Shown piece by piece: positions 1-64,000 of a DNA stretch of 64,000 nt (its first letter is position 1; every line of letters starts with the position of its first letter). The DNA comes from Gammaproteobacteria bacterium (lineage in GTDB: Bacteria; Pseudomonadota; Gammaproteobacteria; Burkholderiales; Gallionellaceae). The stretch covers positions 45,046-109,045 of the forward strand of contig JAHJNJ010000035.1 of assembly GCA_018820925.1 (NCBI GenBank). Reading direction: 5' to 3'. The notes beneath the pieces are model-generated. The model made no database searches, was not told where the DNA came from, and saw nothing but the letters and a program-made list of their open reading frames with translations. The translations under genes were made by a program, and so were the position numbers.

Positions 1-282
1 TCCGAATGGATTGTAGGCAGCCACCAGCGTATCCGAAACCGCCCCGTCGCCCTTGATCAGATACGGGTAATCGAACTGGTGTGCAAGCGCACGCTGGATA
101 TCGACTTCGGTCAGGAGCCCCAGTTTGATGCCGGCGTCTCCAAAGCGGAGATTCTCCGTCTTCTGCAGGTGCATTATTTGCTCCGCGTCATTGATGGAGA
201 GCTTTCCGGAATCGATCAGGATGGCTCCTATCGATCTGGCGGCTTTGATTTCGGATTTCATCTGCATGTTTGTGTCATTCAT
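1..282 (-). CDS. epsG: EpsG-like chain-length tyrosine kinase, N-terminal part (runs off the window)
   Basis: The gene begins at the ATG at 282 and continues past the left edge, so only about 94 residues are visible. The visible part (starting MNDTNMQMKSEI, with KLSINDAEQI and GLLTEVDIQRAL) is the helical domain that precedes the ATPase in EpsG-type kinases. These bacterial tyrosine kinases partner the Wzz-like EpsF at the inner membrane to control polymer length. The ATP-binding motifs lie outside the window. It follows epsF by 87 bases on the same strand, as expected in an XrtB/EpsH-type eps locus. No strong ribosome site precedes this ATG; the frame stays open upstream, so a start up to about 13 codons earlier (a TTG) cannot be excluded. 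The call rests mainly on gene order plus the domain look. Confidence 0.7.
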   Translation of the reverse strand, partial: MNDTNMQMKSEIKAARSIGAILIDSGKLSINDAEQIMHLQKTENLRFGDAGIKLGLLTEVDIQRALAHQFDYPYLIKGDGAVSDTLVAAYNPFG

Positions 283-369
283 TTTGAAGTCGATAAGTTC
301 AAACGCTCGCTGCAGCAATCTGCTCGGACATCTTTCGGAATTGCCGGTTTTCCAAAAACCGGCCGGCGA

Positions 370-1800
370 CTAGGCGACCGTCACCGCCTTGCGAAACCGC
401 AGCTTCGACTTCATTGCGTCCGCCAGCCTTCTCAACCGCTCCTTCACACCCAGCGGTTTCGAGTCTTTCTTGAATTGAACCAGTACCGGTATGCCTGTTG
501 CAGACTCAAGCGATTCGCTTGTCCTGATGCGCTGATTCAGCATTTCGGCCACAAATGCCGCGCCCACGCCCAGCAGCGTTCCGAGGAATACGGCGATGAG
601 CATGTTCTTCGACATGTTCGGGGAAGAACGGCTGGTCGGTTCTATCGCCGGGGTGAGGACGGTGATGTTGGTCTGGTTGGACTGGCTTTGCAGATTGGTT
701 TCCGTGTAGCGCTGCACCACCGTGTCGTAAGCTCGCTGTGCCGACTCCACGTCTCTCTCCAGCACGGCGATCTGGTCGCGCTGGGAGAGGTCCTGAATCA
801 CTTGCTGCTTCTGGGACTCGATGGTCGCTTTCAATTCCGATTTTTTCTGCTTGTTGATGCTGTTCGCTGTATTGATGCTGTTCAAAATGTGTTGCGTTTC
901 ATCAGCCATTTTCTGCTTGAGCGTTGCGATCTGGCTTTCCATTGCCAGGTATTGGGGATTGTTCTTGCCCAGATTAAGGCTGGCTTCCTGTAGCCTGCTT
1001 TCCTGCCGGATGATCTCCGATTTGAGATTCAGGATGACCGGGTTTTGCATGACCTCAGCCAACGTGTCGCCACTACCGGCATATTTATGTTTACTCTGAA
1101 GATCGGCCGACTGTCCTTCGGTCATCACCAGTTGGCCGGAAAGTTCGGCGATTTTGGAGCTTTCCACACTTTGCACTCTGTAGCCGGAGGAAACCATGCC
1201 CGTCTTCTTCTGAAATTCGGCAAGCCGCGCCTGGGCATTCTCCAATTCTGTGCGCAGGGCCGCGACTCTCACCTGGAACCATTGTGCATATTGCCGTGCC
1301 GGTTCTACCTTCAATTCCAGATTGGTATCGATGTAGGCTTGTGCAAAAGCGTTTGCGGCGATTGCAGCAAACGCCGGGTCTTCCGATGAAAAGGAAATAT
1401 CGATGACATTGCTGTCCCGTGCCGGTTTGACTTCAAGCTTCTTCGAAAGCACGTTGCCCATCCACGCTACAAACTGCCCTTTGCCTTGTGTTGCATTGCG
1501 CCACTGCTCCCTGAGTTGCGGGTTCTCGTCGAACTTGAGCAGTGTGACCACGCTTTGGGCTACGCGTTGGCTGGTAATAATATCGGTCTGCGTGGATACA
1601 TAACTGGGCAATGCCATACCGGCCATTGCCATACCAACCAGCGGATCCGATTTAACGTCCAGCACCACGGTGGCTGACGCAACGTATTTATCCGGCATAA
1701 CCAGTGTTATAAGGAATGCACCCGCAACTGTGACAAGCAACACCGCAAGCGCTATCTTGTAACGTGCCAAAAGGATGAAAATGAATTGCTGAATGTTCAT
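370..1800 (-). CDS. epsF: EpsF, Wzz/GumC-type polysaccharide chain-length determinant
   Basis: A 476-residue inner-membrane protein with the polysaccharide co-polymerase layout. An N-terminal membrane segment (about residues 15-34, LAVLLVTVAGAFLITLVM) is followed by a Wzz domain (ATVVLDVKSDPL), a long periplasmic region rich in Gln/Glu/Lys expected to form coiled coil (about 170-390), and a second membrane segment near 400-422 (MLIAVFLGTLLGVGAAFVAE) preceded by the family's proline-rich stretch. It lacks a C-terminal kinase domain, which fits a separate epsG next to it. The likely job is to set chain length of the exopolysaccharide and to connect the polymerase with the EpsE export channel. 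It starts 23 bases after epsE ends, so the two are probably co-transcribed. Confidence 0.9.
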   Translation of the reverse strand: MNIQQFIFILLARYKIALAVLLVTVAGAFLITLVMPDKYVASATVVLDVKSDPLVGMAMAGMALPSYVSTQTDIITSQRVAQSVVTLLKFDENPQLREQWRNATQGKGQFVAWMGNVLSKKLEVKPARDSNVIDISFSSEDPAFAAIAANAFAQAYIDTNLELKVEPARQYAQWFQVRVAALRTELENAQARLAEFQKKTGMVSSGYRVQSVESSKIAELSGQLVMTEGQSADLQSKHKYAGSGDTLAEVMQNPVILNLKSEIIRQESRLQEASLNLGKNNPQYLAMESQIATLKQKMADETQHILNSINTANSINKQKKSELKATIESQKQQVIQDLSQRDQIAVLERDVESAQRAYDTVVQRYTETNLQSQSNQTNITVLTPAIEPTSRSSPNMSKNMLIAVFLGTLLGVGAAFVAEMLNQRIRTSESLESATGIPVLVQFKKDSKPLGVKERLRRLADAMKSKLRFRKAVTVA

Positions 1801-1823
1801 TTGAATACCGTCATTTTTATGGC

Positions 1824-2630
1824 TTAAAAAAGGCTCTCACGAACATAGAGAACATCTTCGCTGTTGACAGGCGCAGTCAGGTCAAGCGATTTTTCTTCCA
1901 GCTTGCCGCTCGCACCGCGCCGGAATATCTTCATGTTTTTCTGCGTGCCGCGCAGGGTCGGGCCTCCGCTCTGGGCAAGCGCCTGCATCAGGGTCATGTT
2001 GCGTTCGACGCGGTAAGAGCCCGGCCGCTGGACTTCCCCGTAGATGTAATACATCGGGGCGCGCTGGACGTAGATGAGGTCCCCTCCTTCCACCAGCACG
2101 TCGTCCTTGCGTTTGTCATCCAGAAACAGGCCCGGAATGTCGATTTCCTTGCGAAAGGGTTTGTTGTTGCGCACGCCGGTCAAGATGACGCTGTCCGAAC
2201 CGATGCCATTTGCTCCCCCGGCCAAAGCCAGCACATCGGAAACATGCGTATTGAAAGTTTCCAGCGGATAGCGTCCGGGCCTGTTCACCTGGCCCAGCAC
2301 CGACACCTGATTGCCACGGATTTGGGTCAGCACAATGTTGACCTGGGGTTGCTGGACGAACTTGCCTTCCTTGAGCAAACCGGCAATTTTTTTCTCTGCC
2401 CCGGCAACCGTCAATCCGCCCAGTTCAACCGAGCCCAGCAGGGGATAGGAAATGACACCACTCTCCGAAACGCGAACTTCCGTCGTCAAGTCCGGATTCT
2501 GGAAAACCACGATGCGCATCGTATCGCCTGCACCCAGGCGATAGTCATTGTCCTCTGCGGCCTGCCCGATCACGCCGTATACGGCGAGCGACAGTAAAAG
2601 CAGCAGCCGCGTTATTCCTTTGCAAAACAT
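1824..2630 (-). CDS. epsE: EpsE, Wza-type outer-membrane polysaccharide export protein
   Basis: The ORF track extends this frame to 2858. I place the start at the ATG at 2630 because a GGAGA ribosome site sits just upstream and the protein then begins with a good signal peptide (MFCKGITRLLLLLSLAVYGVIGQAAE). The mature part opens with the polysaccharide export motif (YRLGAGDTMRIVVFQNPDL) and carries SLBB-type ligand-binding repeats (VSVLGQVNRPGRYPL and IYGEVQRPGSYRVE). Length is 268 residues, normal for the short EpsE proteins of XrtB-associated loci. It should form or cap the outer-membrane exit channel for the polymer handled by EpsF and EpsG downstream. I see no lipobox, unlike E. coli Wza. 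Confidence 0.9.
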   Translation of the reverse strand: MFCKGITRLLLLLSLAVYGVIGQAAEDNDYRLGAGDTMRIVVFQNPDLTTEVRVSESGVISYPLLGSVELGGLTVAGAEKKIAGLLKEGKFVQQPQVNIVLTQIRGNQVSVLGQVNRPGRYPLETFNTHVSDVLALAGGANGIGSDSVILTGVRNNKPFRKEIDIPGLFLDDKRKDDVLVEGGDLIYVQRAPMYYIYGEVQRPGSYRVERNMTLMQALAQSGGPTLRGTQKNMKIFRRGASGKLEEKSLDLTAPVNSEDVLYVRESLF

Positions 2631-2969
2631 AACGTCTCCGAAAGATTGGTTGTTGCTGACAAACAATTGCGTTCCAACCTTCAATTTGTTGGCTAGTGCG
2701 GTACTTCGCTCCTGGCGATACTTACAGTGCAAACCCTTGCGGGTGTAACCGGGCGTTGCTGCCGCTCCTGTTTCATGATGTCGTATTGCGCTGCGCCAAC
2801 CCGACCTGCAATGAAACTTTGACTGCAAACGTGAGCCCCGGATAGCGTGCAACACCACATTGGCTGTGCCTGGAAAATGCCGGGCAAAGTCGAAGGGCTC
2901 AAGACCGGCTCAGCCCGAACGGTGTAAATACTTCACCCGGCCGGATCAATGGATATCTCTAAACTGCCC
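2631..2969. other. epsD-epsE intergenic region without a supported gene
   Basis: About 340 bases separate epsD from epsE. The ORFs here (such as 2693-2902 on the minus strand) lack a ribosome site and read like chance frames. I looked for a sigma-54 type GG/GC promoter, which drives some PEP-CTERM/eps genes, and found no convincing match. A leader or a separate promoter for epsEFG is plausible from the size alone. Confidence 0.5.
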
Positions 2970-3935
2970 TTACTTGAGACCGACACCTTTTGCAATATCG
3001 GGAACAGATGCCTGCTCCGTTGCCTTGCCGTCCGCTTCCATTGCAGCCGGTTTCGCTTCGGCAACTGCCGTTTTGGCTCCCGGCTGGAACTCGCCAAAGT
3101 ACTCAATCTTGGCTCCCGCCTTGAGCGCCTTGATTTCCTTCTCCAGCGCCTCTTTCTTGCGGCTGTTGTTCAGATATTCCTGAATAACCGGCGTTGCCAT
3201 GTTTTCCGTGACAGGTTCCGCTTTTACGGAAACGACTTGCAGCACGCTGATCGATTTGCTGAGCTCGACAACCATCAATTTGCCTGAGGGCAATTGGCTT
3301 AACCTGGTCAGCATCTCAAGCGGAAGCTGTTCGGCCGGCTTCACGCCCGACTGGATAGTCGAAGTAATGTTCTTGCTTTTCAAGGAAGCGGCAATCGCAT
3401 CCAGGCTCTCGCCTTTGCCTGCCATCTCGCGTATCGATGCCGCCAGCTCCGGCTTCGATTCGACTTCAAGTTCCCGCAGGTTGAAGATTTTCCTGTTGGC
3501 GAACAATTCCGGGTGCTCTTCATAGAATTTGTGCATCTCTGCCGGAGTCGGCTTGGGAATACCGGTGATGATCGGATCCATATAAGCGCGTGCCAGGATG
3601 GTGTTTTTCGCGCTCTCGATTGACTGCATAACTTCCGGTTTGCGATCCAGCTTCATTTTGACCGCCTGTTGATCGGCAAGATTTTGCACGATCAAATTGT
3701 CCAGCACTTCTTTCTTGGCATCGTCAATTGTCTTGCCGGGCACGACCGGTATCGTTGACAGCGCCGCATTCACCTGGCTGATGGTAATTTCTTCGTCATT
3801 GATTTTCGCAGCCACTTGAGTTGAAGCTTTGGCTTTGTCGCCGCATCCGGATAACACGGCAGTCGCCATCAATAGGGATGCCAGAGTCACATTCACGCGC
3901 TTGTTCATGATGGAATTGCAAAATAGGTTTGTCAT
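2970..3935 (-). CDS. epsD: EpsD, SurA-like peptidyl-prolyl isomerase family lipoprotein
   Basis: Start chosen at the ATG at 3935 because AGAGGA lies a few bases upstream; the track start at 3968 has none. The 321-residue product has a lipoprotein signal ending in a lipobox (TAVLSGC) and then a SurA-N-like helical domain (VAAKINDEEITISQVNAAL is the typical opening). The parvulin-like C-terminal half is weakly conserved, and the tail is Ala/Lys-rich. EpsD proteins belong to XrtB-type exopolysaccharide loci, where they are thought to help assemble the envelope export machinery; isomerase activity has not been shown for most. It lies between epsL and epsE on the same strand. Confidence 0.85.
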   Translation of the reverse strand: MTNLFCNSIMNKRVNVTLASLLMATAVLSGCGDKAKASTQVAAKINDEEITISQVNAALSTIPVVPGKTIDDAKKEVLDNLIVQNLADQQAVKMKLDRKPEVMQSIESAKNTILARAYMDPIITGIPKPTPAEMHKFYEEHPELFANRKIFNLRELEVESKPELAASIREMAGKGESLDAIAASLKSKNITSTIQSGVKPAEQLPLEMLTRLSQLPSGKLMVVELSKSISVLQVVSVKAEPVTENMATPVIQEYLNNSRKKEALEKEIKALKAGAKIEYFGEFQPGAKTAVAEAKPAAMEADGKATEQASVPDIAKGVGLK

Positions 3936-4544
3936 AAATCCTCTTTGAACTTTAAATTTACACATCAAAATAAATTCCGATATTTCTCCGCAGGCTCACA
4001 TCATTTGGGCACCCATCTCGTCAATGTCATCCGGCACAGGCAATCCAGACCCGGAACAAAGGCGGGGCACCTTGATCAATCTTGCAAACTGCGCAACAGG
4101 AATTAAGCGACTGCGCAATCTAGAGCATTTAGATGACAGATTGATGAACCTGTCCGCACGGACTGACCCATCGATTGCGCTCAGGATCAATGACATTATC
4201 GAAAGACAGCGAGCTATCACGTTGAATGCGGTCTGTATTCCGTTCATGGTTCGACAGACTATGCGTGTGTTGTTGGGGCGAATGCTCCTTAATCCAAATT
4301 TGTTCATCAGGCCGTCATACCGGTCAATAGTTACAGCGCGTGGACTGTCTGCCGATTTGTTTCAGCCATGCAATTCGTAGTAACAAAGGTGACACAAACC
4401 ATAGTCCGTTTGGATTAACCACCGGCCTTTTCTTCATACATTTTCTTCACACTGATCCATTAGCATCCTCTTGCGCCGAATAATTCTCATTATTTAAAAA
4501 CTGCCATGCGAAATAGATTCAAGGCATCTTGTTCAACCGTGCAC
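3936..4544. other. region upstream of epsD, no supported gene
   Basis: Two short ORFs overlap here on opposite strands (3996-4307 minus, 4024-4380 plus). Neither has a ribosome site, a recognisable domain or low-complexity structure typical of a real protein, so neither is called. The stretch is likely to hold the promoter for epsD on the minus strand and for the PEP-CTERM gene on the plus strand. I did not find a clear -35/-10 pair. Confidence 0.45.
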
Positions 4545-4853
4545 ATGAACAAGAAACTGTTGCCTTTGCTGGTGTTGGCGCTTTGCCAGGCCGGCTACGC
4601 CAGCGCAAATATCGATCTGATCGCAATGGGAAGTCTGGACGGAAGTTCAGCCGTCTCGTTGGCGGAACTGTCCGGTTTGACTGATCTCTTGGCAAATGGC
4701 ATTGCCGGGAATGATCTCGGCAGCAACGCCCCGGCCTGCGTTATCGCCGCCGTCCCCGAACCCTGTGCTCTGATGCTCACCGGTCTGGGCCAGCTCGAAT
4801 TCTTGGTCCGCAACAGGAAATCGGCATTCAACAACAATACGTTTGCAGCCTGA
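4545..4853 (+). CDS. very short PEP-CTERM protein, probably an internally deleted phytase/esterase-like protein
   Basis: The 102-residue product (from the ATG at 4545) has a signal peptide (MNKKLLPLLVLALCQAGYASA). It then resembles the opening of esterase-like phytase family proteins (IDLIAMGSLDGSS, LAELSGLTDLLANG). It jumps almost at once to a PEP-CTERM sorting tail (VPEPCALMLTGLGQLEFLVRNRK), where the VPEP motif, the hydrophobic segment and the basic end are all present. Full-length relatives have some 300-400 residues between these parts, so I infer an in-frame internal deletion. Exosortase (EpsH/XrtB) would cleave the tail; its gene should lie beyond the left edge. No strong ribosome site precedes either this ATG or the earlier ATG at 4506. 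Confidence 0.6.
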   Translation: MNKKLLPLLVLALCQAGYASANIDLIAMGSLDGSSAVSLAELSGLTDLLANGIAGNDLGSNAPACVIAAVPEPCALMLTGLGQLEFLVRNRKSAFNNNTFAA

Positions 4854-4878
4854 TCATTGCCGTTTGCTATGATCATTA

Positions 4879-4902
4879 CCCCGCTTCGGCGGGGTTTTTT
4901 TT
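4879..4902 (+). terminator. intrinsic terminator after the PEP-CTERM gene
   Basis: A perfect six-pair GC stem with a TTCG tetraloop (CCCCGC-TTCG-GCGGGG) is followed by eight T residues. It ends plus-strand transcription of the PEP-CTERM gene before the oppositely oriented epsL. Confidence 0.92.
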
Positions 4903-4922
4903 CGCCGGGGATAATTCAAAGG

Positions 4923-6149
4923 TCAGAACGTCACCAGGAAATACAAGTTTGCACTCTTGTCGGAAAACTCGTAATTCGCGTAGTTGGAAGTGCGCGTGGA
5001 ATGTTGCAGCGACAGGTTGAAATTCAATGCTCGGTCCGGCGCCCATCCAATACCGAATTCTTGCGATTGGTAGACATCGCTGCGGGCAAGCGTGTTGGCC
5101 ACTACCGGGTTGCGGAAATCCGTATTGCTGCGCAGTATCGATATATAAAGGTTTGCTTTCGGACTGGCCTGCCAGCCGGGCGAGATCGACACTGTGTCGG
5201 TAACATAGTAACTGCTGGCCGTATCAAACCAGCTGCTGATCCTTCTGTTCATCGCCACGTTCAGATAAGTCTTGCCGGTGGCACCCCATGCATATTTGAG
5301 GCCCCGTTCCATCCCGCTGTAGTCGCGTTGGGAAAATACCGGATATTGACGCTTGATGTTTTTCAGGTTGCCGCTCAGGACGGACTTTCCCGTAACTTGC
5401 CAATTGACCAGGATCTCCTGCTGCTTTTCCGTATATTCGGTATCGATTTGCGCCACATAGTACAGTCCCGCATTGCGATAGCTTCCGCGGATAGTGCGCG
5501 ACATCAGCGTGACCCAATTCCCGCCGGACGGATCGTATTTCAGGCCCCATTCTTTTGTATTGGTTCGATAACTCAAACTGTTGGCAGTAGTCACACTGCT
5601 GGTTGAGTCTTCTCTGGCGATGCCCAGCAGCAGATGCCAGTTGCTCTGGAACCACCAATCCGCGGTCAGGCGGGGAGTGGAGATGGTTTTAAGGTTGCGG
5701 CTATTGGTCAGGACATCGGCAAAACTGTACAAGGTCTGGGTCCGGTTTTCGCTCAATGTGCCGTGCAATTTCGAACCCGGACTCCAATTCCACGCGGCGT
5801 AATAGGCGGTGTCGTTATAGTTGAGAGCTGAAAATGTGCGGTATTTATTGTTGGTCCCTTTGGCTCTAAGCAACAATTCCTGGTTGGCGTATTTTTTATC
5901 CAGGTCAATGCCCAGCGATAACTGTTGAATACGATCCGACTTGCCCGGTGTCCCGAGCCACAATTGAGGATCAGCCCAGGAAGGCAAACGGTATATGTTG
6001 CTGTCGTAATAGTAGCCCGCTGAAGCAGTGTAATTCACGGTGTCGAACTGGTCGGCAAAAACGGGCGGGCCAAACAGCAAAACCAGTAATCCAACCCCGC
6101 TTCCCGGAATGATTTTTATGGCGACCGTTCTGGACAAACAAGGACTCAC
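4923..6149 (-). CDS. epsL: EpsL, exopolysaccharide-associated outer-membrane beta-barrel protein
   Basis: The protein is built of alternating aromatic/polar strands (YTASAGYYYDSNIY, YYAAWNWSPGSKLHG) and ends in a phenylalanine (NLYFLVTF), the outer-membrane insertion signal. This matches the EpsL family, putative outer-membrane components of XrtB-associated exopolysaccharide loci. Start is uncertain. I prefer the GTG at 6149, which has GGGAG just upstream and gives a clean signal peptide ending at VFADQF; the ORF track runs to 6197 without a better ribosome site. It is the first eps gene in transcription order here, with the PEP-CTERM gene and its terminator between it and epsD on the other strand. 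Confidence 0.8.
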   Translation of the reverse strand: MSPCLSRTVAIKIIPGSGVGLLVLLFGPPVFADQFDTVNYTASAGYYYDSNIYRLPSWADPQLWLGTPGKSDRIQQLSLGIDLDKKYANQELLLRAKGTNNKYRTFSALNYNDTAYYAAWNWSPGSKLHGTLSENRTQTLYSFADVLTNSRNLKTISTPRLTADWWFQSNWHLLLGIAREDSTSSVTTANSLSYRTNTKEWGLKYDPSGGNWVTLMSRTIRGSYRNAGLYYVAQIDTEYTEKQQEILVNWQVTGKSVLSGNLKNIKRQYPVFSQRDYSGMERGLKYAWGATGKTYLNVAMNRRISSWFDTASSYYVTDTVSISPGWQASPKANLYISILRSNTDFRNPVVANTLARSDVYQSQEFGIGWAPDRALNFNLSLQHSTRTSNYANYEFSDKSANLYFLVTF

Positions 6150-6264
6150 ACCTACTCCCGGCTTCATGCGCAAAAATGCAGCCAAGCAGTCTGCCATCCT
6201 TTCATGAACGATTGATGAACCCTGTTAACCTGATGGATGAACAAGATAAGGCAACCGTCTGGTG

Positions 6265-8433
6265 TCACACGTTGCTGTAATTGTCCGAGCTTTTTCTGCG
6301 GGCGACTATCGCCATACCACCCAATATGCTCGCCAGCAGCAATTGTCCCCACCAGGGCAAAACCGGCACATCGTTCTCGTTGTTGTCGATGATGGCCACC
6401 TGTATCGTTGCCGCGCCGTTCGCCGCCACCGGATCGGGAACATCGGATGAGACGCTGGCTGCAAGCGTTTCAATCGTCACACCGTCGCCCCACAACAATT
6501 GAATCGACAGGATGGCACTTCCGCTACTCGCGATATCGCCCGAGTTACAGGTAACGGTTGCGCCAGTGGCCGAGCATCCGGCTGGTCCCGCAACGAAACC
6601 GGTTCCACCGGGAAGCGTCAGGGTGGCGACGACGTTTGTGGCAGTTTGCGGCCCCGCGTTGGTTATGGTCAGCGTGTAGGTGGCCGTGCTAGCGGGGGAT
6701 ACATTGCCTGGTCCCGCCAGGTTTAACGACAGGTTTGCCGCTGCTGCCGTATTCAAACTCCAATTCAACACAGCGTCGCCGGCCGCAGCATTGAAGCCGT
6801 CGATGGCAATTTCATATTCCGTCCCGGCTTGTGCCTGAAACAACAGGCCGCTCGTGTTACCGGACGAGCCGTCGTTGTCATTTGCGGCAATCTGCAGCAG
6901 TGCGCTGACTCCCGTTCCGGTGTAAACCCCCAGCAGGGAATCAAACCCGCTGCCGTGAGTATTCAAACTGACTTGTCCGCCAGCGGGCGCAGTCCATTTC
7001 CACCAGACCGAAGCTCCGCCGCTGTTCCCGGCATGATTGGACTCCCCTGTTTCCCTGGTGGCCAGCATACTCGTCCCGCTTGTAGTGCCTGTGCTTCCAC
7101 TCAGCAAAACTCGATTGGCGTACGCATCATTTGCGGGTCTTGCTGCTTCGAGCAAGTTCAGGCGCGGCTTGACCACGCCGTTGCGTGCATCGGTCACCGG
7201 CGTGCCGCTGTCGATCAGACGCGTTTGCGCCTGGACCAGCGTTTCGGCGGGAAAAGTCGAACGCAGAACCGCGAGCGCACCTGCCACATGCGGACTGGCC
7301 TGCGACGTGCCGCCCATGGTGAAACCTGCAGCGGTAATCAGCGCGCCCGGTGCCAGCATGGTCAGGAAACTCGCGCTGTCGGAAAAGCACGTCACCTTGT
7401 CCGCAGCTGTCGTCGCATCGGAACAGAGCGTGCTGCCCCAGTTGATCGCGCCGATATTTGCATCATAGACGGCGCCCACCGAGACCACCCCGGGAGTACA
7501 GGCCGGCTTGCCCAGCCCATTCGTGTAAGTCTCGTTACCGGCAGATGCAACCACAGACATCCCCGCATTGATCACATTGGTCAACGGCGTCGCAAAAGGA
7601 TTGCCGCTGGCGCACGGCGCTGTATTCAGGCTGCCATCCCCCAGGCTCATGTTGACTGCCACGATGTTATTTGCCACGCGGTTGGCAATTGCCCAGTTGA
7701 GCGCCGAAAGGATGTCCGAAAAATTGGCCGAAGTGCCCGAGAACGCATCGAGCATCGCAATGCGGGTATCGGGTGCGATGCCCAGCACGATCGCCGCGAC
7801 ATTGGTGCCGTGGCCAGTGTTCGTTGACCCTGTCCCGAACTGAAGTGAGGCGACGACATGGCAAGCGGCCGGGATTCCGGGTGCGGTACACGAACCAAAT
7901 GCTGCGCCGGTATAGTCGATGCCGTCATCGATCACCGCCACCGTCGTTCCATTCCCGCGCTCCCCGACTGCGGCCACCGTTGGCTGATTGACCAATGGCA
8001 GACTTTGCGCGAGCACATGGTGGGCTTTTCCATCCTCGTACAAGGCCTTGATGCCGGGCCGGGATGCCAGCGAATTCAGGGCTGCAAGCGATTGGACATG
8101 CTTGAACGACATGGGAAGATGACTGTAGTCTTTCTTGTCCTGAATTTCCGGGAACCTCAATGCACTGTCGACTTGCTGTTTGAGAATACGGTACTGGACG
8201 GCCTTGTAGGCAAGAATCGAAGCGTCATCCCGGTGTCCCGGTGCGAGCTTGCGTCGTTTGCCGGCTTCTTGTTCGACGGCTGAAGACTCATACTCCACGA
8301 TCACATCAACCGCCTGGCCGGCCTGCAGGCGATTAACCGCATTTGCCGGAACAATTGCCGCAGCGGAAGCCATCTGAAAGCAGATCAGGCAACCGAGGGA
8401 GATCAATAACCGACTGACGCGGAGTTTGGCCAC
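6265..8433 (-). CDS. secreted S8 subtilisin-like protease with DUF11-like domain and IPTL-CTERM-type sorting tail
   Basis: A 722-residue preproprotein starting at a GTG. An N-terminal signal peptide is followed by a propeptide-like region to about residue 150, then a subtilase domain with the full catalytic set: Asp169 in VAVIDDG, His208 in GHGTNVA, the oxyanion Asn300 in ASAGN, and Ser377 in GGTSQASPH. After it come a PPC-like region (about 440-560) and a DUF11-type repeat (LSLNLAGPGNVSPASTATYTL). The C-terminus reads VPVLPWWGQLLLASILGG then a hydrophobic run and ARRK, which fits the IPTL-CTERM signal processed by XrtH-type exosortases rather than PEP-CTERM. It sits upstream of epsL on the same strand, 115 bases away. 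The substrate is unknown. Confidence 0.88.
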   Translation of the reverse strand: MAKLRVSRLLISLGCLICFQMASAAAIVPANAVNRLQAGQAVDVIVEYESSAVEQEAGKRRKLAPGHRDDASILAYKAVQYRILKQQVDSALRFPEIQDKKDYSHLPMSFKHVQSLAALNSLASRPGIKALYEDGKAHHVLAQSLPLVNQPTVAAVGERGNGTTVAVIDDGIDYTGAAFGSCTAPGIPAACHVVASLQFGTGSTNTGHGTNVAAIVLGIAPDTRIAMLDAFSGTSANFSDILSALNWAIANRVANNIVAVNMSLGDGSLNTAPCASGNPFATPLTNVINAGMSVVASAGNETYTNGLGKPACTPGVVSVGAVYDANIGAINWGSTLCSDATTAADKVTCFSDSASFLTMLAPGALITAAGFTMGGTSQASPHVAGALAVLRSTFPAETLVQAQTRLIDSGTPVTDARNGVVKPRLNLLEAARPANDAYANRVLLSGSTGTTSGTSMLATRETGESNHAGNSGGASVWWKWTAPAGGQVSLNTHGSGFDSLLGVYTGTGVSALLQIAANDNDGSSGNTSGLLFQAQAGTEYEIAIDGFNAAAGDAVLNWSLNTAAAANLSLNLAGPGNVSPASTATYTLTITNAGPQTATNVVATLTLPGGTGFVAGPAGCSATGATVTCNSGDIASSGSAILSIQLLWGDGVTIETLAASVSSDVPDPVAANGAATIQVAIIDNNENDVPVLPWWGQLLLASILGGMAIVARRKSSDNYSNV

Positions 8434-9049
8434 AAAGATATATCTTCGGATGGATGGTTGGGTAATCCACCATTATCGTCCGGCGAATATAACCAGAGCA
8501 TTACATCGTCAGTTGTTTTGCTGGTCCTGGCGGACTATTAAGTGTCACACGGATGAAACAGGATCAATTCAGGATGCTTGTGCCTGGCAGCGTTTCCCGA
8601 ATCGGGTCTGCGGGATTATTTTGAAAAAACAACCTGCGTTCGCCTCTCATGTTGATGGTGCTTTTCGCAAGTCTGTTGCCGGTCATGCATTTCGGAGGGA
8701 ATTATGCTGGCGGCGATGGATCGGAGCGGCTTTCTGCAGGGCGGCGTGCACTTCGTAACAGTCTTGGTGGCTGCAACTGCCGGCAGTTCAGCTTCGGAAT
8801 ACGCAACAAAAGCACGGGGCGATTCGAAATGTTTTCTACTCAAAGCGAAATATTCATTTCCCCTGTCATGTATCTGACACGTCTATTTTGTATTGTTGCC
8901 AGATGGCGGTACTGTTTCCTGGCCGAGGTCAATGTCGAGCGTTCGCAACCCTATCATTTGCTTTGCCGCAGCTTTGTGCATCGCAGGAAGAAAATCCTGC
9001 ATCCACGCCCTGTACGGGTTCCCGCTCCCGATATCACTTTGGAGTTTAA
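8434..9049. other. 616-base region between the protease and the diguanylate cyclase, no supported gene
   Basis: The two genes diverge, so this region should contain both promoters. ORFs inside it (for example 8616-8843 minus, 75 residues) have no ribosome site and no recognisable features. I saw no tRNA-like cloverleaf, strong terminator or repeat here. Confidence 0.45.
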
Positions 9050-10090
9050 ATGAATAATAAGTATCTGCATTTAACCCCCGGCAATAAATCGGAGAGTCCT
9101 TCTGTACGGCAATTATGCAAATATCAGTCACCCGTTGAGGAAAATGCGACCTGCCTGGAAGTGCTTGATCATTTTCTCGCCGACGTAAAACTCTATGCTT
9201 TGCCGGTCGTGAACAACAACAACATCCCGTCCTGCATCATCAACAGGCATCTTTTTGTCGAGTATTTCTCAAGAAAATATATCCCGGAGATTCACGGAAA
9301 AAAGCCGGTATTACAGTTTTTGAAAGATGACTTGACTGAAGGATTGGCGGTTTTTCCCGGAGCGGCACCGATCATCGTCGATGAATCAACCTCCATTGAC
9401 GATGTCGCGCAAATGATCATCGGCGCCGGAATGCAGCACATGGTGACCGGGTTTATCGTTACCGCAGATGGCGCATATCTGGGCATTGCCAATGGCCACG
9501 ATCTGCTTCATGAAATCACACAGCGCAAGCAGGCCGACCTGTATTTCCTGGCGCACTACGACCACCTGACCGGAATACCCAATCGCATGCTGTTTGGCGA
9601 CCGCCTGATGCAGGCCTGTCGCGAAGCTTTGCGCAACAACACCCTGGTGGGGCTGCTGTTTGTCGATGTCGATCGCTTCAAGCAGGTCAATGACTCCCAC
9701 GGACACAGTTTCGGCGATTTGCTTTTGTGCGCTGTCTCCGGTCGTCTGCAGTCCTGCGCGCGCGAGGCAGATACCATCGCCCGCCTGGGCGGTGATGAGT
9801 TTGCCATTCTGATGGACAACCTGAAAGATGCAGAGGATCCGAAGATCGTTGCACAGAGAATCGTCACTTCGATGCAGAAACCACTGCATATTTCCGGGCG
9901 CATGCTGTCGGTCTCCGTCAGCATCGGCATCGCCATCTACCCGAAGGACGCCGCCGATGTCGCCCTCCTGCTTGCCAAAGCCGATACTGCCATGTACGAG
10001 GCAAAATCAAGGGGACGAAATGGCTTTCACATCTACACTCCCGGCCTTTCAGTTTACGACGACTCGCAAATGTCATTAAACCGGGCTTAG
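9050..10090 (+). CDS. diguanylate cyclase with an N-terminal CBS-like domain pair
   Basis: GGAG sits at a good distance before the ATG. Residues about 15-160 form a CBS-like pair (ALPVVNNNNIPSCIINR and GFIVTADGAYLGIANG are the repeated beta-beta-alpha signatures), which in other proteins binds adenine nucleotides. Residues about 170-335 are a GGDEF domain with the intact catalytic motif RLGGDEFAIL. The RxxD inhibitory site (READ) stands exactly five residues before GGDEF, so product feedback by c-di-GMP is expected. No membrane segment is visible, so the protein is cytosolic. Making c-di-GMP next to an exopolysaccharide locus fits a role in matrix control, but this link is only positional. 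Confidence 0.9.
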   Translation: MNNKYLHLTPGNKSESPSVRQLCKYQSPVEENATCLEVLDHFLADVKLYALPVVNNNNIPSCIINRHLFVEYFSRKYIPEIHGKKPVLQFLKDDLTEGLAVFPGAAPIIVDESTSIDDVAQMIIGAGMQHMVTGFIVTADGAYLGIANGHDLLHEITQRKQADLYFLAHYDHLTGIPNRMLFGDRLMQACREALRNNTLVGLLFVDVDRFKQVNDSHGHSFGDLLLCAVSGRLQSCAREADTIARLGGDEFAILMDNLKDAEDPKIVAQRIVTSMQKPLHISGRMLSVSVSIGIAIYPKDAADVALLLAKADTAMYEAKSRGRNGFHIYTPGLSVYDDSQMSLNRA

Positions 10091-10213
10091 GAGTTCAGCC
10101 GGCAACATTGAAATTCTTCACTACCGGCGCACCAATAAAGGTCTGATTCAGCCCTCACCGAGCATCCGGAAATCGCACTGGCTTGTCAGGGGACTAGCCG
10201 CCACCTCATGTTT

Positions 10214-10231
10214 GTAACAAATTTGAAACAG
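10214..10231 (-). promoter_or_regulatory. possible Pho box upstream of phoU
   Basis: Read on the minus strand the 18 bases CTGTTTCAAATTTGTTAC match 13 of 18 positions of the PhoB consensus CTGTCATAAATCTGTCAC, including both CTGT/TTGT half-sites 11 bp apart. It lies 30 bases before phoU. Its orientation is opposite to phoU, which is unusual for a PhoB activation site, so it could also be chance. Confidence 0.35.
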
Positions 10232-10261
10232 TAAAACTCTAAAGTCGGGGAAGGGGGTGGT

Positions 10262-10930
10262 ATGCAACAAAAGGCACACACTTTTACAAAATTCGATGAC
10301 GATTTAAATTCAATCCGTGCGCACATTCTGGAAATGGGCAAGCTGGTTGAAAGTCAGTTCAGTCAATCGTTGCTGGCATTTTTTGAAGCAAACACCGCTA
10401 TTGCGCATCAAGTAGTTGACCAGGACTATTCTGTCGACCAGATGGAAATGCGAATTGACAGCCTTTGCGTAATCGCCATCGCACGCCAACAACCGGCCGC
10501 ATGTGATCTGCAGTCGATCATTATCTCCACGAAGATCGTGATGCTTCTGGAACATGTCGGAGACGAGGCGAAAAAAATAGCGCTTATCGTGGAGCAACTT
10601 GCCCGCCAGAAGCTCATGACAAGCCCGCACATCCAGGGGATTCGTCTTGCCGCACAATTGGCACAGCAAAAACTGGCCGAAGTTATTGACAGTTTTGCCC
10701 GCCTCGACAGCTTTACCGCTTACAAATTGCTTGGCTCTGAGGATTTGATCAATGAGATGTTTAACAATATCTCAAGAGACTTGATCCAATCCATGACCGA
10801 CGACCCGCGCACCATCTCCTCTTCATTGGCAATTTTATTCGTGGCAAAAGCAATTGAACGAATAGGAAATAATATTAAGGATATTTCAAAGCTGGTAATT
10901 GACGCTTCAAACAGGTATGGCGAAATCTAG
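10262..10930 (+). CDS. phoU: PhoU-family phosphate signalling protein
   Basis: A 222-residue all-helical protein of the PhoU family: two related three-helix bundles, with the metal-site motif LEHVGDEAKKIA in the first and IERIGNNIKDIS in the second. The family motif RQQPAACDLQ is also present. In the second half the usual ERIGD is ERIGN, so one acidic metal ligand is replaced by Asn. PhoU links the Pst transporter to the PhoR kinase and dampens the phosphate-starvation response. A strong purine-rich ribosome site (GGGGAAGGGGG) precedes the ATG. The order phoU then pstS differs from the common pstSCAB-phoU operon, and pstC, pstA and pstB are not seen in this window. Confidence 0.9.
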   Translation: MQQKAHTFTKFDDDLNSIRAHILEMGKLVESQFSQSLLAFFEANTAIAHQVVDQDYSVDQMEMRIDSLCVIAIARQQPAACDLQSIIISTKIVMLLEHVGDEAKKIALIVEQLARQKLMTSPHIQGIRLAAQLAQQKLAEVIDSFARLDSFTAYKLLGSEDLINEMFNNISRDLIQSMTDDPRTISSSLAILFVAKAIERIGNNIKDISKLVIDASNRYGEI

Positions 10931-10958
10931 TTCGCGTCATCGCCAGTCCTGTTTTGCC

Positions 10959-10973
10959 GGCCTGTAGCAGGCC
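10959..10973. other. short hairpin between phoU and pstS
   Basis: GGCCTG-TAG-CAGGCC forms a perfect six-pair stem. It has no T run, so it is not a standard terminator; it may separate or stabilise the phoU and pstS messages. Confidence 0.4.
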
Positions 10974-11020
10974 GCAATACAGAAAGTACGCGACAACCCT
11001 ATTGTTATGGGAAATTTGAC

Positions 11021-12064
11021 ATGATCAACCTGAATCGACTTCTCCGTTACATCAGTCTCTCCGTGGCACTGCTGTCTGCCGGTTATGTATCCGCCGCCGA
11101 CATCACGGGTGCTGGCGCAACCTTCCCCTACCCCGTCTACTCCAAGTGGGCAAATGCCTACAAAACAGAAACTGGCACAGGCGTGAATTACCAACCCATC
11201 GGGTCTTCCAACGGCCTCAAGCAAATCCAGTCCAGAACTGTGGATTTCGCCGCAACTGACGCACCACTGAAAGAGAATGAATTGGAATCGGCCGGTCTGG
11301 TCCAGTTCCCTGTAATAATTGGAGGTGTGGTGCCAGTGGTCAACGTCAATGGAGTCGAACCTGGCAAACTGAAGTTGAACGGTACCATCCTGGCCGATAT
11401 CTTTCTGGGCAAAATCACCAAGTGGAATGATTGGCGTATTGCTGCCGATAACCCCGGAGTCGCTCTGCCGGATGAAGCAATCACCGTGATTCACCGCTCC
11501 GATGGCTCAGGCACCACTTTCATCTTTACCTCCTACCTTGCCCAAGTAAGTCCGGAATGGAAAAAAAGCGTAGGGGTTGGCAAGGAGGTGTACTGGCCAA
11601 CAGGTACCGGAGGCAAAGGAAACGAAGGCGTCACCGCGTACGTTCAGCGCATCAGAAATTCCATCGGTTACGTGGAATATGCCTACGCCTTGCAGAACAA
11701 GCTAACCTTTACCCAAATGAGGAATCGCGATGGTCATTTTGTCATGCCTGACTATGCCAGTTTCAATGCCGCTGCCAACGCACGCTCGGACACCGGCAAA
11801 GGTTTCTACGAAATTCTGCCCAACGAATCGGGCAAGGATAGCTGGCCTATAACTGGCGCCACCTTCGTCCTGATTTACAAATCTCAGGAAAAACCGGTAA
11901 ATGCCACAAGAGTATTGGAATTTTTCGATTGGGCATTCACCAACGGCGATAAGTTGGCTTCCGATCTGGACTATGTGCCGCTACCGGCCAACCTGAAAAT
12001 GCAAATCCGCAACGCCTGGAAAACACAAATAAAGGACACCTCAGGCAATTCTCTTTGGAAATAA
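11021..12064 (+). CDS. pstS: PstS, periplasmic phosphate-binding protein
   Basis: A 347-residue protein with a Sec signal peptide (LSVALLSAGYVSAAD) and the phosphate-binding motifs of PstS: GAGATFPYPVYSKW at the mature N-terminus, QIQSRTVDFAATDAPL and HRSDGSGTTFIFTSYL. It delivers phosphate to the PstCAB permease. Length and motifs are those of an intact gene. The gene lies 90 bases after phoU. Directly behind its TAA (one base later) begins the target repeat of an IS5-family element, so any transcript running from pstS into further pst genes would be broken; no pstC is found beyond the element either. Confidence 0.93.
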   Translation: MINLNRLLRYISLSVALLSAGYVSAADITGAGATFPYPVYSKWANAYKTETGTGVNYQPIGSSNGLKQIQSRTVDFAATDAPLKENELESAGLVQFPVIIGGVVPVVNVNGVEPGKLKLNGTILADIFLGKITKWNDWRIAADNPGVALPDEAITVIHRSDGSGTTFIFTSYLAQVSPEWKKSVGVGKEVYWPTGTGGKGNEGVTAYVQRIRNSIGYVEYAYALQNKLTFTQMRNRDGHFVMPDYASFNAAANARSDTGKGFYEILPNESGKDSWPITGATFVLIYKSQEKPVNATRVLEFFDWAFTNGDKLASDLDYVPLPANLKMQIRNAWKTQIKDTSGNSLWK

Positions 12065-12069
12065 GTTAA

Positions 12070-13239
12070 GGAATCTCTGATTAAGTCCCGAACGATTTCG
12101 ATTCATAATGTCAGAAGCGAAGATCGAACAAACGGAACCGAACGATGAAACAAACAACGCTCTCTGCAGGCAACTTTGATCTCTACGGCAAGACGACGCG
12201 ACGTGCGAAGTTTCAGGCCGAGATGGATCGGGTCGTGCCATGGTCTGCCTGTGTGCATTGATCGAACCGGTCTACCCCAAAGCCGGAAATGGGTGCCCGC
12301 CGGTTGGTCTTGAGCGCATGTTGCGCATCTACTTTCTGCAGAACTGGTTCAACCTCTCCGACCCCGCCGTGGAAGAAGCCCTTTACGACTCCGTCTCCAT
12401 GCGTGAATTCGTCGGCATCGACCTGGGGCGGGAAGGAACTCCGGACGAAACCACCGTGTGCAAGTTCCGCCACCTGCTGGAAGAGCATGAACTGGGCCGT
12501 CGCCTGTTCGAGGAAGTGGGGCGTCATCTGCAAACCCATGGGATGAAGGTATCGACCGGCACCATCGTGGACGCGACGATCATCAATGCGCCGTCCTCGA
12601 CCAAGAATCAGGACAAGGCGCGCGACCCGGAGATGCACCAGACCAAGAAGGGTAACCAGTGGTACTTTGGCATGAAGGCGCACATCGGTGTGGACAGCAA
12701 GACCAGGCTGATTCACTCGATAGTTGCCACGCCCGCCAACGAGCATGACAAGCACAGCATCCCCGACCTGCTGCACGGAAACGAGCGGCGGGTGTACGGC
12801 GACTCGGCCTATTCCAGCCAAAAGGAGTTGATCGCCCAGGCCGCACCCAAGGCGCGCGACTTCACCAACCAGAAGGGGTTTCGTAACAGAGGGCTCACCG
12901 AACGGGAACAGGCGAAGAACAGTAGAAAGTCGAGTGCGCGCGCCAAGGTTGAACATGCCTTCCTCATCATCAAGCGCATCTTCGGCTTCGCCAAGGTCAG
13001 CTATCGCGGCATGATGAAGAACGGCAATCGTCTGTTCGTCGTGGCGGCACTGGCAAATCTGTTCATGGCGCGACATCATTTGTTGCGACTTCAGCAGGGA
13101 AGGTGCGTCTGATGAACGGGGAATCGACCGGAAGGGGCGGCGAAATGACCCTTGCCAGAGCAATTTCCAGCCGATTCGAATATCCACAGCAGAATGTGAG
13201 CGCGTCGTTCTCATTTGTTGTTACTTATTCAGACCTTCC
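12070..13239 (+). mobile_element. IS5-family insertion sequence with a TTAA target duplication
   Basis: The ends are imperfect inverted repeats: GGAATCTCTGATTAAGT on the left and, read inward, GGAAGGTCTGAATAAGT on the right (14 of 17 match). Both flanks carry TTAA (12066-12069 and 13240-13243), which fits the YTAR 4-bp target duplication of IS5-group elements. The 1170-base element holds one transposase gene with a frameshift. It landed one base after the pstS stop codon. Confidence 0.9.
12145..13112 (+). pseudogene. IS5-family transposase, frameshifted
   Basis: The true reading starts at the ATG at 12145 (MKQTTLSAGNFDLYGKTTRR, the usual IS5 opening) and runs to VVPWSA, then hits a TGA at 12259. 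The remaining 285 or so residues continue in another frame from about 12249 (LCALIEPVYPKAGNG). Adding one C between 12247 and 12250 would restore the expected WSALCALIEP. The ORF-track start at 12240 is therefore a chance ATG inside CCATGG. The DDE catalytic region is otherwise intact: VDATIINAPSSTKN for the first Asp, VYGDSAYSS for the second and KVEHAF for the Glu. The element is probably immobile unless another copy supplies transposase or slippage rescues it. Confidence 0.85.
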
Positions 13240-13243
13240 TTAA

Positions 13244-13704
13244 CCGAGTGTCATGAAGCCCTGACTCCATTTATACAAATGTCCGCAGCGGCGAAAACAG
13301 CTACTAAACCGACGCCTCAATCGCTTCTGTGTTCAAATGGTGTAAATGCGGTGGCACAGACGCACGTTTATTCCGGTTTGTGCCGCTCGACACCAAGATA
13401 CAGCCCAACCTGCCCTGCTGAATCTCGCTGAAGAGATTCAGTCGCCCGATTAGACCCGCCTTGGATTTACAGATTTCAGCCCTGACTTGACTGAAGCGAT
13501 TTCGTCACGGTTTTTCCGGTACTTCGCACTGCAACAGCACGGCAAGCCGCGTGCCATCAATCAACTTCTCTTCACGAGTTGTTACGAGAAGAAAGGAATA
13601 CAAACTTTTCGCCTGCCACCGTTTGTTCCGGCCCCATCCAATCGGATTATTTCATCCGCAAAGACCGGGGACGGAAAACGGGGTGACGAAAAGTCGAAAC
13701 ACTT
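13244..13704. other. 461-base region between the IS5 element and ndvB, no supported gene
   Basis: This stretch runs from the IS right flank to the glucan synthase start. It contains only short ORFs that overlap the start of the next gene in other frames. No remnant of pstC, pstA or pstB could be read in it. It should hold the ndvB promoter, but no clear -35/-10 pair stands out. Confidence 0.45.
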
Positions 13705-16700
13705 ATGCAGACACTATTGCCACGCTTGAAAAGCCGGATAGCCAAATTGATGCGCCCACGCCCGCACGCTGGCGAGCCGCTTCTGCGCGGCGAGTTGTTC
13801 AGTGTCGAGCAACTGGCGCGGCATGCCAAAACACTGGCGGATTACCATCTGGTCGTCACCCGCCGCGGTTCCAACAGCCTGCTGGACCGGCTGGGCCAGA
13901 ACGAAGACATCTTACGCAACTTCAATCTTTCGACACTCGATAAAAACGCCGCGCGACGCGTCACGCCCGCCGCCGAATGGCTGCTCGATAATTTCTACCT
14001 GATCGAAGAACAGATCCTGCTGGCGAGGCGGCATTTCCCGCGCAGCTACAGCCGCGAATTGCCGCGCCTCCTGAACAGCCCTTCCGCCGGGTTGCCGCGT
14101 GTATACGACATCGTGCGCGAGCTGATCTCGCATGTGGATGCGCAGATCGATACCGAACCGCTCAGCGTCTTCATCGCCGCCTACCAGACGGTGGATTCCC
14201 TCAAGCTGGGCGAGCTGTGGGCCATTCCCATCATGTTGCGCCTGGGGCTGATCGAGAATCTGCAGCGCGTTGCCACGCGCCTGACCATTGCGCGGGCGGA
14301 TCGCGAAGTTGCCATCATGTGGATAGACCGTTTGCAGGCAATGGCAGAAAAAAATCCTTCCCACCTCGTCGTCGTCGTGGCGGACATGGCCAAGTCGGAG
14401 CTGCCCCTGTCCAGTTCCTTCGTAGCAGAATTCAGCCAGCGCTTGTCGCGACAAAGTCCGGTGCTGCACCTCGCGCGCAGCTGGCTGGAACAGCGGCTCG
14501 CCGAGCAGGGTTTGACCATCGAACTGCTGAGCCAGCAAGAGAGCCAAAGCCAGGCCGCCAACCGCCTGTCCGTCAGTCACAGCATTGCCAGCCTGCGCTA
14601 CCTGAGCGCAATGGACTGGAGAGATTTTGTCGAGACGCAGAGTCTGGTCGAAAAGACATTGCTTGCCGATCCTGCCGGCGTGTACGACAAAATGGATTTT
14701 TCCACGCGCGATCGCTATCGCCATGCAGTCGAAGCCCTCTCGCGCTACAGCAGGTTGTCGGAAGCCGAGGTTGCGCACAAGGCCGTGCAACTGGCCGCAG
14801 ACGGCGCGCACCAGAACGGCAATGAAGATCGCAGCGCCCACGTCGGTTTCTACCTGATCGATGCGGGCCACGCCCTGCTGGGAAACCTGGCGAATGTGCG
14901 CTGGCCCAGGCACATGTTCATCGAGCGCAGCATTCGCCGTTTTCCGCTGACCTGGTTTGCGGGCGGCATTGTGACGACGACCCTGCTCGCCACATTCATG
15001 CTGGTGCAGCAGGCCGGGGCGCTGGCCGTGCACGGTTGGGAACTGTTCTTCTTCATGCTCGTCGGCATCCTGTGCACCAGCCAACCGGCCGTGACGCTGC
15101 TGAACTGGCTGTCCATGCGACTGGTGAAACCGCGCCTGCTGCCGCGACTGGATTATTCAAAAGGCATTACAGCCGAATGCCGCAGCATGGTGGTGGTTCC
15201 CACCATGCTCACAAACCAGGACGGTGTCGACCGCCTCATCGAAACCCTGGAGATACACCATCTCGCGAACCGCGACCGGCACCTGCACTTCGCCTTGCTG
15301 ACGGACTATCGCGACGCGGCACAGGAGACGCTGCCCGGCGACAAGGCCTTGCTGCAACGCGCACAGGCCGGTGTCGAGATGCTGAACCGCAAATATTCCC
15401 CGACGGACAACAACCTGTTCTTCCTGCTGCACCGCCCGCGCCGCTGGAACGCCGCGGAAGGCGTATGGATGGGTTACGAACGCAAGCGCGGAAAACTCAC
15501 GGAGTTCAACGCGCTGCTGCGCGGTGGCGACCGCGATTGTTTTTCGGCGATCATAGGTGACACCGCCATCCTGCCGTCCATCAAGTATGTCATCACGCTG
15601 GACACCGACACGCAACTGCCGCGCGATGCCGCGCGGAAACTGGCGGGCACCATGGCGCATCCCCTGAACCGTCCGGTGTTCGATGCCGCACGCGGCATCG
15701 TCACCAGCGGCTACGGCATTCTGCAGCCGCGCGTCGGCGTGAGTTTGCCGAGCGCCCGCCGTTCCTGGTTCGTGCGCCTGTTCGGCGGCGACGCGGGCAT
15801 CGACCCCTACACGCGCGAAGTGTCGGACGTGTATCAGGACGTGTTCCAGGAAGGCTCGTTCATCGGCAAGGGAATTTACGATGTGGACGCCTTTGAGCGC
15901 GCCATGCACGGACGCTTCCCGGAAAACACCGTACTCAGTCACGACCTGCTGGAAGCGTGTCATGCCCGTTCCGCACTGGTCAGCGATGTGGAGCTGTTCG
16001 AGGAATATCCTTCCCGTTACAACGTGGATGTCGCGCGGCGTCACCGCTGGATACGCGGCGACTGGCAAATCGCGCAATGGCTGCTGCCGCGCGTGCCCGG
16101 TGCCGCTGCCAAACGCATTGCCAATCCGCTTTCTGTGCTGTCGCTGTTGAAGATACTCGACAACCTGCGGCGCAGCCTGGTGCCGGTCGCGCTGCTGTTG
16201 CTGTTGCCGGGCACCTGGCTGCTGTTCCCGCAACTGGGCGCACTCGGACTACTGCTGGTCGTCGCCCTCATCGCCTTCCCCGGCTTGCTGGCGCTCACCG
16301 GCGCGTTGCGCAAATCGTCCGACATGCCCTGGAGCATGCATTTGCGCGGTGTGGCCGATGCGGGCGCGCGCCAACTCGGACAGATGTTGCTCACGCTGGC
16401 CTTCTTGCCCTACGACGCGTTCATCAGCCTGGATGCCATCGTCAGAACGCTGTGGCGTTTGCTGGTCACACGCAAGCGGCTGCTGGAATGGCAAACCTCC
16501 AGCGATTCCGATCTGTCGGCACGCAATGACCTGGCCGGTTTTTATGCGCACATGTGGAGCGCCCCCCTGCTGGCAGTGGCATCGGGAATTTTCCTGGCTG
16601 TCATGCAGCCAGCGCAGTTTCCCCTGGCATTGCCAATTCTATGTCTATGGGCCATCTCGCCATGGATCGCATGGTGGATCAGCCAACCCATCGAATCCGC

Positions 16701-19700
16701 GGCAGCCAATCTGACGGCGACGCAGCTGAACTTCCTGCGCAGCGCAGCGCGCAAGACCTGGCATTTCTTTGACACCTTTGTCACCGCGCAGGAAAACTGG
16801 CTGCCGCCGGACAATTTCCAGGAAATCCCCGGCCCGGTGATCGCATCGCGCACCTCGCCGACGAATATCGGTCTGGCGCTGCTGGCGAATCTGGCCGCGC
16901 GCGATTTCGGCTACCTGTCGGTGGCGCGGCTGCTACGCCGCACCCATGACAGTTTCGCCACCTTGCAAAAGCTGGAACGGTATCGCGGACACTTCTACAA
17001 CTGGTATGAAACGCGCACACTGCAAGCGATGCATCCGCATTATGTTTCCAGCGTGGACAGCGGCAACCTGGCGGGACATTTGCTCACACTCGCTGCCGGA
17101 CTGCGCGAACAGGCCGACGAGCCCGTCTACACACCGCAGATCTTTGCCGGCCTGCGCGACACGCTGCAGATACTCATGGAATTGTCGGACGACAACGCCG
17201 AACTGGCGCGACTCGACGCGGAACTGGCGACCGCCCCCGCTACCTTGCGCGCGGGTTATGCACTGCTGGAAAGCGTGACCGAGTCGGCACGCAACATCGC
17301 CGTTGCATTCACAGACGCCGCACCCGAGCAGAAACAATGGAGCGCATTGCTGTTGAACAGTAGCGAAGAGCACCTGGAAGATTTGCGTTTCCTCGCACCG
17401 TGGCTGCACGCCAATGAAAGCCTGATGCGCGCCTCCGGCGACCTCGCCGAAAAACCCGGTGACCTCGCCCAAAAACTATTTCGTTTCGACCAGCCGCTCA
17501 CCCTGCGCGAAATCGCGCTGCTGGCCAAATCGCTCTCCCCCCTGCTAGCCGCGGACGCGGGTCAGGCCGAACACTCGCGTTGCCTGCTGGAAGCCAGCGA
17601 GCATGCGCGCCAGCGCCTGCAGGCACTGGAATCCCTGGCCAGACAAAGCGACGAACTGGCCGACATGGACTTCACCTTCCTGTTCGACACGGAACGAAAC
17701 CTGTTTGCCATCGGTTTCAATGTCGCCGAGAACCGCAGCGACGCCAGCTTCTATGACCTGCTGGCCTCGGAGGCACGCTTGTGCAGCTACGTCGCCATCG
17801 CCCAGGGGCAGGTGCCGCAGGATCACTGGTTCTCCATGAGCCGCCTGCTCATCGCCTCGCGCGGCGAGCCGGTGCTGGTGTCGTGGAGCGGCTCGATGTT
17901 CGAATACCTGATGCCGCTGCTGGTCATGCCCAACTACGAGAAGACCCTGCTGGATCACAGTTGCCAGGCGGCGGTGCAGCAACAGATCGAGTACGGAAAC
18001 GCGCATGGCGTGCCCTGGGGAATTTCCGAATCGGGCTATAACCGCATCGATGTGCATCAGAACTACCAGTACCGCGCGTTCGGCGTACCGGGTCTGGGAT
18101 TGAAACGGGGGCTGGCCGACGATCTGGTGATCGCACCCTACGCCAGTGTAATGGCCCTGCTCATCACACCAAGGGCCGCCTGCGAAAACCTGCAACGCCT
18201 GGCCGACGAGGGCCGCGCCGGCAGCTACGGTTTCTATGAGGCCGTGGACTACACACCGGCACGTTTGCCGCCGGACGAATCCAGCGCCACGGTGTTTTCC
18301 TACATGGCACACCATCAGGGCATCAGCCTGCTGGCGCTGGTCAACCTGTTGCGCAACGATCCCATGCAGCGGCGCTTCATGGCCTGTCCGATGCTCAAGG
18401 CCGCGGATCTGCTGTTGCAGGAGCGCGTACCCAGAGCCGTCGCCAGCGTATTCTCGGATGATCTGAAACTGGAACAAAGCCAGATACCCGGCGCAAGTGA
18501 CGAAGACACCATGCGCGTACTGACGAACCCTTCCACGCCGGTGCCAGAAGTTCACCTGTTGTCCAACGGCCGTTATCACGTGGCCATCACCAGTGCCGGT
18601 GGCGGCTACAGCCGCTGGCGCGATCTGGCGGTCACGCGTTGGCGCGAAGATGCCACGCGCGATTGCTGGGGCATGTTTGCGTATCTGCGCGATGTGGACA
18701 CGGGCGAATTCTGGTCCACCGCGTATCAACCCGCGTTGCGCAAGACCCGAGGTTACGAGGCCATCTTCACGCAGTCGCGCGCGGAATTCCGGCAGCAACA
18801 TGCCGGCATCGAAACCCACACCGAGATCAGCGTGTCGCCGGAAGACGATATCGAATTGCGGCGCATCACCCTCACCAACCGCACCCCCTCGCCGCGCGTG
18901 ATTGAACTGACCAGCTACGCCGAAGTGGTGCTTGCCACGCCCGCTGCGGACGCGGCGCATCCCGCATTCAGCAACCTGTTCGTGCAGACCGAGTTTGCGC
19001 AGCCATCTTCCGCCATCCTGTGCACGCGGCGTGCCCGTTCGCTTGAGGAAAAACCGCCGTGGCTGCTGCACATGATGCTGGGACGCGGCGACGAACAGGA
19101 AACCGTCTCCTGCGAAACCGATCGCGCGCGCTTTGTCGGACGCGGCGGCAGCCTGGCCAACCCGGCCGCGATGCAGGGCATTGCGCCCTTGTCCAACACC
19201 GTTGGTTCCGTGCTCGATCCCGTGGTTGCGTTGCGGCGCACGGTCGCGCTGGGGCCGCATGAAACCGTCATCGTCGACCTGGTGCTGGGCGTTACGGAAA
19301 GCCGCGAAGCCGCGCTGGCGCAGGTGGAAAAATACCAGAGCGTACGCATGGCCGACCGCACCTTCGACCTGGCGTGGACACACAGCCAGGTGACGCTGCA
19401 CCTGCTCAATGCCACGGAAGCGGAAGCTCAACTCTACGCCAGACTGGCCGGCGCGCTGATCTATGCCGACCCCACACGCCGCGCCAGCCCGGTCGTGTTG
19501 CACAACAACCGGCGCGGCCAAAGTGCACTGTGGAGTTACGGCATTTCCGGCGACGCGCCGCTGGTGCTGTTGCGCATCAGCGACATTGAAAAGGTCGAAC
19601 TGGTACGGCAAGTGGTCAAGGCGCATTCCTACTGGCGCATGAAAGGACTGACGGTCGAACTGATGATCCTGCACGAAGACGTTTCGGTTTACCGCCAAAA

Positions 19701-22377
19701 TCTGCACGACACCATCACCAGCCTGATTTCATCCGGCGTTGAAGCGCAAATGCTGGACAAGCCGGGCGGCATTTTTGTGCGCCGCCTCGAGCAGGTTTCC
19801 AACGACGATCTGGTGCTGCTGCAATCCGCGGCGCGCATCGTCCTGGATGACGAGAAGGGAACACTGACCGAGCAAATGGAGCCGCGCGCTGTCGTGGAGC
19901 CGCTCGTCCCGGCACTGACGCCCACCCACTCCGGCTCTGCCGAATTGCCCGCGCCGCTCATGCAACGCGAATTGGCGTTTGAAAACGGACTGGGCGGTTT
20001 CACCCGCGACGGCCACGAATATGTGATCACCTTGCAGCCCGGCCAGATGACGCCCGCACCGTGGGTCAACGTGCTGACCAATCCGTATTTCGGCACGGTC
20101 GTTTCCGAAAGCGGCGCGGCCTACACCTGGGTTGAGAACGCGCATGAATTCAGGCTCACGCCCTGGCACAACGATCCGGTGCAGGACACCGCCGGCGAGG
20201 CGATCTACATCCGCGACGAACAGACCGGACATTTCTGGTCGCCCACCCCCGGCCCCGCGCGTGGCAGGACCCCGTATGTGATCCGCCACGGTTTCGGCTA
20301 CAGCGTGTTTGAACATACCGAGAACGGCATCGTCTCCGAATTGTGGGTGTATGTGGCGATGGATGCCCCGGTGAAATTGTCGTTATTGAAATTGCGCAAC
20401 GTCTCGGGGCATCCGCGCCGCCTCTCCGTCACCGGCTACTGCGAATGGGTACTGGGCGACTCGCGGCAAAAGAATCTGTTGCATGTGCAAACAGAGGTGG
20501 ACCTCAAGAGCGGCGCCTTGCTGGCGCGCAATCACTACAGTACCGATTACAGCGGGCGCATCGCCTTCATGGATGTGAACGATGTAACACGCACCCTCAC
20601 CGGCGACCGCAAGGAATTCATCGGCAGGAACGGCAGCCTGGCGCATCCGGCCGCGCTCTTGCACACGCGCCTTTCCGGCAAGGTCGGCGCCGGGCTGGAT
20701 CCATGCGGCGCGATGCAGGTCGCGGTCGATCTGGCGGACGGGGAGGAACGCGAAACCAGTTTCCGTCTCGGCGTCGGCCGCAATCCGCGCGAAGTGCAGG
20801 ATCTGATCCGGCGCTTTCGCGTTGCGGATGCCAGCCGCACAGCCCTCGAACACGTGTGGGACTACTGGAACCGCACGCTGGGCGCGGTGAACGTGGATAC
20901 GCCCGATCCCGCCGTGAACGCGATGGCAAACGGCTGGTTGTTGTATCAGACCCTGAGCAGCAGACTGTGGGGACGCACCGGGTTTTACCAATCCGGCGGC
21001 GCTTACGGCTTCCGCGACCAGTTGCAGGATGTGATGGCGCTGGTGCATGCCGAACCGGCGCTCACGCGCGAACATCTGCTGCGCGCGGCCACGCATCAAT
21101 TCCGTGAAGGCGATGTGCAACACTGGTGGCATCCGCCCGCCGGGCGCGGCGTGCGCACGCATTTTTCCGACGACTATTTGTGGTTGCCCTACGTCACTTG
21201 TCGCTATGTAACCTGCGTTGCCGACAGCGGCGTGCTCGACGAACAAGTGCCCTTCCTCGAATCGCGTCCGCTCAAAGCTGAAGAGGAAGCCAACTATGAC
21301 TTGCCGAACCGCTCCGAAGAATCGGCCACGCTTTACGAACATTGCGTGCGCGCCATCGAGCATGCGCTGACCTTCGGCAAACACGGCCTGCCGCTGATGG
21401 GCTGCGGCGACTGGAACGACGGCATGAACCTGGTCGGCATCAAAGGTCGTGGCGAGAGTGTGTGGCTGGCTTTCTTCCTGTATGACGTGCTCACGAAATT
21501 TGCCGAACTGGCGCGCACGCGCGAAGACACCGCGTTCACCGAACGCTGCACCACTGAAGCGCAGCAACTGCAACTTAACATTGAGCGACACGCCTGGGAC
21601 GGCGCATGGTATCGCCGCGCCTGGTTCGACAACGGCGAGGTGCTGGGTTCGCACAGCAGCCCGGAATGCCAGATCGATTCACTGCCGCAGAGCTGGTCGG
21701 TGCTCAGCGGCGCAGGCGATGCGCAACGCGCGCTGCAGGCCATGCAATCCGTGGATAGCCGTCTGGTGCGGCGCGATGCCGGACTGGTGCAACTGTTCGA
21801 TCCGCCCTTCGACCAATCCACACTCGATCCCGGCTACATCAAGGGCTACATTCCCGGCGTGCGCGAAAACGGCGGCCAGTACACGCACGGCGCAATCTGG
21901 AGCGCCATGGCCTTCGCCCGCATGGGCGACCACGAGCGCGCCTGGGAATTGTTCGGCATGCTCAATCCCGTCCATCACGGCGCCACACCCGAGCAGATCG
22001 CCACCTACAAAGTCGAGCCCTATGTCGTCGCGGCGGATGTGTATGCGCTCGCGCCGCACACCGGCCGCGGCGGCTGGACCTGGTACACGGGATCGGCCGG
22101 CTGGATGTATCGCCTGCTGATCGAAACCCTGCTGGGTGTAAACCTGGAAGGAGACCGCTTGCGCCTGACCCCGCGCATGCCGAAAAGCTGGAGCAGCTAC
22201 AAGATCCATTACCGCTACCGGCAGACCGTTTATCACATCGCGATCAGCCGACTGGATGTCGCAACGGATGACGCGCAACAACTCTGGCTGGATGGAAATC
22301 TGCTTGCGCAAGAAACGCTGCCGCTGTCAGACGACCGCCTTGAACACCAAGTTGAATTGAAAGTCCGTGACACATGA
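13705..22377 (+). CDS. ndvB: NdvB/ChvB-type cyclic beta-1,2-glucan synthase
   Basis: At 2890 residues this matches the giant inner-membrane synthases that start, extend, cyclise and trim cyclic beta-1,2-glucan. Membrane segments occur near residues 413-470, 826-866, 889-915 and 952-996. Between the first sets lies the GT84 glycosyltransferase core: DTDTQLP near 633, then SHDLLEA and RRHRWIRGDWQ near 777. A glycoamylase-like domain follows around 1330-1550 (GISESGYNRIDVH, FSYMAHHQGISL). Two beta-sandwich modules (about 1610-1900 and 2100-2370) lead into a C-terminal GH94 phosphorylase domain with GCGDWNDGMN near 2567-2576, which sets chain length in relatives. The start is uncertain; no good ribosome site precedes 13705. 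Expected roles are periplasmic osmoregulation or surface interaction. Many antisense ORFs over this GC-rich gene are shadows. Confidence 0.92.
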   Translation: MQTLLPRLKSRIAKLMRPRPHAGEPLLRGELFSVEQLARHAKTLADYHLVVTRRGSNSLLDRLGQNEDILRNFNLSTLDKNAARRVTPAAEWLLDNFYLIEEQILLARRHFPRSYSRELPRLLNSPSAGLPRVYDIVRELISHVDAQIDTEPLSVFIAAYQTVDSLKLGELWAIPIMLRLGLIENLQRVATRLTIARADREVAIMWIDRLQAMAEKNPSHLVVVVADMAKSELPLSSSFVAEFSQRLSRQSPVLHLARSWLEQRLAEQGLTIELLSQQESQSQAANRLSVSHSIASLRYLSAMDWRDFVETQSLVEKTLLADPAGVYDKMDFSTRDRYRHAVEALSRYSRLSEAEVAHKAVQLAADGAHQNGNEDRSAHVGFYLIDAGHALLGNLANVRWPRHMFIERSIRRFPLTWFAGGIVTTTLLATFMLVQQAGALAVHGWELFFFMLVGILCTSQPAVTLLNWLSMRLVKPRLLPRLDYSKGITAECRSMVVVPTMLTNQDGVDRLIETLEIHHLANRDRHLHFALLTDYRDAAQETLPGDKALLQRAQAGVEMLNRKYSPTDNNLFFLLHRPRRWNAAEGVWMGYERKRGKLTEFNALLRGGDRDCFSAIIGDTAILPSIKYVITLDTDTQLPRDAARKLAGTMAHPLNRPVFDAARGIVTSGYGILQPRVGVSLPSARRSWFVRLFGGDAGIDPYTREVSDVYQDVFQEGSFIGKGIYDVDAFERAMHGRFPENTVLSHDLLEACHARSALVSDVELFEEYPSRYNVDVARRHRWIRGDWQIAQWLLPRVPGAAAKRIANPLSVLSLLKILDNLRRSLVPVALLLLLPGTWLLFPQLGALGLLLVVALIAFPGLLALTGALRKSSDMPWSMHLRGVADAGARQLGQMLLTLAFLPYDAFISLDAIVRTLWRLLVTRKRLLEWQTSSDSDLSARNDLAGFYAHMWSAPLLAVASGIFLAVMQPAQFPLALPILCLWAISPWIAWWISQPIESAAANLTATQLNFLRSAARKTWHFFDTFVTAQENWLPPDNFQEIPGPVIASRTSPTNIGLALLANLAARDFGYLSVARLLRRTHDSFATLQKLERYRGHFYNWYETRTLQAMHPHYVSSVDSGNLAGHLLTLAAGLREQADEPVYTPQIFAGLRDTLQILMELSDDNAELARLDAELATAPATLRAGYALLESVTESARNIAVAFTDAAPEQKQWSALLLNSSEEHLEDLRFLAPWLHANESLMRASGDLAEKPGDLAQKLFRFDQPLTLREIALLAKSLSPLLAADAGQAEHSRCLLEASEHARQRLQALESLARQSDELADMDFTFLFDTERNLFAIGFNVAENRSDASFYDLLASEARLCSYVAIAQGQVPQDHWFSMSRLLIASRGEPVLVSWSGSMFEYLMPLLVMPNYEKTLLDHSCQAAVQQQIEYGNAHGVPWGISESGYNRIDVHQNYQYRAFGVPGLGLKRGLADDLVIAPYASVMALLITPRAACENLQRLADEGRAGSYGFYEAVDYTPARLPPDESSATVFSYMAHHQGISLLALVNLLRNDPMQRRFMACPMLKAADLLLQERVPRAVASVFSDDLKLEQSQIPGASDEDTMRVLTNPSTPVPEVHLLSNGRYHVAITSAGGGYSRWRDLAVTRWREDATRDCWGMFAYLRDVDTGEFWSTAYQPALRKTRGYEAIFTQSRAEFRQQHAGIETHTEISVSPEDDIELRRITLTNRTPSPRVIELTSYAEVVLATPAADAAHPAFSNLFVQTEFAQPSSAILCTRRARSLEEKPPWLLHMMLGRGDEQETVSCETDRARFVGRGGSLANPAAMQGIAPLSNTVGSVLDPVVALRRTVALGPHETVIVDLVLGVTESREAALAQVEKYQSVRMADRTFDLAWTHSQVTLHLLNATEAEAQLYARLAGALIYADPTRRASPVVLHNNRRGQSALWSYGISGDAPLVLLRISDIEKVELVRQVVKAHSYWRMKGLTVELMILHEDVSVYRQNLHDTITSLISSGVEAQMLDKPGGIFVRRLEQVSNDDLVLLQSAARIVLDDEKGTLTEQMEPRAVVEPLVPALTPTHSGSAELPAPLMQRELAFENGLGGFTRDGHEYVITLQPGQMTPAPWVNVLTNPYFGTVVSESGAAYTWVENAHEFRLTPWHNDPVQDTAGEAIYIRDEQTGHFWSPTPGPARGRTPYVIRHGFGYSVFEHTENGIVSELWVYVAMDAPVKLSLLKLRNVSGHPRRLSVTGYCEWVLGDSRQKNLLHVQTEVDLKSGALLARNHYSTDYSGRIAFMDVNDVTRTLTGDRKEFIGRNGSLAHPAALLHTRLSGKVGAGLDPCGAMQVAVDLADGEERETSFRLGVGRNPREVQDLIRRFRVADASRTALEHVWDYWNRTLGAVNVDTPDPAVNAMANGWLLYQTLSSRLWGRTGFYQSGGAYGFRDQLQDVMALVHAEPALTREHLLRAATHQFREGDVQHWWHPPAGRGVRTHFSDDYLWLPYVTCRYVTCVADSGVLDEQVPFLESRPLKAEEEANYDLPNRSEESATLYEHCVRAIEHALTFGKHGLPLMGCGDWNDGMNLVGIKGRGESVWLAFFLYDVLTKFAELARTREDTAFTERCTTEAQQLQLNIERHAWDGAWYRRAWFDNGEVLGSHSSPECQIDSLPQSWSVLSGAGDAQRALQAMQSVDSRLVRRDAGLVQLFDPPFDQSTLDPGYIKGYIPGVRENGGQYTHGAIWSAMAFARMGDHERAWELFGMLNPVHHGATPEQIATYKVEPYVVAADVYALAPHTGRGGWTWYTGSAGWMYRLLIETLLGVNLEGDRLRLTPRMPKSWSSYKIHYRYRQTVYHIAISRLDVATDDAQQLWLDGNLLAQETLPLSDDRLEHQVELKVRDT

Positions 22378-22386
22378 AAAACAAAG

Positions 22387-22411
22387 AAGGCCGGAGGGAT
22401 GCTCCGGCCTT
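22387..22411. terminator. stem-loop between ndvB and the toxin remnant
   Basis: AAGGCCGGAG and CTCCGGCCTT form a perfect ten-pair stem around a five-base loop, ten bases after the ndvB stop. The T run is short (TTGAA), but the position between convergent genes suggests a two-way terminator. Confidence 0.65.
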
Positions 22412-22423
22412 GAATGCTGAAAC

Positions 22424-22722
22424 TCAGCGTGTTCTAAATCGAGTACGCCAATAATTCGGACGCTTTCTTTGATGCGCCACTGCGACGATCACGATGGTAT
22501 CCGATTCAATTGCGTAAAACAGATTGTATGAAAAGTGCTTCAGCACCTTTTTGCGGATGCCTGCCCGCACAACCTGCGAAGCAAGAGGCAACTCGATTAT
22601 TTCGGCTACGCCCTTATGCACTGCTGTGAGAACGACAGGCCCACACCCGCAGCCTCGCTCTCGTAATACCGCGCGGCCTCCCGAAACTCCTCATCCGCTT
22701 CGGGCAAAAACTCGCTCTTCAC
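22424..22722 (-). pseudogene. RelE/ParE-type toxin, frameshifted
   Basis: The toxin starts at the GTG at 22722, overlapping the antitoxin stop by four bases (GTGA). The first part reads VKSEFLPEADEEFREAARYYESEAAG, typical of ParE/RelE proteins. The frame breaks near 22630: the codons after CTG TCG TTC need one more base to give the expected LTAVHKGVAEIIELP. The second part, listed in the track as a 65-residue ORF, has the family's closing strands (LFYAIESDTIVIVAVAHQRKRPNYW). So the toxin is split by a single missing base and is probably inactive, while its antitoxin is intact. A sequencing error in the base run is possible. Confidence 0.8.
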
Positions 22723-22949
22723 GACAACTCGGAAATGGCGCGGCGAAACACTTCATCCGCCGGAATGCCCTGCACACGCCCCGCACGATAGGCATCAAGA
22801 CGGCGTTCCGCCTCGTCCAGCCACAGACGCTCCAGTTCGGAAGGCGTAGGCTCATCCAGACTCAACAACAGCTTGCCTGCCAGCGTTGCCCTGTCTTCGA
22901 TGTCCAGCGCCATTGTTGCTTTTGCCAACTCTTCAATATTCTGGTTCAT
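22719..22949 (-). CDS. addiction-module antitoxin (TIGR02574-like)
   Basis: Start set at the ATG at 22949 because AGGAG lies eight bases upstream; the track start 24 bases earlier has no such site. The 76-residue protein matches the short antitoxins of RelE/ParE-type modules: an N-terminal helix (IEELAKATMALDIEDRATLAGKL), then LDEPTPSELERLWLDEAERRL and a short tail. It would bind and neutralise the toxin and repress the pair. The overlap with the toxin gene indicates a single operon. The toxin behind it carries a frameshift, so this may be a leftover antitoxin. Confidence 0.8.
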   Translation of the reverse strand: MNQNIEELAKATMALDIEDRATLAGKLLLSLDEPTPSELERLWLDEAERRLDAYRAGRVQGIPADEVFRRAISELS

Positions 22950-23003
22950 GTTTGCTCCTTGCTTGCCAACCAAGATGAGAACATTCTAGCATCGTCACCT
23001 GTT

Positions 23004-23156
23004 TCAATTCGCGCTTGCCCCGTCACCTGAACTTCGCCAACGAATTACCGCAATAAATACGATTACCAGACTGAAGCCCACAAATACTTGTAACACAACT
23101 GATTCCGCGAGCAATTTCACTGTCTTGTAAGACCATTTATCCATATTGAATTGCAT
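23004..23156 (-). CDS. small single-pass membrane protein
   Basis: Fifty residues starting MQFNMDKWSYKTVKLL, with one hydrophobic helix (VVLQVFVGFSLVIVFIAVI) and a polar, charged tail. The ATG at 23156 has a strong ribosome site (GGAGGGAAT). The longer ORF in the track starts without one. I do not recognise a family. It lies alone between the antitoxin and sodB, in the same orientation, so its role cannot be inferred from context. Confidence 0.55.
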   Translation of the reverse strand: MQFNMDKWSYKTVKLLAESVVLQVFVGFSLVIVFIAVIRWRSSGDGASAN

Positions 23157-23291
23157 ATTCCCTCCACAAAAGTTACTGAGGGCAAGTATCCATGGCATGG
23201 CAGGACAAAAACAGGCTGGAAAATGGCACAAGTCAAACCCACTATCAAATTTTTTGCCATTGCTGCGCAATGGATTCATTTCCAGAGCTAG

Positions 23292-23344
23292 ATTCCGGCC
23301 TGAAAGAAGGTCAGCCTGTCCTGAGCCTGACGAAGGGCCGGAAT
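23292..23344. repeat. palindromic intergenic repeat containing the CCTTCGTCAGGCTCAGG core
   Basis: ATTCCGGCC and GGCCGGAAT flank the element as a nine-base inverted repeat. Inside, read on the minus strand, is CCTTCGTCAGGCTCAGGACAGG, which shares its core with 33418-33442. Elements with this core are scattered in many proteobacterial genomes. Confidence 0.6.
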
Positions 23345-23351
23345 GACGGAG

Positions 23352-23380
23352 AATAAAAAGCCCGGCACATGGCCGGGCTT
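23352..23380 (-). terminator. intrinsic terminator after sodB
   Basis: On the minus strand AAGCCCGGC-CATGT-GCCGGGCTT is a nine-pair stem followed directly by TTTTTATT, twenty bases after the sodB stop. Confidence 0.9.
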
Positions 23381-23399
23381 CTGCGTGCACTGCAAAGAC

Positions 23400-23984
23400 T
23401 TAAGCGAAGTTCTTCGCCGCAAATTCCCAGTTCACCAGATGGTTGAGGAAAGTCTCGACGTATTTGGGGCGCGCGTTGCGGTAGTCGATGTAGTAAGCGT
23501 GTTCCCACACGTCGACGGTCAGTACGGGCTTGCCCTCGCCGCTCTTCAGAGGCGTTCCCGCAGCACCGAGGTTAACGATGTCCAGCGAGCCGTCGGCCTT
23601 CTTCACCAGCCAGGTCCAGCCGGAACCGAAGTTGCCCACAGCGGACGTTTGAAAGGCCTTTTTGAATTCGTCGAGCGAACCCCATTTCTTGTCGATCGCG
23701 GCAGCCAGCGCACCGGTCGGTGTACCGCCGCCCTGCGGCTTCATGCAACTCCAGAAAAAGGTGTGGTTGGAAACCTGGGCTGCATTGTTGTAAACGCCGC
23801 CAGAAGCCTTCTTGATGATGTCTTCCAGGCTGGCGTTCTCGAATTCCGTACCCTTGATCAGGTTATTCAGGTTGGTGACATAGGCTTGATGGTGTTTGGC
23901 ATAGTGGTAGTCGAAAGTCTCGGCCGACATGTGCGGCGCGAGTGCTTCTCGGGGATAAGGCAAAGGGGGCAATTGGTGTTCCAT
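23400..23984 (-). CDS. sodB: superoxide dismutase, Fe type
   Basis: Start set at the ATG at 23984 ([15 protein letters not shown]), preceded by CAGGAG; the track start at 24038 adds an unrelated leader. The 194-residue enzyme has the metal ligands of the Fe/Mn family: a His in [11 protein letters not shown], a His in [12 protein letters not shown], and the Asp and His in [11 protein letters not shown]. The Fe-type signature [11 protein letters not shown] and the short length favour iron. It converts superoxide to hydrogen peroxide and oxygen in the cytosol. It is transcribed away from lipA and ends at a strong terminator. Confidence 0.95.
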
Positions 23985-24144
23985 GGCAGTCTCCTGATTT
24001 TTATTGGTAAAGGGGAAATGGCGTAACCATTGGGGCATTAATATACCATACTTTTATGCTCGGGTACTACTTGCCCTTGCATGGTACAGGGCTTTCCCGC
24101 GCATTGAAACCGGAGCACAGGTCCGAATGTTCTACAATTCGGCC

Positions 24145-25077
24145 ATGAGCGACCATAAACAAACCGGCGCCGCCAAAACCGCGCGCAACCCCATCAAGAT
24201 CATCCCCCTGCAGGAACGCCTGCGCAAACCGCAGTGGATACGCGTCAAGTCCGGCACAGGTGCGGGCTACAACGAAGTGAAGCGCATGCTGCGCGAACAG
24301 CACCTGCACACCGTGTGCGAGGAAGCCTCCTGCCCCAACATCGGCGAATGCTTCGGCAAGGGCACGGCCAGCTTCATGATCCTCGGCGATGTCTGCACGC
24401 GCCGCTGCCCGTTCTGCGACGTGGCGCACGGCAAACCACTGCCGCCCGATGCCGACGAACCGCAGAACCTCGCCCGCTCCATCGGCATCCTCAAACTCAG
24501 GTATGTCGTCATCACCAGCGTGGACCGCGACGACCTGCGCGACGGAGGCGCGCAACACTTCGCCGACTGCCTGCGCGCCATCCGCGCCGCTTCGCCATCC
24601 ACCAAACTGGAGATCCTGGTGCCCGACTTCCGTGGTCGCCTCGACATCGCACTGGATGCACTGGCCGTCGAACTGCCCGACGTGCTCAACCACAATTTGG
24701 AAACCGTGCCGCGCCTGTATCCGCTGGCCCGCCCCGGCGCCGACTACGCGCACTCGCTCAAACTTCTCAAAGACTTCAAGGCGCGCTTCCCGCAGGTGAC
24801 GACCAAATCCGGCCTGATGCTGGGTCTGGGCGAGACCGACGAGGAAGTGCTGCAAGTGATGCGCGACCTGCGCGCGCACGATGTCGAGATGCTCACGCTG
24901 GGCCAGTACCTGCAACCCTCCGACGGCCACCTGCCGGTGCTGCGTTATGTCACGCCGGAGACGTTCAAGGATTTCGAGATCGCCGCGAAAGAAATGGGTT
25001 TCTCGCATGCCGCATGTGCGCCCATGGTTCGCTCAAGCTACTTTGCCGATGAACAGGCAGAACAAGCAGGGATATAA
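24145..25077 (+). CDS. lipA: lipoyl synthase LipA
   Basis: A radical-SAM enzyme that inserts two sulfurs into protein-bound octanoyl groups. With the start at 24145 (MSDHKQTG) the protein has 310 residues. The auxiliary cluster cysteines are Cys58, Cys63 and Cys69 ([12 protein letters not shown]) and the SAM cluster cysteines Cys84, Cys88 and Cys91 (CTRRCPFC). The C-terminal [14 protein letters not shown] motif is complete. An ATG at 24127 is an alternative start. LipA genes normally follow lipB; here lipB is at 57200, 32 kb away, and the region in between contains two truncated copies of this gene's 3' end. Those copies suggest the lipA end is a recombination or insertion site. Confidence 0.95.
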
Positions 25078-25155
25078 ACAGCCCCTACCTGACAACCGGC
25101 AGTCAGCGAGCCGCTCACGATCCCCCGCCGCTCTGCGTACGCTTGGTGAAAGGTT

Positions 25156-25482
25156 CTATTCTTTGCCGCTTTTGGAAAAGGCATGATCACACACCTTCCC
25201 AGCACCATTAAAATCAACCACCAGTATCTCCGAATACGTGACAGTTCCGAACCCTTGCGCCTTTGCAAACTCGTAGGTCCATCGCTCCACACAACCGGAT
25301 GGATGTCCAACAAGTTCAGTTTTAACAGTATAGGGTTCACCAAACCATTGACGAATCTGGACCTTGCTCTGCACGCCGTTCCTGATATCGCTGATATGAG
25401 TCCGATCCACTTTTTTACCCGCCGTGGCGCAAGCTGTCACCGTCAAGAGAGCCGTAAATAGAATAACCAGCATTTTGGACAT
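25156..25482 (-). CDS. small BamE/SmpA-like lipoprotein, paralogue 1
   Basis: A 108-residue protein with a lipoprotein signal (LTVTAC lipobox) followed by a compact domain (KVDRTHISDIRNGVQSK, QWFGEPYTVK, ERWTYEF) resembling the SmpA/BamE fold, in which the GxP turn and WxYxF strand recur. It ends with two charged strands and KSGKE. A second copy at 26807-27133 is clearly homologous over the whole length. The gene lies 75 bases downstream of an outer-membrane protein gene and is probably transcribed with it from the promoter at 26202. The function is unknown; these proteins need not act in the Bam complex. Confidence 0.8.
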   Translation of the reverse strand: MSKMLVILFTALLTVTACATAGKKVDRTHISDIRNGVQSKVQIRQWFGEPYTVKTELVGHPSGCVERWTYEFAKAQGFGTVTYSEILVVDFNGAGKVCDHAFSKSGKE

Positions 25483-25505
25483 ATCGATCTCCCGATAAAT
25501 TAGCT

Positions 25506-25539
25506 ATCCATTGGGGCAAGATACTTTTCCCCAATGGAT
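25506..25539. other. 11-bp inverted repeat between the OMP gene and the lipoprotein gene
   Basis: ATCCATTGGGG and CCCCAATGGAT pair perfectly around a 12-base loop. There is no T run behind it on the minus strand, so it may be a processing or stabilising hairpin rather than a terminator. Confidence 0.5.
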
Positions 25540-25557
25540 GATCTATTGAACTGTAAA

Positions 25558-26124
25558 TCAGAAAGCGAACATGCCCGCAACGCCGACACCGGCAACCGCA
25601 CCGATCTTGCTGGTCTTGGTTCCCGTATTGTCCGTACCGGCCCCGCTATAACTGCCCACCATCACTGAAGGGCGTAGGGTAAAGTTTCCCGATCCCATGA
25701 CGAAGTCCCATCCGAAAGTTGCCGTGTAGCTGGTCAGTTTGGAGTTCCCTTCTCCGGATCGGGGAGTGGCGTAGTAGTCGTACCAGTTCCAGTCCACATC
25801 CGCTTGGCCGAGTGCGACGCTGATGTAGGGGCCGCTGAAGCCGTTGCGGTTGAAGTGGTAGCTGGCCATCACCTCGACCCCTGAGCCGCTGCCCGATTCT
25901 TCGTAACTACCATCCGAGGTGTCGTAGCCGATACTGTTCAGACGCCCGCCTACGGAAAAGCCGGGCATCACCATGCGTTCGTAGGAAATCGATTTGATCG
26001 ACCCGATCGGGTTGACCAGTATCCCGCCCGCAACGGCATTGTCGGCAGCCGCAGAGAGATGCGAAACAGAAAGTCCCAGAAACACACAGATGATCGGTAA
26101 CAGCTTTATGGATGAAAATTTCAT
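25558..26124 (-). CDS. small outer-membrane beta-barrel protein
   Basis: Start set at the ATG at 26124 with GGAGA upstream; the track start uses a TTG twelve bases earlier. The 188-residue product has a signal peptide (LGLSVSHLSAAAD) and alternating strands (YERMVMPGFSVGGRLNSIGYD, VMASYHFNRNGFSGPYISVAL), ending VAGMFAF with a terminal Phe. This is the look of an eight-stranded barrel of the OmpW/OmpA-barrel kind, but no specific family is recognised. It is the first gene behind the promoter at 26202 and is followed by the small lipoprotein gene. Confidence 0.7.
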   Translation of the reverse strand: MKFSSIKLLPIICVFLGLSVSHLSAAADNAVAGGILVNPIGSIKSISYERMVMPGFSVGGRLNSIGYDTSDGSYEESGSGSGVEVMASYHFNRNGFSGPYISVALGQADVDWNWYDYYATPRSGEGNSKLTSYTATFGWDFVMGSGNFTLRPSVMVGSYSGAGTDNTGTKTSKIGAVAGVGVAGMFAF

Positions 26125-26201
26125 GTTGTTCTCCAAGCAGGTTGTAATTCAATAAGTATTTCTCTTTGTAGCGATACCGCGCCGCCGGTTTCCTGAGTAG
26201 G

Positions 26202-26235
26202 AGACTACGTCCAGCGGGGTTACACCGGAGTTACA
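26202..26235 (-). promoter_or_regulatory. island promoter with phased TGTAAC repeats (box 1)
   Basis: Read on the minus strand: TGTAAC, 5 bases, TGTAAC, 11 bases, TAGTCT as the -10. The two hexamers are 11 bp apart. It precedes the outer-membrane protein gene by about 78 bases. The leader behind it (GTAGTCTC.TACTCAGGAAACC) is shared with the box at 29835. Confidence 0.8.
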
Positions 26236-26274
26236 CAGACATTGAATGAATGAGCCGCGCGTTCAGGTTTGACA

Positions 26275-26436
26275 TCAGCACTTGCTGCGCGGTTTGGTGC
26301 GTTGTTTGGTACCGGCTTTGGACGAGGCATTGCACGCAAGGATGCACCACAACTCTTCCACATCGTGGAACGCCTGATGCTCGCCGTTGGCGGGGAGTTT
26401 GACGATGCCGTCGAGGGCGGCCGGGGCGTATATGCG
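26275..26436 (-). pseudogene. truncated third copy of the island small-protein family
   Basis: In the frame ending at 26275 the sequence reads RIYAPAALDGIVKLPANGEH then QAFHDVEELWCILACNAS and a basic tail. This aligns with the intact small proteins at 33131-33355 and 43605-43826 (ALDGIVE, FHDVEELW). It lacks the MNEQSYIVRIYR start and about ten residues after RIY. Its 5' side abuts a 33-base repeat (26438-26470) that also occurs at 39721, so a deletion joining at that repeat is the likely cause. Confidence 0.65.
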
Positions 26437-26437
26437 C

Positions 26438-26470
26438 CAAAAAAAGAATTGGGCACCGACCCTGACGGTT
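26438..26470. repeat. 33-bp junction repeat, copy 1
   Basis: CAAAAAAAGAATTGGGCACC and the following 13 bases match 39721-39753 at 31 of 33 positions. Both copies lie exactly where an island gene or promoter is cut short, so they look like deletion or insertion scars. Confidence 0.65.
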
Positions 26471-26660
26471 ACCCCGCCAAGTATGTGTCGGCGGCCTTTT
26501 TGAACTGGCCGTCCTGAAAGTACTTGTTTGCCTGACCCTTCAGTTTTTCGGAGTTTTGCCCGTGGTCGTTCGCATTGTGATAGGCCGCATCTGCACAACC
26601 ACCAACAACCGCTGCAGCCACCACCAACAGAACCATTCGCAACCCAGTATGCCAATTCAT
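26469..26660 (-). CDS. very small lipoprotein with one TPR-like helix pair, possibly truncated
   Basis: Sixty-three residues: a lipoprotein signal (VVAAAVVGGC), a linker, then NSEKLKGQANKYFQDGQFKKAADTYLAG, which looks like one tetratricopeptide helix pair. A good ribosome site (AGGAG) precedes the ATG at 26660. The gene ends right at the 33-bp junction repeat (26438-26470), so the original protein may have been longer. It lies downstream of the second BamE-like lipoprotein gene. Confidence 0.6.
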   Translation of the reverse strand: MNWHTGLRMVLLVVAAAVVGGCADAAYHNANDHGQNSEKLKGQANKYFQDGQFKKAADTYLAG

Positions 26661-26806
26661 CGCATGCTCCTATCTGATCGTAGATCCGGAAGTGCGTTGG
26701 GGATGGATCTTCCACCCCCACTCCCAACATGAGATAACGGTACTGCTTTCCGGGCTACTGATGAGTTACAACGCGCAGGCGTTCACAAAGATGCCCACCC
26801 TCGAAC

Positions 26807-27133
26807 CTATTCATTTCCCGATTTCAAAAATGCGTGATCGCACACGACGCCCTTGCGGTCAAAATCGATAACCAGAATCTCGGAATAAGTCACCGTCCCG
26901 AACCCTCTCGCTTTTGCATATTCATAGGTCCAGCGTTCTGTACATCCGCGCGGATGTCCGATGAGGCCCGTTTTTATCGAGTGAGGCTCGCCAAACCATT
27001 TCTTGACGGTTGCCTTGCCCTGAACGCCATCCTTGATATCGCCAATATGAGTTCTGTCGACTTTGTTACCTGCAGTTGCACACGCGCCCACGAACAGAAC
27101 CAGCAACACAATCAGATACCTTGACATATGCAT
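26807..27133 (-). CDS. small BamE/SmpA-like lipoprotein, paralogue 2
   Basis: A 108-residue lipoprotein (LFVGAC lipobox) that aligns end to end with the gene at 25156-25482: KVDRTHIGDIKDGVQGK, KWFGEPHSIKTG, ERWTYEYAKARGFGTVTYSE. Its ATG follows directly on the stop of the PQQ/ankyrin lipoprotein (TGAATG), with AAGGAG inside the upstream coding end, so the two are translationally coupled. This coupling suggests that the pair acts together in the envelope. The function is not known. Confidence 0.8.
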   Translation of the reverse strand: MHMSRYLIVLLVLFVGACATAGNKVDRTHIGDIKDGVQGKATVKKWFGEPHSIKTGLIGHPRGCTERWTYEYAKARGFGTVTYSEILVIDFDRKGVVCDHAFLKSGNE

Positions 27134-29533
27134 TCATAACTCCTTGGCTCCGGCCGCTTCCAGCATCGAAATTATCGCCTTGGACGCTCCCACATTGCGT
27201 GCCATCTCCAGAGGCCGCAGGCGCATCATAGTGTGTTCCCAATTAACGTTCGCCCCATGGGCGATCAGTTCCTTGACGATCTGTTCATGACCACGGAAGA
27301 TCGCCATCCACAACGGAGTGATGGTGTACTTCTCCTGATTTGGGCCCACCCCTCTGGCCAAAAGCTCCCGCACCTTGTCGAGGTCGCCGCGCGAAGCCCA
27401 TTCAACCAGGTCGGTCCGCAGGTTTTTCTGCCAGTAGTCGGCGGTGGAACTGCGCTTGGCGTATTTGAGCTTGGTAAGATCAAAAGCCATGGTTGCGGCG
27501 CGCGGAATACGCCACTTCCACTTGACGTAGTCCTCGTAGCGGCCGGCATCCAAAGGGACACCGAAGGTCACCAACTGGTCGCCGGCGGGATTCACCGCGT
27601 AGGTCGGCAGGTCGAGCCCATAATCGGTCAAGGGGGGTACCATCGGCGCAAAGATCAGGTCGTTGCGCCGACCTGTGTTCAGATCAACAATGGTCAGACC
27701 GCGCCCCCGCTCCTGGAAGGGCCAGAGATAGTAGTTGCCGTGGAAGGCGTCGCTCCGAGCACCGTTGCTGGCATCCATCTTCATCATCAGCCGTTCGAAC
27801 AGACCCTGATGCGCCTGCTGTTTCAGCGCGTTGGCGAGCGCCGTGTTGAGATCGAACAGCGACAACATCAGATCGTTCATCGCCTCGATTGCGGCACGGT
27901 TATGGGCCATCCGCTCGGCGATCATGCTCGAATTGATGGCATTGATCTTCGAACTGTGCGCCGCCTGGCGACCGAGGCGGGTGGTGTTGCGGTCGTCCAG
28001 GGTCCGATCAGCCTGGGCTATGGAAACATCGGCGCTACGTTGCATCACCTGCAGGATGCTGCTCTCCTGCAGCTGGTCGCCCGTCCGAAGACCGAGCGGC
28101 TGCCGCTGCTGTTTGGCGGGCAGGTAGCCGTAGAGCTTGAGGGTCTGCTGAAAGAGGTTGGCCTGCTGGTCGGCGGTGTAGGGGTTGGAGGACGGCTCCG
28201 GGTGGTGAGGCTGGGCCCAGAGCGTTTTGCCAGTTTGCGCCGCGAAGGCCGCCACTCCGTAAAGAACCCGGGCCAGCACCACCGATTTTCCATGGGGGAC
28301 AAGCAGGTCGGGCTGGCCGGCAAAGACAGCCTCGGTCGGGCTGGCAGCGATCATCTTCTGGGGCAGGGTGCGCTGGAACAGCGGCTTTCCCAACACCGGG
28401 TCAAGGCAGAGCAACTGATTCCGGGTCGACAGGTAGAGCCCTCCATCCATCGGAAGCAGGGCGCTGGCGGCCGGCTGTGGCAGGTTGTAACTCCAGAGCC
28501 GTTTTCCCCGTCGCAGGTCGATAGCCTCGATCCGATTACCGCCACCAGCGGTCTGGCCCGGCCCGCCGAGCATGGTACTTATCCCGCGCAACAGGTAAAG
28601 CCGCTCGCCATGCAGGGCGGAAATACGTACCGGCGCCAGGTTGTCATCTGCGAGCTGCCAGCGAGCCGTCCCCAGACCGGCATCAAGCATCACCGCCCCT
28701 TCGAGACCAACCAGCAGCAGATGTTCTTTCACGAAGGAGAGCGAGAGGGGCCGCAACGACTCCGGCCGGTAGATCCAATGCCCCTCACCGTCCGCCAACC
28801 GCACTGCCTGAACCTCGCCGCTGACCAGCAGGGCATCCTGCCCGGTCAGCACTACCTGTCGCGGCTGGTCATTCGGGGAATGGGTTGCGACCTGCCGCTC
28901 CCAGCGCACCGCGCCGCTGGCAACATCAAGCAGCGTCAGACTCCAGCCCCGCTTGCGGAATCCAGCAACCAACAGCCGATCCTGCTGCACCAGGAAGCGG
29001 AAAGGATCGTCGAAGCGGCGCTCCCAGCGGCGGTTACCTGTCTGAAGATCGTAGCCGGCGAGGTAGAGTTCCTCCTTGTTGTTCCCCGCCAGAACCAGCA
29101 GCGGCTCAGTCGCCAACACCCGGTAGCTACCTTTGCGCAGTTCCGGTCGGCTGCTGCGCCAGAGCTCGGCCCCCCTGCGGGTGTCGTAGAGGATGAGGTC
29201 GCGGTAATCGGGAATGCCGAGGGTGGCACCCGACTCCACCGTCCCTACCAGCAGCCGACCGCCGTTGAGATAGATGGCGAAATCGGTGGATTCCTCGGGC
29301 AGGGGCGTCGTCCAGACCGGGGGCGGCTGCTGGGGCTTGAGTTCGGCTGCCATCTGCCGGGTACTTGGCATGGCATCGGCCCGCGCCACCTCCCCTCCCT
29401 TGCCTCCCAGAACGGCCAAGCCATCGCCGAACAGCATCCGGTCACGGGCAGTACAGCCCGTCCCGAGCAGAGCGGACAGCAGGAGGCAGACGAGCAACGC
29501 CCCGCCACTGCCGTGTACTCCCCGGCGGCGCAT
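27134..29533 (-). CDS. large lipoprotein with PQQ-type beta-propeller and C-terminal ankyrin repeats
   Basis: Start placed at the ATG at 29533, which overlaps the upstream gene's stop (TGATG) and has GAGGTC before it; the track start at 29803 runs through that upstream gene. The 799-residue product has a lipobox (LLSALLGTGC), then an outer-membrane-assembly-like or quinoprotein-like propeller with repeated W-type blades (RGAELWRSS, TGNRRWERRF, SGAVRWERQ, TGKTLWAQP) to about residue 500. A helical region rich in Gln/Ala follows. The C-terminus has ankyrin repeats (LVEWASRGDLDKVRELLARG, TPLWMAIFRGHEQIVKELIAHG). Codon use looks more GC-rich than the neighbours, hinting at transfer. Function unknown; a surface or periplasmic binding scaffold is likely. 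Confidence 0.82.
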   Translation of the reverse strand: MRRRGVHGSGGALLVCLLLSALLGTGCTARDRMLFGDGLAVLGGKGGEVARADAMPSTRQMAAELKPQQPPPVWTTPLPEESTDFAIYLNGGRLLVGTVESGATLGIPDYRDLILYDTRRGAELWRSSRPELRKGSYRVLATEPLLVLAGNNKEELYLAGYDLQTGNRRWERRFDDPFRFLVQQDRLLVAGFRKRGWSLTLLDVASGAVRWERQVATHSPNDQPRQVVLTGQDALLVSGEVQAVRLADGEGHWIYRPESLRPLSLSFVKEHLLLVGLEGAVMLDAGLGTARWQLADDNLAPVRISALHGERLYLLRGISTMLGGPGQTAGGGNRIEAIDLRRGKRLWSYNLPQPAASALLPMDGGLYLSTRNQLLCLDPVLGKPLFQRTLPQKMIAASPTEAVFAGQPDLLVPHGKSVVLARVLYGVAAFAAQTGKTLWAQPHHPEPSSNPYTADQQANLFQQTLKLYGYLPAKQQRQPLGLRTGDQLQESSILQVMQRSADVSIAQADRTLDDRNTTRLGRQAAHSSKINAINSSMIAERMAHNRAAIEAMNDLMLSLFDLNTALANALKQQAHQGLFERLMMKMDASNGARSDAFHGNYYLWPFQERGRGLTIVDLNTGRRNDLIFAPMVPPLTDYGLDLPTYAVNPAGDQLVTFGVPLDAGRYEDYVKWKWRIPRAATMAFDLTKLKYAKRSSTADYWQKNLRTDLVEWASRGDLDKVRELLARGVGPNQEKYTITPLWMAIFRGHEQIVKELIAHGANVNWEHTMMRLRPLEMARNVGASKAIISMLEAAGAKEL

Positions 29534-29775
29534 CACTTGACCTCGACCGGCAGACCGTTGATGATCTTTTCGAGCTGTGTATCCATCGATTCGCTGAACT
29601 GGATTTCTATGGCCGCGACATCCGACGTCGGCACATTGTTGGCGGAAAGACTCGTCGACGCGGTAGGCGCAACGGTGTCGGAAGACCCACCTCCCGACCC
29701 GCCCCCACCATACGCCGCCAACTGCAGCACCAAAGCAAGACCGATATAGAAACTGGATTTCATGAACTGTCCCAT
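29533..29775 (-). CDS. truncated Ig-like (Big_5) protein with a mutated lipobox
   Basis: Eighty residues with a good ribosome site (GGAGG) before the ATG. The signal resembles the CGGGG lipoproteins of this island, but the lipobox cysteine is replaced by tyrosine (LQLAAYGGGG; TAT in place of TGT). The rest (DTVAPTASTSLSANNVPTSDVAA then FSESMD) matches the first half of a bacterial Ig-like Big_5 domain, as in the protein at 30974 (DTTAPTVTATTPANNATNVS). It ends where such a domain is half complete. It looks like a decayed relic that still provides the promoter-proximal position and coupled stop for the next gene. Confidence 0.65.
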   Translation of the reverse strand: MGQFMKSSFYIGLALVLQLAAYGGGGSGGGSSDTVAPTASTSLSANNVPTSDVAAIEIQFSESMDTQLEKIINGLPVEVK

Positions 29776-29834
29776 CGCAACCTCCGACTATTTTCCAAAA
29801 CACGGCAATGACTGCTGCCGGTTTCCTGAGTACG

Positions 29835-29868
29835 AGACTACGGCCAAGGGAGTTACACGGGAGTTACA
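29835..29868 (-). promoter_or_regulatory. island promoter with phased TGTAAC repeats (box 2)
   Basis: On the minus strand TGTAAC-N5-TGTAAC-N11-TAGTCT, with 11-bp phasing. It serves the 29775 gene and the coupled PQQ/ankyrin and BamE-like lipoproteins. About 50 bases of sequence around it are nearly identical to box 1. Confidence 0.82.
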
Positions 29869-29895
29869 CAAACGCAGAGTGCCTCCCTGGCACAG

Positions 29896-30867
29896 TCAAT
29901 TCCCCACACTTAGAACGAAATACGTACCGTCGGTAGTGAGGCTGCCGTCAACAATAATGTGGAGTTCGCCGGCAGCCGAGGTGGTGGCTTGGCATTGATC
30001 GTCGGTCACCCCCGGATTTGACGAACTGCACGAGAGGGTGACAAAGGCGTCGGAATAGACCTGCAGGTCGGCGTTATCGGACATCCTCGTCAAGTAGATG
30101 TTTTCCCCGCCCGAGGCCGGCAGGCCGCTGATCCTGAAATACAATTTGCCGGTTCCGACCCGGCCGCCGTAAGTTGCCGGTGCCACCGCCGCAATGGGGT
30201 TGCTTTCGCTGCCCAGCGCCGGGCCGCTGAAGTTATAGCCCGTTAACTCCTCCACCCGGATGGTCCCGGTGTCAGGATTCTCTTCAACCTCCTTCACCAC
30301 CCCAATCCCGCTGACGTAGTAGCGGGTAATGGTCGCTACGCCACCATTCACCGGTTTTTCCAGCACCACCTCGCGGGCGCTGAAGGTGCCAACCGGTACC
30401 GAGACGGTAGCAGGCGTGGAAGCTGAGACCGTTATGGCTGTCGTTATAACATAGCCCGACCCGGGCCAAGGCCCGGCCACGAAGGTCGTGTACTCGTAAC
30501 TTTCGCCGACTGCCGGTGGAGGACTGTAGGTAGTGGTGGAGGTATAGTCATCCTGATAGGCCATGGTAGCGCGTTCAAACTCGGGCACGTATCTCCCGTC
30601 TGCGGCAGTGAATCGCCTGGTCGTGGCGCCATTGGTCAGGGAGGCTGCGGTCGGCGTGCGCTCCGTCACCACATAAGTCGGCTCGCTCACGGTTGCCACC
30701 CCGCCGACCGTATCCGTCTTCCGGTAGGTCATGGAATCGCCCAGATTCCAGGCCGGGCTGGAATAGGTGTTCGAAGTTGTGCTGTCTCCGCCGCCACCGC
30801 ACCCGGCAAACAGCAAGACAAACGCGATTGCGAGCGGTATCAATACGACGCGATATTCAGCGTTCAT
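29896..30867 (-). CDS. secreted lipoprotein with PPC-like C-terminal domain
   Basis: Start set at the ATG at 30867 with GGAGGAAAG upstream. The 323-residue product has a CGGGG lipoprotein signal (LLFAGCGGGG). A central domain follows (WNLGDSMTYRKTDTV, TTTYSPPPAVGESYEYTT, SAREVVLEKPV, RYYVSGIGVVKEVEE) of a type seen in extracellular proteins that ends in a GIG(V)VK strand. A C-terminal region (LYFRISGLPASGGENIYLTR then a strand-rich end) resembles PPC domains. A related but broken gene is at 39216-39638. It has its own box promoter at 30926. Function unknown. Confidence 0.75.
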   Translation of the reverse strand: MNAEYRVVLIPLAIAFVLLFAGCGGGGDSTTSNTYSSPAWNLGDSMTYRKTDTVGGVATVSEPTYVVTERTPTAASLTNGATTRRFTAADGRYVPEFERATMAYQDDYTSTTTYSPPPAVGESYEYTTFVAGPWPGSGYVITTAITVSASTPATVSVPVGTFSAREVVLEKPVNGGVATITRYYVSGIGVVKEVEENPDTGTIRVEELTGYNFSGPALGSESNPIAAVAPATYGGRVGTGKLYFRISGLPASGGENIYLTRMSDNADLQVYSDAFVTLSCSSSNPGVTDDQCQATTSAAGELHIIVDGSLTTDGTYFVLSVGN

Positions 30868-30925
30868 GCTTTCCTCCATCTCGTTTTGGTACGAGTAACA
30901 AAGATGTCTCGATTTTGTCCACGTG

Positions 30926-30959
30926 ACATTACCGCACCAACAGTTACAAACAGGCTATA
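30926..30959 (-). promoter_or_regulatory. island promoter, second repeat intact, first degenerate (box 3)
   Basis: On the minus strand TATAGC (4 of 6 to TGTAAC), 5 bases, TGTAAC, 11 bases, TAATGT. Spacing is the same as in the other boxes. It lies about 60 bases before the 30867 start. Confidence 0.65.
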
Positions 30960-30973
30960 CGGAGATGCGCCGA

Positions 30974-32962
30974 TTACGGGCCGACCGTTACGGTTGAATC
31001 ATTCATGTCACAGACATCGCCCGTACCATCATTGTCGCTGTCTGCCTGCAAGCCTGCTGATAACGGCGTGGGTGAATTGAACATGTCAGGACAGTTATCG
31101 GATGTGTCCGCGACGCCGTCTCCATCACTGTCGGATGCGGTTGGTATGCCGGTATAGGCATCCGGTGAATTCCGGGACGGGATACAGGTTGGTTCGTTCG
31201 CCCAGGAACCGCAGGCAAAGAGCGGATAGACACCTAGCGCAGTCGCCATAACGTCGGCCAGGCTGGTACCTAGCTCCCGTTGGGCGCATAAGCGTTTGGT
31301 GCGACCACAGACATCGAGAATTTCGCAATTGTCTGCAGCCGCAAGCGTTCCAATCAGGGCCTCATCACCGTAAAGGGGGGTTCCACCCCGCAGCACGAGT
31401 ACGACATCTTTGTTTGTTGCCTGCAATATCGCCTGATAGCCGACGTTCACCGCCGCGTCCCAGATGACAATATCGGCAGCCATTCCCGGCTCGAGCGTAC
31501 CGAGAACATCGCCGTAGCCGCTAAGCGCAGCCGCATTTGAAGTCGCCAGATTGACAAGTTCCCGGTCCGTAAACACGCTGTCGCCCCATGCTCTGTTCCA
31601 TTGCCCGGCGCAACTTAATTCGCGAAGCATATTTGCCGAACCGGATGCAGGCCAATATGTACCCAACGCAATCGGCATTCCGGTACGTTTGTAAATTGGC
31701 AACGGCGCAGTATTTCCGTATAACGAAGTGTCGGAGCGGGGAGTCCAGACTAAGCCTGTCCCTCTCGATGCGGTCAAATTGATATCCCCTAGTGTCAGTC
31801 CGGAGCCGCCGACAATCACCGTTGGGTTGAGAAGAATGTTCTCGCTGCCATCGCCAATACCGGACAGACAGTAGGATTCATTTAATGCCGCAGCATCGAT
31901 GCCTTGGGCGACATCCAGTAACGTGGCTGTATTGTTCTGAATGCTGGCCCACGGAACGATTGATGGATATCCACAGGATGAGGTCAGTTGTACGCCGTTG
32001 CTATCCCCCAGTGGAAAGAGAATTGTACTGGTTGTCGCATGTGTGAAACCGCTAGAGACGGTGTCATCAAGGTTGCGCATCAACCCTTGCGCAGCCCCAT
32101 AAGTAACCCCGCTTGTCGTACCGGCGATGACCTCCCTGATTTCTTCCCAGATTGGCCCTCCGGTTGAATCGGATACAACAGTGAGCTGGGTATGCCCGCG
32201 GGCTCCAACAAGCCAGTCGTGACGCTGCTCGAACCGTTCTGTATTTCCAAAGGGAGCATTCCTGCCAAAAGTGGCGTGGACTGCCGCGTTGATTAGGCCG
32301 GGCGAAATAACCGCTTCCGGGCAGCGCAGAACGGTTGCAGTTGATGCTCCGACCACGCTGCTGCAGTCACATCCGCTGCACATTATCGTTCCATTGTCGA
32401 TCAATACTTCTCCTGCAGATTGTAGCCCCTGCGGCTGAACGACATTGCCCTGGATCAATGTCGCGCTTCCCATTCCCGGAGACACAGCACAAGTTCCTGA
32501 GGAAACCGGATCGAGTACCCGGGCACAAGCGAAATTTGAATCGATGTCCGGTATGGCGGAGGTGGTGAATGTCCACGAGTAATCGCCCGACATGGTGTTA
32601 CCTGCGGCATCCTTGACGCTGGCGGTGATGGTGGCGGTGTAGGTGGTGGAGAAGGCCAGGTTGGGATCCGGGGTGAAAGTGGCCGTCATTCCGCTGTAGC
32701 TGATGGTGCCGGTTGCATTATTTGCGCCGTCGCTTAGCGTGAAGCTGGCTGCGCTGACCGCGGAAGCGGATAGCGCTTCGCTGAAGGTTGCGGTAAGGGG
32801 TGCGCTCACCGATACATTGGTGGCGTTGTTGGCCGGAGTGGTGGCTGTGACGGTGGGCGCGGTGGTGTCGGTTGCTCCGCCTCCGCCGCACCCGGCAAGC
32901 CCAATGATCGTTGTGACAAGCACAACCAGTTGCATCATGTATTTCCGAGACAGACATTTCAT
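30974..32962 (-). CDS. lipoprotein with Big_5 domain, amidohydrolase-like domain and calcium-type repeats
   Basis: Start set at the ATG at 32962 (MKCLSRK). The 662-residue product has a lipobox (IIGLAGCGGGG), a Big_5 Ig-like domain to about residue 135, and an amidohydrolase-like domain with the usual opening ISPGLIN and closing LEPGMAADIVIWD. The metal-binding HxH that should follow ISPGLIN is missing its first His (NAAVHATFG), so catalysis is doubtful. The second motif (QRHDWLVGARGHTQL) is typical of a subgroup of secreted amidohydrolases. The tail has two thrombospondin type-3-like DxDGDGxxD repeats (SDGDGVADTSDNCP, DNDGTGDVCDMND), expected to bind calcium. It is transcribed from the box at 33060. 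Confidence 0.8.
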   Translation of the reverse strand: MKCLSRKYMMQLVVLVTTIIGLAGCGGGGATDTTAPTVTATTPANNATNVSVSAPLTATFSEALSASAVSAASFTLSDGANNATGTISYSGMTATFTPDPNLAFSTTYTATITASVKDAAGNTMSGDYSWTFTTSAIPDIDSNFACARVLDPVSSGTCAVSPGMGSATLIQGNVVQPQGLQSAGEVLIDNGTIMCSGCDCSSVVGASTATVLRCPEAVISPGLINAAVHATFGRNAPFGNTERFEQRHDWLVGARGHTQLTVVSDSTGGPIWEEIREVIAGTTSGVTYGAAQGLMRNLDDTVSSGFTHATTSTILFPLGDSNGVQLTSSCGYPSIVPWASIQNNTATLLDVAQGIDAAALNESYCLSGIGDGSENILLNPTVIVGGSGLTLGDINLTASRGTGLVWTPRSDTSLYGNTAPLPIYKRTGMPIALGTYWPASGSANMLRELSCAGQWNRAWGDSVFTDRELVNLATSNAAALSGYGDVLGTLEPGMAADIVIWDAAVNVGYQAILQATNKDVVLVLRGGTPLYGDEALIGTLAAADNCEILDVCGRTKRLCAQRELGTSLADVMATALGVYPLFACGSWANEPTCIPSRNSPDAYTGIPTASDSDGDGVADTSDNCPDMFNSPTPLSAGLQADSDNDGTGDVCDMNDSTVTVGP

Positions 32963-33059
32963 GACGTTTCCCATTTGCAAATTTTGATATCCGGGCCGCA
33001 GTCGCGGTAGCGGGTGATTCCTGAACTTGTTCGACGCTTTCCTGTGTTTCCTGCGAGCA

Positions 33060-33093
33060 AGATTACAGCCGGCAAAGTTACAGGAGAGTTACA
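33060..33093 (-). promoter_or_regulatory. island promoter with phased TGTAAC repeats (box 4)
   Basis: On the minus strand TGTAAC-N5-TGTAAC-N11-TAATCT, a good -10. It lies about 100 bases before the amidohydrolase-like gene. Confidence 0.83.
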
Positions 33094-33130
33094 CGGGCCT
33101 GAATAGCAGAGTAGTAGCTCGGATTTGGTA

Positions 33131-33355
33131 TCAACGCTTGCGGCGCGGCCGGGCGGAGGATTTATGGCTGCCTTCGGGCACCGCGTTCCCGGCAAGAATG
33201 CGCCACAACTCTTCAACATCGTGGAACACCCGGTGCTCGCCGTTGGCGGGGAACTCTACGATGCCATCGAGGGCGACGTTGTCGTGGTTGCGGCGTGCCG
33301 ATCCGCGGCGGCAGGTGCTGCGGTAGATGCGGACGATGTAGCTCTGTTCGTTCAT
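33131..33355 (-). CDS. small basic protein of an unrecognised family beside the regulator (copy 1)
   Basis: Seventy-four residues: MNEQSYIVRIYRS, then an Arg-rich stretch, ALDGIVEFPANGEH, FHDVEELWRILAG and a basic tail. A homologue occupies the same place in the second module (43605-43826) and a truncated one is at 26275-26436. I do not recognise the family. The -10 of its box promoter (33365-33370) ends 9 bases before the ATG, so the transcript is predicted to be leaderless or nearly so. It sits 119 bases downstream of the regulator on the same strand. The pairing in both modules suggests a functional partner of the regulator. Confidence 0.7.
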   Translation of the reverse strand: MNEQSYIVRIYRSTCRRGSARRNHDNVALDGIVEFPANGEHRVFHDVEELWRILAGNAVPEGSHKSSARPRRKR

Positions 33356-33364
33356 GGCGAACGC

Positions 33365-33398
33365 ACGTTACGCCGACCGGAGTTACCGGAAAGTTACA
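33365..33398 (-). promoter_or_regulatory. island promoter with phased TGTAAC repeats (box 5)
   Basis: On the minus strand TGTAAC-N5-GGTAAC-N11-TAACGT. The -10 is only 9 bases from the ATG of the small gene, matching box 9 in the second module. Confidence 0.8.
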
Positions 33399-33417
33399 TC
33401 TGCAATGCTAAAGAAAC

Positions 33418-33442
33418 CCTTCGACAGGCTCAGGGCGAACGG
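33418..33442. repeat. CCTTCGACAGGCTCAGG-type intergenic repeat
   Basis: CCTTCGACAGGCTCAGGGCG and the next bases share their core with the palindromic repeat at 23292-23344. It lies between the regulator and the small gene. Confidence 0.55.
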
Positions 33443-33473
33443 ATTAAAGCGGCGTTACCTGAATTCGATGTCG

Positions 33474-36400
33474 TCAGGCAGATAACTGGCGCAATCGGGT
33501 GTGCAGTTCTTCGGTCTTGCTCGAGGGAAACACGCCCAGTTCGCGCTCGAGCGCTTCACGGCAGCGCTGGTAGACGGCGAGGCCTGCGGCGGGTTGTTTG
33601 AGGCAGTAGTGGCATTGCATCTGCCCCTGATAGAAACTTTCGGCGAGGGGGTCGATTTCGAGCCCTTTCTGGTAGCAGGCCAGCGCTTCGGCGCAGTGGC
33701 TCTGTGTGCACAGGCAGTCAGTGGCTTGGCCGATGATGCGCAAGAATTTGCTTCGCAGGCGCTCGCGCAGGCTCAGCGCCCAGGCTTCTTCATCCGACTG
33801 CAGGAAGGCGCCACCATAGAGTTTGATCGCCTGGCCGACGCGTGCGGCGATGTCTTCTTCCGTGCTGGCATTTTCGAGCGCGCCAAGCAGGCGCTCAAAA
33901 GCCCAGGCATCGACCCAGGCATGGCGCGCATCGAGCGAGAGTTTGCCGTCCTGTATCACCAGCGCATCTGCACCGATCAGTTTGCGCAGCCGGTGCAGGG
34001 TGACTTTGAAGCTTTGGTGTGCAAGGTCGCCTTCGGCTTGCGGCCACAGTGCTTCGCTCAGTTTCTGGTCGGACACGTCGCGCCCGCCGAACGCGATGAG
34101 AGCCTTGAGCAGGTCCAGCGTTTTCTTTTGCGTTTTGACGGATTGAATGACCGAGTCGTCGTCTTTGACCACGGCGAAGCGTCCGAGCGTGTATATCTTC
34201 AGCGGCCATGGCCAGCTATCCCCGCACGTCGTCGTATCGGAAGGCACAACATGGAACTGGCGAACCAGGTTGCGGATGAATACCGGTTCGATGCCTCGAT
34301 CGAGCGCGAACTGGCAGATGCGGGCAATCACGTCCTGACGCCACCACGCGAATGCCGAATGTCCCAGCCGTTTGGCGCGACCAAACGCGACGATGAGAAT
34401 GTCCGCAGCCCCCCGCTCGTCGCCGCCGTCGAGGTGGTAGTAGGCGTCGATCAGCGCGCACTGAAATGCCAGCGTCTGGCTGCCGTATATCTCGCCCTTC
34501 GTACGCGCCGCATCCAGATAGCGCCGGGCGGACTCCAAGTCGCCGAGCGCGTAGTGAGCCTGCGACAAACCAAAGCTGGTCTCCGCCACGACGAAAGGGG
34601 CGCCCACCGATTCGGCGATTTCGACCGCGAGCTTTTGCTGGTTCAGCGCGAATTCGGTACGCCCTTTCAATAGTTCCAGCCAGCCGATCTCGTTGTGGTA
34701 ATAGGCGCGATCCATGTCACGCGCATATGGATGCAACGATTCGAGGCGCGAGAAGTACTGTTCGGCTTCCTGCATGTCATTCCGCACCAGCGCACTGGTA
34801 ATGCCCTGCACCACCAGGATAAAGGTCCAGTGTTGCACGCCCGTGCGTTCGACGATGGCGAGACCTTCCTCGATGGCTTGAAGACATAGATCGAAGCGTC
34901 CGTAAATCCAGCTAAACCAGGCACCGCACAGCTTGGTGATGATCGTCGCCAGCGGTGTGACGTCGTTCTCCTCAAGAATTCTGGCCTGCAACTTGAGGAT
35001 CGGCTCCGACCTGGACGGCTGGCCGGACCAATGAAAAAACGCAACCAGCGCAAACGAGGCCATGATGCGTTGCGTTGCATCGATGGGTTGTGTCAACAAG
35101 GCTTGAGTCAGTGCCAACCAGTATTCCAGTTGCGGATCCATCTTCCCGCGCAATGCGTAGATCGCAATGACCTGGGGCGCTATGTGCGCCTGCAATTCCT
35201 GGTCGTCGTCCAAACCGGCGTGGGTGCGCAACAGATCCATTTTTTCGATCCACTCGTCCAGACGTTCTGTGTGGCTCAGCGAATGCACGACTGTCTCTAC
35301 CGCCCCCGACCAGGCCAACGCCATCCCGATGCGATCTTTCTGACTCAAGAACACATCGAACGCCTTAGCGAACAGGGCATGGCTGGCGGCAAAATCAATG
35401 GGCATCAACGCGGCGGCTTTCCAGTAAAGCAGCCACGGCTGCGCCCGCTGGACTTCTTCCGGGATCGCCTCCAGCCATTGTTTCAGCGTGAGGAAACGCC
35501 CTTCAGCGATCAGTTTCTCAGCATGAGTAAGCACCAGTGCGGCGAGTTCTTCAAATGCGCCGGCGTCGCGGAGTAGTTCGACCGCTGCGGCATAGTCGCT
35601 ACTTTCCGCCAGTATCGCTCCTGCCCGCCTCTGCAATTTGCGCAGCGCTTCCGGATCGCAGCGGCGCCGCAACTCGTCCAGCAAATAGGCACGGAACAGA
35701 GGATGAAACTCGTAGTTCAAATCGTCGCCTTGGCGCTGCCCAATAAAATAGTTGCGGCGAACCAAACTTTGGAGAATGGCGCCGGCACGGTCGTTTCCTG
35801 TCAACGCCTTTGCCGACCGAACATCCATGACCGGAAGCAAGGCGCTGCACGAGAGGAATTCTTGTGTCTCTGCATCGGCACGCCGCATGACTTCGGCTGC
35901 AAAATAGTCGAACAGATTTACATCGATATCCTTGTCTTGCAGTGCCGAACCGGCGCCTTCCAGCAGCAGGATCAGGCCCGCCACCCACCCGCCCGCCCGC
36001 GCGTTCAAATCGTCGATCTGTGCAGCGGGCATTCCTCCAGGAACAACGCATTCCCCCACTTGGCGTGCCTCCTCGGCACTGAGCGCCATTTCTGCCGCGC
36101 CAATGCTCGACATCTGCCGCGCCACACGCAACCTGGCAAAGCCTGACGGCGCGTCGCTCCTGCTAATGAAGATGACGTTTGCACCTTCGGGCAATACCGA
36201 AACCAGCTGTTCCAGCAGTCCGTATAGCGTAGACGACTCCGGTAAGTCCTGGAAGTTGTCGAAGACCAAAAGCGCCGGGGAATGCAATCTTGCGAACATT
36301 TGCTCAAAAAAGTTGAGAGCAAACACCGGAAGACTCAGACCGTATTCCGGCGTGAGCAGCGGTAGCGTCTCGCGCTTTCGCGAGGCAAGCTTTCCGACGG

Positions 36401-36659
36401 CTTGGCGCAAGAATGAAAAGAAGGTCGCCGGGTCAGCGTCACGCAAATCGAACTGGTACCAAAGCGGCTTGATCTTGCGCGCCAGCAGATAGCTGGACAC
36501 CAGTGTCGTCTTGCCCGAACCTGCGGGCGCACCGATCCAGATTACCGGCTTGTTACGCATCTCATCCAGCAACCGGAACAACTGGGTACGCGGAGCTGCC
36601 TTGCCAACCTTCGGCGCGGTCAGTTTGGCAGGAAATGGAGACTCTTTTCCCTTGGTCAT
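33474..36659 (-). CDS. STAND ATPase / TPR / SARP-BTAD transcriptional regulator 1
   Basis: Start set at the ATG at 36659 (MTKGKESPF), preceded by GAAGGG; the track start at 36734 has no ribosome site. The 1061-residue protein begins with a MalT-like STAND ATPase: Walker A GAPAGSGKTT at about 43-52 and Walker B LLVFDNF near 130-136. A long helical region with TPR-like repeats (about 360-800) follows. The C-terminus holds a winged-helix of the OmpR/SARP kind (about 820-910, with QSFKVTLHRLRKLIGADAL as the recognition part) and a bacterial transcriptional activator domain (about 915-1061). Such regulators use ligand and ATP binding to switch on promoters. The nearby phased TGTAAC boxes have the spacing that SARP proteins bind. 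The C-terminal quarter is almost identical to regulator 2. Confidence 0.88.
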   Translation of the reverse strand: MTKGKESPFPAKLTAPKVGKAAPRTQLFRLLDEMRNKPVIWIGAPAGSGKTTLVSSYLLARKIKPLWYQFDLRDADPATFFSFLRQAVGKLASRKRETLPLLTPEYGLSLPVFALNFFEQMFARLHSPALLVFDNFQDLPESSTLYGLLEQLVSVLPEGANVIFISRSDAPSGFARLRVARQMSSIGAAEMALSAEEARQVGECVVPGGMPAAQIDDLNARAGGWVAGLILLLEGAGSALQDKDIDVNLFDYFAAEVMRRADAETQEFLSCSALLPVMDVRSAKALTGNDRAGAILQSLVRRNYFIGQRQGDDLNYEFHPLFRAYLLDELRRRCDPEALRKLQRRAGAILAESSDYAAAVELLRDAGAFEELAALVLTHAEKLIAEGRFLTLKQWLEAIPEEVQRAQPWLLYWKAAALMPIDFAASHALFAKAFDVFLSQKDRIGMALAWSGAVETVVHSLSHTERLDEWIEKMDLLRTHAGLDDDQELQAHIAPQVIAIYALRGKMDPQLEYWLALTQALLTQPIDATQRIMASFALVAFFHWSGQPSRSEPILKLQARILEENDVTPLATIITKLCGAWFSWIYGRFDLCLQAIEEGLAIVERTGVQHWTFILVVQGITSALVRNDMQEAEQYFSRLESLHPYARDMDRAYYHNEIGWLELLKGRTEFALNQQKLAVEIAESVGAPFVVAETSFGLSQAHYALGDLESARRYLDAARTKGEIYGSQTLAFQCALIDAYYHLDGGDERGAADILIVAFGRAKRLGHSAFAWWRQDVIARICQFALDRGIEPVFIRNLVRQFHVVPSDTTTCGDSWPWPLKIYTLGRFAVVKDDDSVIQSVKTQKKTLDLLKALIAFGGRDVSDQKLSEALWPQAEGDLAHQSFKVTLHRLRKLIGADALVIQDGKLSLDARHAWVDAWAFERLLGALENASTEEDIAARVGQAIKLYGGAFLQSDEEAWALSLRERLRSKFLRIIGQATDCLCTQSHCAEALACYQKGLEIDPLAESFYQGQMQCHYCLKQPAAGLAVYQRCREALERELGVFPSSKTEELHTRLRQLSA
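33484..34140. repeat. direct repeat: DNA-binding/BTAD part of the regulator gene, copy 1
   Basis: This stretch aligns with 43904-44560 with only scattered differences, many silent, whereas the middle parts of the two regulator genes are strongly diverged. It is a large direct repeat about 10.4 kb apart, able to recombine and pop out or duplicate the intervening module. Confidence 0.8.
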
Positions 36660-36904
36660 TTTGCGCCCTTCATGTCGATCCGCAATTTTGTTCAACGGCA
36701 AAGACGAACCAGCGTGTGTGCAGCACGCCCTCATTTACAACGTGAATGCAAGACCTGAACGTGCCACCCGTGCGCGGCGAATGAAACAGCCCCCCGCCAC
36801 ATGTATCAAGTTTATATAAATAATGCGCTGATTTCCAAGGATCAACCGTATATTGAGAATGGCGGGAAATGCGAATGCAGCGACGCAGAACCACAAAATG
36901 CGAC

Positions 36905-37057
36905 TGCCACCTGCCGGTGCTACGCTACGTCACACCGGATGCGTTCAAGATGTTCGAAGCTGAAGCGAAGAGGATGGGCTTCTCGCATGCGGCTTGTGCG
37001 CCGCTGGTGTGCAGCAGTTATTTCGCGGATGAGCAGGCGGAGCGGGCGGGGGTGTGA
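36905..37057 (+). pseudogene. truncated lipA 3' end, copy 1
   Basis: In frame to a TGA, the sequence reads [20 protein letters not shown] then [30 protein letters not shown]. This matches the last 50 residues of LipA ([41 protein letters not shown]). Upstream of it the similarity stops. The conserved Arg of RSSY is Cys here. The copy differs from the intact lipA at many third positions, so it is not a recent duplication. It marks the right edge of the first accessory module. Confidence 0.85.
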
Positions 37058-37194
37058 GTGAATTCGCTTGTCTTCCACGAGCCAGGACCTGAGTAGAACG
37101 GCCTGTACCAGCGGGAAACGACCCAAGGTAATGGAATACTACTCACCTCGGGCTTCTATCAAAAAAACAACTCGCTTCCGTTTCCCGTGCGGAC

Positions 37195-38913
37195 CTACTT
37201 CTCGTAAGCCCCCATATCGAAGGCAGCGCCTGAGATGCCGTCGCCATCAAGCGGGCGGGGAGCTCCGGCAATGTCGGTGGTGACGCCGCTCGTCGTCAAA
37301 TCCACGCCAGTGTCGATACAGAAGCTGCCGGTGCTGAGGGAGTAATCGTACGGCGCCGCCGCAAACAGCGGATTGGCGGAGATGACGTTGGAAGAGTTGA
37401 TTCTGTTGGCATTCGTGGTGGTATTGCTCCAGACATCGCTCGAATAGAGGTCCACATATCCTCCAGATACCGTGTTGGAAAAAAACACACCGTAGCCGAG
37501 ATTCCGCGTGATGATCGAGTTCCTTACGCTTGCGGCCTGCGAAAAAGTCGTTGCTGAAACATAGATGCCATACACATTCGAATCGATCGTGCTGTTGTTG
37601 ATCTGTGCGGAAATCGGCATATACAGCTCGACTCCCCTCTGATTTTGATAGACAAGAAGGTTCTGCAACTGAGTCGTCCCAATGGCGTAGATACCCGTAA
37701 TGTTGCCCACAAAGACAGAACGCTGAAGCACACCCTGATTGAGGCGAACACCGGTCCCGTTATTCATGAACACTGAATCGCTGATAGCAACGCCTGAGTT
37801 GTCGATACCGTTGACCGCATTTGCAACGAAGAGGTGGTCGACAGTGCCGCTCGCAGTCCCGCTGACGATCAGGCCTTGCCACGGTGTCGCGGTCGTCGCC
37901 GCCTCCACCGAACGAAAGACGACCGGCTGCTGCGCCGAACCCCAAACCGACAATGTGCCATCGATCGTTATCTCCACCCTCGTCGCACTCACCCCGGCGG
38001 CCATTGCGTCGCTTGAAGCAACACAGACAATAACGCCTGGCTGAACGCTCAGCGAACTCCCCTGCGGGACGGTGATGTCACCCTGGATGTGGTAGGGACT
38101 GCCAGCAGCAGTCCATGTCTGGTTGATGATGTTGCCGCCGCCGATCGTCGTGCCCGACAACGTATCGCATGGTTGGCTGATGTCAATGTACGACTGGTCC
38201 AGGGCACCGAAGTCGTACGTAGGGGGGAGGGGCGTGGCACTGGCGCTAGCGATCACTGTGACCGTATCCGGGGCGCTTGCTTCCGTTCCATCATTGACGA
38301 CAAGCGTGGCCAAATAGCTTCCTTCCACATCTGCAATGAACGTTGGGCTGGCGGTATCTGCCCCCGTCAGCGTTGCACCGCTGCCCGATGGCACGGTGTC
38401 CAGCGTCCACGAGTAGCTGAGAGTATCGGAGTTCGCGTCGGTGCTTCCGCTGCCATCCAGCGTGACGGAAGCTCCCTGCGCCACGTCCTGGTCGGGGCCG
38501 GCATCGGCAACCGGGGCAATGTTTCCGCTCGCAGCCGTGATCGTAACGTCATCTGCTGCGCTATCGACGACGCCGTCGTTGACGACCAGACGGGCCACAT
38601 ACTGGCCATCCAGGTCTGCGGTGAAAGTTGGATTGACCGCCGAGGAAGTCGCCAGAACCGCACTGCTACCGGCGGGTCGGGTTATCAGCGTCCATGAATA
38701 GGTGAGCGTATCGGCGTCGGCATCGCTACTGTCGCTGCCATCCAGCACAACGGATGACCCGGTCGTCACCTCTTGGTCGAGCCCAGCATTGGCGACAGGG
38801 ATATTGTTGCTTCCCCCGCCCGCACCGGTTCCTCCACCGCCGCCACAGCCTGCGAGCAGCAACAAAACCAACATTCCATACAACGCTCTCTGACAACCGC
38901 TGCCTTTCCTCAT
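37195..38913 (-). CDS. lipoprotein with two PKD-type domains and a parallel beta-helix
   Basis: Start set at the ATG at 38913 (MRKGSGCQ). The 572-residue product has a lipobox (LLLLAGCGGGGG), a Gly-rich linker, then two PKD-like domains that are near copies of each other (ANAGLDQEVTTGSSVVLDGS and ADAGPDQDVAQGASVTLDGS). From about residue 250 it forms a right-handed parallel beta-helix with repeated N/S-rich turns (VNGIDNSGVAISDSVFMNN, IYAIGTTQLQNLLVYQN). The C-terminus (GAPRPLDGDG then FDMGAYEK) is the typical end of choice-of-anchor beta-helix proteins. It is probably a surface adhesin or polysaccharide-binding protein; no catalytic residues could be assigned. Transcribed from the box at 38982. 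Confidence 0.82.
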   Translation of the reverse strand: MRKGSGCQRALYGMLVLLLLAGCGGGGGTGAGGGSNNIPVANAGLDQEVTTGSSVVLDGSDSSDADADTLTYSWTLITRPAGSSAVLATSSAVNPTFTADLDGQYVARLVVNDGVVDSAADDVTITAASGNIAPVADAGPDQDVAQGASVTLDGSGSTDANSDTLSYSWTLDTVPSGSGATLTGADTASPTFIADVEGSYLATLVVNDGTEASAPDTVTVIASASATPLPPTYDFGALDQSYIDISQPCDTLSGTTIGGGNIINQTWTAAGSPYHIQGDITVPQGSSLSVQPGVIVCVASSDAMAAGVSATRVEITIDGTLSVWGSAQQPVVFRSVEAATTATPWQGLIVSGTASGTVDHLFVANAVNGIDNSGVAISDSVFMNNGTGVRLNQGVLQRSVFVGNITGIYAIGTTQLQNLLVYQNQRGVELYMPISAQINNSTIDSNVYGIYVSATTFSQAASVRNSIITRNLGYGVFFSNTVSGGYVDLYSSDVWSNTTTNANRINSSNVISANPLFAAAPYDYSLSTGSFCIDTGVDLTTSGVTTDIAGAPRPLDGDGISGAAFDMGAYEK

Positions 38914-38981
38914 GACATCCCCCTTTTCCATCACACCTTCCAATGTACCGGTGACTTGTCTGCCGCCCATTCATATTTACG

Positions 38982-39015
38982 ACACTACTTCCGGGGAGGT
39001 TACGTGCGGGTTACA
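38982..39015 (-). promoter_or_regulatory. island promoter with phased TGTAAC repeats (box 6)
   Basis: On the minus strand TGTAAC-N5-CGTAAC-N11-TAGTGT. It lies about 70 bases before the beta-helix lipoprotein gene. Confidence 0.8.
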
Positions 39016-39215
39016 AAAGGCCTCAGTACCCAAGCAGGAAGGTCAGAATTGCGCCATCGGTTAAGCGCGTAACTGAATCTTGCGTACCTTTGAATCTTGG
39101 TGCTTTCAAACCTGGCATCGGGAATTGCCGTCGCCCCCTGCCTGGACAGCTAAATCGTTCTTGAATTTTGAGCCCCCAAGAATAAAGACGGCCCACGTGG
39201 TGCGCGCGGACCGTC

Positions 39216-39638
39216 TCAAGTAGTCGTCACATAGTCACCACCACGCCCCACCGAGGCGGGGATCCAGGTTGTGTATTCATAGCTCTCGCCAATACCCGGT
39301 GGCGGGCAGAACGCCGTGGTCGAGGTATAGCTGTCACTGCCATCTGACTGCGGAACATATTGCCCGGCAGAAATGGAATAAGTTGAGGTTGCCGCGCCGT
39401 CAGACAGGGTTACCGGATTCACGGTGTGCTCAGTCACGGTATAGGTCAGCGTCGACGTGGTCGGTACTCCACTAACCGTTTCCGTCCGCTAATAGGTCAT
39501 CGAATCCCCCACCGTCCATTTCGGGCAGGAACTGATATCCAGACCGCTCGCGGTGGATCCGCCTCCACCACATGAAACGAACAGCAAGGCAAGCCCCATC
39601 GTGAGTAGTATTTGCGCAACGCGGTATGCGGCGTTCAT
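39216..39638 (-). pseudogene. broken lipoprotein gene related to 29896-30867
   Basis: From the ATG at 39638 (GGAGTT upstream) the frame reads MNAAYRVAQILLTMGLALLF, a lipobox VSCGGGG, then KWTVGDSMTY followed by an in-frame TAG where the intact paralogue has MTYRKTDTV. The reading continues after the stop with RTETVSGVPTTSTLTYTVTE and PPPGIGESYEYTT, and ends early at YVTTT, lacking the paralogue's last 190 or so residues. So the gene has both a nonsense codon and a missing 3' end. Its promoter box keeps only one repeat. Confidence 0.85.
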
Positions 39639-39697
39639 GGCCAACTCCATTTCTCAAGCCATCTCCGGCAACGATTTGAGCCGGTTTCGTTGCCGAG

Positions 39698-39720
39698 AGA
39701 CTACGGCCAAGGGAGTTACA
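39698..39720 (-). promoter_or_regulatory. half island promoter: one TGTAAC repeat and -10 only (box 7)
   Basis: On the minus strand TGTAAC-N11-TAGTCT is intact, but the upstream repeat is replaced by the 33-bp junction repeat starting at 39721. The truncated box feeds the pseudogene at 39638. Confidence 0.7.
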
Positions 39721-39753
39721 CAAAAAAAGAATTGGGCTCCGTCCCTGACGGTT
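39721..39753. repeat. 33-bp junction repeat, copy 2
   Basis: Matches 26438-26470 at 31 of 33 positions. It cuts promoter box 7 exactly after the first base of its second repeat region. Confidence 0.65.
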
Positions 39754-39825
39754 CTGACGGTTCCCGATGTGCGTGGCGAAAAACTGCCGGGGATTCTCAA
39801 ACCAAAAGCCTGGAGTCGCCCGGGT

Positions 39826-42800
39826 TCAATTGTCCGGAACCAGCGACCAGCTCACATCATCAAGGCGCACAGCTGCGTTGCTGTCGAGCGCTTCAAACCG
39901 GGCTTTGACAAAAGGTATAGGGCTGCCAAGACCGATGAATTGGTCCAGATTGCCGTTATCGCTACCCGCCAGGATGGCATATCCCACCAACCGGTCCTGA
40001 TCATCGAAGACCGAAAGTTTCACATTGCCATAGTGTGTGGTCGAAGCCGCATAGGCCCCAATCGCGTACATCGGCTCGGTAAAGTTAAGATTGATGTTGT
40101 TCGTCCCTGTTATCACCGTACCAACAACAAGAACCCCGCCACCTGAAGAAGCCAGGTTCGGATAGGTCGGATAAATCAGATCCTCAGTCCATATCCCCAC
40201 CGGCTGGCTATCATCCCGCGAAAAGAAAATTCCCCGGGCTGCGTATCGCGTATCGGCGACATCGCCGGATTCGGCGTCGTCAAAATCCACCCAAGCGGAA
40301 TCGGGGAACGCCGTCCAGAAATCCGTCGCCGCGCTAAATTCCGTGACGACAAACGGTGACGCGACAAAATACGGCGCGGATTTGCTCTCCAATCCCGATC
40401 CCGCTTTGCCAACCGCTTCGATCAGGTAGCAGTAGTCTTCATAGGAAACGTCAGCGTCAATGGTACGGGTCATGCGCCCGACCGAGCCCGCCAATATCCA
40501 GTCCGCCGCATCGACGGCCGGGCAGTTGCCCGGAGCACCCGGCGCGTACCAGAGCTTGAATGCCTCCACGTAATCGATGTTGCCACTATAGGACCAACTG
40601 ATCCTGGCCTTGCCCGGCGGGCCCGCCACTGTAAAACTGCCCGCCGTAATGCTGGGAGGTGTCAATTGTTCCTGCACCTTCACCGTAATGAATTTTTCAA
40701 TTGTCCTCGGGCTATCCGTGTTTTGGGTGGCAGTATTGGTGAAGACGACACGTGTCGTATGTGTGCCAGGAGAAAGACTTGCCGTATTGACGAGTTGTAC
40801 CGACATGTCCGTCTGGGCCGTAGCGGCGAGCTGCCCTGTACTTTGCGTCACGGTGACATGACCATTACTGGGTATGATTTGGACCGACCAAGGCAAAGCG
40901 TAGCCCGGACTCGCATTATTGTTTTGCAGTGTGAAGTGGATCGCGCGGTCCTGGCTGCCATATTGCACCATGGCAATTTCGCCGACCTCACCAATCACTT
41001 TCAGGGCGGACGGACTGTTGTTACAAGGATTGTAGCTACGCCGGGAAAGAGCAGTGTCCCATCGGAAAATGGGGAAATCGAAGCTCTTGTTCAAACCAAT
41101 CAATTTGGCCAGCCGGCCCTTCAATGACCAAGAAAAATCCCCGTTAACGCTTCCGATCAATGCATAACTCATGTCATAGCATTGCGGAGAAGCGATATTG
41201 GCTGTCATGGTTGCATTCAGGCCAAGACCGGGTTGCATTTTCAAACCCGGCCCCATCAAGTCATAGATAAACAAGGTCGGTTCGACCGACAAATATGCCC
41301 TGAGATTTGCATTCCCAGTGACGGTTGGACCGTCGAAATCCCGCCCCACGGAAGCACTCTTGATCTTGCTCCAACCATGGCCACGGCGATACTGAACCCC
41401 GCCAGTCACCGACATGTCGTACGCAACGGCAGTCTGGACGGTCGCGCTGAGGCGACCATCAGACCCGAGTACGATTCCCACCGTCGGAGTAATCCATACC
41501 GGCACCGGACCCACCATGAATTTGATCCGCGTAAATTCCAGGGTCAGTAGCGTCACCTCTTTCTGGAAGACGCGACTGATATTTCCCGAAATATTGATCT
41601 GCGGCTTCACACCGAGTTTGGGGACGAATTTGAAGCTTTTGACCCCACCCAATCCATATGCCCTGAATTGGATTCCTGTCTGAATTGCCACCGTCACATC
41701 GAGACTGCCGCTCAAGGTTAGCGAGGTGCCGTCTGACGCCGTGATGGTATACCCACCAGTAGTGCCTTTTGCCGCCACGTCCATAGCCCCCGAGTAACTA
41801 GCAGGCAACTGCCCGATGTTGATATGGAAAGTAGGATCAGTCGGATCGACAGATGGTACGAGATAAGCGACGGGTTGTGGATTGCCTGTGGCCAGCTGCG
41901 TTGTTTCTTTCGACAGAGTCCGCACGCTGAGTGGTTGATCCGGGGCCAGATCTTCTGGGTACATGGTCCGCTCGACCATTCCGCTCCCTTGCTGGATAAC
42001 ATCCTCAAGAGCGGCCTCCTCCATATTCAACACCCAGTGGTTCGTATTATGGCTCGCGACGCCAAGGACTTTCAGCAGGAAGGGGGCGCCACCTGCGGTC
42101 GAGTCAATACCGGCCATGTAGTAAGCGGTGCCAGAGCCACTGGCCACTGCATCCATTTGCGCAAGGAGTTCCGTGTCCAGTACATTGATACTGACTTCCA
42201 GTTGCATCTGAGCGGGATCGACGCCGGTGTTCCAGTTACTCAGTACGGTGTCGGCGCGGTCGGTAAGGTCGATGAACTCGTGATTGGCGATAAGGGTCGT
42301 TTCCTTGTAGCCAAAATTGACCGTTACTGTATGGTTGGTCTGCAGATCAACTGTACACTGCGATTGATCTGCGCTGACGATGTCGCAACCGTCCCAGGAA
42401 AGTATTTGCGTTTGATCCATCGCAGGATAACTGGCGCCGAGCGGAACCGCTTTGAAGGTTAGCGTCTGCGAACTGCGGATGAAATACAGGTTCCGATTGT
42501 CATCGCTATCCTCCTGTGTTGCGTCAATCAGCGTCTGTCCGTCGACCAACTGATTGTTTTCCGTGCCGCTCAAGAGCGCGATGCCAGCATCATGGGATTG
42601 GAGCGCAAGACTGCCATTACCGAAAACCGTCAGGCTAACCCTGGTCTCTTCTTCCATTTGCATGGGGGGACTAAAGGCGATTCGGGGCCCGAACAGGTCA
42701 CCAAGCGGGAGCCTGACACTGGCGTCCGAAGCATTTGCATAAATATTCGCGGCAAAGCCATCGGCGTCGAATAGCTTCGAGTAGTCGAAGGCAAGATTAT

Positions 42801-43374
42801 CCGAAGGCGTCTTGTGTGCGTCGAAAAGCAGGAGATCACTGGCGCCTACGCCACCTCCGTCAAGATCCCTTTGCAACAACATTTGAGCTATTTGATCGAG
42901 CCGGGCAGCAAACTCGGTTGGACTGACCTCGTCAAACCAATCCTCACTGTAGCGCCAGAGAATGTCTGTGAGTGCATTGAGTTTGGCACCTTTGCGCCAG
43001 GCACTGGCGCGTGCCACTCCATACAGCGTTCCTGTGTTGGGGGTTTGCGTTCCATTGGTAGCGAGGTCTGTTCCTCCTTTTGCCGCCACCAGAATCCACT
43101 CATCATCGGCGATACCGGCAAGGACAAGATCAAACTTCCCTGCCGATTGGATATCGTTACCACCCGAGGTGCTGCCCGACTCGACGGGCGTGACCAAGTC
43201 GGTGAGGCGATAGGCATCGATTTCGGCTGTGGCAAGAGGACCATTTAGCAAAACTTGGCTGCCGCCGGCAGTATCAGATTGACCGCCGCCGCCGCCTGAC
43301 CCACCTCCGCCACAGGCAACTACAATATTGAGCAGCAGCGCTACTGCCGCGATTTGCCAGCTATTCCTGATCAT
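39826..43374 (-). CDS. very large secreted lipoprotein of unknown function
   Basis: A 1182-residue protein with a lipobox (LNIVVACGGGG) followed by a Gly/Ser-rich linker. The N-terminal 400 residues include a region of repeat-like strands and a GYKETTLIANHEF segment typical of extracellular beta domains. The middle (about 550-770) is strand-rich with amphipathic pattern (GIQFRAYGLGGVKSFKFVPKL, RIKFMVGPVPVWITP), possibly barrel- or sheet-like. A fibronectin-like domain follows (PPGKARISWSYSGNIDYVEAFKL). The C-terminal 200 residues look like a carbohydrate-binding-type sandwich (WVDFDDAESGDVADTRYAAR, FTEPMYAIGAYAAS). I do not recognise a named family for the whole protein. It is the main product of the second module, with the best-matching box promoter (-10 TATATT). 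Confidence 0.75.
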   Translation of the reverse strand: MIRNSWQIAAVALLLNIVVACGGGGSGGGGGQSDTAGGSQVLLNGPLATAEIDAYRLTDLVTPVESGSTSGGNDIQSAGKFDLVLAGIADDEWILVAAKGGTDLATNGTQTPNTGTLYGVARASAWRKGAKLNALTDILWRYSEDWFDEVSPTEFAARLDQIAQMLLQRDLDGGGVGASDLLLFDAHKTPSDNLAFDYSKLFDADGFAANIYANASDASVRLPLGDLFGPRIAFSPPMQMEEETRVSLTVFGNGSLALQSHDAGIALLSGTENNQLVDGQTLIDATQEDSDDNRNLYFIRSSQTLTFKAVPLGASYPAMDQTQILSWDGCDIVSADQSQCTVDLQTNHTVTVNFGYKETTLIANHEFIDLTDRADTVLSNWNTGVDPAQMQLEVSINVLDTELLAQMDAVASGSGTAYYMAGIDSTAGGAPFLLKVLGVASHNTNHWVLNMEEAALEDVIQQGSGMVERTMYPEDLAPDQPLSVRTLSKETTQLATGNPQPVAYLVPSVDPTDPTFHINIGQLPASYSGAMDVAAKGTTGGYTITASDGTSLTLSGSLDVTVAIQTGIQFRAYGLGGVKSFKFVPKLGVKPQINISGNISRVFQKEVTLLTLEFTRIKFMVGPVPVWITPTVGIVLGSDGRLSATVQTAVAYDMSVTGGVQYRRGHGWSKIKSASVGRDFDGPTVTGNANLRAYLSVEPTLFIYDLMGPGLKMQPGLGLNATMTANIASPQCYDMSYALIGSVNGDFSWSLKGRLAKLIGLNKSFDFPIFRWDTALSRRSYNPCNNSPSALKVIGEVGEIAMVQYGSQDRAIHFTLQNNNASPGYALPWSVQIIPSNGHVTVTQSTGQLAATAQTDMSVQLVNTASLSPGTHTTRVVFTNTATQNTDSPRTIEKFITVKVQEQLTPPSITAGSFTVAGPPGKARISWSYSGNIDYVEAFKLWYAPGAPGNCPAVDAADWILAGSVGRMTRTIDADVSYEDYCYLIEAVGKAGSGLESKSAPYFVASPFVVTEFSAATDFWTAFPDSAWVDFDDAESGDVADTRYAARGIFFSRDDSQPVGIWTEDLIYPTYPNLASSGGGVLVVGTVITGTNNINLNFTEPMYAIGAYAASTTHYGNVKLSVFDDQDRLVGYAILAGSDNGNLDQFIGLGSPIPFVKARFEALDSNAAVRLDDVSWSLVPDN

Positions 43375-43531
43375 TGCAGCCTCGCTTTATTGTACCGATG
43401 CACGAACGCAAAGTGCAGAGGAAAGGGATCGAAACAATGATCGGTTTCGATATGACGTGAGAAATACATACGATGCCCCCCCAATTTCTTTGACCCTCGC
43501 TAACAAATTACGCTAGCTTCATGTTTGCGAA

Positions 43532-43565
43532 AATATACGTCCCCGGGGGTTACAGGAGGGTTACA
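43532..43565 (-). promoter_or_regulatory. island promoter with phased TGTAAC repeats (box 8)
   Basis: On the minus strand TGTAAC-N5-TGTAAC-N11-TATATT. Both hexamers are perfect and the -10 is the strongest of the set. It lies about 158 bases before the large lipoprotein gene. Confidence 0.85.
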
Positions 43566-43604
43566 CGAGGATCGAATACTCCCGCAACGCCGTTGGGGTT
43601 GTAG

Positions 43605-43826
43605 TCATCGTTTGTTGCGGGACTTGTTCACGCTCTTGCCACCCAGCCCGGACTGCTGTCGCGAGAGAATGTCCCAAAGTTCCTCGGCATCGTGGAAAGC
43701 ATGGTGCTCGCCACTGACCGGGGATTCGACGATTCCGTCCAGGGCAATGGCGTCACTGATACGGCGAACCTGCTCGGAACGGATGGCGCTACGGTAGATA
43801 CGGATAATGTAGCTTTGCTCGTTCAT
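43605..43826 (-). CDS. small basic protein of an unrecognised family beside the regulator (copy 2)
   Basis: Seventy-three residues homologous to 33131-33355: MNEQSYIIRIYRS, ALDGIVESPVSGEH, FHDAEELWDIL, basic tail KSVNKSRNKR. Position relative to the regulator (68 bases downstream) and to a box promoter is the same as in module 1. Again the -10 (43836-43841) ends only 9 bases before the ATG, predicting a nearly leaderless message. The first and last thirds are conserved and the middle Arg-rich stretch varies. No known domain is recognised. Confidence 0.7.
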   Translation of the reverse strand: MNEQSYIIRIYRSAIRSEQVRRISDAIALDGIVESPVSGEHHAFHDAEELWDILSRQQSGLGGKSVNKSRNKR

Positions 43827-43835
43827 GAGGAACGT

Positions 43836-43869
43836 AAGCTACTGCGGCAGGGGTTACCGGGAGGTTACA
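43836..43869 (-). promoter_or_regulatory. island promoter with phased TGTAAC repeats (box 9)
   Basis: On the minus strand TGTAAC-N5-GGTAAC-N11-TAGCTT, the same GGTAAC variant as box 5, which also serves a copy of the small gene. Confidence 0.8.
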
Positions 43870-43893
43870 AGTCAGGGATCGTTTACAGTGTGC

Positions 43894-46800
43894 TCAGGCC
43901 GAGAGTTGCCGCAATTGGGTGTGCAGTTCTTCGGTCTTGCTCGATGGAAAGACGCCCAGTTCGCGCTCGAGCGCTTCACGGCAGCGCTGGTAGACGGCGA
44001 TGCCTGCGGCGGGTTGTTTGAGGCAGGAGTGGCATTGCATCTGCCCCTGATAGAAGCTTTCGGCGAGGGGGTCGATCTCGATGCCCTTTTGGTAGCAGGA
44101 AATCACCTCCGCGCAGTGGGTCTGGGAACACAGGCAGTCGGTGGCCTGGCCGATGATGCGCAGGAATTTGCTTCGCAGGCGCTCGCGCAGGGTCAGCGTC
44201 CAGACTTCTTCGTCCGACTGCAGGAAGGCGCCACCATAGAGTTTGATTGCCTGACCGACGCGTGCGGCGATGTCTCCTTCCGTGCTGGCATTTTCGAGTG
44301 CGCCAAGCAGGCGCTCAAAAGCCCAGGCATCGACCCAGGCATGGCGCGCATCAAGAGAGAGTTTGCCGTCCTGTATCACGAGCGCATCTGCACCGATCAG
44401 TTTGCGCAGCCGGTGCAGGGTGACTTTGAAGCTCTGGTGTGCAAGGTCGCCTTCGGCTTGCGGCCACAGTGCTTCGCACAGTTTCTGGTCGGACACGTCG
44501 CGCCCGCCGAATGCAATGAGGGCCTTGAGCAGGTCGAGAGTTTTTTTCTGCGTCTTGGCCGGTTGAATGTCCGAATCGGCGTTTTTGAGCAGGGTGAAAC
44601 GGCCGAGGGTGTATATCTTCAAGGGCCAGGGCCATGTATCGGTTACCTCAGTTGTGTTTTCCGGCACTAATGAATATTTGCGGATCAGCCGTCTAACGAA
44701 ATCCGGTTGAACATTTCTCTCCAGAGCAAAGGCACAAAGTAAGGCAATAACACCGCGGTCCCATATGACACATAAAGTATAGTTATTTTCAACGCAACAG
44801 GTTAAGGCCCGTCCAAGCTCCTTCTCACAGGCCTCGACATTTCGGAGCCTGTAAAACGCATAGGCACGTTGCAATCTGATCGAATATTCCTGATGCCGAT
44901 TACCCATTGACTTCATGAATTCAAACGCGTCATTCAGTAAAGTGTCGGCTTCAGCGTACTCGTCCACTCGAACCAACTGTCTAGCCAGTTCTATTTGGCA
45001 CAAGGCAATAGGCATTGGAGCAGACGCCTTCTTCGACAACTCTAACGCTCGGCGTGCAGAACTTACCGCCAACAGATCCTCACCGCACAGACTTTGGTAA
45101 TACGCCAGCAGATAAAAGTAATGCGCCTCATCCAAACAACGTACGGCATGCTCAGCGGTTAACCACATATGCATGCTCTCAAGAGAACGCCCCATGTTCG
45201 TTACATCCCCTTGAATACCAGATGCGTAAATCATCTGGGACGCTATCAACGCCCGTAGAAAATAGATGCCTGTCTTCTCGCTCAATTGCAGGGCCGCTGC
45301 CGCTATGTCAAGAGCCATCTCCGGTTCACCAACAATCCAGTAGTAATTACTTGTCAGTGTGCTCGAATGTATCCTGGACAACGGCGTCACCATTTCATTT
45401 TTCATTAGCTGCTCAAACATGACGCTGTAGCGCTGTGTGGCCGCAAAGTCGCCACACCAGAGTCGATAGGTACCCAATAAGGTGATTAACCTGACCTTGA
45501 AATCGATATCAGGTATCTTATCGAGCATATTTTCCAGCGCGACCCAGACTTCACGACACTCAGGACTATTTGGCCGCAGGAACACCAGGGCTCCAAACAG
45601 GGCGTTCATCACCATAAGCTCGCACCGCGGTGAGGGGAAATCGGGATGCCGTTTCCTCAGTGATTCGTAACGTTCCAGCCATGACTCCAGGCTGTGGAAC
45701 TCATCCCACATCAAGGGGTAGGTGTCGGCAACGCCGGTCCAGCTCAAATAGAGACCCGTCGCATCATCTGCTTGCTCGAACAACTCGTACGCCTGCGCAA
45801 AATAGTTGCGCGCCTGCAATGGATTGAAGGGCAATCTGCTTATGCCAAGCCAGTAAACAATCCAGGGCTGGATTTCATACATCGTTTCAGGTATTGCCCC
45901 AAGCCACTGCGCCAATGTTTGGTATTGCCCTTGGGAAACCAGTTTTTCCGCATTACCAAGTACCAGCGCAATCAGATCCTCCATGGCACCGGCATTGGCC
46001 AGCAGATCAACTGCCGCCGCATATTCTCCCTGTAAAACCAGGATGCGTCCCGCACGCTGCCTCAGGTTGCGTAGCTCTTCCGCATTGGATCGTCGCGCCA
46101 ACTCATCGAGCAGATAGTTACGGAAAAGTGGATGGAATTCGTAGCGCATCACCTCGCCGGGAATACGGCTGACGAAGTAATTGCGTCGCACCAGATCCCG
46201 CAGAATCACCTCGGCATGCCCGTTGCCGGTCAACGCTTCGGTTGACTGCACATCCATCACCGGCAACAAGGCACTCTGGGCAAGAAATGTTTGGGTTTCC
46301 GTATCGGCGCGGCTCATGGTTTCGGCTGCGAAGTAATCAAACACCGAGGCGTTGAGCACTGGCTCTGGCACCGCATCATTGGCCCCTTCCAGCAGCAGGA
46401 TCAAACCGGCGATCCATCCATTGACCCGCTTGTTTAACGCTTCAAACTTGTCGCTTGAAGCATTCGTCATCAGTTGCCGACCGACTTCGACTGCTTCGCT
46501 GGCCTGCAACAACATTTCCTCTGCACTGATTTGGGCAATCCTGCGCGAGGCACGCAACGGCGCGAAACGCGCCGGGAGATCAGTCCGGCTGATAAAGATA
46601 ATCCTTACATCTCCCGGTAGCGCCGCAATGATTTGTGGCATTAACTCGTGTAGCGGGGAGAGCGGCGGCAACTCCTGAAAATTATCGAATACCAGAACGC
46701 CTGGTTTGCGCAGACGAGAAAAGAGCTGCTCGAAAAAATTGAGGGTAAAGACCGGTAGTCCGAGCGCATATTCCGGTGTCAGCAGCGGCAGGGTTTCACG

Positions 46801-47088
46801 TTTACGTGGCGCCAGTTTCCCGATTGCCTGGCGCAAATAGGCAAAGAATGCCGCGGGGTCGGCATCGCGTGCATCAACCTGATACCAGAGGGGTTTGATC
46901 TTGCGCGCAGCCAGATAGCTGGCCACCAGGGTGGTCTTGCCTGAGCCCGCCGGTGCGCCGAGCCAGACGACAGGCCTTTGGCAAGCTTCATCCAGTAGCC
47001 GGAACAGCCGCAGACGTGGCACTGCACCATCAGCCCTTGGCGCAGTAAGCTTCGCTGGCAGTACGGTGGCAGATTCCTGCTCTGTCAT
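43894..47088 (-). CDS. STAND ATPase / TPR / SARP-BTAD transcriptional regulator 2
   Basis: Start set at the ATG at 47088 (MTEQESATVLPAKLTAP) with GGGGAAAA before it. The 1064-residue protein has the same order as regulator 1: Walker A GAPAGSGKTT, Walker B VLVFDNF, helical TPR-like middle, winged helix and BTAD. The ATPase is moderately similar to regulator 1 (LFRLLDEACQRPVVWLG against LFRLLDEMRNKPVIWIG). The middle 400 residues are strongly diverged, and the last 240 residues are nearly identical. So both should bind the same DNA but respond to different signals. It is the likely activator of boxes 6 to 9 and possibly of the whole set. Confidence 0.88.
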   Translation of the reverse strand: MTEQESATVLPAKLTAPRADGAVPRLRLFRLLDEACQRPVVWLGAPAGSGKTTLVASYLAARKIKPLWYQVDARDADPAAFFAYLRQAIGKLAPRKRETLPLLTPEYALGLPVFTLNFFEQLFSRLRKPGVLVFDNFQELPPLSPLHELMPQIIAALPGDVRIIFISRTDLPARFAPLRASRRIAQISAEEMLLQASEAVEVGRQLMTNASSDKFEALNKRVNGWIAGLILLLEGANDAVPEPVLNASVFDYFAAETMSRADTETQTFLAQSALLPVMDVQSTEALTGNGHAEVILRDLVRRNYFVSRIPGEVMRYEFHPLFRNYLLDELARRSNAEELRNLRQRAGRILVLQGEYAAAVDLLANAGAMEDLIALVLGNAEKLVSQGQYQTLAQWLGAIPETMYEIQPWIVYWLGISRLPFNPLQARNYFAQAYELFEQADDATGLYLSWTGVADTYPLMWDEFHSLESWLERYESLRKRHPDFPSPRCELMVMNALFGALVFLRPNSPECREVWVALENMLDKIPDIDFKVRLITLLGTYRLWCGDFAATQRYSVMFEQLMKNEMVTPLSRIHSSTLTSNYYWIVGEPEMALDIAAAALQLSEKTGIYFLRALIASQMIYASGIQGDVTNMGRSLESMHMWLTAEHAVRCLDEAHYFYLLAYYQSLCGEDLLAVSSARRALELSKKASAPMPIALCQIELARQLVRVDEYAEADTLLNDAFEFMKSMGNRHQEYSIRLQRAYAFYRLRNVEACEKELGRALTCCVENNYTLCVIWDRGVIALLCAFALERNVQPDFVRRLIRKYSLVPENTTEVTDTWPWPLKIYTLGRFTLLKNADSDIQPAKTQKKTLDLLKALIAFGGRDVSDQKLCEALWPQAEGDLAHQSFKVTLHRLRKLIGADALVIQDGKLSLDARHAWVDAWAFERLLGALENASTEGDIAARVGQAIKLYGGAFLQSDEEVWTLTLRERLRSKFLRIIGQATDCLCSQTHCAEVISCYQKGIEIDPLAESFYQGQMQCHSCLKQPAAGIAVYQRCREALERELGVFPSSKTEELHTQLRQLSA
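43904..44560. repeat. direct repeat: DNA-binding/BTAD part of the regulator gene, copy 2
   Basis: Partner of 33484-34140, same orientation. Conservation drops just upstream of the winged-helix coding part. Confidence 0.8.
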
Positions 47089-47141
47089 TTTTCCCCGCCC
47101 ATAGGCACACCTCTGCTGAAATGTCGTGGTCTGTCGCCGTG

Positions 47142-47273
47142 CTTGCGGCAAGCCTCATCAAGCAGGCGAAACAGCCGCGTGCGCTGCACAACATTCGCAA
47201 GCGCAGGTGCGGCAAGTTTTGCCGGCAACGATCCACGTCGCCCCACTCCATTGGTCACTTTTCTACTATTCAT
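47142..47273 (-). pseudogene. 5' remnant of a third regulator gene
   Basis: From the ATG at 47273 (or a GTG five codons later) the frame reads VTNGVGRRGSLPAKLAAPAL then VVQRTRLFRLLDEACRK. This is the start of the same regulator family (PAKLTAP, RLFRLLDEACQ), and homology stops right there, before Walker A. It is a fragment of about 44 codons lying directly upstream of the regulator 2 leader. It implies that a third regulator once stood here and was lost by deletion or recombination. Confidence 0.75.
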
Positions 47274-47546
47274 GTAATCGTGTTTGTATCGCTCGTCAAT
47301 GAGCTTTGCTCTCATCAGGATTGGCGAATCGGCATCCAAAGCGCGGCCCGATCTCCCGGTAGCAGATTAAGATAAAGCCAAGCAATTCAATTATCACAGA
47401 AAACTTTTCTGCCCCCTCACCGGGGGCAAATACAATTACCCACTGCGCGTCCAGTGTATTGAACATGAGCGCGGCGGTCTAGAGGAAAAACAACGATCTG
47501 GAATATCGAATTTGAGACAATGTGCTGAAAGCGAAATCAATAATGC

Positions 47547-47615
47547 GCGGCCTGCGCGCCGCTGGTGCGCAGCAGTTATTTTGCGGATGAGCAGGCGGAA
47601 CTCGCTGGCGTATAA
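47547..47615 (+). pseudogene. truncated lipA 3' end, copy 2
   Basis: The last 22 codons of a lipA gene and its [25 protein letters not shown]. It is shorter than copy 1 and keeps the Arg of RSSY. It lies at the right edge of the second module, just before the copper-related genes, in the same orientation as the intact lipA. Confidence 0.85.
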
Positions 47616-47630
47616 ATTCCAATTCATAAA

Positions 47631-47655
47631 AAAGGGCGGCTGGAAGCCGCCCTTT
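47631..47655 (-). terminator. intrinsic terminator after the PCuAC-like operon
   Basis: AAAGGGCGGCT and AGCCGCCCTTT pair over 11 bases around a 3-base loop. On the minus strand the stem is followed by a T run (CCCTTTTTTATG), 20 bases after the operon's last stop. Confidence 0.88.
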
Positions 47656-47675
47656 GGTATCAACACTATCGTGCT

Positions 47676-48149
47676 TTACCGATGGTCTTTTACAGTCGGG
47701 TCGTTATAGTGCTTGTAGCTCAACTCCAATGCTTTTACTGCCGCTTCAGTATTGACGGTTTGTTTCTTGCCTGCAACTTCTATGACAAGCGTAACGGGAA
47801 CACGGTCGCCCGCATTCAGCGGCTGGTTCAAACCCACCAAAGTCAGGTACATGCCGCGTGTGCCAAAAATGGTGGTGCTGTGCGCAGGCAGTTTCAAACT
47901 GTCTACCGTTCCTGTCTGCAACTTCTTATGGCGCATCACCACGCTCTGTATTTCACCCGCCGCGGCAACCGGGCTGCTTACCGACAGCAGACGGGCGGCC
48001 TTGGTAACACTCAGATTCATCTGCACCGTGACGGAAGTTTGTCCCGGCACGCTCTCGCGCACCCAGACTTTGTCCACCATTACATCGTTAGCGCCGGCCC
48101 AGGCATTGCCGGCCAGCAACAAACCTGCACAGAATAGTAAGCGCCACAT
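47676..48149 (-). CDS. PCuAC-like periplasmic protein with degenerate copper ligands
   Basis: A 157-residue protein with a signal peptide (LLFCAGLLLAGNAWAG) and the PCuAC beta-sandwich fold: VWVRESVPGQTSVTVQMNL, SPVAAAGEIQSVVM, LPAHSTTIFGTRGMYLTLVGL. In active PCuAC the metal site is built from EIHxM and HLMxxGL; here they read EIQSVV and YLTLVGL, so His and Met ligands are replaced. A role other than delivering Cu(I), or loss of function, is likely. The gene starts nine bases after the end of a canonical PCuAC gene and has its own AGGAGG site. Confidence 0.82.
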   Translation of the reverse strand: MWRLLFCAGLLLAGNAWAGANDVMVDKVWVRESVPGQTSVTVQMNLSVTKAARLLSVSSPVAAAGEIQSVVMRHKKLQTGTVDSLKLPAHSTTIFGTRGMYLTLVGLNQPLNAGDRVPVTLVIEVAGKKQTVNTEAAVKALELSYKHYNDPTVKDHR

Positions 48150-48158
48150 TTTGTCCTC

Positions 48159-48716
48159 CTACTGATGCTGGTGCTCGTGTTGCGGCATCGCGGCTTCGGT
48201 TTGCGTTGCCGGTTGCATTTGCGTTGCCGGTTGCATTTGCATTGCCGGCTGCATTTGCATGTGCATCTGCCCGTCATTGCCGGTTGTATCCAATGGTTTG
48301 ATTGCTGCCAGAATCCTGATGGTCGTTGTTTTACCGTTGGCCAGTTTCACCGTGATTGCAAAAGGCAGTTTGCGGCCCGCCTTGAGCGGATTTTTCAGTC
48401 CGATCAACATCAGGTGATTGCCGTCCGCACCCAGGGTGACGGGCGTCTTGGCGGGCAACGGCAAAGAGTCGATCGCGCGCATCTTCATCACATCGCCTTC
48501 CATGACCATGGTGTGAATTTCTCCGCGCTGTGCCGATCCGCTCATTACACCGACCAGGGTCGCGTCGCTTTTGCTGGTAATGGTCAGTTGCACAGCCGCA
48601 CTGTCCTGCCCCGGTGCGGTGGCGCGCGTCCATGCTTTGGTCACTTTTACTTCATCTGCAAAAGCCGGTGCTGCAGCCATCATTGCCAATAAACCAACGC
48701 ACAAAATTCTCTTCAT
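48159..48716 (-). CDS. PCuAC-type periplasmic copper chaperone with a Met/His-rich tail
   Basis: A 185-residue protein with a signal peptide (LLAMMAAAPAFAD) and a complete PCuAC site: EIHTMVMEGDVMKM and GNHLMLIGLKNPL. These chaperones carry Cu(I) to cytochrome oxidase assembly or to other targets. Behind the domain is an unusual tail rich in Met, Gln and His (MHMQMQ, then three MQPA/TQMQ units, ending HEHQHQ), encoded by an 18-bp tandem repeat. The tail could bind extra copper. A GGAG site precedes the ATG. It is first in a two-gene operon with the degenerate PCuAC and lies next to a copper-type TonB receptor. Confidence 0.88.
   Translation of the reverse strand: MKRILCVGLLAMMAAAPAFADEVKVTKAWTRATAPGQDSAAVQLTITSKSDATLVGVMSGSAQRGEIHTMVMEGDVMKMRAIDSLPLPAKTPVTLGADGNHLMLIGLKNPLKAGRKLPFAITVKLANGKTTTIRILAAIKPLDTTGNDGQMHMQMQPAMQMQPATQMQPATQTEAAMPQHEHQHQ
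48205..48258. repeat. 18-bp tandem repeat inside the PCuAC tail
   Basis: Three units of GTTGCCGGTTGCATTTGC, the last with two changes. In the minus-strand reading frame each unit encodes six residues of the Met/Gln-rich tail. Copy number could vary by slippage. Confidence 0.85.
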
Positions 48717-48861
48717 CTTTGCTCTCCGTCTTGATATTAAAAAAACGTCACTTATTTTGTGTAGCGCACCATTTTAGCCCGATTCGGATAATCAGAAAGC
48801 TCCGTTTACCTTCTTGTTGGAATATCGCCTAGTCTCTTTGTCGAATATCTCCTGCCAAGTT

Positions 48862-48880
48862 GTTGAATCGGATATTCAAC
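48862..48880. promoter_or_regulatory. inverted repeat upstream of the PCuAC operon
   Basis: GTTGAAT-CGGAT-ATTCAAC is a perfect seven-base inverted repeat in the 234-base region between the PCuAC operon and the TonB receptor terminator. It may be an operator; no known factor is assigned. Confidence 0.35.
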
Positions 48881-48900
48881 TTGCCGAGCCAGCCAGAATA

Positions 48901-48935
48901 AACAAAGCCGCCGGAGACTCCGGCGGCTTTGTTGT
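48901..48935 (-). terminator. strong terminator after the TonB receptor gene
   Basis: AACAAAGCCGCCGGAG and CTCCGGCGGCTTTGTT form a 16-base perfect inverted repeat, sixteen bases past the receptor stop. T-rich sequence follows on both strands, so it may act in both directions. Confidence 0.88.
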
Positions 48936-48950
48936 TTTACAACCAGATTA

Positions 48951-51278
48951 TCAGAACTTGTAATTCAGTCCCGTATACAGCGAACGTCCCATGCCCGGAA
49001 CGGCTGTACCCCATTGCGGGTAATTGGGCAGCGCCGGGTTGGTCATGGTTGTACCCTGGCCGGTATAGGCACCTCCGGTCGGCAGATAGTAGAATTTGTC
49101 GAACAGATTCTCCACGCCAAAATCGACGCGAACCTGCTTCCACGAATAACTGCCGCGCAGATGGACCAGGCTATAGCCCGGCGTCTTGATTTCATTGCGC
49201 ATGTCAGAAACATTTTTCTTGGCTTGCACCATCACCAATTCGGCACGGTTGTCCCAGCCCCCCACTTTCTGGGTCAGCGCAAGCTTGCTGTTGAGCGGCA
49301 TGATGTTGTACAGATCGTCCCCGGTATCCAGATTTTTGCCCCTGGTATAGTTGATCAATCCGGTCATGCCCCACGCCCCCCAGCCGCTTTCGGCCAGCGC
49401 CATGTGGCCCGAGAGGTCGATGCCATACAGCCGCGCCGACTGGTTGGCGTATTTGAGTACGCTGAACGCGTTCGTCGCAAGCGTCGTGGCGGGCAGATCG
49501 GTGGTGCCATTCCACTGCACGGCATCGATGTAGTCGCTCACGCGTGTGTAGTAAGGCGTAGCCTTGAATCCCCAACTACTGTCGGCAGCGTGCCAGTCCA
49601 AGGTGACGGACAGGGTGTTGGCTTTTTCCGGCTTCAGGTTGACATCGCCCAGATAGCCGTTGCCGTCGCCGACGAAGTTGTTCATCAGCGCAGCCATCTG
49701 CCAGGTGGACCAGGTGTAGCGCTCGTACACATTGGGGGAGCGAACCTTGTGGGCGAAGCCGAACTCGATGTCCTGGCTTTCGTCGGCGGTGTAACGCGCC
49801 AGCGCGGTCAGGTCCAGGTTGTTGTCGGTTTTGCTGCGGTCGGCGTTGTTGAAGTTTGCCGCATCCCTGATCTGGTTGTTTGCTCCAGTGGCTACCACTG
49901 TCGGAAATGTATCCTGGTTATAGCCGTGCACAACATCGGCATTCATGCTGACTCTTTCGAAGCGCACGCCCACCAGGGACATCCACTGCGGGCTGGAACG
50001 CTTTTCCCACTCGCCGAACAGCGCAGAGCGGTCGCGTTTGCCATTGTTGATGTTCCAGAAAGTATAGGGTTGCATCATGGCGCCGGATGCCGTCCACCAG
50101 TCGTTGAGGGTATATTGCTGAAGCTCGCCGCCTACGCGCAACAGGTCTTGTTCGTTGAGTGAGACATCCGCCTTGACACTGGCGCCCGTGGTCTTGCCTT
50201 GTGTGTACATCGGCATCCCCGCCGCACAGGTAGCGCTGATCGGGCTACACGGAAAACCATTTAATGCAGTCGAACCGCCGGAACCTGTTGGTGGCGCACC
50301 GTTGCCGTACCAGTAGCGTTTGTCGGCGCCAAAATCCATGAAGTGATCCACCGTCTCGTGATATGCGCGCGCCTCCAGCGAACCCCAGTCCTGCTGGCCG
50401 AGGTAACGCAGGTTCAGGCTCTTCTGGTCGTTATTCAGCATGTCCATGCGCTGGTTCGGATAGAGCTGGTAGGGCATGTCCTGCAAGCCGAATTTGGCTT
50501 CAAACAACTGGTTGTCACGCTTGAAAGCGAATCCCAGAGTGTGATTGCGGGTCAGATAAGCGGTGGAACCCACTTCGTCGTACGGCAGGGTGTGCCCGAT
50601 GCGTCCGGTGAAGTCATAGTTTTTGAAATCCCCGCCCGCTTTGTAGTTATCGGCCTTGCTGGTCGCGCCACTATAGCTGACGTTGAATTTCTCCGTGGCA
50701 AAGGTGGCCGCGACATTGGCGCCTTTTGCCTTGTTGTTGCTGCGGTAGAAAGCGCCCACTTCGCCCTTGGCGATACTGCCCTGCCCGGCTGCGGCAAATT
50801 CGGGCGCCTGCGTCTCGACCACGATGGTGCCGCCGATGCTGTCGCCGCCGACGCTCACCGGGGCGATGCCGGCATAGACCTTGATCAAATCGACGTTGCT
50901 CGGGTCAACATAAGAGAGCGGCGGGTTCATGTGGTTGGGGCAGGAAGCGATCAAATCCATGCCATCCAGCTTGGTGCGGATACGGTCGTCGGCCAGACCA
51001 TGGATAACTGGCAGGCTGGATACGCCGCCCGCGCCGTAGAGACTCACGCCAGGCTGCCCGTCCAGCATGCTCGCCGTATCGCTGGTGCTCGCCCGCTTCG
51101 ATGCGATACCTTGCTCCTTGACCGTGCCGACATCCGGCAACGGTTGCAGCTTGTTTGCCTTGACGACAACTTCCGGCATTGTTGCCGCTTCCTGCACCGT
51201 TGCCGTTTCCTCGGCAAATGCGCCGGGCGCAAACGTCAACGCCACAGCCACCGCACTCGCTTTCAGCTTCAAATTCAT
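48951..51278 (-). CDS. oprC: OprC/NosA-type TonB-dependent copper receptor
   Basis: A 775-residue outer-membrane receptor with a signal peptide, a plug domain (PEVVVKANKLQP as the TonB-box side, then VSLYGAGGVSSLPVIHGL) and a 22-strand barrel ending in LYTGLNYKF. The plug carries CPNHM (Cys113, Met117), the CxxxM copper site of OprC. The barrel has VDHFMDFG, matching the HxM half of that site. Neighbours are two PCuAC proteins on the same strand, which supports copper import. A GGGGG-rich ribosome site precedes the ATG. The 123 bases to the divergent regB gene contain a RegA-like palindrome. Confidence 0.88.
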   Translation of the reverse strand: MNLKLKASAVAVALTFAPGAFAEETATVQEAATMPEVVVKANKLQPLPDVGTVKEQGIASKRASTSDTASMLDGQPGVSLYGAGGVSSLPVIHGLADDRIRTKLDGMDLIASCPNHMNPPLSYVDPSNVDLIKVYAGIAPVSVGGDSIGGTIVVETQAPEFAAAGQGSIAKGEVGAFYRSNNKAKGANVAATFATEKFNVSYSGATSKADNYKAGGDFKNYDFTGRIGHTLPYDEVGSTAYLTRNHTLGFAFKRDNQLFEAKFGLQDMPYQLYPNQRMDMLNNDQKSLNLRYLGQQDWGSLEARAYHETVDHFMDFGADKRYWYGNGAPPTGSGGSTALNGFPCSPISATCAAGMPMYTQGKTTGASVKADVSLNEQDLLRVGGELQQYTLNDWWTASGAMMQPYTFWNINNGKRDRSALFGEWEKRSSPQWMSLVGVRFERVSMNADVVHGYNQDTFPTVVATGANNQIRDAANFNNADRSKTDNNLDLTALARYTADESQDIEFGFAHKVRSPNVYERYTWSTWQMAALMNNFVGDGNGYLGDVNLKPEKANTLSVTLDWHAADSSWGFKATPYYTRVSDYIDAVQWNGTTDLPATTLATNAFSVLKYANQSARLYGIDLSGHMALAESGWGAWGMTGLINYTRGKNLDTGDDLYNIMPLNSKLALTQKVGGWDNRAELVMVQAKKNVSDMRNEIKTPGYSLVHLRGSYSWKQVRVDFGVENLFDKFYYLPTGGAYTGQGTTMTNPALPNYPQWGTAVPGMGRSLYTGLNYKF

Positions 51279-51348
51279 TGCAAAATCCCCCTGAGTTGAC
51301 TTATAAAAAACTGTCGCAAATTGTATGAAAATTTATTATCACGGCCCT

Positions 51349-51363
51349 GCGGCATATTGCCGC
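51349..51363. promoter_or_regulatory. possible RegA/PrrA binding palindrome
   Basis: GCGGC-ATATT-GCCGC is a perfect inverted repeat fitting the loose RegA/ActR/PrrA consensus GCGNC-N5-GNCGC. It lies between the copper receptor gene and regBA, 38 bases before regB, so it could serve autoregulation and receptor control. The consensus is weak, so this is tentative. Confidence 0.4.
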
Positions 51364-51401
51364 ACCCCTTGCGCAAGGCGTCTCCGGTAGAATCCGCATT
51401 C

Positions 51402-52748
51402 ATGAATTCATCACTTCTTGCCACCCAGACCGGTCATTCGCACCTGCACAGATTGTTCCTGCTGCGTTGCGGGACAATAGTCGCGCAGTTCGCGACCCTG
51501 ATCCTGATACACCGCTTCCTGAGCCCCGATTTCGCCTGGACACCGATGCTGGGCGCAGTGGTGTTTTTGACGCTGGTGAACTTGCTGACGTGGTGGCGGC
51601 TGTCGCTCAATTTTCCGGTGGGCAATCTGGAGCTGTTCCTGCAATTGAGCGTGGATGTGCTGGAACTGACGGTGCTGCTCTACTACGGCGGCGGTTCGAC
51701 CAATCCTTTTGTTTCGCTCTACCTGTTGCCGCTGGTGATCGCTGCCGCAACGCTGCCGCGACGCATGACCTGGGGTATGGCTGCGCTGACGCTGGCGTGC
51801 TACAGCCTGCTCATGGTGTGGTATGTCCCCCTGCCGGGCAGAGGACACGCGCAACACCAGCCTGCCATCGCGATGCAACAAATGGATCATTCGCAACACA
51901 TGGCGATGTCTGCCCCGCCGGCCACAGTTGCAACCCCATCGCTACCGGAAGACGCATTCAACACGCATGTCCTCGGCATGTGGCTGGGGTTTGTCATCAG
52001 TGCCCTGGTGGTGGCCTATTTCGCCGTGGAAATGGCGCGCGCAGTGCGCGACCGCGATGCGCAGCTCAACCGGGTGCGCGAGGAAATATTGCGCAATGAA
52101 CGTATCGTGTCGCTGGGTACCCAGGCCGCTGGTGCTGCACACGAACTGGGAACACCGCTCTCTACCATGTCGGTCGTCATCGGCGAAATGCGGCGCGACT
52201 GCCCCGACCCCGAACACCAGGAAAGCCTGAGCATCCTCAACGACCAGGTGCGCAACTGCAAGCGCATCCTCGATTCCCTGCTCGCACACGCCCGGGAAAC
52301 CAGCAGCGAATTGTCGCTGGAAGAATTCATCCGTACCGTGCTGGACGAGTGGCAGCTGTTGCGTCCGACCGTGAGTTACCGCTTTCACGTCAAGGGCATC
52401 CAGCCTTCGCCGCGCGTGCGCGCCGATCTGGCATTGCGTTCTGCCCTGCTGAACCTGCTCAACAATGCCGCCGATGCGTCCCCGAAAGAGATGGATATCG
52501 TGCTGCGCTGGGACGACGTGAAGATCACGCTGGAAATACACGATCACGGCCCCGGACTCACCTCCGAGGTTGCCTCCCGTGCCGGCTCGGTCTTTTTTAC
52601 CACCAAACAGGAAGGTCGCGGCCTGGGCCTGTTTCTCGCCAACGCCACACTGGAAAGACTGGGCGGCAGCGTGCGCCTGTCCAACCGCGAAGGGGGTAGC
52701 GGCGCCACCACCGAAGTGATTTTGCCGCTCAGGAGTGTCTCGGCATGA
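51402..52748 (+). CDS. regB: RegB/PrrB-type sensor histidine kinase with a His/Met-rich periplasmic loop
   Basis: Start set at the ATG at 51402 (MNSSLLATQ); the track start is 81 bases earlier. The 448-residue kinase has six membrane segments in residues 20-210, the RegB quinone-site motif GGGSTNPF at about 96-103, the H-box GAAHELGTPL with His247, and an ATPase domain (NLLNNAADAS, DHGPGL, GRGLGLFLA). RegB senses redox state through the quinone pool. The loop between the fifth and sixth segments (146-185) has four His and four Met within 21 residues (GHAQHQ, MQQMDHSQHMAM), which looks like a metal site. Given the copper genes beside it, copper sensing is a possibility. It overlaps regA by four bases. 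Confidence 0.88.
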   Translation: MNSSLLATQTGHSHLHRLFLLRCGTIVAQFATLILIHRFLSPDFAWTPMLGAVVFLTLVNLLTWWRLSLNFPVGNLELFLQLSVDVLELTVLLYYGGGSTNPFVSLYLLPLVIAAATLPRRMTWGMAALTLACYSLLMVWYVPLPGRGHAQHQPAIAMQQMDHSQHMAMSAPPATVATPSLPEDAFNTHVLGMWLGFVISALVVAYFAVEMARAVRDRDAQLNRVREEILRNERIVSLGTQAAGAAHELGTPLSTMSVVIGEMRRDCPDPEHQESLSILNDQVRNCKRILDSLLAHARETSSELSLEEFIRTVLDEWQLLRPTVSYRFHVKGIQPSPRVRADLALRSALLNLLNNAADASPKEMDIVLRWDDVKITLEIHDHGPGLTSEVASRAGSVFFTTKQEGRGLGLFLANATLERLGGSVRLSNREGGSGATTEVILPLRSVSA

Positions 52749-53284
52749 CCCCGGCCGAAAAACCTTCACTGTTGCTGGTGGACGATGATGAAACGTTCCG
52801 CGCGGTATTGTCGCGAGCGCTGGAAAAACGCGGCTTCACCGTCACCACTGCCGACAGCGTCGAGACAGCGCTGCCGCTCGCCATCGCCAACCCGCCGGAA
52901 TACGCCGTGCTGGATCTGAAAATGGACGGCGCTTCGGGACTGGTGCTGGTGCAGAAACTGCATGAACTCGACCCGGCCACGCGCATCGTGATGCTGACCG
53001 GCTATGCGAGCATCGCCACTGCGGTGGAAGCGATCAAACTGGGTGCAACGCAATATCTTTCCAAACCCGCCAACGCCGACGAAATCGTCGCCGCCTTTGG
53101 CCACAACGCCAGTACGGATGTACAGTTTGAAGCTCAACCCGCCACGGTAGAGCGGCTGGAATGGGAACACATCCAGCGCATCCTGCACGAAAACGGCGAC
53201 AACATCTCCGCCACCGCGCGCATCCTGAACATGCACCGCCGCACCCTGCAACGCAAGTTGGCGAAACGGCCTACCGGTCTCTGA
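52745..53284 (+). CDS. regA: RegA/PrrA-type response regulator
   Basis: A 179-residue two-domain regulator overlapping the kinase gene (ATGA). The receiver domain has the acidic pocket LLLVDDDE and the phosphoacceptor Asp57 in YAVLDLKMDGASG, with the Lys of LSKPA. The short C-terminal domain is a Fis-type helix-turn-helix (ILHENGDNISATARILNM then HRRTLQRKLAKR), the hallmark of RegA proteins. It would control energy-metabolism genes according to the RegB signal and possibly the adjacent copper genes. Confidence 0.9.
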   Translation: MTPAEKPSLLLVDDDETFRAVLSRALEKRGFTVTTADSVETALPLAIANPPEYAVLDLKMDGASGLVLVQKLHELDPATRIVMLTGYASIATAVEAIKLGATQYLSKPANADEIVAAFGHNASTDVQFEAQPATVERLEWEHIQRILHENGDNISATARILNMHRRTLQRKLAKRPTGL

Positions 53285-53360
53285 ATCACACGCAATTCTT
53301 CCGACTACAACTTTCGCTTGGGGTTAGAATGCCCCCAAGCACAAACACAACCCTGATGTC

Positions 53361-54224
53361 ATGAACGCACCCATCGATCTCCGGCAAGCCGTCCGCAACC
53401 TGAACTCCCTGCCCGCATTACCCGTCATCGCGCAAAAATTACTGGCGCTGAAACTGGACAGCGAGGAAGGCGAACGGGAGATGATGTTGCTGATTGCGCA
53501 AGACCCGATCATCTCGGCCAAAATTATCGGCCTGGGCAACTCCCCTCTGCTCGGCGCCGCGCGCCATATCTCCACCGTCAGGGATGCCGCCATGCTGCTT
53601 GGATTGACCCGGGTGAAGTCGGTCGCCACCGGCATCGCCGTCATGTCCCTGGTGAGCAAACCCATCGGCCGCTTCGACCCCCAGGAATTGTGGATGCACA
53701 GCATGGGCGTGGCTTTTGCCATGTTGCCGGTCGTGCGCGCGATGCCCGCCAAAAACCGGCCGCAGGACGACCTGATCTTTCTGTCGGGCATGCTGCATGA
53801 TATCGGTTACCTGGCACTGGCACACCTGGATACCCAACGCAGCGACGACCTGCACACGCGGCTGGTCATCGAGCCGGACAAACTCGCGATTGAAATTGAA
53901 CGTGAATTACTGGAAGTAACGCATGATGAACTGGGCGCGGAATTGGCCGCGCATTGGAATCTGCCGAGCGAGATTGTTACTGTAATACGCCACCACCATA
54001 CCCCGGATGTTCCGGAAGCAGCAGAAGGCCAGCCGCTGGTGCGTATCATCAATGTCACCGAGAAGCTGTTGCCGCCGCTCGGGTTGCGTGAATTTGTCGG
54101 GAATTACGTTTCCCCGGAAGAATGGGCGGCGCTGGGTATCGATCCGGAGCGTGCCGAAGAAATCACGGAGCAGGCAGTAGAACAGGCGAATCAGGCAGCA
54201 CAGTTCTACAACAGCTTCAACTGA
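53361..54224 (+). CDS. HDOD-domain protein
   Basis: A 287-residue cytosolic protein made of one HDOD domain: LNSLPALPVIAQKLLAL, AQDPIISAKIIGLGNSPLLG, MLHDIGYLAL and the IRHHHTPDV segment. HDOD proteins are HD-domain relatives, most without hydrolase activity, that act in c-di-GMP-linked or stress signalling. Here HD-like residues are partly kept (LHDIGYLALAHL). The gene starts 76 bases after regA and runs into a convergent CZB gene with an eight-base overlap of the 3' ends. No partner domain is fused. Confidence 0.85.
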   Translation: MNAPIDLRQAVRNLNSLPALPVIAQKLLALKLDSEEGEREMMLLIAQDPIISAKIIGLGNSPLLGAARHISTVRDAAMLLGLTRVKSVATGIAVMSLVSKPIGRFDPQELWMHSMGVAFAMLPVVRAMPAKNRPQDDLIFLSGMLHDIGYLALAHLDTQRSDDLHTRLVIEPDKLAIEIERELLEVTHDELGAELAAHWNLPSEIVTVIRHHHTPDVPEAAEGQPLVRIINVTEKLLPPLGLREFVGNYVSPEEWAALGIDPERAEEITEQAVEQANQAAQFYNSFN

Positions 54225-54672
54225 CGCTTAATACCAGCTTGTTGATCGACTCGTTCAATTCGGTGAGCGTGATCAACACCCGCCGCAACGACTGGGACAA
54301 TTCGCTTTTGCGCATATGTTCCGCAGCGATCCAGCTTCCCTCATGTATCTTCGCCATGACTTCCGAGGCGTGGTAGTGAAATTCGACGTGGGCATCATGC
54401 AAACGGCTAAATGCGCGCAATTGTCCGAAGCGCGCTACGCCCTCCCCCCTCAGCCACCCGTCCAACTCGCAATTCTGGCTGACTTCCGCAAGCTCCTCTC
54501 TTGATTCCGGTAACTCGCCAAGTACGAAGTCTTTCACGCGTCCGAAAAACAGCACATGCGATTCGGCAACCTCCACAAAATCTATCCCGATAGACTCCGG
54601 CTCCAGCCTTTGGCTGATGCGGTTCGGCAGCCTGCCGATTTCCTGCCCCAATCTTTCGCTGATGAGTTGCAT
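54217..54672 (-). CDS. stand-alone CZB (chemoreceptor zinc-binding) domain protein
   Basis: Start set at the ATG at 54672, since AAGGAG lies six bases upstream. The 151-residue protein shows the CZB pattern: His39 (AESHVLFFGRV), Cys68 (NCELDGWLRGEG), and His95/His99 (HDAHVEFHYHASEVM), i.e. the 3-His/1-Cys zinc site. CZB domains sense zinc or hypochlorous acid and usually regulate chemoreceptors or diguanylate cyclases. Here the domain is alone with a C-terminal helix. Two c-di-GMP synthases in the window are possible partners, but nothing links them directly. Confidence 0.8.
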   Translation of the reverse strand: MQLISERLGQEIGRLPNRISQRLEPESIGIDFVEVAESHVLFFGRVKDFVLGELPESREELAEVSQNCELDGWLRGEGVARFGQLRAFSRLHDAHVEFHYHASEVMAKIHEGSWIAAEHMRKSELSQSLRRVLITLTELNESINKLVLSVS

Positions 54673-54856
54673 GACATTCTCCTTGAGCATCTTTCCGAGG
54701 GTGGCATTTGTAGTCCCGATAAGGCACGAAAACAATATGCCTAATGGACTAGACCGTGCCTATACCCCACGCCACAGTATCTATACCTCTTCTAGTCCAT
54801 CGCCTGCAGAGCCGCGTCCTTGCTATAATCACGCCATTGCCATCCTGTATATATCC

Positions 54857-55990
54857 ATGAAGTACGCACTATTACTCTTTTTCACCCTGTTCCCGGCGTT
54901 CGCATATTCCCAGGAGCAAGCCTCCGATTCTCCCGTCCTTGCCGCCAATTCTTACGCTTTATACGACTACACCAGCGAACAATTTCTGGTGGAACAAAAC
55001 GCCGATGCGCATGTTCCGCCGGCACACCTGACCAAACTGATGACGGCTTATGTCGTGTTCGGCGCAATCAAACAGGGCAAGATGACGCTCACCCAGCGCA
55101 TTATTCCTTCGGCTTATGCCACGCGCATGCAAACGGCAGAGTCGCGCATGTTCCTGAACGCGGGCAAGGAAGTGTCGGTAGAAGAGCTGTTGCGCGGTTT
55201 GATCGTGCAATCCGCCAACGATGCGGCGCGCGTATTGGCGGAAACGCTGGCCAATCACGAGATGGCACTGGCCGACACGATGAACGTCGAGGCGCAGCGA
55301 CTGGGTTTGAAAAACACGCATTTCATCAACGCCACCGGCACCCCGGACGCGCAGCACTACAGCAGCGCGCATGACATGGCTCTGATCTCCGCCGCGCTGA
55401 TACGCGATTTCCCGCAGTTTTACTACATCTACGCGCAGCGTGAATATCAATACAACGGCATCAACCAGTTCAACCACAACCGTCTGCTATGGCTGGATCC
55501 TTACGTGGACGGCCTGGCGACAGGCGTTAACGAATCCGAAGAATTTTATCTGGCCGCTTCCGCCAAACGCGAAGAACACCGGTTGATCTCGGTGGTGATT
55601 GGTACCGCAACCGAGAAACTGGGCAGCAGCGAAAGTCAGCGCCTGTTGAACTACGGCTTTCAGAACTTCGAAACCATCAGGCTGTACCGCAAAGGACAGG
55701 CTGTGAGCAACAAACGCATCTGGAAAGGCACGTCCAAACAGTTGAGTCTCGGTTTCCTCGCCGACCGCTATATCACCCTCCCCAAGGGCCAGCGCGACGC
55801 ACTCAAGGCCACGCTGGAAACGCGGCAACCGATGCTGGCTCCGGTCAATCGCGGCCAGCAACTCGGCACATTGCACCTCAGCCTGAACGACAAACCCTTT
55901 CTCGACCTTCCCGTTGGCGCGCTGGAAGATATACCTTTGGCCAACGTGTTCTCGCGCGGAGTGGATAACATCCGGTTGCTGTTCCAGTAA
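54857..55990 (+). CDS. DacA/PBP5-like D,D-carboxypeptidase homologue without catalytic residues
   Basis: Start set at the ATG at 54857 (MKYALLLFF, signal peptide to YSQEQ). The 377 residues align with PBP5 throughout: SRMFLNAGKEVSVEELLRGL, ATGTPDAQHYSSAHD, NHNRLLW, and the C-terminal beta domain (PLANVFSRGVDNIRLLFQ). The nucleophile Ser of SxxK is His57 (AHLTK; codon CAC), and the KTG Lys is Ala221 (VDGLATGVN). SxN is kept as SAN. Both losses predict no peptidase activity, though penicillin-fold binding may remain. It occupies the dacA position in the dacA-dat-ybeD-lipB block, where an active PBP5 would be expected. Confidence 0.85.
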   Translation: MKYALLLFFTLFPAFAYSQEQASDSPVLAANSYALYDYTSEQFLVEQNADAHVPPAHLTKLMTAYVVFGAIKQGKMTLTQRIIPSAYATRMQTAESRMFLNAGKEVSVEELLRGLIVQSANDAARVLAETLANHEMALADTMNVEAQRLGLKNTHFINATGTPDAQHYSSAHDMALISAALIRDFPQFYYIYAQREYQYNGINQFNHNRLLWLDPYVDGLATGVNESEEFYLAASAKREEHRLISVVIGTATEKLGSSESQRLLNYGFQNFETIRLYRKGQAVSNKRIWKGTSKQLSLGFLADRYITLPKGQRDALKATLETRQPMLAPVNRGQQLGTLHLSLNDKPFLDLPVGALEDIPLANVFSRGVDNIRLLFQ

Positions 55991-56001
55991 AGGAGCAAAG
56001 C

Positions 56002-56856
56002 ATGAGTATCTATTTGAATGGCGCCTTCATGCCGATTGAAGAAGCCAGGGTTCCGGTACTGGATCGCGGCTTCATTTTCGGCGACGGTGTGTACGAAGTC
56101 ATCCCCGTGTATTCGCGCCGCCCCTTCCGCCTGGCGGAACACCTGAAGCGCCTGCAACACAGCCTGGACGGTATCAAACTGCCGAACCCGCACAGCGAAG
56201 CCGAGTGGACGGACATCCTCAACGAGCTCATCCAGCGCAACGAACCCGAAGACCAATACCTCTACCTGCACATCACGCGCGGCGTCGCCAGACGCGACCA
56301 CGCTTTCCCCAATCCGCCCGTGCCGCCCACCGTATTTGCGCTGAGCAACCCGCTCACCACGCCTTCCGCCGAACAACTGCAACACGGCATCGACTGCATC
56401 ACGGTCGTGGACAATCGCTGGCTGCGTTGCGACATCAAGTCCATTGCGTTGTTGCCGAATGTGCTGCTGCGCCAGGCTGCCGTCGATGCGGGTTGCGCCG
56501 AAGCCATCCTCATCCGCGACGACGCTTTCCTCACCGAAGGTGCGGCCAGCAACATTTTCGTGGTCAAGAACGACAAGCTGCTCGCCCCGCCCAAGGACAA
56601 CTTCATGCTGCCCGGCATCACCTACGATGTGATTCTCGAACTCGCCGCAGCCAACGGCATTCCGTATGAAGTCAGACGTGTCACAAAGGCGGAAGTGCTC
56701 AGTGCGGACGAACTGCTGCTTACCTCCAGCACCAGGGAAGTGCTCGCCATCACCACGCTCGACGGCAAACCGGTAGGTGACGGAAAACCCGGCACCATGT
56801 TCACCAGACTGTATCCTCTGTACCAGACATTCAAACGCGAAGTGATGCGCAAATGA
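56002..56856 (+). CDS. dat: D-amino-acid (D-alanine) transaminase
   Basis: A 284-residue fold-type IV PLP enzyme: LDRGFIFGDGVYEVIPVY at the N-terminus, the PLP Lys146 in CDIKSIALLPNVL, and the cofactor-binding turn EGAASNIFVV. These features fit D-alanine transaminases, which interconvert D-alanine and D-glutamate for peptidoglycan; branched-chain aminotransferases share the fold but usually have another start motif. A strong ribosome site (AAAGGAG) lies before the ATG. It follows the DacA-like gene by 11 bases and overlaps ybeD by four. Confidence 0.88.
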   Translation: MSIYLNGAFMPIEEARVPVLDRGFIFGDGVYEVIPVYSRRPFRLAEHLKRLQHSLDGIKLPNPHSEAEWTDILNELIQRNEPEDQYLYLHITRGVARRDHAFPNPPVPPTVFALSNPLTTPSAEQLQHGIDCITVVDNRWLRCDIKSIALLPNVLLRQAAVDAGCAEAILIRDDAFLTEGAASNIFVVKNDKLLAPPKDNFMLPGITYDVILELAAANGIPYEVRRVTKAEVLSADELLLTSSTREVLAITTLDGKPVGDGKPGTMFTRLYPLYQTFKREVMRK

Positions 56857-57122
56857 TTGAACCGAAAGATTCCCTCATCGACTATCCCTGCGAGTTTCCC
56901 CTGAAGATATTCGGGGAAACCAGGCCGGACTTCGCACAAACCATCGCCACCGTCGTGCAAGTGCATGCGCCGGATTTTGATGCTGCCAGCATCGAAATGC
57001 GCAGCAGCAGCAACGCCAGATACATCAGTCTCACCTGCACCATCCGCGCCACCTCGCGCGAACAGCTCGACAATCTGTACCGCGACCTGACTTCGCACCC
57101 GATGGTTAAAATGGTGCTGTAA
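56853..57122 (+). CDS. ybeD: YbeD/DUF493-family protein
   Basis: An 89-residue cytosolic protein of the YbeD family: LIDYPCEFPLKIFGETRPDF, then SSSNARYISLTCTI and LDNLYRDLTSHPMVKMVL. The fold is ferredoxin-like, similar to ACT domains, and its exact role is unknown. The gene commonly sits between dacA/dat and lipB, and does so here; its ATG overlaps the stop of dat (ATGA). Confidence 0.92.
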   Translation: MIEPKDSLIDYPCEFPLKIFGETRPDFAQTIATVVQVHAPDFDAASIEMRSSSNARYISLTCTIRATSREQLDNLYRDLTSHPMVKMVL

Positions 57123-57199
57123 TAAACATTGCCTTCCGCGTTTACCACCCTCTCCCGCAGGGTGGGGGTCAGGAAGGTGGTTAAGAGGAGGAACACTCC

Positions 57200-57847
57200 A
57201 TGCAACACCCGCCGATACACATCAAAGCGCTGGGCATGGTCGACTACGAGCCGACCTGGCGGAATATGCAACGCTTCACCGCCGAACGTACCGCTGACAC
57301 CGTGGACGAAATCTGGCTGGTACAGCACCCGCCCACCTACACCCAGGGCCAGGCAGGAAAGCCTGAACACCTGTTGCACCCGACCAATATCCCGGTCGTA
57401 AAAATCGACCGTGGCGGTCAGATCACCTACCACGGTCCCGGCCAGATCGTCGCCTACCTGATGCTCGACCTGCACCGCTGGAAAATCAACGTGCGCGAAC
57501 TGGTGCGCCTGATGGAACAGGCCGTCATCGACCTGCTCGCGGAATACGGCGTGAAAGCGGCAGGCCGCGAAGATGCGCCCGGCGTGTATGTCGGCGACGC
57601 CAAGATCGCCGCGCTCGGCCTCAAGATCAAGAAAGGCTGCAGCTACCACGGACTGTCGTTCAACGTGGACATGGACCTGACACCGTTCGAGAACATCAAC
57701 CCCTGCGGCTACGAAGGACTGAAAGTCACCCAATGCCTCGCGCAAGGCGTCATCGTGCCGCTCGAAGAACTGCAAGCCGAACTCACGCAAAATCTGGTGC
57801 ACGGCTTGCAACGGCATCTGGACAAGAAGCGCTTATCCGAACAGTGA
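57200..57847 (+). CDS. lipB: octanoyl transferase LipB
   Basis: A 215-residue enzyme that moves octanoyl from acyl carrier protein to lipoate-dependent enzymes. The catalytic pair Cys169 (NPCGYEGL) and Lys135 (GDAKIAALG) stands at the same numbers as in the E. coli enzyme, and [12 protein letters not shown] is present. GAGGAG precedes the ATG. It belongs to the dacA-dat-ybeD-lipB block. The usual next gene, lipA, is not here but at 24145, on the far side of the accessory modules. Confidence 0.95.
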
Positions 57848-58013
57848 CCTCCGCCCGTTATGGGGCGGCTTGATCAAGCGGGTAGTATCCAGCTCGACCA
57901 ACGCAACATTGAAGCTGGAGAACGCACCTGCATAGGCGGCATAACGCAAAGAATTATCAGAGCATTCATCTTCATCTGCGTTTTCCAGGTTGAAACCGAA
58001 ACGCTCGAAGCCA

Positions 58014-59141
58014 TCAACCGAGGTTCAGCAATTTGTTGAGGCCATTCATCACGTTCGCCGCCAGCGGGCGATCCGCTTCGCTCACCACCTTGTTGCGACC
58101 ACTCTTCTTTGCCTGGTATACGGCGGTATCCGCCGCCGCAAGCATCTTGTGCGCAACCGCCATGTCATCCTCATCCAGTTCATCCGGCGCCTGCGCCACA
58201 CCGATGGAAATTGTCACCGCCAGATTTTCTTTGGCGGAAACCGGATGAGAATATGCCGCAACCGAGATACGTATCCGTTCGGCAATTTCACATGCCGTCT
58301 GCAACCCGGTCTGCGGCAACAACACCACAAACTCCTCGCCGCCAAAACGCGCCATCACATCGTTGCCGCGCAATCCGGACTTGATCAACTGCGACACGGT
58401 ACGCAGCACGACATCCCCGGCAGCATGCCCATAGGTGTCGTTGATGCGCTTGAATTTGTCGATATCCAGGAACATGCAGGACAGCGGCGCCTTGTGCCGC
58501 CGGGTATGGGAAATCTCCTCCTGGCAGCGCGATTCGAAATAGCGCCGGTTGAATACCCCGGTGAGCGGATCCGTCAGCCCGACCTGTTTCAAGCGTTCGT
58601 GATTGAGCGAATTCTCGATGCAGATCGCCAGGATATTGGCCATCCTTTCCACAAAATCGGTACTGCTGTCCGGGGTGAAACGGTCGGCCCGGCAACTCGC
58701 CAGATTCAGGCTGCCGATCACCTTGTCCTGGCGTTTCAGGGGCAGAAGGATCATCGAACGGCAGTCGGCGGGCCACGGATCAAAGATCGCACGGTGATGC
58801 TCGGTGTCGATGACCCCGATGTACGGCGTCAGCTCGTCGGAATGCAGCGCGTCCAGCAGCACCAGTCCCGGCAATTCGGAACTGCCGAATTTTTCATGTT
58901 CCAGAATGCGCCTGATTTCATGATCCGGATCGGCAAGCACCAGCGTCACGACATCGGTTTCGCTCGCCGCTTTATAGTCCCCCAGTATCACCCGGATCAG
59001 ATCGGGCAAGGTAGGCGTGGCAATCAACTGTTTTTCCAGCAGATCCAGACGGCGCCACTTGTTCTCGTTCACGCGCGCCTCATCCATCAGCACTTGAAGC
59101 TGGCGACGCAAGCGATGGTTTTCGATTTCGAGTGAACTCAT
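58014..59141 (-). CDS. diguanylate cyclase with DUF484/GAF-like sensor domain
   Basis: A 375-residue cytosolic protein. An N-terminal helix (ENHRLRRQLQVLMDEAR) and GAF-like domain of the DUF484 type (LEKQLIATPTLPDL, RSMILLPLKRQDKVIGSLNL) lead into a GGDEF domain from about 200. The active motif is GGEEF, and the RxxD inhibitory site (RGND) lies five residues before it, so both synthesis and feedback are expected. DUF484 proteins often sit near xerC; here no such neighbour is seen. The ORF stops at 58014, and the 166 bases to lipB have no gene, only an open frame lacking a start. Confidence 0.88.
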   Translation of the reverse strand: MSSLEIENHRLRRQLQVLMDEARVNENKWRRLDLLEKQLIATPTLPDLIRVILGDYKAASETDVVTLVLADPDHEIRRILEHEKFGSSELPGLVLLDALHSDELTPYIGVIDTEHHRAIFDPWPADCRSMILLPLKRQDKVIGSLNLASCRADRFTPDSSTDFVERMANILAICIENSLNHERLKQVGLTDPLTGVFNRRYFESRCQEEISHTRRHKAPLSCMFLDIDKFKRINDTYGHAAGDVVLRTVSQLIKSGLRGNDVMARFGGEEFVVLLPQTGLQTACEIAERIRISVAAYSHPVSAKENLAVTISIGVAQAPDELDEDDMAVAHKMLAAADTAVYQAKKSGRNKVVSEADRPLAANVMNGLNKLLNLG

Positions 59142-59440
59142 GGAAATATCGCGAACATTCAGAGCCCTGACAATTAGAGAAAGAAGGTTTCCACATCATC
59201 CAGCCACAACGCGATGCGAATCATACCAACAAAATATCTCGCCCATGACAAGCAAGAGAGCACGCTTGTTCAAAACACCACAACAGGATGGCTTCCGTTC
59301 GAAAAAACAAGCAGCTGCGTTGGCCGGTGACCTTTCGCCAATTCATGCTTCACGTCGAATATCCTGAAAGTCTTGCCCCGATATGGGGGAGTGTTTAGAG
59401 TAAGCACCGTGATCAAAAAACCATCCCTCGACTCTCTCAT

Positions 59441-59956
59441 ATGCCAAGCCGCTCCCCTCAACCCCTGAATTGGTTCCAAAGACTGTTCAATGAAACCACA
59501 CGCGAAACCTTCTCCCTGCGCTGGATCGGACTCTCCAAAATTCCCCTGCTGTTCTATGTCGGCGTTTCGGTCGCGGAGATTTCGCCCGAGCGCATGGTGG
59601 TCAGAATTCCGTTGCGGCGCAGAACCAGGAATCACCTCGGCTCGATGTACTTCGGCGCACTCTGCGCCGGAGCGGACTGTGCGGTCGGCGTCTTCGCCAT
59701 GCACCTGATCAAGAAGCAGCCAGAAAACATTGCGCTGGTCTTCAAGGATTTCGAGGCGCAGTTCCTCAAGCGCGCCGAAGGCGACGTGGATTTTTGTTGC
59801 AGCCAGGGCAAAGAAATCGCGGAGCTGGTCGCTCAGGCAGCCGCATCGGGCGAGCGGGTTGAAAAACAGTTCGAGGCTGTTGCCACTGTCCCCGCGTTAA
59901 GCGACGAACCGGTGGCCAGGTTCAAATTGACGCTTTCGCTGAAGAAGCGGCCATAA
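59441..59956 (+). CDS. DUF4442-family hot-dog fold protein
   Basis: A 171-residue protein resembling DUF4442 thioesterase-like proteins: NHLGSMYFGALCAGADCAVGVFA is the central helix and turn of the hot-dog fold. It has KDFEAQFLKRAEGDVDF in the following strands and ends with KLTLSLKKRP. Members are related to acyl-CoA thioesterases, but the substrate is unknown. No signal peptide or membrane segment is visible. It is transcribed away from the diguanylate cyclase. Confidence 0.75.
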   Translation: MPSRSPQPLNWFQRLFNETTRETFSLRWIGLSKIPLLFYVGVSVAEISPERMVVRIPLRRRTRNHLGSMYFGALCAGADCAVGVFAMHLIKKQPENIALVFKDFEAQFLKRAEGDVDFCCSQGKEIAELVAQAAASGERVEKQFEAVATVPALSDEPVARFKLTLSLKKRP

Positions 59957-60052
59957 ATCTGTTCTGTTCCGATACATTTCATTGCTTCAGCCGAGAACTG
60001 CATTAGAATAGTCTCTGCAAGCCGCCCACACTGTATTTCTGCAAGAAAAATC

Positions 60053-60913
60053 ATGCATCCGCTTACCGCCACCGCACTCCGCATCTGTTTCCGATTCAGC
60101 CTGTTCGTATTGGCTTTGCCTCTGCTAGCGCATGCGAGACTTCCCGAGGCTGCGAATGTACCCGGCGGCGTCGCGATTGTTCCGCTCGGCAGCGTTTCGA
60201 CTGAAGCAGACAAACCACAAACATGGCTGGGGGATCAGCCGATCCTCGTCACATCCGATAACGGCCAGTGGTATGCGGTGGTCGGCATTCCGCTGGATAT
60301 GACACCGGGATCGCACGAACTAAGCGTCAAGATCGGCGACGAAACAAAAGCCGAGACCTTCGTGGTCAACCCGAAAGACTATCCCGAGCAGCGCATCACG
60401 CTCAAAGATACCAGCAAGATAGAACTGTCGGCCACCGACCTGGCCCGGGCCCAACGCGAGATCGCCGACATCCGGGCGCTGGAACACCATTGGCGCGTTA
60501 CACAAGATACCGATCTGGCGCTTATCGTTCCCGCCCAGGGCAGACTGGCCAGCCGCTTCGGCCTGCGCCGATTCTTCAACGACGAGCCACGCTCACCGCA
60601 TGCCGGGCTTGACGTGGCAGTAGCAAGCGGCACTCCCGTCAAATCCAGTGCGCAAGGAAAAGTGCTGGCAGTTGGCGATTATTTTTTCAACGGCAAAACG
60701 GTTTTTGTCGACCACGGCAACGGACTGATCACCATGTACTGCCACCTGGAACGAATCGATGTGCAAACCGGCGAGACAGTGAACAAAGGTCAACGCCTCG
60801 GACTCTCCGGACAAACCGGCCGCGCCTCCGGCCCGCATCTGCACTGGAGCGTTGTGCTTAACGGAACAATGGTCGATCCGGAATTGTTTATTTCGGCGGA
60901 ACAGCATCAATGA
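60053..60913 (+). CDS. secreted M23-family (LytM) metallopeptidase
   Basis: A 286-residue protein with a signal peptide (LFVLALPLLAHARL), an N-terminal beta domain (about 40-110) and a C-terminal LytM peptidase domain. The zinc ligands His and Asp are in SPHAGLDVAV, and the catalytic HxH is in GPHLHWSVVL. Such enzymes cut peptide cross-links in peptidoglycan. A coiled or helical linker (TDLARAQREIADIRALEHHW) connects the two. It starts 96 bases after the DUF4442 gene. Confidence 0.9.
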   Translation: MHPLTATALRICFRFSLFVLALPLLAHARLPEAANVPGGVAIVPLGSVSTEADKPQTWLGDQPILVTSDNGQWYAVVGIPLDMTPGSHELSVKIGDETKAETFVVNPKDYPEQRITLKDTSKIELSATDLARAQREIADIRALEHHWRVTQDTDLALIVPAQGRLASRFGLRRFFNDEPRSPHAGLDVAVASGTPVKSSAQGKVLAVGDYFFNGKTVFVDHGNGLITMYCHLERIDVQTGETVNKGQRLGLSGQTGRASGPHLHWSVVLNGTMVDPELFISAEQHQ

Positions 60914-61100
60914 CCGCTGTCGTTCGGAAACTGTTGGTGGCCCGTTGCTGCTAAACATCTCAAGCTTGGCCAAAGCAGCCACCCGAACCAGGCAGTGTTA
61001 CTTCTGCTTTCAACACAACACGGTCGTTGCTCTGGCGCGGCGCCAAGTAAATCGTTAGCATTCGCAGGGTTTTTCTTTGTGATCCATGAAGGGGCGGTTT

Positions 61101-61634
61101 ATGGCAGACAAAAAATTACTCCTGACAACAAAAAACATAGAATCAAAAATTCTGCTCATACGCGGGCAAAAGGTCATGCTTGATGCAGACTTGGCTGAAC
61201 TTTATGGTGTAGAAACCAAGTCCCTGAATCGTGCGATCAAGCGAAATATCGAGCGATTCCCGACCGATTTTATGTTTCAGCTTACAACCGATGAATTTGC
61301 AAACTTGAAGTACCAATCTGGCACCGCAAGTTGGGGTGGTCGCCGAACCGTACCATTCGCATTTACTGAGCATGGCGCGATCATGGCTGCCAGTGTGTTG
61401 AACTCACAAAGAGCAATTGAAATAAGCGTCCACGTAGTCAGGGCCTTTGTCCACCTGCGTGATTTGGTCTCCAGCAACAAGGAGCTTTCATCCAAACTCG
61501 ACCAACTCGAACGTAAAGTTGCAGGCCACGACCGCGCAATTGCAGAATTGATCAACGCCATCCGCCAGCTTATGGCACCATCTGTGCCCAACAATAAGCG
61601 CCCTATTGGCTTTGCATCCTGGAAAGATAAATGA
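61101..61634 (+). CDS. ORF6N-domain protein, phage/plasmid type
   Basis: Start set at the ATG at 61101 (MADKKLLLTT). The 177-residue protein begins with an ORF6N domain: KILLIRGQKVMLDADLAELY then GVETKSLNRAIKRNIERFP, a helix-turn-helix-like DNA-binding fold found in phage antirepressors and plasmid genes. The C-terminal half has a coiled-coil region (LSSKLDQLERKVAGHDRAI). It stands between the M23 peptidase and hicAB in a region with mobile features. No phage structural genes are in the window. Confidence 0.82.
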   Translation: MADKKLLLTTKNIESKILLIRGQKVMLDADLAELYGVETKSLNRAIKRNIERFPTDFMFQLTTDEFANLKYQSGTASWGGRRTVPFAFTEHGAIMAASVLNSQRAIEISVHVVRAFVHLRDLVSSNKELSSKLDQLERKVAGHDRAIAELINAIRQLMAPSVPNNKRPIGFASWKDK

Positions 61635-61708
61635 TGCTGAACATCCCTTATCGCTGAAACTGGATCAAGAGCCAGATTATTTGCAGCAATTTTGCTATGC
61701 TAACCGCC

Positions 61709-61897
61709 ATGAAGGTGAGCGAGATATTGGCAATGCTGCGCAAAGATGGCTGGCAACTCGTCGCCACACGCGGTAGTCATCGCCAATTCAAGCACCCGGA
61801 GAAACAAGGGCGCGTTACTGTCGCAGGCAAACCCAGCGACGATTTGGCACCCGGAACATTGAACAGCATCTTCAAGCAAGCAGGATTAAAGGAGTAA
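61709..61897 (+). CDS. hicA: HicA toxin
   Basis: Sixty-two residues from the ATG at 61709 (MKVSEILAMLRKDGWQLVAT), the typical HicA opening. The catalytic His is in RGSHRQFKHP, followed by the RVTVAGKPSDDLAPGTLNSI strand and helix of the double-stranded-RNA-binding fold. HicA is an mRNA-cleaving toxin. It is followed after four bases by hicB. Confidence 0.92.
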   Translation: MKVSEILAMLRKDGWQLVATRGSHRQFKHPEKQGRVTVAGKPSDDLAPGTLNSIFKQAGLKE

Positions 61898-61901
61898 AAA
61901 A

Positions 61902-62114
61902 ATGCGCTATGCAATCGTCGTCGAAAAAGCCGGTAACAACTTTTCTGCCTACGCACCAGATTTACCCGGCTGCGTCGCCACTGGCCGCACCGTTAAAGAA
62001 GCCGAAAAAGAAATCCAAGCCGCAATCCAATTTCATATAGACGGTATGCGCGAAGATGGGTTGCCGATTCCTGCAGCATCAAGTGTGGTTGAGTATTTGG
62101 ATATAGCAGCGTAA
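61902..62114 (+). CDS. hicB: HicB antitoxin
   Basis: Seventy residues: MRYAIVVEKAGNNFSAYAPD then LPGCVATGRTVKEAEKEI, the partially degraded RNase H-like fold of HicB. It lacks the C-terminal DNA-binding domain of longer HicB proteins, so repression of its own promoter may be weak or absent. AAGGAG precedes the ATG. It forms the operon hicAB. Confidence 0.92.
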   Translation: MRYAIVVEKAGNNFSAYAPDLPGCVATGRTVKEAEKEIQAAIQFHIDGMREDGLPIPAASSVVEYLDIAA

Positions 62115-62168
62115 TTGTTCAAAACAAATTCGATGGTAGACCCCTTATCTCTATTACAACCCCACCCC

Positions 62169-62927
62169 CTATTTGCTTCGCCGAATTGACTGAAGCCACC
62201 TATCGGCGACCCGGCGCACAAACTGCTCTGCCTCCGCCCTAGTCATTGGATCAAGGGTATTTGGCTCCTGGTGATACGCATGCCTTGCCCAGTCGCCGGT
62301 AACCGCTGGATTATGAACGGCATCCTTGAAGCGATTGAACTGCTCTTTATCAATCTCAAACTCGGCATGAAATGCGGGTCTGTTGCTTGGGTGTCCTTCA
62401 GCAAGTTCGTAGATTTTGTACAACGTTTCACCAGATGGATTCTCAATGCACAGTAGCTCAATTGCTTTCGCAGCCTTTGGATCGATAAAAGCAGGCTCAA
62501 GAAGAGCCCGCTGGCGCTCCAGTGCAACTTGATATTGGCGTTCGTTGTGTTCTTCGTGCCACTTGGCTAATTCGTCTGAAGAGAGTCCTTTTGGCGGAGA
62601 GATCGTTATGGTTGCAGTGCCGCAGGTAATCTTCATTACACATGGAGCGACCTCTAGAAACGCATGGCGGCGCGGTGGCGTACTTGCGTAGTCAATCACT
62701 GATCCAAGTGCAAATTCCGGGTCAATCTTCGCAGGGCCCTTGAATGCTGCTCTCACGTCCTTGGCCATCTCAAATGCATCCGCTGCCGTCGCACAGACAT
62801 CAATAGTCGGAGACGATAATGCTGGGTATTCAATTCCCTGTATGAGATCGAATCCTAGTCCTTTGAGAAGATCAGCTAGGTTCCTTTGCTCCAGGCTTGT
62901 CTTTTGAATTTCAATTGCCCATTTCAT
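62169..62927 (-). CDS. hypothetical integron-cassette protein
   Basis: A 252-residue soluble protein starting MKWAIEIQKTSLEQRNLADL, without signal peptide or membrane segment. The first 130 residues look like a strand-helix domain, the middle is charged and helical (WHEEHNERQYQVALERQR). The C-terminal part (LYKIYELAEGHPSNRPAFHA, FKDAVHNPAVTGDWARHAYH) has conserved-looking aromatic and His residues. I do not recognise the family. The start codon lies 37 bases from an attC site (62964-63030), the usual spacing for a cassette gene. No attC is seen behind its stop, so it may be the last cassette of the array. Confidence 0.7.
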   Translation of the reverse strand: MKWAIEIQKTSLEQRNLADLLKGLGFDLIQGIEYPALSSPTIDVCATAADAFEMAKDVRAAFKGPAKIDPEFALGSVIDYASTPPRRHAFLEVAPCVMKITCGTATITISPPKGLSSDELAKWHEEHNERQYQVALERQRALLEPAFIDPKAAKAIELLCIENPSGETLYKIYELAEGHPSNRPAFHAEFEIDKEQFNRFKDAVHNPAVTGDWARHAYHQEPNTLDPMTRAEAEQFVRRVADRWLQSIRRSK

Positions 62928-62963
62928 TACAGCGTTCCCGGTCTAGTGGCAGAGGCCCTTGTC

Positions 62964-63030
62964 GCATAACGTTTGAATTCACGGGCCTGCGCGGCTTTTC
63001 GCGCAGGTCCCGTGGAATAATGGGTTGGGC
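62964..63030 (-). repeat. integron attC site 1
   Basis: On the minus strand it runs from GCCCAAC (R'') to GTTATGC (R'). Between them CACGGGACCTGCGCG and CGCGCAGGCCCGTG pair with one unpaired A, the extrahelical base typical of folded attC sites. It follows the acetyltransferase gene by nine bases. Confidence 0.8.
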
Positions 63031-63039
63031 CACGGAATG

Positions 63040-63522
63040 TCATGGTTTGGAAGCGAGTTGTTTGGAGAACAAGACGCGGGGCTGTCCGGATCCGCCATGA
63101 CCTAGGCTTACCGGGAAACCACCAACTTCGCCGTTTCCAGGAAGAAGCCGAAACCCAAGCCGAAGGTGGAAACGAATTGACGATTCGTTGACTGGCGATG
63201 TGATGGCGCGGACTTCCGTGCAACCGAGGCCGGAAGCAACTGAGAAAAAATGCTCGTAGAGCAAACGACCATAGCCTTTCGCTCTTACGTCTGGACGGAC
63301 ACCGAGGAAGTGAACGTAACCGACCGATGGAAACGACTGTGAGCGAAAACCAACAAGGAAGCCCGCCAGATTCTGTTCATCGGTGAGTGCGAAGCTGGTG
63401 GTTTGAAAGTGCTCAAAGAACAAACGAGGCAACAAACCACGAACTGGGCGACCGCCCCACCATTCGTCGATAACCGGCGAAATGGCATCGAAGTCGTTAG
63501 GTTCAAGGGGGCGTATCTTCAT
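63040..63522 (-). CDS. GNAT-family acetyltransferase, integron cassette
   Basis: A 160-residue protein with the GNAT acetyl-CoA motif VRPDVRAKGYGRLLYEHFF and a typical N-terminal strand (MKIRPLEPNDFDAISPVI). The C-terminal half (SSIRFHLRLGFRLLPG) is the usual strand-helix end. The substrate cannot be predicted. It lies between two attC sites on the same strand, so it is a complete gene cassette. Similar acetyltransferases are common cargo of chromosomal integrons. Confidence 0.85.
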   Translation of the reverse strand: MKIRPLEPNDFDAISPVIDEWWGGRPVRGLLPRLFFEHFQTTSFALTDEQNLAGFLVGFRSQSFPSVGYVHFLGVRPDVRAKGYGRLLYEHFFSVASGLGCTEVRAITSPVNESSIRFHLRLGFRLLPGNGEVGGFPVSLGHGGSGQPRVLFSKQLASKP

Positions 63523-63539
63523 GGTACAGATTTTATGGG

Positions 63540-63602
63540 GCCCAACGCTAAGTTAAGGGGCGCCGCGCTTGCGCGGCGTCCCGCTTGAACGACAGGTTAT
63601 GT
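63540..63602 (-). repeat. integron attC site 2
   Basis: On the minus strand it begins ACATAACC, passes CGTTCAAGCGGGACGCC and ends GCGTTGGGC, matching the usual attC arms. GGGACGCCGCGC and GCGCGGCGCCCC pair with one extra A on one side. It overlaps the 3' end of the next gene and precedes the acetyltransferase. Confidence 0.85.
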
Positions 63603-63850
63603 TGCTCTTCACGGTACTGCCTGTTTGCCTCTTTAATGAGAGACACTAGGCAATATACAAAGCAACTTATAAACAGAACTGTCGCAGCAAGTGCAACGGC
63701 CACCCAAATACCAGCCCTTTCCGGTGGCCAGCGCTCTGGCTCAGCAGCAGTGAGCCAAGCATAGAACACCACGCTAACACCCGCATAATATGTGGCCGGT
63801 AACGACAATACGAGGCCAACCCACAGAAGAATTTTCCTACGCTTGGTCAT
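63548..63850 (-). CDS. small two-helix membrane protein, integron cassette
   Basis: One hundred residues from the ATG at 63850 (MTKRRKILL); a GTG at 63883 would add 11. Two membrane helices are visible (LLWVGLVLSLPATYYAGVSV and IWVAVALAATVLFISCFVYC). The last residues (NLSFKRDAAQARRPLT) are encoded by the attC site itself, a tail often seen in cassette proteins. No function is assigned. Confidence 0.65.
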   Translation of the reverse strand: MTKRRKILLWVGLVLSLPATYYAGVSVVFYAWLTAAEPERWPPERAGIWVAVALAATVLFISCFVYCLVSLIKEANRQYREEQHNLSFKRDAAQARRPLT

Positions 63851-63957
63851 AAAGAAACATAACGTAATGGAATGGACGCCCACTTCCTAATACGGCATCG
63901 AAGTGCCAAAGTAGTGGTGGCATTACGACCACTAGACATAGAAAGGGGCATCCAAAA

Positions 63958-64000
63958 ATGAAGATATCGAAGATTACGACAATAGGCATCGATTTGGCAA
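63958..64000 (+). mobile_element. start of an IS110-family transposase (runs off the window)
   Basis: From the ATG at 63958 (AAAGGGG upstream) the frame reads MKISKITTIGIDLA, which matches the RuvC-like first motif (TIGIDLAK) of IS110/IS1111 DEDD transposases. Only 14 codons are inside the window. IS1111-type members are known to insert in attC sites, which fits the cassette array beside it. Confidence 0.6.

Follow-up and report, generated by a model that had tools for sequence, protein, structure and literature searches.

Does a full-length PBP5 homologue in which catalytic residues have been replaced represent an enzyme in decay, an enzyme of another kind or a protein retained for something other than catalysis? 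PBP5 is the standard example of a D,D-carboxypeptidase; its effect on cell shape is still debated. The question is raised by a 377-codon open reading frame, free of stop codons and frameshifts, in the 64 000-nucleotide stretch of DNA analysed here (the window). Its product is composed of a putative signal peptide (recognized by eye), a degenerate S11 domain, a PBP5_C domain and a C-terminal helix, putatively an amphipathic membrane anchor. The features of the locus are as follows:

54857..55990, + strand: dacA/PBP5 gene for a putative pseudoenzyme of 377 aa (open reading frame, Pfam, PDB relatives, AF2 model, Foldseek)
55025..55027, + strand: codon 57, CAC, His replacing the nucleophilic Ser of SxxK (codon reading, alignment)
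55034..55036, + strand: codon 60, Lys of SxxK, kept (as in 27 of 28 clade members)
55211..55219, + strand: codons 119-121, SxN motif, here SAN, kept (sequence, clade alignment)
55517..55525, + strand: codons 221-223, KTG motif reading ATG, i.e. Ala-Thr-Gly, with Ala221 encoded by GCG (codon reading)
55667..55933, + strand: PBP5_C beta domain, residues 271-359 (Pfam PF07943)
55937..55987, + strand: C-terminal helix, residues 361-377 (conservation; helix 364-375 in the AF2 model)
56002..56856, + strand: D-amino-acid aminotransferase-like gene directly downstream of dacA, which from family knowledge we take to be dat (neighbour comparison)
56853..57122, + strand: ybeD/DUF493-like gene, operon neighbour (neighbour comparison)
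57200..57847, + strand: lipB, operon neighbour (neighbour comparison)

Both domains of PBP5/DacA proteins were found by Pfam (Peptidase_S11, PF00768, E 2.5e-62; PBP5_C, PF07943, E 2.4e-19). Among solved structures, PBP5/DacA chains come nearest, with P. aeruginosa PBP5 (4k91) as the best relative; Foldseek matched the model to 4k91, 6ntz and 3it9. The AF2 model (mean pLDDT 84.7) superposes on PBP5/PBP6 of P. aeruginosa and E. coli, with a TM-score of 0.84-0.92 to 4k91_B. Among the catalytic motifs, SxN is present (SAN, 119-121), SxxK has no catalytic Ser (PPA-HLTK-LMT) and KTG, whose Lys is rarely His or Arg in this family, begins with Ala (VDGL-ATG). In ancestry and fold the protein belongs with PBP5; by the motif test it is not a D,D-carboxypeptidase. 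An earlier, sequence-only reading had reported HLTK with His57 (CAC), ATG with Ala221 and a clean frame, and codon reading agrees with it on each point. Its statement that both catalytic motifs are destroyed is correct for Ser57 and for the Lys of KTG, which are gone, but goes too far for the active site as a whole, since SxN and Lys60 are intact in the window protein and in 27 of the 28 clade members. A sequencing error was ruled out, because reversion to Ser or to Lys would require at least two base changes each and because these multi-base codon changes are common to close relatives.

Orthologues were read from the genus, the family and the order of the window genome; the named relatives are MAGs labelled Sideroxydans, Sideroxyarcus, Gallionella and Nitrotoga. 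Every one of the 28 distinct DacA sequences read for the genus-level clade is without the Lys of KTG, and 13 of them lack Ser as well. Eleven sequences, that of the window included, combine Ala221 with His or Gln at position 57; 14 have Ser57 with QTA or QTS, one (L014) has Ser57 with STS and two (L032 and L082) have Ala57. Position 57 is consequently H or Q in the window subclade and S or A elsewhere in the clade; at position 221 A, Q and S occur, and the triplets found at the KTG position include ATG, AAG, AAA, AAS, QTA and STS. Hence His57 and Ala221, which the sequence-only reading proposed to follow in related genomes, are not fixed genus-wide, but the loss of Lys extends to every member read; nor are the changes private to this genome, as they are carried by sister species. 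One clade sequence (L037, apparently the same protein as L074) was read from a bin assigned to a different genus (G165; contamination 5%), where this degenerate dacA and an intact one (L101) lie on different contigs; the presence of both indicates that the bin is probably mixed.

A maximum-likelihood tree of 88 rows was built with the motif columns left out (short search without bootstrap). The 28 sequences without Lys form one clade (SH-aLRT 99), and in its sister group 7 of 8 DacA are intact, the exception being L019 (GTG). According to the tree the KTG Lys was apparently lost once (K to Q/A/S), at the root of this clade, and Ser apparently twice thereafter: once in the His/Gln subclade (11 sequences; support 86), to which L014, with Ser retained, is sister, and separately, to Ala, in L032/L082. 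This order is not universal, since L088 (genome G068) has lost Ser (ALTK) with SGN and KTG intact, i.e. the reverse of what is seen in the window clade.

Outside the clade the motifs are mostly intact across the family. Of a further 39 DacA sampled from the order, with a bias towards higher-scoring matches, 38 have intact motifs. Within the family Lys is lost elsewhere in L057 and L059 (ALTK with EIG or EVG), in both L058 and L019 (GTG), and in L087 (NTG) and L094 (MSS). Degenerate DacA has also arisen independently elsewhere in the order, in no fewer than three further families and in full-length proteins with both S11 and PBP5_C: L137 (f18; GLSG/GAH/no KTG), L138 (f19; PLTK/GAN/ILG) and L208 (f20; DFVQ/NAE/MS), the first two of which still adjoin ybeD and lipB. 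A different change is seen in L098, L100, L118 and L121, where SxN has become SGS or SAS and SxxK and KTG are intact. About 21 of 250 order genomes (G188, G189, G179, G292 and others) gave no match to DacA at E 1e-35; their DacA may have diverged strongly or disappeared.

Selection was estimated by pairwise NG86 counting, regional values being regional dN over gene-wide dS. Median omega is 0.13 in the His/Gln subclade (with L014) and 0.16 in the Gln subclade, and three intact groups gave 0.09-0.15; purifying selection on the clade DacA is therefore comparable with that on active homologues. Faster evolution is limited to the KTG strand (216-240), with a dN/dS of 0.16-0.19 in the degenerate clades versus 0.05-0.10 in intact ones (2-4 fold), while values for the SxN helix, SxxK helix and C-terminal domain differ little between the two; the SxN helix (0.05-0.06) is the most constrained segment tested. 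Active DacA has 99 conserved sites; the clade retains 74 of them and has changed the other 25, among them Ser57, 221-223 and Gly229. The cleft residues Lys60, Ser119, Asn121 and Asp122 are retained. Across the clade the best conserved segment is the C-terminal helix (361-377; mean 0.93, and 0.99 in the His/Gln subclade), and the lowest conservation in the mature protein is that of residues 221-240. The dacA-dat-ybeD-lipB operon is kept in the degenerate lineage, dat adjoining intact and degenerate dacA alike. The claims of the sequence-only reading that the rest of the fold and the operon position are conserved (AF2 model, 74/99 sites, dat-ybeD-lipB), and that the protein is a maintained pseudoenzyme (clade-wide Lys loss, changes in sister species, purifying selection like that on active enzymes), are thus supported. 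The functions it put forward, binding of peptidoglycan or control of an active carboxypeptidase, are candidate roles, and for the second of them the genome does offer possible targets (short S11 and PBP4).

An S11 search of the window genome (3.44 Mb) for the second dacA that the same reading had proposed to look for gave no second full-length DacA, the only matches being the window DacA, a short S11 protein and a PBP7-like protein. The short S11 protein (267 aa, without PBP5_C) has SLTK, SAN and KTG, all intact; the PBP7-like protein has SITK, SEN and KTG; PBP4 (S13) has intact SxxK, SxN and KTG. These three are the candidate trimmers PENTAPEPTIDES of DacA in this genome. It also contains two matches to YkuD L,D-transpeptidases, enzymes which would use tetrapeptide donors. 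Among the 34 genus genomes PBP4 is present in 29 and short S11 in 25, one of the latter copies being disrupted (L184, G033:C48, broken by a TGA/frame change; the DacA of the same genome is degenerate too, with QTA). In the related genus g36, which has an intact DacA, short S11 is seldom found. It is absent from the closed genomes G004 and G023 despite their degenerate DacA, as well as from G014 and G019, and Nitrotoga genomes carry it beside an intact DacA. No strict pairing of degenerate DacA with short S11 or PBP4 was found among the 34 genomes, and strict compensation by short S11 was ruled out by its absence from G004 and G023 and by its co-occurrence with intact DacA in Nitrotoga. Short S11 is therefore a plausible substitute, though one that some closed genomes do without. 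A VanY-type carboxypeptidase was rejected as a general substitute; it occurs in 2 of the 34 genus genomes and not in the window genome. In G019 (99% complete) neither PBP4 nor short S11 was detected, and the S11/S13 proteins left are a QTA-type DacA and PBP7.

What, then, would this protein do? The missing catalytic residues could by themselves suggest recent pseudogene decay, or an error, in the window genome; given the full length of the gene, an omega (dN/dS) of 0.13, clade-wide fixation and shared multi-base codon changes, recent decay was ruled out and we regard an explanation of this kind as having a negligible chance of being right. Retention of an enzymatic activity, either through Lys60, SxN and the residual Ser of the Gln subclade or through a different chemistry supported by His57, is improbable. 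Lys60 and SxN are indeed conserved, Ser is kept in 14 of 16 Gln-subclade members and G019 would otherwise depend on PBP7 alone; Ser-bearing sequences with Gln or Ser in place of the KTG Lys could be weakly active or penicillin-binding. However, replacement of the KTG Lys by Ala in PBP7 ended penicillin binding and hydrolytic toxicity (PMC11586513), and no replacement catalytic residue is conserved, as His and Gln alternate at position 57 in the window subclade and 221-223 vary freely. The same alternation rules out that position 57 has acquired a catalytic role of its own.

Two further explanations assume a protein without catalysis. In the first it would be tied to a single active enzyme, either short S11 or PBP4, as its allosteric regulator or partner, much like a pseudoenzyme subunit. 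Short S11 is frequent in the genus (25/34, one disrupted) and rare in g36 with its intact DacA, and PBP4 is frequent too (29/34), but no partner is universal: G004, G023, G014 and G019 have no short S11, G019 has no PBP4 either, and Nitrotoga combines short S11 with intact DacA. We hold this to be rather unlikely. The other explanation, doubtful but of somewhat greater weight, is that the dead PBP5 binds stem peptides uncleaved and so shields pentapeptide donors from carboxypeptidases, for use in transpeptidation. Retention of the cleft residues Lys60, Ser119, Asn121 and Asp122 and the strong constraint on the SxN helix (0.05-0.06) would suit such a guard, as would the observation that E. coli PBP6a seemed inactive and may even protect pentapeptides (PMC4916385). 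Against it, the strand that clamps the D-Ala carboxylate (Lys-Thr-Gly) is exactly the variable part and 221-240 is the least conserved segment, so that D-Ala-D-Ala binding has probably been lost.

The most likely reading of the window DacA is that of a maintained pseudoenzyme. We give a somewhat better than even chance to the fuller proposal that it is an envelope-anchored, non-catalytic adaptor or scaffold, with trimming left to PBP4 and short S11. After export, the C-terminal helix would keep the protein anchored on the periplasmic side. With no Ser, formation of an acyl-enzyme would be impossible, and the protein is therefore predicted neither to trim pentapeptides nor to bind beta-lactams covalently; it would instead serve as a non-catalytic adaptor or scaffold within the wall-synthesis machinery, and D,D-trimming would pass to PBP4 and, where present, to short S11. 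Early loss of Lys may have been favoured because it switched trimming off while the structural role stayed, after which loss of Ser could have been neutral. We infer the adaptor mechanism, in preference to a substrate-binding guard, from the drift of the carboxylate-clamping strand next to the steadiness of the rest of the protein, the C-terminal domain and the helix. The presence in G019 of only QTA-type DacA and PBP7 as trimming candidates counts against this explanation, as does the chance of weak activity or penicillin binding in the Ser-bearing sequences with Gln or Ser for the KTG Lys. Results in E. coli point both ways. The PBP7 variants K231A (Lys of KTG) and S67A lose activity and Bocillin binding and keep midcell localization, which persists via the C-terminal helix (PMC11586513), and catalytically dead PBP5 S44G is not inert, as it worsens cell-shape defects (PMC4916385). 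Yet the shape function of E. coli PBP5 requires its activity (PMC4916385) and its septal/midcell localization requires an intact active site (PMC2909392), so that a purely structural role is without direct precedent in PBP5.

How does the protein compare with known systems? It shares with PBP5/DacA (MEROPS S11; E. coli PBP5, P. aeruginosa 4k91, H. influenzae 3a3j) the fold of both domains (44% identity to 4k91_B), PBP5_C, the C-terminal helix, SxN and the dacA-dat-ybeD-lipB locus. It differs by the changes found in the window subclade (Ser to His/Gln, KTG Lys to Ala and G229 of the KTG loop to Glu/Asp) and by the predicted absence of carboxypeptidase activity and of covalent penicillin binding. 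Pseudoenzymes are known among peptidoglycan hydrolases of other folds, for example the degenerate LytM domains of EnvC and NlpD, dead peptidoglycan hydrolases kept as wall regulators. The LytM fold, however, is metallopeptidase-like and the partner amidases are established, so the likeness is one of concept only. E. coli PBP6a (DacC) has the same architecture and, as in vivo data suggest, little carboxypeptidase activity and a possible part in pentapeptide protection, but keeps its catalytic Ser, S66 (S66A inactivates it; PMC4916385), and is acylated by ampicillin (3ita). The E. coli PBP7 variants S67A, S124A and K231A remove the same S11 residues, with activity and Bocillin binding lost and localization kept (PMC11586513); those changes are engineered and not natural, and PBP7 has no PBP5_C domain. 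A literature search of partial journal coverage returned no published natural, selectively maintained PBP5 pseudoenzyme, and no relevant paper on natural PBP pseudoenzymes or on penicillin-binding proteins of Gallionellaceae.

In its broader form, our proposal is that selection can act on a function of PBP5 apart from catalysis and that several betaproteobacterial lineages have independently turned their sole full-length DacA into a non-enzymatic envelope protein, the window clade by losing Lys before Ser; we see this as evenly balanced between right and wrong. The degenerate form is open to experiment, since such a DacA (L007; QLTK/SAN/ATG) occurs in G028, which is very probably the cultured Sideroxydans lithotrophicus ES-1. 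A full-length PBP5 under strong selection throughout a genus related to iron oxidisers, without the catalytic Lys and in part without Ser, would amount to a natural separation of catalytic from non-catalytic roles and, if the reading is true, would supply natural separation-of-function proteins for the old question of what PBP5 does besides trimming. An annotated DacA need not mean that a genome encodes a working PBP5, a caution that bears on inferences about peptidoglycan structure and beta-lactam targets.
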